Of a DNA stretch of 32,508 nucleotides, positions 1 through 32,508 are shown one piece after another. Made by a program: the position numbers and the translations under genes. The notes under the pieces were generated by a model. The model was not told where the DNA came from and did not search any database. It was given only the letters and a program-made list of their open reading frames with translations. Source of the stretch: Thermoanaerobacterales bacterium (GTDB lineage: Bacteria; Bacillota; Thermosediminibacteria; Koleobacterales; Koleobacteraceae); assembly GCA_012839065.1 (NCBI GenBank), contig DUOC01000166.1, positions 1 through 32,508 on the forward strand, read 5' to 3'. Position 1 is the first letter of the stretch. The number at the start of each line of letters is the position of its first letter.

Positions 1-239
1 CTTATTTAATTTTGTTATTTATTATTATTAATAATATAAATTTCAAATTAGTAGTAATAGTAGTAAGCAGTGTGAATTTGTTGAAAACCAGGCCAAAGAC
101 TGTTTAAAATTATGCTAAAGTATGTTGATAACTTGTGGATAATGTGGACTATTTTTACACATTTACCACAGAAACGAAAAATTATGTAATTATACACAAG
201 ATATACACATAATTTTAACAGTGTTATTAACATGTTTTG
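1..239. other. oriC part 1: dnaA-dnaN side intergenic region with DNA unwinding element
   Basis: This stretch follows the dnaA stop codon on the leftward strand, where dnaN normally comes next; dnaN itself is off-window. It contains perfect DnaA boxes (TTATNCACA) at 134-142 (minus) and 190-198 (plus). A one-mismatch box lies at 201-209 (plus) and a two-mismatch box at 71-79 (minus). Next come six trinucleotides at 49-66 matching the DnaA-trio pattern (TAG/TAA), then almost pure A+T at 1-48. The order box, trio, AT-rich on the dnaA strand matches the Bacillus subtilis basal unwinding system. I infer that strand opening starts here. Confidence 0.85.
49..66 (-). other. DnaA-trio repeats of the origin unwinding element
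   Basis: On the plus strand the triplets read TAG TAG TAA TAG TAG TAA, so the 3'-to-5' strand carries the repeated trio that DnaA filaments engage as single-stranded DNA. A weak DnaA box (71-79) lies just outside it, and the AT-rich segment 1-48 lies on the other side. This is the arrangement known for the B. subtilis oriC. The assignment rests on pattern and position. Confidence 0.75.
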
Positions 240-1607
240 TTAATTCTTTTTAATTTTATCAATAAGTTCATTTACTAAACTTTGCAGTGAAGGATCTTCT
301 TTAAGGTTGTCTGATATTTTGCCATAAGCATGAATAACAGTAGTATGATCCTTACCGCCAAATTCTTCGCCAATTTTTGGTAGAGAAGAATCTGTAAGCT
401 CTCTTGAAAGATACATGGCAATCTGGCGCGGATAAACGATGTCTCTTGTCCTTCTTTTTCCTTTTAAGTCTTCAACTTTAAGGTTGAAGAATTCACTTAC
501 TATCTCTTGAATAAGGGATATTGTTACAGGTTTAGGTTTTGAGTCTGGGAGAATATCCTTTAATGCATCTTCTGCCAATTCAGCTGATAAGTTTTGGTTA
601 GTTAAAGAAGCATAAGCCATTACTCTGATAAGGGCGCCTTCAAGTTCCCTTATGTTGGAATCTATTTGATTTGCTATATATAAAAGGACATCATTTGGAA
701 TAGAAAGCCCTTCAAGTTCTGCTTTTTTCTTTAGAATAGCAATCCTCGTTTCCAGATCGGGGGTTTGTATATCAGAAATTAGTCCCCATTCAAACCTTGA
801 TCTAAGCCTTTCTTCCAATGTTGGGATTTCTTTAGGAGGTCTGTCGCTAGAAATAACGATTTGTTTATTTGATTCATGTAAAGTGTTAAATGTATGGAAA
901 AATTCTTCCTGAGTTCTGTCTTTCCCAGCGATAAATTGTATATCGTCTATTAAAAGTACGTCAATATTTCTGTATCTGTTTCTAAAATACACGTTTTTGT
1001 AATCTCTGATAGAGTTAATCAATTCATTCGTAAATTTTTCAGAAGTAACATATAATACCTTGACATCCGGATTTTTATTTAAAATATAATGCCCGATAGC
1101 ATGCATGAGATGGGTTTTTCCCAGACCGACACCACCATAAATAAAAAGAGGGTTATATGCTTTAGCTGGTGATTCTGCTACTGCTAATGATGCTGCATGT
1201 GCAAATCGGTTGCTGTTACCTATAACAAAGGTATCAAAAGTGTACTTAGGGTTTAGATATGTAGTAATGGTTTCATTCTCGGTTTGTATAGGGTCCTGAT
1301 TCAGCTCGACTGTTTCAATAGTTTCGATTTGCTCAATTAATTCTGAATCGTTATTAGGTGATTTTATAAATTTAATATTCACTTCTTTTTTTAGAAATTC
1401 TGAAAAAATTTCTTTAGTTAGTTTATAATACCTGGATTCCAGCATTTCCTTTATAAAATTACTCGGGGTTTCAATAACAACAGTATCGTCTTTAATAGCT
1501 AGTAGTTTGGAGGGTTTAAACCATGTGTTAAATGAAACACTACTATCTATCTCCCGTTCTAATATCATTAAAAAAGAGTTCCAAAGTTCACCAAGGGTTA
1601 AATTCAT
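240..1607 (-). CDS. dnaA: Chromosomal replication initiator protein DnaA
   Basis: DnaA is the AAA+ initiator that binds DnaA boxes in oriC, melts the origin and loads the replicative helicase. The 455-aa protein has the normal length. Domain I covers about residues 1-85, followed by an acidic linker (86-118). The AAA+ module carries Walker [10 protein letters not shown] at 158-166 and a Walker B LLIDDIQF. The C-terminal helix-turn-helix signature [15 protein letters not shown] is at about 417-431. The ATG is preceded by AGGAGG at 1618-1623. The gene runs leftward, divergent from rpmH, with origin elements on both sides. The upstream DnaA boxes make autoregulation likely. Confidence 0.98.
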
Positions 1608-1655
1608 AACAAAAAAACCTCCTAAAAATTATAAATATAAAAATTTAACAGTAAA

Positions 1656-1682
1656 AAACCTGGACTTATCTATACCAGGTTT
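1656..1682. repeat. Inverted repeat in the dnaA upstream region
   Basis: Two 8-bp arms, AAACCTGG (1656-1663) and CCAGGTTT (1675-1682), are perfect inverted repeats around an 11-nt spacer. The element lies 49-75 bp upstream of the dnaA start, between its ribosome-binding site and the DnaA boxes. It could be a hairpin in the dnaA leader or an operator for a dimeric regulator. No T-run follows on the dnaA strand, so a terminator is unlikely. Confidence 0.45.
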
Positions 1683-2026
1683 ATATAAATATAAATTTAG
1701 AAAGAATAAACTAGAATAAGTTTAGTTTATACACATCTTTTTATCCACAAGTATTAAATTTTTTTTTACTAGGATTTCTGCTAATCCAGGAGGAGTTTTA
1801 GGTGAAACAAACTTTAATATCCACAAACATATCCACAATTTATTAAATGAGAGAGGGCCTAATATCCATGAGGATAAACGCCAAAATATATAAAAAATTA
1901 TCCACAGACTTATCCACAGTATGTGAATAAACAACATATAGAATAACCCATATTATGATAATAGCAAATTAACAGTATTATATCAACACGAAATTTATAC
2001 AGGATAAGGAGTTTAACAACCTTTTC

Positions 2027-2056
2027 TTGACATTGTCTACTTATATAAGCTATAAT
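2027..2056 (+). promoter_or_regulatory. Sigma-A promoter for rpmH-rnpA
   Basis: A perfect -35 TTGACA (2027-2032) and a perfect -10 TATAAT (2051-2056) are separated by 18 bp, upstream of rpmH. This is the strongest promoter match in the window. It predicts a start near 2063 and a leader of about 60 nt. Confidence 0.88.
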
Positions 2057-2122
2057 CTTAATAGCTATCAGCTAATAGTTTAGGAAAGTCGCATATATTG
2101 TGACAAGGAGGTGTAGTATTTT

Positions 2123-2257
2123 ATGAAGAGAACATATCAGCCAAGCAGGAGATATAGAAAAAAAACCCATGGTTTTAGGAAGAGAATGAGTACGCTTTCC
2201 GGAAGAAAAATACTAAAAAACAGAAGAAAAAAGGGTAGGAAACGACTGTCAGCATAA
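2123..2257 (+). CDS. rpmH: 50S ribosomal protein L34
   Basis: This 44-aa, very basic protein starts [18 protein letters not shown] and ends GRKRLSA, the standard L34 pattern. L34 binds 23S rRNA in the large subunit. The ATG is 9 nt after AAGGAGGTG (2105-2113). The gene is the first of the rightward unit beside the origin. A hairpin directly at its stop codon probably separates L34 expression from rnpA, as expected since L34 is needed in far greater amounts. Confidence 0.97.
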
Positions 2258-2284
2258 AAGGCCGCACATTCATGGCCTTTTTTA
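2256..2284 (+). terminator. Rho-independent terminator (attenuator) after rpmH
   Basis: AAAAGGCC (2256-2263) pairs with GGCCTTTT (2274-2281) across a 10-nt loop, followed by more T. The stem overlaps the rpmH stop codon. Read-through would feed rnpA. Confidence 0.72.
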
Positions 2285-2329
2285 ATAATCACGGGTTAGT
2301 TTAAGTAAAGATTTTTGAGGTATAAAAAG

Positions 2330-2671
2330 TTGAAGAAATGTTACAGATTAACAAAAAATTCAGAATTTAAAAAAATCTACAAGCATGGCAGATCTATTGC
2401 TGACAGGTATATAGTACTTTATTATCTAAAAAACGAACTGGGAATCAGCAGATTGGGTGTATCTGTCAGGAAGAAAATTGGTAATAGTGTAAAAAGAAAT
2501 AGAGTAAAACGGTTAATAAAAGAAGCTTTTCGCTTAAACAGAAACAGGATAGTGAACGGGTATGACATTATTATAATACCTCGGTTTGGTGCAACTGAGG
2601 TAGATTTTTACATTATTGAGAGATCTTTGTTGAAGTTGCTCAAAAAGGCAGAGCTGTGGAAGGAAGAATGA
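2330..2671 (+). CDS. rnpA: Ribonuclease P protein component
   Basis: RnpA is the protein subunit that helps the RNase P RNA cleave pre-tRNA 5' leaders. The protein is 113 aa from the TTG at 2330. It begins [13 protein letters not shown], as RnpA proteins usually do, and has the signature block [20 protein letters not shown]. An in-frame TTG at 2315 would add five residues, but it sits within the GAGG (2317-2320) that serves as ribosome-binding site for 2330. The end overlaps the start region of yidD. Confidence 0.95.
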
Positions 2672-2673
2672 AG

Positions 2674-2883
2674 ATGAAAAAAGCAGTTATAAGACTTATT
2701 CTAATTTATCAACGATTTATTTCTCCTATGAAATCTAAATCCTGCCGTTTTCTGCCTACATGCTCACAGTATGCAATTGAAGCAATTGAAAAATACGGGG
2801 TTATTAAAGGGGCATGGATGGCTTTTTTAAGAATACTGAGATGTAATCCCTTTAATCCTGGCGGTTATGACCCTGTTAGATGA
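2674..2883 (+). CDS. yidD: Membrane protein insertion efficiency factor YidD
   Basis: This is a 69-aa protein with the YidD pattern: an N-terminal hydrophobic helix, [22 protein letters not shown], and a C-terminal [12 protein letters not shown]. YidD assists YidC-dependent membrane protein insertion at the inner face of the membrane. The ATG at 2674 is favoured because AGGA (2661-2664) is 9 nt upstream. The ATG at 2668, overlapping the rnpA stop as ATGA, would add two residues. It lies between rnpA and yidC, its classic position. Confidence 0.93.
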
Positions 2884-2957
2884 TAGATAGAACAGGTTTA
2901 AATGTAATATTTTTCTAATTATGAGAGATAATAAGGATACATGAGGGAGGGAAAGCT

Positions 2958-3590
2958 TTGATAGCTTTTTTAGCAGGTATAATGGAGAAGATTTTAAATT
3001 TATTCTATAATATCACCAACAATTATGGTATTGCAATTATAGGTATGACTATTCTAATAAAACTTGTACTCATGCCTCTGTCTTATAAACAATACAAATC
3101 TTTAGATCAGATGCAGAAGATAGCACCTGAACAAAAAAGGCTTCAAGAAAAATACAAAAATGATAAAGATAAGTTAAATCAGGAACTTATTGAACTTTAT
3201 AAAAGGAATAAAATAAATCCTGCTGCCGGGTGCTTACCTTTAATTTTGCAAATGCCTTTTTTATTTGCTCTTTTTAGGTTACTGCAAAGTTTTAATTTTG
3301 CACATGCAAGTTTTTTGTGGATTCAAGATCTAAGTGCTCCCGATAGCTATTTTATATTACCGGCTTTGGCAGGTCTTACTACATTTTTATCTTCAAAAAT
3401 GGCAGCCACCAGCCCGGATGCCTCTCAGAGTAATATGAATCTTTTTATGTCTATTTTTATAACGTGGATAAGTACTAGGTTTGCGGCTGGGTTGGCTCTA
3501 TATTGGGTTGTAAGCAACCTATTTCAGCTTGCACAGCAAATGATAATTGCCCGTTCCGTAAAAATATCAAAGGAGGGGTCCGGTTCATAA
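2958..3590 (+). CDS. yidC: YidC/Oxa1 family membrane protein insertase
   Basis: This is a 210-aa YidC-type insertase with about five membrane segments (near residues 23-42, 90-112, 133-150, 160-180 and 183-200). The conserved positive charge of the hydrophilic groove is Lys35, within TILIKLVLMPL. There is no lipobox, unlike Bacillus SpoIIIJ, which is common in short clostridial YidC. The start is TTG at 2958 after GGGAGGG (2944-2950). It lies between yidD and jag and overlaps the jag start by one base (TAATG), so the two are probably translationally coupled. Confidence 0.95.
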   Translation: MIAFLAGIMEKILNLFYNITNNYGIAIIGMTILIKLVLMPLSYKQYKSLDQMQKIAPEQKRLQEKYKNDKDKLNQELIELYKRNKINPAAGCLPLILQMPFLFALFRLLQSFNFAHASFLWIQDLSAPDSYFILPALAGLTTFLSSKMAATSPDASQSNMNLFMSIFITWISTRFAAGLALYWVVSNLFQLAQQMIIARSVKISKEGSGS

Positions 3591-4207
3591 TGAAATCTAT
3601 CAGGAAAAAGGGTAAAACGGTAGAACAGGCAGTTGAATTAGCATTAAAAGAGTTGGGAGTAAGTAGAGAAGAAGTCGATGTTGAGGTTTTAGATGCCGGA
3701 AGCAAGGGCATTTTTAGCATATTAGCAAAAGATGCTATGGTTATGGTTACGGTTAAGCAAGATAATGCCGATTTTGTATTCAGATTCCTGAGCCAGATCA
3801 TTAATGCAATGAAAGTAAATGTAAGTATTGATGTTAAAGAAGAGGGCAATCATATTTTTGTTAATTTGCAAGGACCTAATGTTGGTTTATTAATAGGCAG
3901 AAGGGGAGAAACCCTTGATGCTCTGCAGTATTTAACTGGGCTGGCTCTTAATAAAAGGACTGATGAATATATTAGAGTTATTATTGATGGTGCCGGTTAC
4001 AGGGTGCGCAGAAAAAATACCTTAATTAGACTGGCAGAGAAACTTGCAAAACAAGCTAAAAAAACTGGTAAGAAAATAACTTTGGAACCAATGCCTCCCT
4101 ATGAACGAAAAATTATTCACACTGCTTTACAGAATGATCCTGCAGTTAAAACTTATAGTGAAGGATTGGAGCCTTATCGGAGGATTGTTATAGAAGCTAA
4201 GCAGTAA
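3590..4207 (+). CDS. jag: RNA-binding protein Jag/KhpB (Jag-N, KH, R3H)
   Basis: This 205-aa protein starts at the ATG sharing its A with the yidC stop, with AGGAGGGG (3571-3578) upstream. A Jag-N domain occupies about residues 1-50 (MKSIRKKGKTVEQAVELALK). A KH domain carries the loop IGRRGETLDALQYLTGLA. A C-terminal R3H domain ends with EPMPPYERKIIH and EPYRRIVIEAK. KhpB homologues bind many transcripts and affect cell elongation and sporulation. Co-occurrence with yidC is a conserved pairing. Confidence 0.95.
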   Translation: MKSIRKKGKTVEQAVELALKELGVSREEVDVEVLDAGSKGIFSILAKDAMVMVTVKQDNADFVFRFLSQIINAMKVNVSIDVKEEGNHIFVNLQGPNVGLLIGRRGETLDALQYLTGLALNKRTDEYIRVIIDGAGYRVRRKNTLIRLAEKLAKQAKKTGKKITLEPMPPYERKIIHTALQNDPAVKTYSEGLEPYRRIVIEAKQ

Positions 4208-4231
4208 AAATATGATCTTTGTTTGAGATCT

Positions 4232-4263
4232 GCGCATTTTATTTATAATGCGCTGTTTTTTTT
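4232..4263 (+). terminator. Rho-independent terminator after jag
   Basis: GCGCATT (4232-4238) pairs with AATGCGC (4247-4253), followed by TG and a T-rich run to 4263. It closes the rpmH-to-jag unit. mnmE therefore probably has its own promoter in 4264-4398, where I could not find a convincing one. Confidence 0.8.
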
Positions 4264-4304
4264 CCCTGTTATAAAAAAGATTCTGGTGTTCTAGCGACGT
4301 GAAT

Positions 4305-4336
4305 ATTTTGGAACCGTCCCCAAATTTACAAATTTG
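4305..4336. repeat. Possible REP/RAYT-type repeat remnant
   Basis: The motif TTGGAACCGTCCCC (4308-4321) is followed directly by a small inverted repeat, CAAATTT/AAATTTG (4321-4336). From memory, GGAACCGTCCCC-type cores occur in dispersed repeats near Y1-transposase genes in many bacteria. No transposase is present here and I see only one copy in the window. The call is tentative. Confidence 0.3.
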
Positions 4337-4398
4337 CATCTGCAACATGGGAAGAGGGAATTCTAATTAAAAATGTATAAGGAAGGGGTGATGTTTCT

Positions 4399-5784
4399 GT
4401 GAGTGAAACAGATACTATTGCGGCAATCTCCACTCCCCTAGGAGAAGCAGGAATATGTATAGTTAGGATAAGTGGAAGAGATGCTTTAAATATAGCGGGA
4501 GAAATTTTTCATGCCCCGAAAAGGAAGAGTATACATGAAATCCCGTCGAGAACAATTAATTATGGAAAGATTGTTGATCCGCTGTCGGGGCAAGCTGTTG
4601 ATGAAGTGCTTTTATCTGTCATGAAGGCACCTTTCACCTATACTCGTGAAGATATAGTAGAAATAAATTGCCACGGTGGAATATCTGCTTCAAAAAAGGT
4701 ATTAGAGCTGGTTCTTGAAAAAGGGGCAAGGCTTGCAGAACCAGGTGAATTTACAAAAAGGGCTTTTTTAAATGGCAGGATAGACTTGTCTCAAGCAGAA
4801 GCAGTTATGGATCTTATTAGCGCTAAAACTGATACAGCCCTTACTCTTGCTTTAAGCCAATTAGAGGGTGGGCTATCTAAAAAGATACACTTGATTATGG
4901 AATCTCTTTTAAGTATATTAGCAAATATAGAAGCTGTTATAGATTTTCCTGAGGAAGATATAGATGAGATTACAACCCAACAAATAATAGATACTATAGG
5001 CAAGTCAATAGAAGATATAAAAGGGCTGCTTGAGACATCAGATACGGGGAAAATAATAAAAGAAGGGCTGAACACTGTTATTATAGGTAAACCTAATGTT
5101 GGTAAATCATCTCTCTTAAATGCATTGTTGGACGAAAAAAGGGCAATAGTAACAAATATCCCCGGCACAACCAGAGACATCATTGAAGAGTTTATAAATA
5201 TAAAAGGTATACCTTTAAAGATAGTGGATACTGCAGGTATAAGGGAAACAGAAGATATAATAGAAAGGATTGGAGTAGAGAAAACAAAAGAATTTCTTCA
5301 TAAGGCAGATTTAGTTCTCATAATGCTAGATGCTGCTGATGAACTTACAAAAGAAGATATACTGATAATGGAATTAGTTAATGATAAAAGATCTATTATA
5401 TTGATAAACAAGTCAGACCTTCCGCAAAAATTGGATGAAGACGAGGTTTATAAAATGGCGGGCACAAATCCTGTTCTTAAAATATCTGTTCTTGAGAACT
5501 TGGGTATAGATGATTTAAAACAGCAAATTGCCGATATGTTTTTCAAAGGAGAAATAGAACAGAAGGGTAGTGTAATAATTACAAATATAAGACATCAAGA
5601 TCTGTTAAAAAAAGCATTAAATAATCTTAAGGATGCCGAAAACGCTGTAAGTTTAGGGATGCCGTTGGATCTTATTACTATTGATATTAAAGAGGCATAT
5701 TATAAACTTGGTGAAATTATTGGAGAAACAGTGGGAGATACAATAATAGACGAGATCTTTAGCAGATTTTGTGTAGGTAAGTAA
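4399..5784 (+). CDS. mnmE: tRNA modification GTPase MnmE (TrmE)
   Basis: MnmE and MnmG together install the (carboxymethyl)aminomethyl group on wobble uridine 34 of certain tRNAs. The 461-aa protein has an N-terminal folate-binding domain (STPLGEAGICIVRISG). The inserted G domain has G1 GKPNVGKSS, the G3 region DTAGIRETED and G4 NKSD. It ends with the catalytic C-terminal motif FCVGK (usually FCIGK). The start is GTG at 4399, 8 nt after AAGGGGTG; an ATG at 4391 hits a stop after three codons. It begins the mnmE-mnmG-rsmG operon. Confidence 0.97.
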   Translation: MSETDTIAAISTPLGEAGICIVRISGRDALNIAGEIFHAPKRKSIHEIPSRTINYGKIVDPLSGQAVDEVLLSVMKAPFTYTREDIVEINCHGGISASKKVLELVLEKGARLAEPGEFTKRAFLNGRIDLSQAEAVMDLISAKTDTALTLALSQLEGGLSKKIHLIMESLLSILANIEAVIDFPEEDIDEITTQQIIDTIGKSIEDIKGLLETSDTGKIIKEGLNTVIIGKPNVGKSSLLNALLDEKRAIVTNIPGTTRDIIEEFINIKGIPLKIVDTAGIRETEDIIERIGVEKTKEFLHKADLVLIMLDAADELTKEDILIMELVNDKRSIILINKSDLPQKLDEDEVYKMAGTNPVLKISVLENLGIDDLKQQIADMFFKGEIEQKGSVIITNIRHQDLLKKALNNLKDAENAVSLGMPLDLITIDIKEAYYKLGEIIGETVGDTIIDEIFSRFCVGK

Positions 5785-5799
5785 AGGGTGATGTAATTC

Positions 5800-7704
5800 A
5801 TGACCACATATAAAGCCGGTAAATATGATGTAATAGTTGTAGGGGCAGGGCATGCAGGCTGCGAAGCCGCACTTGCCTGTGCCAGAATGGGTCTTAAAAC
5901 AGTAGTTTTTACAATTAATTTGGATTCTATAGCATTAATGCCGTGTAACCCGGCAATAGGTGGTCCTGCAAAAGGACATCTTGTTAGGGAAGTCGATGCA
6001 TTAGGTGGGGAAATGGCAGTAAATACCGATAAATCATTGATACAAATGAAGATGTTAAATACAAAGAAAGGACCGGCAGTCCGTGCATTAAGGGCACAGA
6101 CGGATAAAAGGATATATCAGGATTCAATGAAACTGACCTTAGAAAGACAGGATAATTTAGATGTAAAACAGGCAGAAGTGGTAGAAATTATAGTGAAAAA
6201 CGGAAAAGTTCAAGGTGTAGTAACAAGAACCGGGGCAGTGTTTGAAGGTAAAGCTGTTATTATTACAACAGGTGTCTATTTAAAAAGCAGAATTATAATA
6301 GGTGAAGTTAACTTTAGCGGCGGACCCAGCGGGCTTTTTCCGGCTAACAGGCTGTCGGAGTGTTTGAAAGGTTTTGGGTTTGAGCTGGGGAGGTTTAAGA
6401 CAGACACATCACCGAGGATCGATATAAGAAGTATTGATTTTTCGAAGATGACAATCCAATACGGTGATGAAAAAATTATACCGTTTTCTTTTACGACCCC
6501 GCATATTGAAATAGAACAGGTACCGTGTTGGCTTACTTATACAACAGAGGAAACCAAAAATATTATATTGGATAATATAGGAAGATCACCGCTGTTTAAA
6601 GGAGATATAAAAGGCAAAGGACCGAGGTACTGTCCTTCTATAGAAGATAAAGTTGTAAGATTTATGGATAAGCCCAGACATCAGGTTTTTATCGAGCCTG
6701 AAGGAAGAACAACGACAGAAATATATGTGCAGGGCATGAATACAAGTCTTCCCGAGGATATACAGGTGAAAATGATCAGAACTATACCTGGGCTTGAAAA
6801 CGCAGAGATAATGAGGGCGGGCTATGGAATAGAATATGATTATATAGTTCCCACACAGCTAAAACCAAACCTTGAAACAAAAACGATAAATGGGCTGTTT
6901 ACTGCAGGGCAGATAAATGGAACTTCCGGATACGAAGAAGCCGCAGCTCAGGGTATTATTGCGGGTATTAATGCTGCTTTATATGTAAAAGGAGAAGAAC
7001 CTTTATTACTAGACAGATCGGATGCATATATAGGGGTATTAATCGATGATTTGATAACGAAGGGTATAAAAGAACCTTACAGAATGCTGACTTCGAGAGC
7101 AGAATACAGATTAATTTTAAGACAGGACAATGCCGATCTCAGACTAACAGAAAAAGGTTATAGACTTGGGCTGATCGATGAAGAACGCTACAAAAAATTT
7201 TTAAAGAAAAAAGAAATGATCGAAACAGAGCTCCAAAGGCTGACTGAAACAAAGTTAACCCCTACAGAGGAAATACAGGAAAAACTTACGGATGAGTTAG
7301 GCTCAAGTCCTTTAAAAGAACCATCAAATTTAATTGAGCTGCTGAGAAGACCTGAAATCAAGTATGATTCACTAAAAGTATTCGATTATGATACACAACA
7401 TGAACTGCCGAGAGAAGCAAAAGAGCAGGTTGAGATACAGGTAAAATACAAAGGATATATAGAAAAACAAACTAACCAAATAAGTCAGTTCAAGAGAATG
7501 GAGAGCAGAAAGCTTCCAAAAGATATAGATTATGATAAAATAAAAGGGTTAAGGACGGAGGCAAGAGAAAATTTAAAAAAGGTAATGCCCGACTCTATAG
7601 GGCAGGCTTCCAGAATAAGCGGAGTAAATCCGGCAGATATATCAATACTGCTTATATATCTGGAGCAGCAAAAAAGGATCAGGAGTGCAGAAGATGACAA
7701 GTAG
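5800..7704 (+). CDS. mnmG: tRNA uridine-5-carboxymethylaminomethyl synthesis enzyme MnmG (GidA)
   Basis: This is the FAD-dependent partner of MnmE in wobble-uridine modification. The 634-aa length is normal. The N-terminal FAD dinucleotide fold is [19 protein letters not shown], followed by the family motif [19 protein letters not shown]. The second signature, [20 protein letters not shown], lies mid-protein, and the C-terminal helical MnmE-binding domain ends with the expected [11 protein letters not shown] region. It lies 15 bp after mnmE and overlaps rsmG by 11 bp. Confidence 0.97.
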
Positions 7705-8416
7705 TGAAAGAAAACTGCTGTTAGAAGGATCTCAATTATTGGGGATTCAAATAAATAATGAACAAGCAGATACATTCCTAAAATACATGGAAACACTCTT
7801 AGAATGGAATAAAAGAATAAATATTACATCTATCACAGATACAAAACAATTTATAATCAAACATTTCTTAGATTCTCTATCTTGTATAATGTCATTTAAT
7901 TTTTCAAATAGAGAAAAAGTAATAGATATTGGCACAGGGGGAGGATTTCCCGGTATTCCAATAAAAATAATGATGCCGGAAACAAAATTGACGTTATTGG
8001 ATTCTACCCGAAAAAGGATAATTTTTCTTGAAGCACTTATTGAAGAACTAAAGTTGCACGATGTTCTTTTGATCCATGGGAGAGCTGAAGATTATGGGAA
8101 AGAAAGTCTGTATAGAGAACAATATGATGTGGCGGTATCACGTGCTGTAGCTCCCCTTAAAATACTATATGAATACTGTCTTCCTTTTGTAAAAGAAGGT
8201 GGTATATTTATTGCCCAAAAATCAGCTGATGTAGAGACAGAGTTAAGGGAAGGCGAAAGAGCACTTAAAATATTAGGTGGACAAGTTGAGCAAAAAATAG
8301 ATATAGAATTGCCATTTGGTGGTGGCGGCAGAAGTATTATAATAGTTAGGAAAATTAATAAAACACCTAATAAGTACCCGAGAAGAGTCGGTATTCCGCA
8401 GAAAAGGCCGCTTTAA
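7694..8416 (+). CDS. rsmG: 16S rRNA (guanine527-N7)-methyltransferase RsmG
   Basis: RsmG uses S-adenosylmethionine to methylate G527 of 16S rRNA. The 240-aa protein has the AdoMet-binding loop [17 protein letters not shown] and the typical C-terminal end [17 protein letters not shown] 7694 is chosen because AGGAG (7681-7685) is 8 nt upstream; the in-frame GTG at 7685 lies inside that site. The gene overlaps mnmG by 11 bp, indicating one operon. Confidence 0.96.
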
Positions 8417-8507
8417 GTAGTTTTTTGTAAGTTTTATAATAATTAAAAAAAAAGGAAAAAATTATTAACATGTAGAAATATATGATAATGGTATATGAGG
8501 CGGTGGT

Positions 8508-9323
8508 ATGATGATGGGTAAAGGAAAACATGATATAATGAACGTGCCGGTAGAATGTATAAAACCAAATCCCTATCAGCCAAGAAAAACCTTTACCGAT
8601 GAGAGTTTAGATGAACTTGCTACTTCAATAAAAAACTATGGTTTACTGCAGCCTATTGTTGTTAGAATGATAAGCAAAAACAGTTTTGAACTTATTGCCG
8701 GGGAACGAAGGTGGAGGGCTGCTCAACTGCTTGGTTTATCAGAAATTCCTGCGATAGTAAGGGAAAGTCAGGACAGCGAATCTGCTGTTATGGCACTAGT
8801 AGAGAATTTACAGAGAGAGAACCTGCATTTTCTAGAGGAGGCGGAGGGTTATTATAATCTCCTAAATGAATATAATATGACACAAGAAGAATTAGCCCAA
8901 AAGATAGGTAAGAATCAATCAACTATTGCAAATAAAATGCGCATTCTTAAGCTGTCCCCTGAGATTAAAAAAGTAATATATCATGAGAAATTAAGCGAAA
9001 GGCATGCTAGAAGCCTTTTAAGGTTGCCTGATGAAGAGCTCAGAAGAAAAGTGCTTGCAAAAATTTGTGAGAAGGGACTAACTGTTAAAGAAACTGATGC
9101 ACTAATAGATCGGATTATGGAAAGGGAATTGGAGAAATCAGAAGAGACTAAAAATGCTAAGATGTTTATAAGGGCTTTTAAAGATATAAGAATTTTTACA
9201 AACCAGGTTCGCAAACTCGTTTCTGATATTAAGGATATAGGGTTAGATGCTAAATATTATGAACATGATAAAGGTGATTTTGTTGAGGTAGTAGTACAGA
9301 TACCAAAAAGTATTAAGGGATAG
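8508..9323 (+). CDS. noc: Nucleoid occlusion protein Noc (ParB paralogue)
   Basis: Noc is a ParB-family CTP switch that binds its own sites and keeps FtsZ away from the nucleoid. The 271-aa protein has the ParB N domain ([28 protein letters not shown]), a helix-turn-helix (TQEELAQKIGKNQSTIANKMRIL) and a Noc-like C-terminal domain (FKDIRIFTNQVRKLV). The amphipathic membrane-targeting helix that begins Bacillus Noc is absent; only about 12 residues precede the core. An in-frame stop (TGA 8496-8498) rules out a longer start. Position between rsmG and parA supports noc over parB. Confidence 0.9.
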   Translation: MMMGKGKHDIMNVPVECIKPNPYQPRKTFTDESLDELATSIKNYGLLQPIVVRMISKNSFELIAGERRWRAAQLLGLSEIPAIVRESQDSESAVMALVENLQRENLHFLEEAEGYYNLLNEYNMTQEELAQKIGKNQSTIANKMRILKLSPEIKKVIYHEKLSERHARSLLRLPDEELRRKVLAKICEKGLTVKETDALIDRIMERELEKSEETKNAKMFIRAFKDIRIFTNQVRKLVSDIKDIGLDAKYYEHDKGDFVEVVVQIPKSIKG

Positions 9324-9373
9324 AAAACCGAGAAAAAAAGACTTGAACGATTGAAAAACCAGTTAAATTTTAT

Positions 9374-9397
9374 AACGCCTTTTTAGGCGTTTTTATT
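9374..9397 (+). terminator. Rho-independent terminator after noc
   Basis: AACGCCT (9374-9380) and AGGCGTT (9385-9391) form a 7-bp stem with a TTTT loop, followed by TTTATTT. It separates noc from parAB. Confidence 0.8.
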
Positions 9398-9427
9398 TAT
9401 GAAGGAATAGAGGGAAAAGTTGTTTTT

Positions 9428-9456
9428 TTGGCGAACAATAAATAGAATAGTAATAA
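9428..9456 (+). promoter_or_regulatory. Candidate promoter for parAB
   Basis: TTGGCG (9428-9433) and TAATAA (9451-9456) are 17 bp apart, 35 bp upstream of parA and after the noc terminator. Both hexamers deviate from consensus. Position and spacing are the main support. Confidence 0.35.
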
Positions 9457-9490
9457 TTTTATTTATTAGAAAATAGGGGTGATCTGTTGT

Positions 9491-10261
9491 ATGTCAAAGG
9501 TAATAGCTATTGCAAATCAAAAAGGCGGGGTAGGGAAAACAACAACAGCTGTAAATTTAGCTGCATGCTTAGCTTTTTTGGGTCAGAAGGTTCTGATGAT
9601 TGATATAGATCCCCAAGGCAATTCTACTAGTGGCGTAGGCATAGATAAAAAACGTATTACAGAATCAGTTTATAATATCCTTATTGAAGACGAGCCCATG
9701 TCTAATGTGATCAAGCAAACAAATTATGAAAATCTTTTTATTGTACCCTCTAATATTAAGCTGGCAGGGGCAGAAATTGAATTAGTTCCTGCAATTTCAA
9801 GAGAACAAAAATTAAAAAAAGCGATCGAACCTATAAGAGAACAATATGATTACATAATAATTGATTCTCCTCCCTCATTAGGCTTGTTAACTATTAATGC
9901 GTTAACAGCAGCTGATACTGTTATTGTCCCTATCCAGTGTGAATATTATGCTTTAGAAGGCCTGGGGCAGCTGATGAACACTATAAATCTTGTACGCAGA
10001 CACCTTAACCCTGATTTAGAGGTTGAAGGTGTGCTTTTGACAATGTTTGATGCCAGAACAAATCTCTCAATACAGGTGGTCGAAGAAGTCAAAGGTTATT
10101 TCAGAAATAAGGTTTACAGGACCATAATTCCCAGGAATGTTCGGCTAAGTGAAGCTCCCAGCCACGGCAAGCCAATAATTACTTATGACCCGAAATCAAG
10201 GGGAGCAGAAGTATATTTGGAATTAGCAAAAGAAGTTATGGGATGTGAGGATTATGACTAA
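9491..10261 (+). CDS. parA: Chromosome partitioning ATPase ParA (Soj)
   Basis: ParA/Soj is a deviant-Walker ATPase that works with ParB in origin segregation and, in Bacillus, modulates DnaA. The 256-aa protein starts [18 protein letters not shown], with the Walker A lysine pair in KGGVGKTT. It has DIDPQGN and DSPPSLG (Walker A' and B) as expected. ATG 9491 follows AGGGGTGA by 8 nt; the GTG at 9479 lies inside the ribosome-binding site. The stop overlaps the parB start. Confidence 0.96.
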
Positions 10262-11108
10262 AAAAAGATTAGGTAAGGGACTTAATGCCCTTATTCCGAC
10301 TATGGATGACGACAGACAGGGTGTAGAGGATATCAGCATCAATTCTATAAGACCGAATCCGTTCCAACCGCGGAAGGACTTTGATGAGGAAAAAATAAAA
10401 GAACTTGCTGCATCTATACAAGAACATGGGCTAATACAGCCAATCGTTGTTAGAGCAAAAGGAGATTTTTATGAACTGATCGCAGGTGAAAGACGCTGGA
10501 GAGCAATTAAGATGCTTGGGCGTCAAACTATTCCTGCAATAATAAAGGAATATACTGATGGGCAAATGCTTGAGATAGCTCTTATTGAGAATTTACAGAG
10601 AGAAGATCTAAATCCAATTGAAGAAGCTTCTGCATATAGAACGCTGATGGAAGAATTTAATCTTACACAAGAGGAACTATCGAACAGGATAGGGAAAAGC
10701 AGATCTGTGATCGCTAATACGCTACGGCTTTTAAATCTTCCGGCAGAAGTCCAGGGAATGTTAGAGGAAGGCAGTATAACAACCGGGCATGGAAGGACAC
10801 TTGCAAGTCTAGAAAATGAAGGACTGCAGGTTAAATTGGCTAGGAAAATAGCTAATGAGCATTTAAATGTTAGGGATACAGAAAAAATCGTTAAAAGGCT
10901 TATTAACGGTACTGATATGATTCGTAAGGCTGCTGTTGAAAAAGAAGAAAGAGATGTTCTGCTTTTGGATATTGAAGATAGATTAAAGCAGATATTAGGA
11001 ACAAAGGTAAAAATAGTTAAGGGCAGAAACAAAGGAAAAATTGTAATTGAATATTATTCAAAAGATGAGTTTGAAAGGATAATCGAGACTATTTTTAAAG
11101 ATATATAA
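10254..11108 (+). CDS. parB: Chromosome partitioning protein ParB (Spo0J)
   Basis: ParB is a CTP-dependent clamp that loads at parS, spreads and recruits SMC near the origin. The 284-aa protein has the hallmark N terminus [15 protein letters not shown], the ParB N domain with NPFQPRKDF and [19 protein letters not shown], a helix-turn-helix ([23 protein letters not shown]) and a C-terminal dimerisation domain. ATG 10254 is chosen for the conserved N terminus; a GTG at 10245 would add three residues. It overlaps parA by 8 bp. Its stop codon lies within the parS palindrome. Confidence 0.96.
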
Positions 11109-11137
11109 AAATGTTTCACGTGAAACATTTTTATATA
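11102..11137. other. parS centromere site inside a 36-bp perfect palindrome
   Basis: TGTTTCACGTGAAACA at 11112-11127 is the exact Firmicutes parS consensus. The symmetry continues without mismatch to 11102 and 11137, and the left arm includes the parB stop codon (11106-11108). As RNA it forms an 18-bp self-paired structure with U-rich flanks. It may therefore also act as the parAB terminator. Confidence 0.95.
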
Positions 11138-11566
11138 AACACGCCGTTTATGTAGTGTGCAGCATGATTGTTTTGTAGGAAACGATGCGTCAACTATGCT
11201 GTGTGCTGGTTTACCATGTTAGCAATCTGCATCGAACTGTAGCGCAGCTCGCCTCCTCCTCAATGTAGGTATTATAAATTGTATGGTGCATAAAATACCA
11301 CCTTAATTAACTTATGAATTTCACCGGATTCACAATGCACAACGCCTTTTAATAATATATGGTTCAAAAGGGAGGAACACGAATTGGTGATTTATTTAGT
11401 CAAGCGTCAGTGTGCCCCTGGAATGGGGCTTTTCCATTTCGTTTTCTACATCTTTAAACATTCCATTAATATTTTCTATGAATTGCTTATATATCTTTTA
11501 TTTGGGCACTTATATTCTTCTATTGATATTATATAGATTTTAGTATTGGTAAGTAAAAAAACTCGT
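11109..11566. other. Long intergenic region after parB
   Basis: Beyond the parS palindrome I see no conserved gene or known RNA in 11138-11383. There are scattered imperfect inverted repeats (for example CAGCAT near 11160 and ATGCTG near 11197). A leftward GAGGAGGAGG near 11250 is followed by only a 12-codon reading frame. A small rightward ORF at 11384-11536 is listed separately. Confidence 0.5.
11384..11536 (+). CDS. Small hydrophobic protein, function unknown
   Basis: A 50-codon ORF starts at TTG 11384, 8 nt after GGAGG (11371-11375, in AAGGGAGGAA); the next codon is GTG. The predicted protein begins MVIYLVKRQCAPGMGLFHF and continues with a long aromatic and aliphatic stretch able to form a membrane helix. 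I recognise no family. The strong ribosome-binding site argues for translation. The gene-poor setting and a GCCCC/GGGGC hairpin inside it (11414-11429) leave doubt. Confidence 0.35.
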   Translation: MVIYLVKRQCAPGMGLFHFVFYIFKHSINIFYELLIYLLFGHLYSSIDII

Positions 11567-12079
11567 TTACTCGCTTGATTCATCAATAAAAGTCAAGTTT
11601 CGACCTATTTGTTCAATATGATCCTTGTCTGCCCATAATATGATGTAATAATAAATGTTATTGTCTATTTCAATTCCTGTTGGGTGTTTTACTATTAAAG
11701 CAGCCTGATTTTGCATTTCTTCAGGTTGGTCTGCTGAAGGATAGATCAACCTTGCTTCTTGACCATCGATTTCCAATTCATTTATCTGCGGATCGTCTCC
11801 ATATGGCTTCAATTTATGGAATGCGTTATCATCGGCTATTTGGTCAATGGATAGGTCTTTGCCGGAAATAGCACCAATTTGGAAAAAGCCATCTTCACCT
11901 TCATATCTTTCAACATTTATAGATTCCCAATCTTTGGGGTAATATAGGGAAATTTTGTAGTGTAGATTGCTGTATAGGTTCCATGTAGGAACTATTTGAT
12001 CAGTATTTGTTTGAATGCCACAGCTTGTTATTAATAATAAAATACAGATAGATAGGGCGATTGCAGTTATGTTTTTCAT
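11567..12079 (-). CDS. Putative lipoprotein, function unknown
   Basis: This 170-aa leftward protein has a lipoprotein signal peptide: Lys3, a hydrophobic stretch and the lipobox LITSC with the lipidated Cys at 20. It should be anchored on the outer face of the membrane. The rest contains the motif SLYYPKDWESINV, resembling PsbP-like or similar secreted domains in Firmicutes, but I cannot assign a family firmly. ATG 12079 follows GGGAGGT by 9 nt. It is transcribed against the replication fork and against all near neighbours except the next ORF. Confidence 0.75.
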   Translation of the reverse strand: MKNITAIALSICILLLITSCGIQTNTDQIVPTWNLYSNLHYKISLYYPKDWESINVERYEGEDGFFQIGAISGKDLSIDQIADDNAFHKLKPYGDDPQINELEIDGQEARLIYPSADQPEEMQNQAALIVKHPTGIEIDNNIYYYIILWADKDHIEQIGRNLTFIDESSE

Positions 12080-12129
12080 CTGGCTCTTACCTCCCTCATC
12101 AACATTCTATTATCAAGTTCAATATAGTG

Positions 12130-12621
12130 TTATAAAACCCTGCCGCTTTTTCCTGACTTTTTCGGATTCATATGTAAAGCCATTATCCCCTTTTTCAATT
12201 TAAATTTGGAACCATTTAAACAACTTATTTCACTACCCGGTACAAAGCTTAAACATTTTTCCATAATATGAGGAACGGACTCTACAAAGTCATATTGTAT
12301 GATAAGTTCCAATTTTGCTTTATGTATTTCATATCTTTCTTTATTTATATACTGTACATAATTTCTAATGATGTCTTTATTTATCATTGCATCATCATGC
12401 TGTATACCCCATTTATATAAAATTGCTTCGTCTGTGATGTGATCTGACATATAGGATAAAATTATGTGCCATAATGTTTTGTGGGGAATGATGCCCTCGT
12501 CGATCTGTCTTCGGGTTGACGTCAGTTGTATGTGTATTGCTTTTTGTATAGATGGTTGCCTACAAACCACTAACCCTGCAAACAGGGATACCACAGAGTC
12601 GCCCCAAAATCCACAAAGCAC
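12130..12621 (-). pseudogene. Unrecognised ORF, possibly decayed
   Basis: An open frame of up to 163 codons runs leftward from GTG 12621. There is no ribosome-binding site at that start nor at obvious internal ATGs. The first 60 or so residues look like chance coding, while the C-terminal part (from about YMSDHITDEAI to MNPKKSGKSGRVL) looks more protein-like. I do not recognise a family. It may be the C-terminal remnant of a larger gene, or a real but weakly expressed gene. Confidence 0.35.
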
Positions 12622-12912
12622 AAGCCTGTAATTGGCTCCCTACTGTCGAAATGACACAGGGGTTGTTTCCTACTGCATATCACAACTCGGTCTGTCCCTT
12701 CAATCTAAAGAAAAAGTAATCTTGTATAGGCCACTTTTATAGAATTAACAATACTTATTTTACAGATTGAAACAGGCTTGCAAAATCCAGATTTTTGTGT
12801 AATGATAAATTGAGTATAAATCAACTCAAATGGATGCAGAGTGAATTTATAAACAAAACAATGTTTCACATGAAACAAAAACTTTAAAACAAATTGCAGG
12901 AGGCGAATTACT
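12622..12912. other. Intergenic region before the ECF transporter gene
   Basis: This 291-bp gap holds the second parS-like site (12862-12877) and the ribosome-binding site of the next gene. I saw no clear sigma-A promoter; TTGCAA at 12778-12783 with TAATGA at 12800-12805 is a weak candidate. No riboswitch motif was recognised. Confidence 0.5.
12862..12877. other. Second parS-like site (one mismatch)
   Basis: TGTTTCACATGAAACA differs from the parS consensus only at one of the two central bases. It lies about 1.75 kb from the perfect parS and 36 bp upstream of the ECF transporter gene. Origin-proximal genomes usually carry several parS sites, some with single changes, so ParB binding is plausible. 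Confidence 0.8.
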
Positions 12913-13389
12913 ATGAATTTAAAATTTTTTACACGTACTGCCATATTACTTGCACTAACACTTGCTTTTCAGATGTTGAAACTGCCTCAACCGATGACAG
13001 GACCGGCTGTCAATGCGATGTTGTTTATATCTACAGCGGCTGTGGGTATTTGGGGCGGTGTAATAATTGGAGCACTTACACCATGGATTGCCTTTATAAA
13101 TGGAATTCTGAACCCTGTACTGGCACCAGCTATCCCCTTTATAATGCTTGGCAATGCAGTGCTCTGTATTGTATTCGGTCTGGTGAAGAAAATAAATATT
13201 TATTTAGCAGTAGCTGGTGCGGCGGCTTTCAAATTTATAATTCTTTCCACTGCGGTACGATTTTTGGTAAATGTGCCGCCGCCTGCAGCTAAAGCACTCC
13301 AAATACCACAGTTCTATACAGCGCTAATAGGCGGGGCAATAGCATTAGTTGCTATTAAGTTATTGGAAAAACCGTTAGGATTAAAATAA
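12913..13389 (+). CDS. ECF transporter S component, substrate unknown
   Basis: A 158-aa membrane protein with about five to six hydrophobic helices. The pattern (ARTAILLALTLAFQ-like N terminus, GPAVNAMLFISTAAVGIWGG, IGALTPWIAFINGIL, APAIPFIMLGN) fits S components of energy-coupling-factor importers. These bind a vitamin or other micronutrient and share an ATPase-EcfT module encoded elsewhere; none is nearby. The start ATG follows AGGAGG (12898-12903) by 9 nt. Substrate cannot be deduced, as no riboswitch or biosynthetic neighbour gives a clue. Confidence 0.8.
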   Translation: MNLKFFTRTAILLALTLAFQMLKLPQPMTGPAVNAMLFISTAAVGIWGGVIIGALTPWIAFINGILNPVLAPAIPFIMLGNAVLCIVFGLVKKINIYLAVAGAAAFKFIILSTAVRFLVNVPPPAAKALQIPQFYTALIGGAIALVAIKLLEKPLGLK

Positions 13390-13538
13390 GGGGAAGCAAT
13401 ATTGGAAGTTGGATTTGCAAACTCCTGCTTGAATTAGGGAGTCAAAAAAGAGGAATCGCCTGATTCATATAGAATCCTAGTTAATTAAACTATTATAATA
13501 CCCTCAAAAATATCAAATCAAAAAAAAGGGTGATGAAA

Positions 13539-14231
13539 GTGTTAGGCACTATAGTTAATGCCGCAGCGATTGTTATAGGGGCAATGATAGGAATTCTGCT
13601 AAAAACAGGGATACCGGAAAAGATAAAAAATACTATGATGCAGGGCATTGGGTTGAGCGTTATAGTGATAGGTCTTTCGATGGCACTAAAAACAGAAAAT
13701 ATTATTATAACAATTCTCAGTTTGGTATTAGGGGGGATTATCGGAGAAGTTCTTCAAATAGAAGAAAGGCTTGAAGATTTAGGCAAATGGATCGAGACAA
13801 AGCTTGGTAGAGGCTCTACGGGAGATTTTACAAAGGCTTTTGTGACAGCCAGTTTAGTATATTGTATCGGTGCAATGGCAGTAATGGGAGCATTGGAAAG
13901 CGGGCTTACGGGCAAACACGATATACTTTACGCAAAATCAACACTAGACGGTATTTCATCTGTAATATTTGCGTCTAGTCTTGGTATAGGAGTGGCTTTT
14001 TCAGCGCTTCCTGTTTTAATATATCAGGGGCTTATAACTTTTGCAGCAACTTTTGTAAAAGTCTTTTTAACGGATTCCGTGATTAATGAAATGACTGCTG
14101 CAGGTGGTGTATTGATTTTAGGGATAGGATTAAATATATTAGGCATAACGAAAATTAAAATAGGCAATATGCTTCCGGCGATATTTGGGGCAGTGTTTTT
14201 CGTTTTAATTGCAGCAAATTTATCCTTTTAA
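13539..14231 (+). CDS. DUF554 family membrane protein
   Basis: This 230-aa polytopic membrane protein belongs to the DUF554 (YqgA/YdfK-like) family. Signs are the N-terminal LGTIVNAAAIVIGAMIG, GGIIGEVLQIEERLE, the central YCIGAMAVMGALESGL and DGISSVIFASSLGIGV. The function is unknown; a transporter role has been suggested. GTG 13539 gives the usual (M)LGTIVN start and lies 5 nt after GGGTGA. Earlier in-frame GTG 13530 and ATG 13533 overlap that site. Confidence 0.88.
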   Translation: MLGTIVNAAAIVIGAMIGILLKTGIPEKIKNTMMQGIGLSVIVIGLSMALKTENIIITILSLVLGGIIGEVLQIEERLEDLGKWIETKLGRGSTGDFTKAFVTASLVYCIGAMAVMGALESGLTGKHDILYAKSTLDGISSVIFASSLGIGVAFSALPVLIYQGLITFAATFVKVFLTDSVINEMTAAGGVLILGIGLNILGITKIKIGNMLPAIFGAVFFVLIAANLSF

Positions 14232-14280
14232 TACAGTTTGTTCTGTAAAGGATTGAAATAATAAGGGGGTTGTAAAATAT

Positions 14281-14814
14281 ATGCGCACTACAGTTTTTAT
14301 TGATAATATATTAAATTTTTTTACACAAACAATAGAGAGTTACAGTACTGAGATTCTACTTATTACATTTGCACTGCTTTTATTATCGATCATAATATTT
14401 ATATCAGTTTCGATTAAAATGAACAGGACAACAAAAATATACAAACAACTTATACGCAGTGGTTCCGGCATTGATCTTGAGAGATTTTTAACAGAAAATT
14501 TGGAGATGTTCTATGATGTATCAAATCAAATCAAGGACATAGAAAATTCATTCAATGATTTCAAGATAAAATTGGATCAATGCTATAAGAAAATGGGGAT
14601 AGTGCGCTATGATGCTTTTGAAGATATGGGCGGAGAAATAAGTTTTGCAGTTGCCCTTCTAGATACTGGCAATAATGGATTTATACTGAATTGTATACAC
14701 AGCAGAAATGAAAACCGTACGTATTTAAAACCAATAACAGGTGGTAAATCTGTTTACCAACTATCTAATGAGGAAAAGGAAGCATTAGATAGGGCTTTAA
14801 ATAAATTTATTTAA
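14281..14814 (+). CDS. DUF4446 family membrane-anchored protein
   Basis: This 177-aa protein has one N-terminal membrane helix (about residues 25-45). A cytoplasmic helical region follows (SNQIKDIENSFNDFK), then a compact domain with the motifs MGIVRYDAFEDMGG, SFAVALLD and NGFILNCIHSR. These are typical of DUF4446, which in Clostridia is often found near parB. The ATG follows a GGGGG-rich ribosome-binding site. The role is unknown; location suggests a link to envelope or chromosome biology, which is inference. Confidence 0.85.
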   Translation: MRTTVFIDNILNFFTQTIESYSTEILLITFALLLLSIIIFISVSIKMNRTTKIYKQLIRSGSGIDLERFLTENLEMFYDVSNQIKDIENSFNDFKIKLDQCYKKMGIVRYDAFEDMGGEISFAVALLDTGNNGFILNCIHSRNENRTYLKPITGGKSVYQLSNEEKEALDRALNKFI

Positions 14815-14926
14815 AAATTTAATTTTTAGCAGGATTTTTACTTTAAAGGTAGAATTATACTTTACTGAGAACAATATAATTTTTATAATTTTCATTTTTA
14901 CCTAATGCAAGGGGGTGATAACACCA

Positions 14927-15910
14927 GTGGAGTCAAAAAAAAGAAAGAATCTGTTTACGATTATGATTATCCCCCACTCTGAAAGAACTACTTTGACCTT
15001 TCAAATCCCTCTTTTACTAGGGCAAATTATAGGGTTTGCCGTAGTATTTGCCTTTGTATGCCTGATGATTTTTGCTTTTTCATACCAAAATATGAGAACA
15101 GAGATTGCAGAATACAGTATCAAAGCTGAAGAATACAAGCTTTTAAGGGAACAGATGGACTCTATGGCAAAAGAAACAGAGATGATGAGAGAGAAGATGA
15201 AATCACTCGAAAAGCTTGATACAGATATAAGAGACATTATGAAAAACGATCCGGCTATGGCAAAAATTAAAGGCAATGAGACAGATTCCGGTGAGGATTA
15301 TGAGGAAAAAGAATTAGCAGCGACATCCTTGGGCTCTATTAAGCCGGATATATTACTGGCAACTGCTTCGAGAAGTGGAGGCTTTCTAATTACCAGGAAT
15401 CAAACGACGATAAGAGAACAGATGAACAACGATTTGGAGAATATAAAAAATGAGATAGATACCAGGGAAGAAAGTCTAACAGTTCTAAAATCAGCAGTGG
15501 AAGAAAGGCAACAGCGATTAGAGAACACTCCATCCATTTGGCCCGTTAATAATGCAAGGATAACGTCTACTTTCGGCTATAGGCGTTCCCCATTTTCAAA
15601 CAGAAGGGAGTTTCATAAGGGGATAGACCTTGCAACAAAATATGGGAGCCCTGTATACGCAACCCATGATGGGGTTGTCACCTTTTCCGGTTGGAAGAGC
15701 GGATACGGCTACACTATAATAATCAGTAATGATCATGGGTTTTCTACCCTCTATGCCCATAACTCCACCAGGTTAGCCAATAAGGGAGATAGAATAAATA
15801 AAGGGGACATAATTGCAAGGGTTGGGAATACGGGAAGGTCTACCGGGGCACATCTCCATTACGAAGTATGGGTTAATGGATCAGTAGTTAACCCCAAAGA
15901 ATTTATGTAA
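14927..15910 (+). CDS. M23 family peptidoglycan endopeptidase, membrane anchored
   Basis: This 327-aa protein has a membrane helix (about 31-52), an extracytoplasmic coiled coil (about 56-105, with more heptads near 165-200) and a C-terminal M23/LytM domain. Zinc ligands are intact: His230 and Asp234 (HKGID) and His311 in HLHYE, with His278 and His309 as the other active-site histidines. It should cut peptide cross-links in the wall. GTG 14927 lies 7 nt after AAGGGGGTGAT; GTG 14915 is inside the ribosome-binding site. Only 17 bp separate it from a bactofilin gene. Confidence 0.92.
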   Translation: MESKKRKNLFTIMIIPHSERTTLTFQIPLLLGQIIGFAVVFAFVCLMIFAFSYQNMRTEIAEYSIKAEEYKLLREQMDSMAKETEMMREKMKSLEKLDTDIRDIMKNDPAMAKIKGNETDSGEDYEEKELAATSLGSIKPDILLATASRSGGFLITRNQTTIREQMNNDLENIKNEIDTREESLTVLKSAVEERQQRLENTPSIWPVNNARITSTFGYRRSPFSNRREFHKGIDLATKYGSPVYATHDGVVTFSGWKSGYGYTIIISNDHGFSTLYAHNSTRLANKGDRINKGDIIARVGNTGRSTGAHLHYEVWVNGSVVNPKEFM

Positions 15911-15927
15911 TAAGAAAGGGGATACAT

Positions 15928-16338
15928 ATGTTCAGCAAAAAACAGGAGTCTCCGACAATTACGAAAAACATCGAAAAAGTAGATACTGTTATCGGCAAAG
16001 ATACGGAAATAAAAGGAACAGTTAGCGGCTCCGTGACTATAAGGATTGATGGTAGAATTGAAGGTGAAATTAATGTAGAAGGGGATGTAGTTGTTGGAGA
16101 AACCGGAAAGATTGTTGCAGATATTAGTGCCAGGAATGTTACTGCTGCTGGAGAGATTACTGGCACTATCAATGCCAGCGGTAAATTAGAGATAGTTGAA
16201 AAAGGCAAGGTTCGAGGGGATATAAAGGTTGTTAGTTTGGTAATAAGTGACGGGGGAATCTTTGATGGCAAAAGTGAGATGCTAACTGAGGGAGATATTG
16301 CTGCCCAAGAAAATATAGATATTGAAGAAGAAAATTAA
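15928..16338 (+). CDS. Bactofilin family cytoskeletal protein
   Basis: This 136-aa protein has a central bactofilin beta-helix made of short repeats (TEIKGTVSGSVTIRIDGRIE, then GEINVEGDVVVGETGKI and so on). The flanking tails are short and charged. Bactofilins polymerise without nucleotide and often position wall hydrolases. Coupling to the M23 gene just upstream is a recurrent partnership and suggests it localises that enzyme. ATG 15928 follows AAAGGGG. A strong terminator begins at its stop codon. Confidence 0.93.
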   Translation: MFSKKQESPTITKNIEKVDTVIGKDTEIKGTVSGSVTIRIDGRIEGEINVEGDVVVGETGKIVADISARNVTAAGEITGTINASGKLEIVEKGKVRGDIKVVSLVISDGGIFDGKSEMLTEGDIAAQENIDIEEEN

Positions 16339-16365
16339 CCCAATCGAAGATTGGGTTAATTTTTT
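16332..16365 (+). terminator. Strong Rho-independent terminator after bactofilin
   Basis: A perfect 14-bp stem (16332-16345 with 16349-16362), a 3-nt GAA loop and a T-tract to 16365. The left arm includes the bactofilin stop codon. Confidence 0.92.
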
Positions 16366-16481
16366 ATGGATGGTTGCCTCTATCATCATGTGCGTTTCAA
16401 TTTGTTTGCAACGTTTATTAAAGAGTTAATATGCAGCCATTGATAGTTATTTGCAAATATTTTAAAAGAAGGGGGATGAAG

Positions 16482-17117
16482 ATGTACAAAAACAGGGAAG
16501 AAGCTGCAGAAGCGTTAGTACACCTGCTTCAAGATTATAAAAACCAAGAAGAAGTGTTGGTGTTGGCAATCCCTAGAGGAGGTGCCGTTATTGCTTCAAT
16601 AATATCTCAAAAATTAAAAGTCCCTTGGGATTTAGTAATTCCTAAAAAGATCGGAGCTCCCTTTAACCCTGAACTTGCAATTGGTGTGGTTATGCAGGAC
16701 GGTACAATAATAAAAAAAGAGGACGCTTCTATTTCCTATGGTATAGAAGATTCATATTTTGAAAATGAAAAAAACACCCTGTTAAAAGAGATCAAAAGGA
16801 GATTTGACATTTATAGAGAAGGCAAACCATTTCCTGAATTAAAAGGGAAAACCATAATTTTGACTGATGATGGGATTGCTACAGGTTTCACTGTTAAAGG
16901 TGCTGTTGAATTTCTAAAGGGCAAAGATCCTAAAGAGATCATACTTGCAGTTCCTGTTGCACCACCTGATGCGCTGCTTGAAATTGAACCGATGGTGGAT
17001 AAGATTGTATGCCCTTTAAGACCCGAATTTTTCTTTGCAGTAGGGCAGTTTTATGAAAACTTTACCCAAATAACAGATGAAGAAGTGATAAATCTTTTTA
17101 ACAGCCAGTCTTTTTAG
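16482..17117 (+). CDS. Phosphoribosyltransferase family protein
   Basis: A 211-aa type I phosphoribosyltransferase fold. The PRPP-binding motif is ILTDDGIATGFT in the second half, and the N-terminal part has LAIPRGGAVIASII and KIGAPFNPELAIG. It resembles the stand-alone COG1926 group, whose substrate is unknown. ATG 16482 is chosen (6 nt after AGAAGGGGG); ATG 16476 is too close to that site, and the frame extends upstream to an ATG at 16431 without support. It is a single gene between two terminators. Confidence 0.85.
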   Translation: MYKNREEAAEALVHLLQDYKNQEEVLVLAIPRGGAVIASIISQKLKVPWDLVIPKKIGAPFNPELAIGVVMQDGTIIKKEDASISYGIEDSYFENEKNTLLKEIKRRFDIYREGKPFPELKGKTIILTDDGIATGFTVKGAVEFLKGKDPKEIILAVPVAPPDALLEIEPMVDKIVCPLRPEFFFAVGQFYENFTQITDEEVINLFNSQSF

Positions 17118-17127
17118 CTTTATATAG

Positions 17128-17181
17128 AAAAAGCAAAGAGAGAATCACTGCAGGTATCAATGTTCTCTCTTCGCTTTTTTT
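17128..17181. terminator. Bidirectional terminator between convergent genes
   Basis: AAAAAGC-A-AAGAGAGAA (17128-17144) pairs with TTCTCTCTT-C-GCTTTTT (17163-17179) around an 18-nt loop with one internal mismatch. A T-run follows on both strands, so it serves the phosphoribosyltransferase gene and the leftward yyaC. Confidence 0.85.
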
Positions 17182-17189
17182 GATTGGAT

Positions 17190-17780
17190 TTAACCCAGAT
17201 GAAACCTTTTAAAACTGTAGTGCAGCCCTTTTGATATTGTATCAGCCATCTTTATAACCAAACTTAAACGCGTATTCTGCAGTACTAGATGTTCCATAAA
17301 TCCTCCAATGTTGACAATACCTGTAATGTTGAAGTTTCCGACTGCAGGTAGGTTTTTTTTAACCCCGGCTCCCGGGAAAAGGGGTCCGTCTTTAATGCTG
17401 ATTTGGCCAATATGTTCCATTTTACCCAGGCATGCATCTACAGCAATAATAAACGGATCTTTATATCTTTTATTTATTGTGTCAAGGTTTTCTTCGAGAT
17501 TGACTGCATGAACGGGTCTGTCAAGGTTACCAAAAACGTGAACTGACGGGGTATTAAATCGGATTAGATTTGAACCTATTAGCGGACCTAATGAGTCCCC
17601 TGTTGAGCGATCCGTTCCAATACAGAGTATTATTATCTCATTAAAACAATCTTCATCATAAAGATCAAGGAAAAATTCTGTAAAAGAATTTGAAAAATCT
17701 ATTAATGAGTTTGGTTTATTAACATCTATCCTTTTTTCTCTTTTTCCTCTTATGAAACTGTTCAAAAATTGAGGATACAA
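17190..17780 (-). CDS. yyaC: Spore protein YyaC (DUF1256, protease-like)
   Basis: This 196-aa leftward protein has the DUF1256 signature CIGTDRSTGDSLGPLIG, then VDACLGKMEHIG and a Gly-rich VGNFNITGIVNIGG. The fold relates to the GPR/HybD maturation peptidases. In Bacillus yyaC is expressed in the forespore and lies near parB, matching this position. The start is TTG 17780, 6 nt after TTGGAGGT; no ATG fits. It is a marker that the host sporulates. Confidence 0.9.
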   Translation of the reverse strand: MYPQFLNSFIRGKREKRIDVNKPNSLIDFSNSFTEFFLDLYDEDCFNEIIILCIGTDRSTGDSLGPLIGSNLIRFNTPSVHVFGNLDRPVHAVNLEENLDTINKRYKDPFIIAVDACLGKMEHIGQISIKDGPLFPGAGVKKNLPAVGNFNITGIVNIGGFMEHLVLQNTRLSLVIKMADTISKGLHYSFKRFHLG

Positions 17781-17813
17781 ATGAAGACCTCCAAAAAATA
17801 ATTATCATAAGAA

Positions 17814-17841
17814 TTATATGTTAATTTTAGGGAAATTATTC
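17814..17841 (-). promoter_or_regulatory. Candidate forespore (sigma G/F-like) promoter for yyaC
   Basis: On the minus strand GAATA (17841-17837) is followed after 16 bp by CATATAA (17820-17814), about 34 bp upstream of the TTG start. This resembles the sigma-G pattern (GMATR, CATWHTA) with one deviation and a short spacer. The idea rests mainly on the expected regulation of yyaC. Confidence 0.3.
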
Positions 17842-17882
17842 ATAATAGGGAAAGAAATTATTCAGAAAGGTTTTGCAATTAA

Positions 17883-17891
17883 TGGTATAAT
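17883..17891 (+). promoter_or_regulatory. Extended -10 promoter for the beta-propeller/CvpA operon
   Basis: TGGTATAAT gives a perfect -10 (17886-17891) with an upstream TG, about 46 bp before the start codon. No good -35 is present at 17 bp, which is common for extended -10 promoters. Confidence 0.5.
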
Positions 17892-17937
17892 AAAATATAA
17901 TTAAAATATGTAAATCTTATCTTTGGAGGTATATGTG

Positions 17938-19056
17938 TTGTCATTTAATAAAGGTAAGACACTGGTTTTGGCAGCCCTATTACTGACGGCAATTGCAATT
18001 TTCTATCTTGCTGTTAATGGACACTTTACCAGCAATATTGAAGCCGAAGTATATTCTTTGAACGGAACGCCTATCTCTGTTAATAATGTCCTTTCTTTGA
18101 ACGAAGAAATGGTTATCACAAACGAAAATAATAAGCTGCTGGGTTACAATCTCTGGAATAACGAATTTATTTGGGATATCCCCTTAAAAAATCCTGTTAA
18201 TAGGTTTTGGGATATTGGGGGTAGAGCTGTCATAGAATCATTAAGCGGTGCTTCCATGGTTGATCTTATCAGCCATAAAACTTTATGGGATTTTACAGCT
18301 GGTGGAGAAATTGAAAGAGTAGTAGATGTATGTAAAAGTTTTATAGTATTTGAATCAAGAACGAAAAAAGCTGAAGAAAAATGTGCTTTTTATTTTATAA
18401 ATAATGAAGGTGAAGCCGAATGGAATTTTCCATTACATACAGAGGCTGTACTTTGCGGAGCAATTTCCTCGGATGAAGAATATATAAGTATAAGCACATT
18501 AGAGATATCAGATTATATAAAGAGTAGGATTTACCTATTTAATAAAAACGGGGATATAATTTGGGCAAAAATTTTTGATAATGAGATCATAACCTTTATT
18601 TTTTTTAACGGTGAAGATGTGGGGGCTTTAATAGAGAATACCCTCATCTATATATCGCCAAACGGTAATATAAAAGAAGAAACAAAATTATCAGGCACTG
18701 TAATGATGGCATCTGCTTCAAAAGAAGGTCATATAGCAATATGTAGAAAAGATTCCCCTGAAAGTAATATAGTTAAGGATATAGGCAGAACATATATTGA
18801 TCTGTATGGGGGGAGCACAGGCAAAAGGTTATGGAGTGTTGAATTAGAAAACGATTGCAGGCATCTTAATATTTCTGATGACGGTTACTTGGTAGTAGTA
18901 TCTACCACAAACCGTGTTGTAGCTATTACAAGAAAAGGTGACATTGCGGGAGAATACAATACAGACTTTTCTATCGATAAAATGATTATTTCACCTTTTG
19001 GCATTCCTTTCATTATAAGCCATGAAAACGGTAGTGTTTTGGTGTACGATTTATAA
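17938..19056 (+). CDS. Membrane-anchored beta-propeller protein (DUF5711-like)
   Basis: This 372-aa protein has an N-terminal membrane helix (about 7-27) and then repeated blades of four-strand character, for example NNKLLGYNLWNNEFIWDIPL and GSTGKRLWSVELENDC. The pattern resembles PQQ-like propellers and the DUF5711 family of Firmicutes. It should face outside the membrane, probably as a scaffold; no catalytic residues are evident. TTG 17938 lies 7 nt after TTTGGAGGT; GTG 17935 and TTG 17923 are less well placed. A CvpA-family gene follows after 14 bp. Confidence 0.75.
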   Translation: MSFNKGKTLVLAALLLTAIAIFYLAVNGHFTSNIEAEVYSLNGTPISVNNVLSLNEEMVITNENNKLLGYNLWNNEFIWDIPLKNPVNRFWDIGGRAVIESLSGASMVDLISHKTLWDFTAGGEIERVVDVCKSFIVFESRTKKAEEKCAFYFINNEGEAEWNFPLHTEAVLCGAISSDEEYISISTLEISDYIKSRIYLFNKNGDIIWAKIFDNEIITFIFFNGEDVGALIENTLIYISPNGNIKEETKLSGTVMMASASKEGHIAICRKDSPESNIVKDIGRTYIDLYGGSTGKRLWSVELENDCRHLNISDDGYLVVVSTTNRVVAITRKGDIAGEYNTDFSIDKMIISPFGIPFIISHENGSVLVYDL

Positions 19057-19070
19057 GGGGGAATGGGCCA

Positions 19071-19748
19071 ATGGTTCTGGCGGACTGGGTTATAATTTTT
19101 ATAATCGGGCTAAACATAATTGATGGGTTAAGAAAAGGGTTTATCACTGCTTTTTTCGGTCTTCTCAGTGTTTTGGGTTCGATATTTGCTGCTATGTATT
19201 ATCATAAAGATATTTCAGCTTTACTCAATAAAAGATTGTTATTAAACCAAAAGATCAAAGAACTGCTGGCGGAAAAACTTACCTTTCTGCCAGGCACTCA
19301 GGGTTTACCCGGAATAACAGATCCGCCGCCAAGCAATAATATTTTAGAAGTATTCAAAGGAACATGGTACCACTTTTTAATAAAAGAACCCGGAGATCTG
19401 ATACTTGGCAGTTTGGATATAATTACACCTTTGGCTGATTTTTTCGTTAATATTATTAGTTTTTTTATGCTTTTTATTGCAGCTAAATTAGTACTTTCGG
19501 CTGCAAACATCATATTTAATAAGTTGGTTAAGACTGGGGGATTGTCTGGTTTGAACAAAACATTAGGTATTATATTTGGAGGCATAAAGGGCATAATTAT
19601 TATTATGTTAATTATTACTTTTATGATCCCCTTTTTATCTGTAAACCCTACCGGATTTCTGAATACAGCCTTTAACAGTTCTGTCCTTGCAAAGTATTTT
19701 TATTTATACAATTTTATTCCCCCATTTTTAGCAGGTTTTACAATTTAA
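19071..19748 (+). CDS. CvpA family membrane protein
   Basis: A 225-aa protein with an N-terminal CvpA pattern (ADWVIIFIIGLNIIDGLRKGFI) and about four membrane helices. The GLSGLNKTLGIIFGGIKGIII region near the end is also characteristic. There is a larger soluble loop (about residues 55-115). CvpA proteins are associated with colicin V production or envelope homeostasis, but the molecular role is unresolved. ATG 19071 follows AAGGGGGAAT. Close spacing to the propeller gene suggests joint function at the membrane. Confidence 0.85.
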   Translation: MVLADWVIIFIIGLNIIDGLRKGFITAFFGLLSVLGSIFAAMYYHKDISALLNKRLLLNQKIKELLAEKLTFLPGTQGLPGITDPPPSNNILEVFKGTWYHFLIKEPGDLILGSLDIITPLADFFVNIISFFMLFIAAKLVLSAANIIFNKLVKTGGLSGLNKTLGIIFGGIKGIIIIMLIITFMIPFLSVNPTGFLNTAFNSSVLAKYFYLYNFIPPFLAGFTI

Positions 19749-19772
19749 ACTAATATACAGGAGGGATGAGTT

Positions 19773-20360
19773 TTGGAAAAAACAGTTGATGCAAGAGGGC
19801 TAGCATGCCCGAAACCGGTGCTGCTGACGAAAAAAGCATTAGAAGAAATAGAAGAAGGGAATGTATTAACGATTGTTGATACGGAAATAGCCAGAGATAA
19901 TGTTATAAAGCTTGCAAAAAGTATGGATTGTAACATAATAACTGAAGAATCGAACGGTAGTTTCTATATAAATATATCGAAAAAACAGCCGATGGAATTA
20001 ACTGACATATTCCGATCAAATGAAAGTGACTATGTTTTATTGGTTACTTCACAGTTTATGGGGAAAGGGAGCGAAGAATTAGGGCGAGTTTTAATTAACA
20101 GCTTTTTTTATACCCTTTCCGAAAGCAAAAATCTGCCGCAGTGTATACTTTTTATAAACAGCGGAGTAAACCTTACTACTCAAAAGACAAGCATCATAGA
20201 GAGCCTAACATTTCTCGAATCAAAAGGTGTTGAAATATTATCCTGCGGCACATGCCTTGATTTCTATAATCTTAAGGATAGGCTTTTAATAGGCGGAATA
20301 ACTAATATGTACACTATCGCGGAAAAACTTATTGAAGCCGCCAAAGTTATTACTATTTAG
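19773..20360 (+). CDS. yedF: Sulfurtransferase-like selenium metabolism protein YedF
   Basis: A 195-aa two-domain protein. The N-terminal TusA/SirA-like domain has the conserved Cys12-Pro in DARGLACPKPVL. The C-terminal part is DsrE-like and includes a CxxC (Cys158 and Cys161, SCGTCLDFY). This architecture matches the YedF family, often found in bacteria that use selenium, but its biochemistry is not established. The start is TTG 19773, 7 nt after AGGAGGG. mscS follows after 16 bp. Confidence 0.9.
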   Translation: MEKTVDARGLACPKPVLLTKKALEEIEEGNVLTIVDTEIARDNVIKLAKSMDCNIITEESNGSFYINISKKQPMELTDIFRSNESDYVLLVTSQFMGKGSEELGRVLINSFFYTLSESKNLPQCILFINSGVNLTTQKTSIIESLTFLESKGVEILSCGTCLDFYNLKDRLLIGGITNMYTIAEKLIEAAKVITI

Positions 20361-20376
20361 GCGGGGAGAATAGAGT

Positions 20377-21225
20377 ATGGATTTTAAATTTGCTATAGGA
20401 TCAGTGTTTACGATTACTATTATAAAGGCTGCATCTGTTTTAATAATAATGAAAGTAGTATTAAATTTTGGGAACTTTATAATAGAAAAAGTAATAGGCT
20501 CTAAAAAAATCAAAGGTATACCTATCGACAAGAAAAAAGCCGATACCCTTATCTCTATATCAAAAAGTATTTTCAGGTATGTTATGTATTTTATATCAAT
20601 TGTAACTATTTTAAAGATTTTTGGCATCCCTACAGAATCAATTATTGCAACTGCTGGTATAGGAGGGCTGGCTATAGGTTTTGGTGCACAGCATCTTGTT
20701 AGTGACATCATATCGGGATTTTTCATACTTTTTGAAGAACAATTTTCAGTGGGAGATTATGTTACAACTTCAGGAGTAAGTGGTATAGTAGAAGAACTAG
20801 GGCTCCGTGTTTCAAAGATCAGAGATTTTAGCGGTGATCTGCATATAATACCTAATGGCAAGATTGAGATGGTAACAAATCATACCAGAGGCAATATGCG
20901 TGCATTAGTTGATGTAAGTGTGGCATATGAAGAAGATATTGATGAAGTTATAAATATATTAAAACAAACATGTGATGAGACCAGGCGGGAACTAAACGAT
21001 ATAATTATGGAAGGACCTAATGTGCTTGGTGTTGCTGAACTGACCGATTTGGGAGTAGTAATCCGTGTAATTGCAAAGACGGTTCCTATGGAACAGTGGG
21101 GTGTAGAAAGGGAACTGAGAAAGAGGATTAAAGCTGCTTTTGACAGAGAAGGTATTGAGATACCCTATCCAAGAAGGGTTATTATTTCAAAAAATGAGGG
21201 GAAAAACGGGGGTGTAGCTGATTGA
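20377..21225 (+). CDS. MscS family mechanosensitive channel
   Basis: A 282-aa small-conductance channel subunit with three N-terminal membrane helices (near 8-30, 65-85 and 90-112). The pore-lining third helix contains GIGGLAIGFGAQHLVSDIISG, the typical Gly/Ala pattern. A beta domain follows (FSVGDYVTTSGVSGIVEELGLR, then HIIPNGKIEMVTNHTRG). Seven such subunits open under membrane tension to release solutes. It overlaps the DUF951 gene by 4 bp. Confidence 0.95.
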   Translation: MDFKFAIGSVFTITIIKAASVLIIMKVVLNFGNFIIEKVIGSKKIKGIPIDKKKADTLISISKSIFRYVMYFISIVTILKIFGIPTESIIATAGIGGLAIGFGAQHLVSDIISGFFILFEEQFSVGDYVTTSGVSGIVEELGLRVSKIRDFSGDLHIIPNGKIEMVTNHTRGNMRALVDVSVAYEEDIDEVINILKQTCDETRRELNDIIMEGPNVLGVAELTDLGVVIRVIAKTVPMEQWGVERELRKRIKAAFDREGIEIPYPRRVIISKNEGKNGGVAD

Positions 21226-21440
21226 AGAGAATAGACATAAATGTAGGAGATGTAGTTCGCTTAAAAAAACAGCATCCCTGCGGCAGTTTCCAATGGGAGA
21301 TATACAGGACGGGAATGGATATAGGTATAAAATGCTTGGGATGCGGCAGGAAGGTAATGGTCCCAAGGACAAAAATTGAAAAAAACATAAAGGAATTTAT
21401 TAAAAAAGCAGACGAGAAAAATGATGATAACAGTGAATAA
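21222..21440 (+). CDS. DUF951 family small protein (YyzM-like)
   Basis: A 72-aa protein with the DUF951 pattern DINVGDVVRLKKQHPCGSFQW, ending in a CLGCGRKVMVPR block. Three cysteines (Cys in HPCGS and CLGC) could bind zinc. The function is unknown; homologues are encoded in the parB-rpsF interval in Bacillus too. TTG 21222 overlaps the mscS stop (TTGA) and follows GGGGGTG by 7 nt. The ychF GTPase gene usually found next in Bacillus is absent here. Confidence 0.9.
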   Translation: MKRIDINVGDVVRLKKQHPCGSFQWEIYRTGMDIGIKCLGCGRKVMVPRTKIEKNIKEFIKKADEKNDDNSE

Positions 21441-21455
21441 TAACAAAATCGCTGA

Positions 21456-21484
21456 TTGAAATAGTTTTCTTAAGATGTTATAAT
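21456..21484 (+). promoter_or_regulatory. Sigma-A promoter for rpsF-ssb-rpsR
   Basis: TTGAAA (21456-21461) and a perfect TATAAT (21479-21484) are exactly 17 bp apart. The predicted start near 21491 lies just at the 5' edge of the structured leader. Confidence 0.87.
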
Positions 21485-21495
21485 ATATATTCGGA

Positions 21496-21540
21496 TTCCC
21501 TGCTCTATGTTGGGGGCATAGGGCCGTGAGACCACAGGGA
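21496..21540 (+). promoter_or_regulatory. S6:S18-responsive ribosomal protein leader (rpsF leader)
   Basis: TTCCCTG (21496-21502) pairs with CAGGGA (21535-21540). Inside is a second stem, GCTCTATG (21502-21509) with CATAGGGC (21517-21524), followed by the unpaired CCGTGAGACCA segment. The conserved CCG next to the stem junction is the recognition feature of the published S6:S18 autoregulatory motif. The structure abuts the ribosome-binding site (21538-21547), so binding would block rpsF translation. Confidence 0.8.
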
Positions 21541-21553
21541 GGAGGTGCAAGAG

Positions 21554-21838
21554 ATGCGGGATTATGAAACGCTTTATATCATTAACCCTACATTAGAAGA
21601 AGATGAAATTAAAAATGTAGTAGAAAAATTCAAAACGCTTATTCAAAAAAACGGTGGAGAAGTAACGGATATTAATGAATGGGGAAAAAGAAGGCTAGCA
21701 TATACAGTTAAAAACATGAACGAAGGATACTATGTTTTGATGCAATTTAAAGCGGAACCTGCAGTTGTCCAAGACCTTGAGAGGGTTTTCAAGATAACTG
21801 ATGAGGTTATCCGGTACCTCATAACCAAGCAGGAATAA
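21554..21838 (+). CDS. rpsF: 30S ribosomal protein S6
   Basis: This 94-aa protein has the S6 pattern: MRDYETLYIINP at the start, GGEVTDINEWGKRRLAY in the middle and DEVIRYLITKQE at the end. S6 pairs with S18 on the platform of the small subunit. ATG 21554 is 7 nt after GGAGGTG; the GTG 21545 upstream is part of that site. It leads the rpsF-ssb-rpsR operon and is probably controlled by the leader just upstream. Confidence 0.97.
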   Translation: MRDYETLYIINPTLEEDEIKNVVEKFKTLIQKNGGEVTDINEWGKRRLAYTVKNMNEGYYVLMQFKAEPAVVQDLERVFKITDEVIRYLITKQE

Positions 21839-21865
21839 TAAAAAAACATATATGAGGTGAATAAA

Positions 21866-22264
21866 ATGAATAAGGTTATATTGATCGGCAGGCTTACAAA
21901 GGATCCCGAATTAAGGTACTTAACCAGTGGTGTGCCGGTAACTAATTTTACCATTGCTGTTGATAGGCCTTTTCTTAATCAGCAGGGCGAAAGAGAAGCC
22001 GACTTCATAAAGATAGTAGTATGGAGGAAGCTTGCGGAAAGCTGTGCAGCAAATCTTAACAAAGGAAGGCTTGTCGGAGTTTCAGGCAGACTTCAGATAA
22101 GGACTTATGATGACGAAAACAACCAGAGGCGTTGGATAACAGAAGTAGTAGCAGATGAAGTTAAATTCTTGGACTGGCCAAAAGATCGGTCAGATAAAAG
22201 TGAGGGATATGAAGCAATGGGACCGGATGCAGTTAATGAACCTTTGGACGACTTGCCGTTCTAG
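21866..22264 (+). CDS. ssb: Single-stranded DNA-binding protein
   Basis: A 132-aa SSB with the OB fold ([41 protein letters not shown]). The acidic C-terminal tip DDLPF recruits replication and repair partners. The linker is short, so the protein is smaller than Bacillus SsbA. ATG 21866 follows GAGGTGA by 5 nt. Placement between rpsF and rpsR is conserved in Firmicutes. Confidence 0.97.
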
Positions 22265-22290
22265 CCATGCAGAGGAGGGAAAAAAGTAAA

Positions 22291-22521
22291 ATGAGACCCA
22301 ATAAAGGTCGCAGAGTAAGAAAGAAAATGTGTGCTTTCTGTGCAGATAAGGTTGAATCAATAGATTATAAAGATGTAAGTAAACTGCGTAAACATATATC
22401 AGAAAGAGGCAAGATCCTTCCAAGAAGGATCACCGGGAATTGTGCAAAACATCAAAGACAGTTAACTTCTGCAATAAAAAAAGCAAGGAATATTGCACTA
22501 CTGCCTTTCACTGCCGAATAA
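22291..22521 (+). CDS. rpsR: 30S ribosomal protein S18 (zinc-binding type)
   Basis: A 76-aa S18 with the block [21 protein letters not shown] and the end IALLPFTAE. It carries the probable zinc site Cys14-Cys17 (CAFC) with Cys51 and His54 (CAKH), so it is a C-plus form, unlike B. subtilis S18. ATG 22291 is preferred: the longer frame from ATG 22267 would translate the AGGAGGG ribosome-binding site itself as Arg-Arg-Glu, and 22267 has no site of its own. The 11-nt spacer is a little long. Confidence 0.94.
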
Positions 22522-22552
22522 AATAAATGCTCATATAAAAAACAGACGATTA

Positions 22553-22588
22553 TATAGCAGGATGATTCTTTCATCCTGCTATAATTTT
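22553..22588 (+). terminator. Hairpin terminator after rpsR
   Basis: A perfect 13-bp stem (22553-22565 with 22571-22583) around a 5-nt loop, followed by a short T-tract (ATTTTA). The weak U-tract makes it a moderate terminator. Confidence 0.7.
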
Positions 22589-22638
22589 AGAATGCTTAAT
22601 TTGTGCAGAGGTATTTCCAATTAAATGTATTTTTGCAG

Positions 22639-22670
22639 TTTGAAGGATATCGATTTCATTTGAAGAATAT
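22639..22670. repeat. Tandem 12-bp repeat at the MazG-like/gdpP unit promoter
   Basis: TTTGAAGGATAT (22639-22650) and TTTGAAGAATAT (22659-22670) are direct repeats with one difference. They start exactly 20 bp apart, two helical turns, and the second covers the proposed -35 (22660-22665). This geometry is that of a tandem operator. No known regulator is assigned. Confidence 0.5.
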
Positions 22671-22690
22671 ATAAAAGTTAGACCTATAAT
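22660..22690 (+). promoter_or_regulatory. Candidate promoter for the MazG-like/yybS/gdpP unit
   Basis: TTGAAG (22660-22665) and a perfect TATAAT (22685-22690) are 19 bp apart, 25 bp upstream of the first start codon. The spacer is longer than optimal. It follows the rpsR terminator, so a promoter is needed here. Confidence 0.5.
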
Positions 22691-22715
22691 TCCATAATGA
22701 AATGAGGGTGGTTAT

Positions 22716-23054
22716 ATGCTGCCGTTTGAAGAATTAGATATTACCAAAAACATAAAAATGATTGAATGGTTAAAAACAGAGCTTTTAAGCGGTGTATCTG
22801 ATCTGTTTAAGGTAATGGCAGCCGGTGGTAAAGAAGGTGTTTTGGACATTCTGTGCGGTATAATAATGTCTTCTTACCTTCTTGGGAAAAGGCTTGGTTT
22901 GAATTTTACGCGAATAGATTCACATATGGAGAACAAAATAAGATTGAATATTGATAAGGGTCATGAAGCAGAAAAGTGGTATGGTGATCTTACTGAACTA
23001 TCTCAGCATATAAAAGTAAATCGCCGAAAAACCGATTTCAGTGATCCTCACTAA
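22716..23054 (+). CDS. MazG-like family protein
   Basis: This 112-aa all-helical protein matches the short MazG-like family of Clostridia: DITKNIKMIEWLKTELLSGVSD, then DILCGIIMSSYLLGKRLGL and a C-terminal EAEKWYGDLTELSQHI. MazG proteins hydrolyse nucleoside triphosphates. The classical metal-binding EExxE set is not evident here, so activity is doubtful. ATG 22716 follows GAGGGTGG. It heads the unit containing yybS-type and gdpP genes. Confidence 0.75.
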   Translation: MLPFEELDITKNIKMIEWLKTELLSGVSDLFKVMAAGGKEGVLDILCGIIMSSYLLGKRLGLNFTRIDSHMENKIRLNIDKGHEAEKWYGDLTELSQHIKVNRRKTDFSDPH

Positions 23055-23078
23055 ATTTTATGTAAAGGAGGAAGCATT

Positions 23079-24038
23079 TTGCCCCAAGAATATTCCAAAA
23101 CGAGATCTATGGTTGAAGGAGCTCTACTTTCAGCTATAACTGTTCTTTTAAGTGTCGCCAGTATTTATCTGCCTCTGATTGGCACATTAGCAACTTTTGT
23201 TTGGCCTGTTCCCATAATCATCTTGATGTTAAGACACGGTATTAAGACCAGTATTATGGCAACAATTGTTTCGGGTCTAATTGTATCGCTTTTAGCGACG
23301 CCTATTGATGCAGTTTCTATAATATTAGGTTTTGGTTTGACGGGAATCGCACTGGGTTATGCCATAAGAAAAGAGTATTCCCCCGGGAAAATTCTTATAA
23401 TAGGCAGCGGGGTATCCTTTATCTCAAAGGTTATCATTATAGGCATTTCAATGCTTGTAATGAAAATAAACCCAATCAATCTGCAGATGGATATATTAAT
23501 TGAATCTTTGGAAAGTGTTTCTGAATTCTATGCTTCTTTAGGTATAAATCCGGAAAATATTGAACCGTTATTAAATTCATTTAGGGAATTAGCAAAAATA
23601 CTTCCGATAATTATACCTTCTATACTGCTTTTAGCATCTGTTATGGATGCTTTTTTGAACTTTAGTGTTGCACGTCTGGTTCTAAAAAAATTGGGGCATA
23701 CGATAAGACCATTACCCCCGTTTATATATTGGCAGCTGCCTATATATACTGTTCCAATGTTTTTAGCTGGTATAGCAATGTCTATGTTGTATAGTTTCTA
23801 CCCTAGTGAAATTCTAAAGTTTGTCGGTATGAATTTAACTATTTTCTTCCCATATTTATTTATGATACAGGGTTTATCACTTCTTGCTTTTTTCTTAAAT
23901 AAGATAAAAGCAAATAAAATATTGAGGATAGTCATAGTAATTTTTGCACTTTTTAATCCGCTTTTTTCAAGGATTCTGGTATTTGCAGGGCTTTTAGATA
24001 TTCTATTTAATTTTAGGAAACTTAAAAAGAATGCGTAA
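23079..24038 (+). CDS. DUF2232 family membrane protein (YybS-like)
   Basis: A 319-aa membrane protein with about eight helices. The N terminus (KTRSMVEGALLSAITVLLSV, then IGTLATFVWPVPIIILMLRHG) is characteristic of DUF2232/YybS, which structurally recalls ECF S components. The function is unknown. TTG 23079 follows AAAGGAGG. It sits between a MazG-like gene and gdpP, the same order as yybS-gdpP(yybT)-rplI in Bacillus. Confidence 0.88.
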   Translation: MPQEYSKTRSMVEGALLSAITVLLSVASIYLPLIGTLATFVWPVPIIILMLRHGIKTSIMATIVSGLIVSLLATPIDAVSIILGFGLTGIALGYAIRKEYSPGKILIIGSGVSFISKVIIIGISMLVMKINPINLQMDILIESLESVSEFYASLGINPENIEPLLNSFRELAKILPIIIPSILLLASVMDAFLNFSVARLVLKKLGHTIRPLPPFIYWQLPIYTVPMFLAGIAMSMLYSFYPSEILKFVGMNLTIFFPYLFMIQGLSLLAFFLNKIKANKILRIVIVIFALFNPLFSRILVFAGLLDILFNFRKLKKNA

Positions 24039-24059
24039 TTTTTTGGGGGAGAGTAAGTT

Positions 24060-26096
24060 ATGAACAGACATAACAAGAAAAAAGGCTTTATAAGCTACAA
24101 TGTCAGGATATACTTAGTAATAATAAGCATACTTATTTTGCTCCTTTCATACTACAACTGGCGCATGTCCATAATGGGTGTAATACTGCTTATTAGCTTA
24201 ATATTCTATAATTGGGAGACCAACAGAAGAAGAAGAATTGAATGGGAAAATTATATTGAAAGCCTTATAAACACTGCTGATACTGCATCTTTGAATGCGG
24301 TCATAAATCTGCCTATAGGTATGGTTATCCTGGATATGGACGGAATAATACGCTGGTATAATCCCTATTTCGGAAGAATTTTTGAGACCAGCGATCCGGA
24401 AACAAGCTCCCAGAAAAAAGAAGATATGCTCGATATAAGTATTAAGGAAATTATACCTAATCTGGATACAGATTTGCTGTTTAAAGAGGATTTGGATGGG
24501 GAAGGTCAGGAAAGGGAAATAGGCGGCAAGGTATACAAAATTATAGGCAGGATTTTAAAAAACAGAGGCCGTCGTATGGATTCAAGATATCTAATTGCCC
24601 TATACTTGCTTGATATTACACAACTAAAGGAACTGGAGAAAGAATATATTTTAGATAAAGTGGTCATTTCGACTATTCAGGTAGATAATTATACCGAAGT
24701 AATGCAGGGCACAGAAGATGCAAACAAACCACTGGTTGCTGCTGAGATAGAAAAGAGTTTGCGTGAATGGGCACAGAGCCTAAAAGGAATTCTAACTAAA
24801 TTTGCCGAAGATAAGTACATACTGGTTTTTCAATATAAATTTCTTGAAAAACTGACTAAAGAAAAATTTAGTATCCTAGATAAATTCCGTGAAATAAAAG
24901 CAGGCAATAAGATACCTATTACATTAAGTATTGGAGTAGGGTTTAGTGGTGATACTCTAACTGAATCAGGGCTTTTCTCTGAAAGGGCATTAGATCTGGC
25001 ATTAGGCAGGGGTGGGGACCAGGCTGTAGTAAAAATAAAAGACAAGGTTTCTTTTTATGGCGGTAAAAGTAAAGCCGTGGAGAAAAGAACAAAAGTCAAG
25101 GCGCGTGTTATTGCTCATGCACTTAGAGAACTTATGGAAGGTGCAAGCAATATCCTGGTAATGTCACACGATATCCCTGATATGGATGCCTTGGGTGCGG
25201 CTGTCGGCATAATTAAAGCCGGCAAAACGGTTGGCAGGGAAGCATATTTTATATATCAAGATACAAACCCGTCCCTTAAGGGTATTGTAGGACTGCTGAA
25301 AAATGACGAAGAATACAGCAATGCTTTGATAACTTCTGATAAGGCAGCGAGATTTATAAACTGTGATACATTATTAATTGTTGTGGACACTCACAAACCC
25401 AATTTTGTATCTAATCCGGAAATTCTTGATCAAGTAAATAAGGTTGTGGTAATTGACCATCACAGAAGAGGTGAAGAGTTTATTGATGATCCTCTTTTAA
25501 TATATCTGGAACCGTATGCATCGTCTACATGCGAGTTAATAACAGAGATCCTGCAGTATCTTGATGATGATATAAAGATGAAAGAAATCGAAGCTACAGC
25601 ACTCCTTGCAGGGATAATAATGGATACCCAAAAATTTTCTTTTAAAACAGGTGTGAGGACATTTGAAGCAGCGTCCTTCTTAAGAAGAAAAGGAGCTGAT
25701 CCCACTATCATACATCAGCTCTTTCAGGAAGAAGCAGAAGCTTTTATATATAGGGCAGAAATAGTCAAGAACGCAGAGATCTTATACGATAAAATCGCAA
25801 TTGCTGTTCTGCCTCCAAAAGATATCAACCCCCATCTGGCAGTAGCTCAGGGGGCAAATGCTCTGCTCCATCTGAAAAATATTACTGCATCATTTGTTAT
25901 AAGTGAAGACGAGAACGGTGCAATAATTAGCGGACGTTCACTAGGTGATATTAGTGTACAGCTCATACTGGAAAAGCTCGGCGGCGGCGGTCATCTGACA
26001 GTTGCCGGAGCACAGCTCTATAATGTCGGCATTCAAGAAGGATTAAAAGAGCTGAAAAAAGCAATAAGGGAATATATGGAGGAAGGTGAAGGTTAA
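24060..26096 (+). CDS. gdpP: Cyclic-di-AMP phosphodiesterase GdpP
   Basis: This 678-aa protein has two N-terminal membrane helices (about 12-50), a PAS domain (about 75-200) and a degenerate GGDEF domain (about 205-335; SIGVGFSG but no GGDEF motif). The C-terminal DHH/DHHA1 phosphodiesterase part has [30 protein letters not shown] and [11 protein letters not shown]. GdpP degrades c-di-AMP, linking wall, potassium and DNA status. ATG 24060 follows GGGGGAGAG. Its stop overlaps the rplI start by one base. Confidence 0.96.
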
Positions 26097-26539
26097 TGCT
26101 TGTCATTTTACAAAAGGATGTAAAAAAACTGGGAGCAAAAGGGGATATAGTCAAAGTATCTGATGGATATGCACGAAACTACCTTCTGCCAAGGGGGCTG
26201 GCTGTCGAAGCGACGGAAAAAGGCATAACTCATGTAAAGACCTTAAAAAAACAACAGCAGCGGAAAGAAGAAAATGAACTCAAAGAAGCCAAAAAGCTGG
26301 CAGAAAAGCTTGAAGGTCAGGTATTTGTACTGAAGGCTAAAGCAGGAGAAAAAGGAAGGCTGTTTGGCTCTATAACATCAAAAGATATAGCAGACAGTAT
26401 TAAAAATAAATTTGGTTTATCCATAGATAAAAGGAAAATAGATCTCCCCGAACCTATAAAAGCCCTTGGCAGCTATGAAGCAGAAATAAGAATCTATCCG
26501 GGTGTTACTGCTGCCATTAAAGTAGTAGTTGAGGCATGA
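26096..26539 (+). CDS. rplI: 50S ribosomal protein L9
   Basis: A 147-aa L9 with the N-terminal domain [33 protein letters not shown], then the long connecting helix (about 41-75) and a C-terminal domain with [19 protein letters not shown]. It binds 23S rRNA near the L1 stalk and helps maintain reading frame. The ATG overlaps the gdpP stop (TAATG), indicating translational coupling. The gdpP-rplI-dnaB order is conserved in Firmicutes. Confidence 0.97.
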
Positions 26540-26582
26540 AGGTCATCTATATTATCAAATAGCAATTAACCAAGGGGGGGGA

Positions 26583-27941
26583 ATGGGTGAAATGGACTTA
26601 ATACAAAGAGTGCCTCCCCAAAACATAGAAGCGGAACAATCAGTTTTGGGCGCAATGCTCCTGGAAAAAGATGCAATAGTTTCAGCAGCTGAGATTCTAA
26701 AAGGGGAGGACTTCTATAAAGAATCCCACAAAAAAATATTTGAGGTAATTATTGATATATATGAGAAGAATGAACCTGTAGATCTGATTACTGTTACTGA
26801 GGAACTGCGTAAAAGAAATTCTCTGGAGGAAATTGGTGGGATAACATATATAACCTCACTTGCTAATAGTATTCCTACTGCAGCTAATACAGCGTACCAT
26901 GCAGCTATCGTTAGAGATAAATCGATACTTAGAAAACTGATCAATGTTTCTACAAGGCTGGTAAAAATGGGCTATGATGCTGATAAAAATGTTGAAGACA
27001 TACTGGATGAAGCCGAACGTATGATTTTTGAGATTGCAAACAAACGCTCATTAGAAGGATTTTCGCCTGTCAGAGATGTGGTTATAGAAACACTGGACAT
27101 GATAGAGGAACTCTATAAAAACAAAGGCAAAATGACCGGGATCCCAACCGGCTTCCTTGATTTTGATAATATGACTTCAGGTTTCCAACCTTCAGACTTG
27201 ATAATTATAGCAGCTCGTCCTTCTATGGGCAAAACGAGTTTCGCACTCAATATTGCCCAATACGCTTCTATTAGGGAAAAAGTTCCGACTGCTATCTTCA
27301 GCCTTGAAATGTCGAAAGAGCAGCTGGTTCAGAGAATGCTGTGTTCAGAAGCGCATATTGACAGCCACAAGTTAAGAACAGGAAACCTTGAAGAAAACGA
27401 TTGGCTCAAATTAGCAAGGGCTATGGGGCCCCTTTCAGAAGCACCGATTTACATAGATGATACCCCCGGGATAAGCATAATGGAGGTTCGTGCAAAAGCG
27501 AGGAGACTCAAAGCCGAAAAAGGATTAGGATTAATTATTATAGACTATCTGCAGCTTATGCAGGGCAGGGGATCTAGCGAAAACAGACAGCAGGAGATAT
27601 CAGAAATATCAAGGTCGCTAAAAGCACTTGCCAGAGAACTCCGTGTTCCGGTAGTTGCACTTTCACAGCTAAGCAGGGCGCCGGAAATGCGTCAGGATCA
27701 CAGACCAATTCTAAGTGATCTTCGTGAATCGGGCAGCCAGGAGCAGGATTCTGATTTGGTAGTTTTCCTTTACAGAGATGAATATTATAACTCAGATACG
27801 GACAAGAAAAATATAGCAGAAGTTATTATCTCAAAACAGCGCAATGGTCCGACAGGAGTAGTCGAATTGGTATGGCTAGATAAATATACTAAATTTGTGA
27901 ACAAAGCAAAACAGCAGTATACTGAAGTCGGGAGCGCATAA
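26583..27941 (+). CDS. dnaB: Replicative DNA helicase DnaB (DnaC in Bacillus)
   Basis: This is the hexameric helicase that unwinds DNA ahead of the fork. The 452-aa protein starts near RVPPQNIEAEQSVLGAMLLE, has the N-terminal helical domain to about 150, then the RecA-like core. Walker A is RPSMGKTS at 212-219; later motifs include IIDYLQLM and SQLSRAPE. ATG 26583 follows AAGGGG by 5 nt. ATG 26592 would remove three residues, and the frame upstream to 26529 lacks support. Confidence 0.96.
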   Translation: MGEMDLIQRVPPQNIEAEQSVLGAMLLEKDAIVSAAEILKGEDFYKESHKKIFEVIIDIYEKNEPVDLITVTEELRKRNSLEEIGGITYITSLANSIPTAANTAYHAAIVRDKSILRKLINVSTRLVKMGYDADKNVEDILDEAERMIFEIANKRSLEGFSPVRDVVIETLDMIEELYKNKGKMTGIPTGFLDFDNMTSGFQPSDLIIIAARPSMGKTSFALNIAQYASIREKVPTAIFSLEMSKEQLVQRMLCSEAHIDSHKLRTGNLEENDWLKLARAMGPLSEAPIYIDDTPGISIMEVRAKARRLKAEKGLGLIIIDYLQLMQGRGSSENRQQEISEISRSLKALARELRVPVVALSQLSRAPEMRQDHRPILSDLRESGSQEQDSDLVVFLYRDEYYNSDTDKKNIAEVIISKQRNGPTGVVELVWLDKYTKFVNKAKQQYTEVGSA

Positions 27942-27969
27942 AATATTTTATAAAATGGAGAGAATAAAA

Positions 27970-29625
27970 ATGATTATTGGTCTCGATATGGGAGGAACCC
28001 ATACCGATGTAGCACTTTTGGAAAACGGAGAAATATATAAAAAAACAAAATATCCGAGGCAAGAAGACTTTCTTGAATCGATCCTAATACCTTTGGATCA
28101 AATAATGGAAGGAGAAGATCCTTTAGCGATAGAACGGGTTCTTTTGAGCACTACCCTATCTACAAATGCTATAGTAGAAGGCAAACTGGGTAAAGTAGGT
28201 ATGGTACTTGAGCCTGGTCCGGGTTTAAACTTGGATTATTTAAACAGTATTTTCCCCGTTTGTTTTATAAGCGGGTATATAGATCACAGAGGCAGGGAAA
28301 AATTTTCACTTGATATGGATGAAGTCAGATCAGCAGGCAGGCATATGAAAGAGAAAGGGGCTCAATACCTAGGTATTGTAGGTAAATTCTCAACGAGGAA
28401 TCCATTACATGAAAAGAAGATATATGAGACAATAGGTCCATCTTTTAGTTATTCCACTCTGGGGCATACACTTTCCGGTAATCTAAACTATCCGAGGAGG
28501 ATCTATACATCATACTTAAATTCAGGGGTTTGGGAAATATACAAACAATTTCTAAAGGCAATAAAATATTCTTTGGGCGAACGTAAGATAAAAGCCCCAT
28601 TATATATTTTGAAAGCCGATGGAGGCACTCTAGCCGGAGACGCAGCACTTTTAAGGCCCGTAGAAACCGTTCTCTCCGGTCCTGCTGCAAGTATAATGGG
28701 TGCTATGGCTCTGGAAGATATTGAAGAAGACGGTATAATACTCGATATAGGAGGGACTACTACAGATATTGCCTTTCTTGCTGACGGGGTTCCTCTTTTT
28801 GAACCGCGGGGAATAGAAGTTTCAGGTTTTAAGACCCTTATAAGGGGGCTGTATTCAAGACCTTGTGGTGTCGGTGGTGACAGTCTGGTAGAATTGAAAG
28901 ATGGGCAGTTAAAGATAGGACCCGAGAGGCTGGGACCTGCTGCGGCATTTGGAGGTTCATCGCCAACACCAACAGACGCAATGGTAATAAAAGGCATATA
29001 CAAAGAAGGCTCTAGATCAAAGGCAATTGAAGGGCTAAAACCCTTGGCGGATAAAAAAGGAGTAAGTGTTGAAGAAATGGCTGATATGATTTACGAGAAG
29101 ACAGCAGATATTATCGTAGAAAACATTAACAGATATCTGGGAGAAGTAAATTCAAGACCTGTATATACTATACATGAACTGCTGCACGGTAAGAAGCTAG
29201 CCCCTCAAAAAGTAATTTTAGTTGGTGCGCCTGCACCTGCTTTTGCAGAACCGGTATCGAAAAAGTTGGGTATACCATGTATTTTGCCTGAAGGATTTGA
29301 GGCTGCAAATGCACTGGGTGCAGCACTTTCAAGGGTTACAACTGAACTTACGGTAGTAGCTGATACCCAGGAAAGAACATTAGTAGTGGGCGAAGAGGGT
29401 ATAAGAGAAAAAATACCTTCAAATTTTAGTAAAAAAGATGCGGAAAAAGTCCTGTTTTCATATTTAAGAGAAAGATGTATAAAGATGGGCGGAGATCCCT
29501 CATCACCTATGGAAATAATAGAAGAAGAAGAGTTTAATGTTGTGAGGGGATTTTATACCTCTGGTAAAATAATAAGACTAAAAGGACAGATCAAACCCGG
29601 GATAAGGGGTGATTATGGTGCTTAA
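27970..29625 (+). CDS. Hydantoinase/oxoprolinase family ATPase (HyuA-like)
   Basis: This 551-aa protein has the ASKHA ATP-binding pattern of HyuA/5-oxoprolinase A subunits: an N-terminal GLDMGGTHTDVAL, LSTTLSTNAIVEGK, then the second phosphate motif LDIGGTTTDIAFL and GVGGDSLVEL. A late VLVGAPAPAFAEPV could be the adenosine-binding segment. These enzymes use ATP to open cyclic amides such as hydantoin or 5-oxoproline. The B subunit usually required is not nearby. ATG 27970 is chosen over 27955 because GGAGAG lies 8 nt upstream. It overlaps the next gene by 11 bp. Confidence 0.83.
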   Translation: MIIGLDMGGTHTDVALLENGEIYKKTKYPRQEDFLESILIPLDQIMEGEDPLAIERVLLSTTLSTNAIVEGKLGKVGMVLEPGPGLNLDYLNSIFPVCFISGYIDHRGREKFSLDMDEVRSAGRHMKEKGAQYLGIVGKFSTRNPLHEKKIYETIGPSFSYSTLGHTLSGNLNYPRRIYTSYLNSGVWEIYKQFLKAIKYSLGERKIKAPLYILKADGGTLAGDAALLRPVETVLSGPAASIMGAMALEDIEEDGIILDIGGTTTDIAFLADGVPLFEPRGIEVSGFKTLIRGLYSRPCGVGGDSLVELKDGQLKIGPERLGPAAAFGGSSPTPTDAMVIKGIYKEGSRSKAIEGLKPLADKKGVSVEEMADMIYEKTADIIVENINRYLGEVNSRPVYTIHELLHGKKLAPQKVILVGAPAPAFAEPVSKKLGIPCILPEGFEAANALGAALSRVTTELTVVADTQERTLVVGEEGIREKIPSNFSKKDAEKVLFSYLRERCIKMGGDPSSPMEIIEEEEFNVVRGFYTSGKIIRLKGQIKPGIRGDYGA

Positions 29626-30940
29626 AGCTAAAAACAGGTTAGGTCTGGTTTTTTTCCCTGCTTTTGATTGGGCAATAAGTTCTACTCATCCCGAAAGAGA
29701 AGAAAGGCTTCTCTATACAAGGGATCAGGTTGAAGAAGAAGGGCTTTTTGACATAGACGGTATTATTGAATATAATCCCAAAATGGCATCTTATAAAGAT
29801 GTGCAGAGGGTTCATTTATGTGTACCTGATGAGAAAAGCAGAATGACTGAATCCCATTTAATTTCAGCGGGCGGGGCTATCACTGCAGCGGAAGCTGTTA
29901 TCAAAGGAGAGGTGGACAAAGCCTTTGCACTGGTAAGACCGCCCGGGCACCACGCAATGAGGGTAGTGCACGGTGCCAGGGGATTTTGTAACATAAATAT
30001 TGAGGCGGTTATGATAAACTATATAAGGAAACACTATGGGATAAAAAAGATTGCCATAGTAGATACTGACTGCCATCATGGTGACGGAACTCAAGATATA
30101 TACTGGAATGATCCGGATACACTTTTTATCTCACTGCATCAAGACGGGCGCACACTTTATCCGGGCTCGGGATACACTGATGAAATAGGAGGACCTAATG
30201 CAGTTGGCTATACGCTTAATATACCACTACCTCCAGGCACATCAGACGAGGGTTTTCTATATGCCCTTGATAATTTAATACTTCCCGTAATTGAGGAATT
30301 TCAGCCGGAACTCATAATTAATTCTGCAGGCCAGGATAATCATTATACAGATCCTATAACTAATATGAATTTTTCCGCCAGCGGTTATGCGACACTAAAC
30401 GATAGATTAGATCCCCATATTGCAGTTCTTGAAGGAGGCTATTCTATCGAAGGCGCTCTTCCATATGTAAATACGGGTATAATCCTAGCGATGGCAGGTC
30501 TAGATTATAGCAATGTAAAAGAACCGGATTTTGAGCCGGGCAGATTTAGAGAAACTGCTCGGGTTATGGAACACATAAAAGATGTATGTGAAGAGGTCTA
30601 CAGGACATGGAAGAACCGTTCTAAATATAGACAGAAGATGATTAAGGATGCGAAATATTTAAAGGAACGAAGGAGTATTTATTATGATACGGACGGGATA
30701 TCAGAATCTCGTGAAGAAATTATAAAAATATGTGATTGTTCCGGTTATTCAATACTGACATCAACTTCTGACAGGGGTTATACTATAAGAAGTGTTATTA
30801 TCCCATGGAATTCATGTCCCAAATGCCATAAAGAAGGGCTTGAAGCATTTGAAAAGATAAGGGAAGAAAAGGGATTCCCGTCAGGTATAATTTGCCTTCA
30901 GGACGGTATTAATGATATATTTATTAGAGAGACTCCATAA
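29615..30940 (+). CDS. Histone deacetylase family amidohydrolase with Cys-rich C-terminal extension
   Basis: This 441-aa protein has an HDAC/AcuC/APAH fold in residues 1-300. The active site is complete: His112-His113 (RPPGHHA), Asp150, zinc ligands Asp152, His154 and Asp241 (SAGQD) and the transition-state Tyr276 (LEGGYS). Bacterial members deacetylate polyamines, acetoin-related or other acyl-amide substrates. An unusual tail (about 310-441) has Cys373/Cys375 and Cys401/Cys404, a possible zinc site. ATG 29615 lies 5 nt after AAGGGG; GTG 29609 is inside that site. It overlaps the HyuA-like gene, so the two probably act together. Confidence 0.88.
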   Translation: MVLKAKNRLGLVFFPAFDWAISSTHPEREERLLYTRDQVEEEGLFDIDGIIEYNPKMASYKDVQRVHLCVPDEKSRMTESHLISAGGAITAAEAVIKGEVDKAFALVRPPGHHAMRVVHGARGFCNINIEAVMINYIRKHYGIKKIAIVDTDCHHGDGTQDIYWNDPDTLFISLHQDGRTLYPGSGYTDEIGGPNAVGYTLNIPLPPGTSDEGFLYALDNLILPVIEEFQPELIINSAGQDNHYTDPITNMNFSASGYATLNDRLDPHIAVLEGGYSIEGALPYVNTGIILAMAGLDYSNVKEPDFEPGRFRETARVMEHIKDVCEEVYRTWKNRSKYRQKMIKDAKYLKERRSIYYDTDGISESREEIIKICDCSGYSILTSTSDRGYTIRSVIIPWNSCPKCHKEGLEAFEKIREEKGFPSGIICLQDGINDIFIRETP

Positions 30941-30984
30941 TTGGTAGGGGCCATATAAGCTAAAAAGGAGAAGGTGGAACTTCA

Positions 30985-32367
30985 ATGGCAAAATATGATG
31001 TGATAATTGTTGGCTCAGGCCCTGCCGGCATATTTGCTGCCCTTGAACTGGTTAATAAAAAAGATGGCATTAAAATAGCTATAATTGAAAAAGGCAGAGA
31101 TATTGAGCAAAGAAATTGCCCTGCAAATACCGGCAGAACTTCGTGTGTAAACTGTCCCACATGCTCTATAGTAAGCGGTTGGGGCGGAGCAGGTGCATTC
31201 AGCGACGGCAAGCTGACATTAACAACCGATTTTGGCGGTTGGCTTGATGAATACATGCCAAAAAGTGAAGTCCAATCTCTAATAAATTATGTAGATGAAA
31301 TATACTTAAAATTTGGAGCAACAGACATTATCCACGGAACCGATGAAGAAGGGATAAAGAAGATCCAACGCCGAGCAGCTACGGCGGATTTAAGACTTAT
31401 TCCCGCAAAAATAAAACATTTGGGCACTGATAAATGCTTCGATATACTGAAAAATATGAGGCAGTACCTGGGAAATAAAGTTAATATATTTGTCGATACT
31501 CCAGTATCACAACTAATAGTAAAAGATGGTAAGATAAGCGGGGTTGTTACAGGAGATGGCAAGGAAATCTACGCCGATTATGTAATATGCGGTCCCGGTA
31601 GGGAAGGGTCTGAATGGTTTGCAAAAGAATCAGCACGTCTAGGCTTGGATATGACTACTAATCCTGTTGATCTGGGGCTGAGAATCGAAGTCCCGGCTGT
31701 TGTAATGGAACATATAACAGATGTGGTGTATGAATCCAAATTTATATTCTACTCTAAACAGTTCGATGACAGGGTCAGAACTTTTTGTATGAACCCTCAC
31801 GGTAAGGTAGTAATAGAAAACAACAGCGGGCTTCTCACGGTTAATGGGCACAGTTTTTCTAATATGAAAACTGAAAATACTAATTTTGCTGTTCTTGTGA
31901 GCAAAAGTTTCACAAAACCTTTTAAAGAACCTATTTCATACGGAAAATATATTGCAGCCCTTGCTAATATGCTTGGAGGCAATGTTTTGGTGCAGAGGTT
32001 GGGTGATCTTTTATCAGGCAGGAGATCAACTGATGAGAGGATAAAAAGAGGGCTGGTAGAACCAACCCTTCAAGATGCTACACCGGGGGATTTAAGCCTT
32101 GTGCTTCCTTACAGGTATATGATAAGTATCCTTGAGATGTTAGAAGCCCTTGATAAGGTAGCACCGGGCATCTATTCACGTCATACACTTCTATATGGTG
32201 TAGAGGCGAAATTCTATTCGTCCAGGCTAAAACTGACTCCAAATCTTGAGACACAAATAAGGAACCTGTTTGCAGTTGGGGACGGTGCCGGTGTAACAAG
32301 AGGTCTTGCTCAGGCTTCGGTTTCAGGAGTGATAGCAGCAAATGAAATAATTAAAAGAATGAAATAA
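30985..32367 (+). CDS. FAD-dependent oxidoreductase, COG2509-like, with CX8CX2CX2C motif
   Basis: This 460-aa flavoprotein has the N-terminal dinucleotide fold VIIVGSGPAGIFAALEL (residues 6-22) and a C-terminal FAD-closing motif NLFAVGDGAGVTRGLAQA. Between them is the distinctive run Cys45-Cys54-Cys57-Cys60, followed by SGWGGAGAFSDGKL. The family is uncharacterised, often annotated as an FAD-dependent dehydrogenase and found near purA. The four cysteines suggest an iron-sulfur or zinc site. ATG 30985 follows AAAAGGAG-GTGG. A promoter for a tRNA follows downstream. Confidence 0.85.
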   Translation: MAKYDVIIVGSGPAGIFAALELVNKKDGIKIAIIEKGRDIEQRNCPANTGRTSCVNCPTCSIVSGWGGAGAFSDGKLTLTTDFGGWLDEYMPKSEVQSLINYVDEIYLKFGATDIIHGTDEEGIKKIQRRAATADLRLIPAKIKHLGTDKCFDILKNMRQYLGNKVNIFVDTPVSQLIVKDGKISGVVTGDGKEIYADYVICGPGREGSEWFAKESARLGLDMTTNPVDLGLRIEVPAVVMEHITDVVYESKFIFYSKQFDDRVRTFCMNPHGKVVIENNSGLLTVNGHSFSNMKTENTNFAVLVSKSFTKPFKEPISYGKYIAALANMLGGNVLVQRLGDLLSGRRSTDERIKRGLVEPTLQDATPGDLSLVLPYRYMISILEMLEALDKVAPGIYSRHTLLYGVEAKFYSSRLKLTPNLETQIRNLFAVGDGAGVTRGLAQASVSGVIAANEIIKRMK

Positions 32368-32436
32368 AGCGTGAACAGCGCAGTGTAAACGTCTGTTTTA
32401 GACATAAATATTTAATATTTTTATGCCAAGCAGCGG

Positions 32437-32465
32437 TTGACATATTAAATAAAATGTAGTATCAT
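32437..32465 (+). promoter_or_regulatory. Sigma-A promoter for tRNA operon
   Basis: A perfect -35 TTGACA (32437-32442) and TATCAT (32460-32465) are 17 bp apart, placed 22 bp before a tRNA 5' end. The predicted start is near 32472, giving a short 5' leader for RNase P. Confidence 0.8.
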
Positions 32466-32487
32466 AATAATTCGTAAGACCCTATAT

Positions 32488-32508
32488 GAGCCATTAGCTC
32501 AGGCGGCA
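32488..32508 (+). tRNA. tRNA 5' end, probably tRNA-Lys, cut off by window edge
   Basis: The last 21 bases match a tRNA acceptor strand (GAGCCAT), TA and the D-arm start GCTCAG with GG. The first 15 bases are identical to the common Firmicutes tRNA-Lys(UUU) gene as I remember it. The anticodon lies beyond the window, so the isotype is inferred. A strong promoter lies directly upstream. Confidence 0.72.

Follow-up and report, generated by a model that had tools for sequence, protein, structure and literature searches.

A short HyuA-like ATPase gene and the gene for a predicted HDAC-fold zinc amidohydrolase lie side by side in the window, by which we mean the whole 32,508-nucleotide stretch of Thermoanaerobacterales DNA that was analysed, and the pairing of the two families across genomes is far beyond chance. 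Comparison of the sequences gives good support to the view that the two proteins are functional partners. Our preferred reading, to which we give a probability of about 0.45, is that together they make up an ATP-driven amide hydrolase of two obligate components, with an HDAC-fold enzyme in the position of HyuB. Known HyuA subunits are thought to phosphorylate the substrate carbonyl with ATP. By analogy, the short HyuA-type ATPase would use ATP to phosphorylate a charged, probably cyclic substrate at its amide or imide carbonyl, and the HDAC-fold zinc amidohydrolase would then cut the C–N bond, the role of HyuB in hydantoinases, 5-oxoprolinases and caprolactamase. Within this scheme, we infer the ATP-driven phosphorylation and its coupling, the complex (be it by contact between the proteins or through channelling) and which step comes first. 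The first-pass annotation had already seen the deacetylase-like protein as a possible partner, in what may be a two-step degradation or repair route, with hydantoins, 5-oxoproline and acylated polyamines as candidate substrates.

The genes and residues concerned are listed below. Residue numbers refer to the 556-aa form from ATG 27955 for HyuA and to the 443-aa form from GTG 29609 for the HDAC-fold protein, and conservation was counted over 251 HyuA/HDAC pairs.

26529..27941, + strand: dnaB, upstream neighbour, outside the system (PF03796, PF00772)
27957..27962, + strand: Shine–Dalgarno-like GGAGAG, 5' of ATG 27970 (from the sequence)
27970..29625, + strand: HyuA-like ASKHA-fold ATPase, short form (PF05378 and PF01968; 551 aa from ATG 27970)
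28384..28398, + strand: HyuA signature K144-F-S-x-R148 (K144 251/251, R148 249/251)
28612..28626, + strand: HyuA signature K220-A-D222-G-G (K220 243/251, D222 250/251)
28744..28767, + strand: HyuA phosphate-2 motif DIGGTTTD with D264, T268 and D271 (D264 and T268 251/251, D271 247/251)
28873..28884, + strand: HyuA signature GGDS with D309 (248/251)
29604..29609, + strand: Shine–Dalgarno-like AAGGGG, 5' of ATG 29615 (from the sequence)
29615..30940, + strand: predicted HDAC-fold zinc amidohydrolase (PF00850; 441 aa from ATG 29615)
29948..29953, + strand: predicted HDAC catalytic pair H114-H115 (251/251 each)
30068..30076, + strand: predicted zinc ligands D154 and H156 (251/251 each)
30332..30343, + strand: Q242-D243-N244-H245, with D243 as predicted third zinc ligand and Q242 as family signature (251, 251, 250 and 251 of 251)
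30440..30442, + strand: predicted catalytic Tyr Y278 (251/251)
30731..30826, + strand: C-terminal four-cysteine extension C375, C377, C403, C406 (249/250, 248/249, 248/248 and 247/247 of the rows with a letter)
30985..32367, + strand: FAD-dependent oxidoreductase with PF21688 C-terminal domain, outside the system (Pfam)

The HyuA-like frame may start at ATG 27955 or at ATG 27970, the latter with GGAGAG seven bases upstream, and ends with TAA at 29623–29625. For the HDAC-fold frame, the options are GTG 29609, which is the longest and overlaps HyuA by 17 bp, and ATG 29615 with AAGGGG just upstream; the 11-bp overlap described in the first-pass annotation is exact with the second of these. That annotation also placed the pair after dnaB, which indeed ends at 27941, 28 bp ahead of ATG 27970. 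On the other side, the FAD-dependent oxidoreductase gene starts 44 bp 3' of the HDAC-fold gene and is not conserved with the pair, as a match was found in one of 80 named loci only (L077, 26% identity).

How often the two families are neighbours elsewhere, a count that the first-pass annotation had called for, was determined in several phyla. Among 299 Bacillota genomes, the HyuA type is present in 118, the HDAC type in 118 and both in 116 (table 116/2/2/179; Fisher p ~2e-78, uncorrected for relatedness), and all 116 pair genomes carry the genes adjacently on the same strand, with HyuA first and HDAC next downstream. In Desulfofustis' phylum, both genes occur in the same 49 of 198 genomes and, at the cut-offs used, neither occurs alone in any. 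All 17 matches among 196 genomes of Methanosarcina's phylum are adjacent, as are HyuA and HDAC in 73 of the 80 named loci, and pairs were also found in methanogens, Spirochaetes, Burkholderiales and Kiritimatiellae. The neighbourhood, which might have been confined to a few strains, is thus spread over hundreds of mostly anaerobic bacteria and some archaea. Six genomes with unlinked genes retain both (G598, G631, G660, G687, G712 and Desulfonema magnum); within Desulfofustis' phylum, the genes are unlinked and both present in five of the 49 pair genomes. Herminiimonas' phylum has the pair in one of 349 genomes, the centre genome itself, and plasmids yielded no matches (E<=1e-60). In L097 and L104, two named genomes whose HyuA lies at the edge of a contig, no HDAC of the pair type was found at E<=1e-60, and in G126 an HDAC end of the pair type lies ahead of HyuA, with the contig stopping 338 bp after.

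The HyuA-like protein matches PF05378 (Hydant_A_N, E 6.5e-25) and PF01968 (Hydantoinase_A, E 3.3e-49) with ATP-site motifs present, and has no match to Hydant_A_C (PF19278) at E<=0.01. Its AlphaFold model has a mean pLDDT of 91.6, and the nearest solved folds are N-methylhydantoinase, acetone and acetophenone carboxylase, and caprolactamase. The ATP-site D11 is kept in 242 of 243 rows, and D11, D264 and D271 align with positions that PMC8453981, on caprolactamase, attributes to ATP and substrate. With the HyuA/HyuB hydantoinases, 5-oxoprolinase and caprolactamase, the protein has in common PF05378 and PF01968, the Asp/Gly/Thr motifs of the ATP site, the ASKHA fold and the nearest solved structures. 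It differs from them in lacking PF19278, in its length (~556 aa, as against 685 aa for another HyuA of the same genome), in having an HDAC-fold partner and no HyuB neighbour, and in its own K144/R148/K220/D309.

These four charged residues track the HDAC partner, as far as the aligned sequences tell. They are present in five HDAC-unlinked HyuA, in three divergent archaeal HDAC-linked HyuA and in Desulfonema magnum, and as a set they occur in none of the seven S-Me-THD-linked HyuA and the three HyuB-linked ones (one of these partial) that were examined. The K144-F-S-x-R148 motif is likewise absent from the S-Me-THD- and HyuB-linked HyuA examined. The S-Me-THD-linked proteins have V, M or V, Q, and G or S at 144, 148, 220 and 309, whereas the pair HyuA have K, R, K and D; at 309, the other HyuA types examined have G or S. 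D222 by itself does not discriminate, because D is also found at this position in most S-Me-THD-linked HyuA. K144, R148, K220 and D309, the charged residues that set this HyuA apart, suggest a charged substrate.

The HDAC-fold protein matches PF00850 (E 2.8e-68), and its AlphaFold model (mean pLDDT 89.0) has bacterial HDAC-like enzymes as the nearest solved folds. The roles predicted for H114-H115, for D154, H156 and D243 as Asp-His-Asp zinc ligands and for Y278 are those usual in HDACs. The pair protein shares its fold, zinc ligands, His-His pair and Tyr with other HDAC-like amidohydrolases of bacteria (HDAH, A. baumannii Kdac1, dimethoate and propanil hydrolases), but has, in addition to its HyuA linkage, an invariant Gln in the AGQDNH stretch that holds the third zinc ligand, a conserved N-terminus FPAFDW..HPEREERLLYT and the four-cysteine extension. 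The extension, which appears to be zinc-ribbon-like, is missing in two divergent archaeal pairs. Acetylpolyamine amidohydrolases and HDAC10 belong to the same superfamily by sequence. In the polyamine deacetylase HDAC10, the third zinc ligand is followed by an acidic gatekeeper, in a DPE motif; at 250, which we take to be the equivalent position, all 251 rows have I or L, so the acidic HDAC10-type gatekeeper is absent, and the C-terminal extension is also different.

The first-pass annotation had stated that no HyuB subunit is present. This holds beside the pair, with none among the six window proteins scanned with Pfam, but not for the genome, whose sole HyuB (PF02538) match lies on another contig (C133), truncated by the contig end and directly after a different, full-length HyuA of 685 aa with PF19278 (E 7.4e-14). 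A hyuB elsewhere, which that annotation had considered, is not a general feature of pair genomes: 92 of the 116 in Bacillota lack any match to HyuB at E<=1e-15, which argues that this HyuA is independent of HyuB. Nor do pair genomes avoid HyuB (odds ratio 1.8, p 0.07). A short HyuA-like protein beside a non-HyuB protein is also known from the S-Me-THD-like group (PF06032/PF20906), whose genes adjoin other short HyuA in eight loci (L194–L201; by Pfam in L194 and L195, by tblastn in all eight), whereas the neighbour of the window HyuA is PF00850. We tentatively propose, on odds of somewhat better than one in three, that an HDAC-fold zinc hydrolase replaced HyuB as the metal subunit of an ATP-driven amidohydrolase complex and so provides a third type of HyuA partner, next to HyuB and S-Me-THD-like proteins. 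In that case, many anaerobes would have a housekeeping enzyme for a charged cyclic amide or imide, which might be a damage product or a lactam derived from lysine or a polyamine.

The HyuA and HDAC distances correlate (r 0.86 over 251 pairs, with shared species history included), and trees of 72 pairs have 40 of 69 splits in common, cross-phylum groups included. In a mean-field coupling analysis, run on fewer columns and with a reduced alphabet, the highest score between the two proteins was 0.49, and four shuffles reached 0.35–0.37; because rows were weighted in the real run and unweighted in the shuffles, the margin is not decisive. In the most suggestive couple, HyuA 531 and HDAC E281, which adjoins the catalytic Tyr, position 531 is basic in 0 of 40 rows that lost E281; with 3 of 10 independent contrasts behind it, the pattern is not significant by sign test (p 0.25). 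Natural HyuA–HDAC fusions were suggested by three open HyuA frames (936–1000 aa) and rejected, because a single in-frame TAG separates the two frames in G625, and the other two, G543 and G698, are open 5' frames of GC-rich sequence.

The surroundings of the pair vary. Within 300 bp, the named loci have 75 same-strand neighbours, of which 60 were scanned; left out were eight mutS/mutL neighbours (L107, L108, L111, L113, L089) and seven short frames. EpmA-like tRNA-synt_2 accounts for 8 of the 60 and CMD for 4, all other families for 3 or fewer, and when the omitted neighbours are included MutS stands upstream five times and MutL downstream four times, each time within a single group of related genomes (called by Pfam for L089, by sequence cluster for the others). 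No family dominates. The earlier view that the pair lies away from any catabolic cluster is supported, in that the pair does not belong to a fixed one. Among 30 loci with ~1.5-kb flanks, dnaB is beside the pair only in the window and two relatives (L004, L005), and other housekeeping genes such as mutS/mutL or epmA adjoin it elsewhere; we judge these contexts to be incidental. As a general point against our main reading, adjacent genes can also serve successive, uncoupled steps.

Several other explanations have to be weighed against a two-component hydrolase. HyuA, alone or with another hydrolase, might open a ring with ATP and release an N-acyl or ureido product that diffuses to the HDAC-fold deacylase in a separate step. 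The six genomes with unlinked, co-retained genes would fit such a pathway as well as a complex, the HDAC site is complete and no HyuA–HDAC fusion was found. We nevertheless judge it unlikely, at little more than one chance in four, given that the HyuA signature tracks the partner type and that the solved HyuA relatives either cooperate with a metal subunit or are joined to one. N-methylhydantoinase is one such relative. Caprolactamase and the carboxylases are others, according to PMC8453981. Joint horizontal transfer of two independent genes travelling together might also have left the linkage as a relic, and the cross-phylum groups common to both trees suggest that the two genes do pass jointly from one phylum to another. 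We hold this to be very improbable, however, since presence is tied even without linkage (five genomes and Desulfonema magnum) and none of the 198 genomes of Desulfofustis' phylum has one gene alone at the cut-offs used.

A further reading, which we rate as rather improbable, sees in the HDAC-fold protein an ordinary deacylase of lysine or polyamines and in the HyuA-like protein an ATPase that regulates, loads or repairs it and does not act on the same substrate. HDACs in general hydrolyse amides without ATP, and an ATP-requiring partner is therefore not chemically obligatory. Lysine or polyamine contexts do occur: in one lineage, the unlinked HDAC gene precedes a carboxynorspermidine synthase-like gene, followed by nspC in L327, and another lineage has epmA, which encodes the EF-P lysine ligase, after the pair. 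Yet these contexts are limited to few lineages, HyuA keeps its ATP- and substrate-site residues together with particular charged residues, and I or L replaces the HDAC10 gatekeeper throughout.

In the literature covered on the HyuA family and deacetylases (most subscription papers being outside its scope), the pair is not described, and the titles and abstracts examined on HyuA-family enzymes name no deacetylase. Such genes are usually named singly, as hydantoinase/oxoprolinase and as histone deacetylase, and both names are probably misleading here. The comparisons suggest an unrecognised two-part enzyme. If the pair is one enzyme, it would represent an HDAC-fold catalyst driven by ATP and a conserved activity of what, from the organism names, we take to be sulfate reducers, syntrophs and methanogens; we know of no pathway map with such an activity. 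With the unlinked genomes and the partner-tracking signature, the two-part-enzyme hypothesis can be tested directly. In the window itself, no tRNA genes were found, and a promoter and terminator scan counted 23 promoter-like sites where shuffles averaged 16.3, an uninformative difference.

The two frames lie directly after dnaB and overlap by 11 bp, and both features, which the first-pass annotation had reported, were confirmed with ATG starts:

dnaB, ending at 27941, upstream of the pair
27970-29625, + strand, HyuA-like frame of 551-556 aa with PF05378 and PF01968 (N-terminal and central HyuA domains only); ATG with Shine-Dalgarno-like sequence
29615-30940, + strand, HDAC-fold frame of 441-443 aa with PF00850; ATG with Shine-Dalgarno-like sequence
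30985-32367, FAD-dependent oxidoreductase with the C-terminal domain PF21688, 44 bp downstream of the pair

Within the HDAC gene, 29748-29776 match the sigma-70-type consensus perfectly (TTGACA-17-TATAAT), possibly by chance in AT-rich DNA.

The neighbourhood of the two families, whose frequency the first-pass annotation had proposed to count, is almost constant among Bacillota genomes that carry either gene and extends to other phyla. In 299 automatically drawn Bacillota genomes, 118 matches to the HyuA profile had E<=2.4e-111, followed by a gap; for the HDAC profile, 118 had E<=1e-90. The 25 weaker HyuA matches left out of this count (E 6.6e-86 to 3.2e-73) have open frames of 418-718 aa, most >630, as in ordinary HyuA. 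Both genes occurred in 116/299 genomes, and in 116/116 they were adjacent on the same strand with HyuA first. The median distance between the profile matches was 23 nt; the largest, 1025 and 1086 nt, involve HyuA matches covering only about residues 2-312. Four Bacillota genomes were one-sided. In two (G106, G119) the contig end truncates the missing partner to a fragment, and in G267 the HDAC extends to the contig end. The 3,415-bp contig of G126 holds the end of a pair-type HDAC before HyuA and stops 338 bp after HyuA.

Samples from three further phyla were centred on Desulfofustis glycolicus (G321, locus L060; Desulfobacterota), Methanosarcina (G322, L094; Halobacteriota) and Herminiimonas (G323, L069; Pseudomonadota). 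All four phylum names are inferred, Bacillota from the window's genes and named relatives. The reciprocal HDAC search covered Bacillota and Desulfobacterota. In Desulfobacterota, the HyuA (E<=1e-105) and HDAC (E<=1e-90) profiles matched the same 49/198 genomes and no others; 48 were read from loci (43 adjacent, 5 unlinked), and in the last (G657) the coordinates place the two genes side by side. HyuA was found at E<=1e-95 in 17/196 Halobacteriota genomes, with an HDAC gene adjoining in 17/17. Four of the 17 (L139-L142) belong to a divergent type with ~30% HyuA identity. Three members of this type were read with wider flanks: in two the HDAC is ~355 aa long and lacks the C-terminal cysteines, and in the third (L206) it is split over two frames. 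In Pseudomonadota, HyuA was present in 1/349 genomes, the centre genome alone. Among the window's genome and 40 relatives, a HyuA match (E<=1e-10) was present in 31/41 and the short form in 30, with an HDAC gene adjoining in 30/30.

A scan of species-genome contigs returned at least 567 relatives. The best 80 come from records named Clostridia, Tissierellia, Moorella and other Bacillota, and from deltaproteobacteria, Burkholderiales (Oxalobacter, Herminiimonas), Spirochaetes, Kiritimatiellae, Methanosarcina and Methanothrix. In 73 of these 80 an HDAC gene directly follows HyuA. Six of the remaining seven HyuA are placed at or close to a contig edge, and in the genomes of two of these (L097, L104) the search at E<=1e-60 did not find a pair-type HDAC; the seventh, Desulfonema magnum (L046), has its HDAC gene elsewhere in the genome.

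The unlinked genomes provide the strongest evidence for mutual dependence of HyuA and HDAC rather than mere co-transfer, as the five Desulfobacterota (G598, G631, G660, G687, G712) and D. magnum retain both partners despite the lost linkage. In the five, the surroundings of HyuA include aminotransferase IV, SpoU and CobD genes; HDAC is encoded at a separate site, preceded by a thymidylate kinase gene and a small gene (families assigned by Pfam in one member each and by sequence cluster in the others). Because their common gene order marks them as near relatives, the five may represent one event. HyuA and HDAC pairwise distances are correlated (r 0.86, 251 pairs), and FastTree trees of 72 pairs have 40/69 splits in common, including phylum-mixing groups such as Bacillota with methanogens and Pseudomonadota with deltaproteobacteria. 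Both results demonstrate joint inheritance rather than contact. Couplings between the two proteins from a mean-field analysis separated poorly from shuffles. One clustered signal joined HyuA 526/531 to HDAC 279/281, beside the catalytic Tyr; the exchange there is charge-compatible (R paired with E in 183 rows, E or D paired with Q or K in 29) but involves too few independent changes.

The first-pass annotation's statement that no HyuB is present holds for the six window proteins scanned, and most Bacillota pair genomes have no HyuB match either. PF02538 occurs in 47/299 Bacillota genomes; of the 116 with the pair, 24 contain it and 92 lack it (odds ratio 1.8, p 0.07), and pair-type HyuA is therefore independent of HyuB. 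Both systems coexist in some genomes, including the window's, where another contig carries a second, ordinary HyuA, which has the C-terminal domain PF19278 and directly precedes the only HyuB match. Separately, a second short HyuA paralogue (~520-550 aa) stands beside an S-Me-THD-like gene (PF06032/PF20906) in L194 (4222-7037), L195 (3819-6519) and L196-L201; an M24 peptidase lies close by in L194 and a cytosine/purine permease in L195. This paralogue is a further case of a HyuA whose neighbour is not HyuB.

From 276 loci with both genes, 261 full length, we aligned 251 non-identical full-length pairs (numbering from ATG 27955 for HyuA and GTG 29609 for HDAC). HDAC H114, H115, D154, H156, D243 and Y278 are invariant and four C-terminal cysteines nearly so. 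HyuA D11, T15, D264, T268 and D341 are kept almost without exception, D18 in 227/243 and K32 in 233/244. According to PMC8453981, Asp11, Asp18, Lys32, Asp295 and Asp302 of caprolactamase CapA surround ATP and substrate; in our profile alignment, HyuA D264 and D271 fall in the same motif as Asp295 and Asp302. The AlphaFold models are confident (mean pLDDT 91.6 for HyuA, 89.0 for HDAC); in Foldseek the HyuA model falls beside subunits of N-methylhydantoinase, carboxylase and caprolactamase, and the HDAC model beside bacterial HDAC-like enzymes.

Pair-type HyuA carries a signature of K144 (251 of 251), R148 (249), K220 (243), D222 (250) and D309 (248), which also occurs in the five HDAC-unlinked HyuA and three divergent archaeal pairs; D. 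magnum has the same motifs. In contrast, S-Me-THD-linked short HyuA (n=7; neighbours by Pfam in two loci, tblastn in all) have V, M or V, Q, mostly D, and G or S at these positions, so D222 alone is not diagnostic. HyuB-linked HyuA (n=3, one partial) have L, I or A, N or Q, N and G where the residue is present. The aligned motifs of PDB relatives also differ; CapA, however, has Arg at the R148 position.

Co-occurrence, adjacency and co-retention when unlinked support the HDAC-like protein as the HyuA partner, as the first-pass annotation had suggested, and make the partnership as firm as comparative genomics allows. N-methylhydantoinase is a HyuA relative that acts with a metal subunit. The same applies to caprolactamase and carboxylases, as described in PMC8453981. 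Because structurally known relatives act in this way, pair-type HyuA does without HyuB, and residues of its ATP/substrate domain have changed with the partner, we favour a reading in which HyuA and HDAC together make up a single ATP-driven hydrolase. A description of the pair was not found in a literature search that mostly did not reach subscription papers, and its novelty is unproven.

The charges particular to pair-type HyuA point to a charged substrate, as judged from sequence. Neighbouring genes, each context confined to few lineages, hint at lysine- or polyamine-derived amides. In 4/5 unlinked Desulfobacterota genomes a carboxynorspermidine synthase-like gene follows the HDAC gene; in L327 (6150-9970), where HyuA is unlinked, the order is HDAC gene, this gene (408 vs 800 bits, below its NCBIfam cut-off) and nspC (457 vs 409, above its own). 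EpmA accounts for 8/60 scanned neighbours, and an EpmA/GenX-like EF-P lysine ligase gene follows the pair in eight named loci (L054, L057, L058, L065, L066, L068, L078, L086), the L058 copy above its NCBIfam cut-off. Elsewhere, the pair lies between mutS and mutL (L089 by Pfam; L107, L108, L111 and L113 by sequence cluster). In L174 a single TAG codon (3527-3529) divides HyuA and HDAC frames in the same reading frame. An in-frame TAG at codon 501 of the otherwise intact HyuA match in L243 (G140) may reflect an assembly error, pyrrolysine or a pseudogene.
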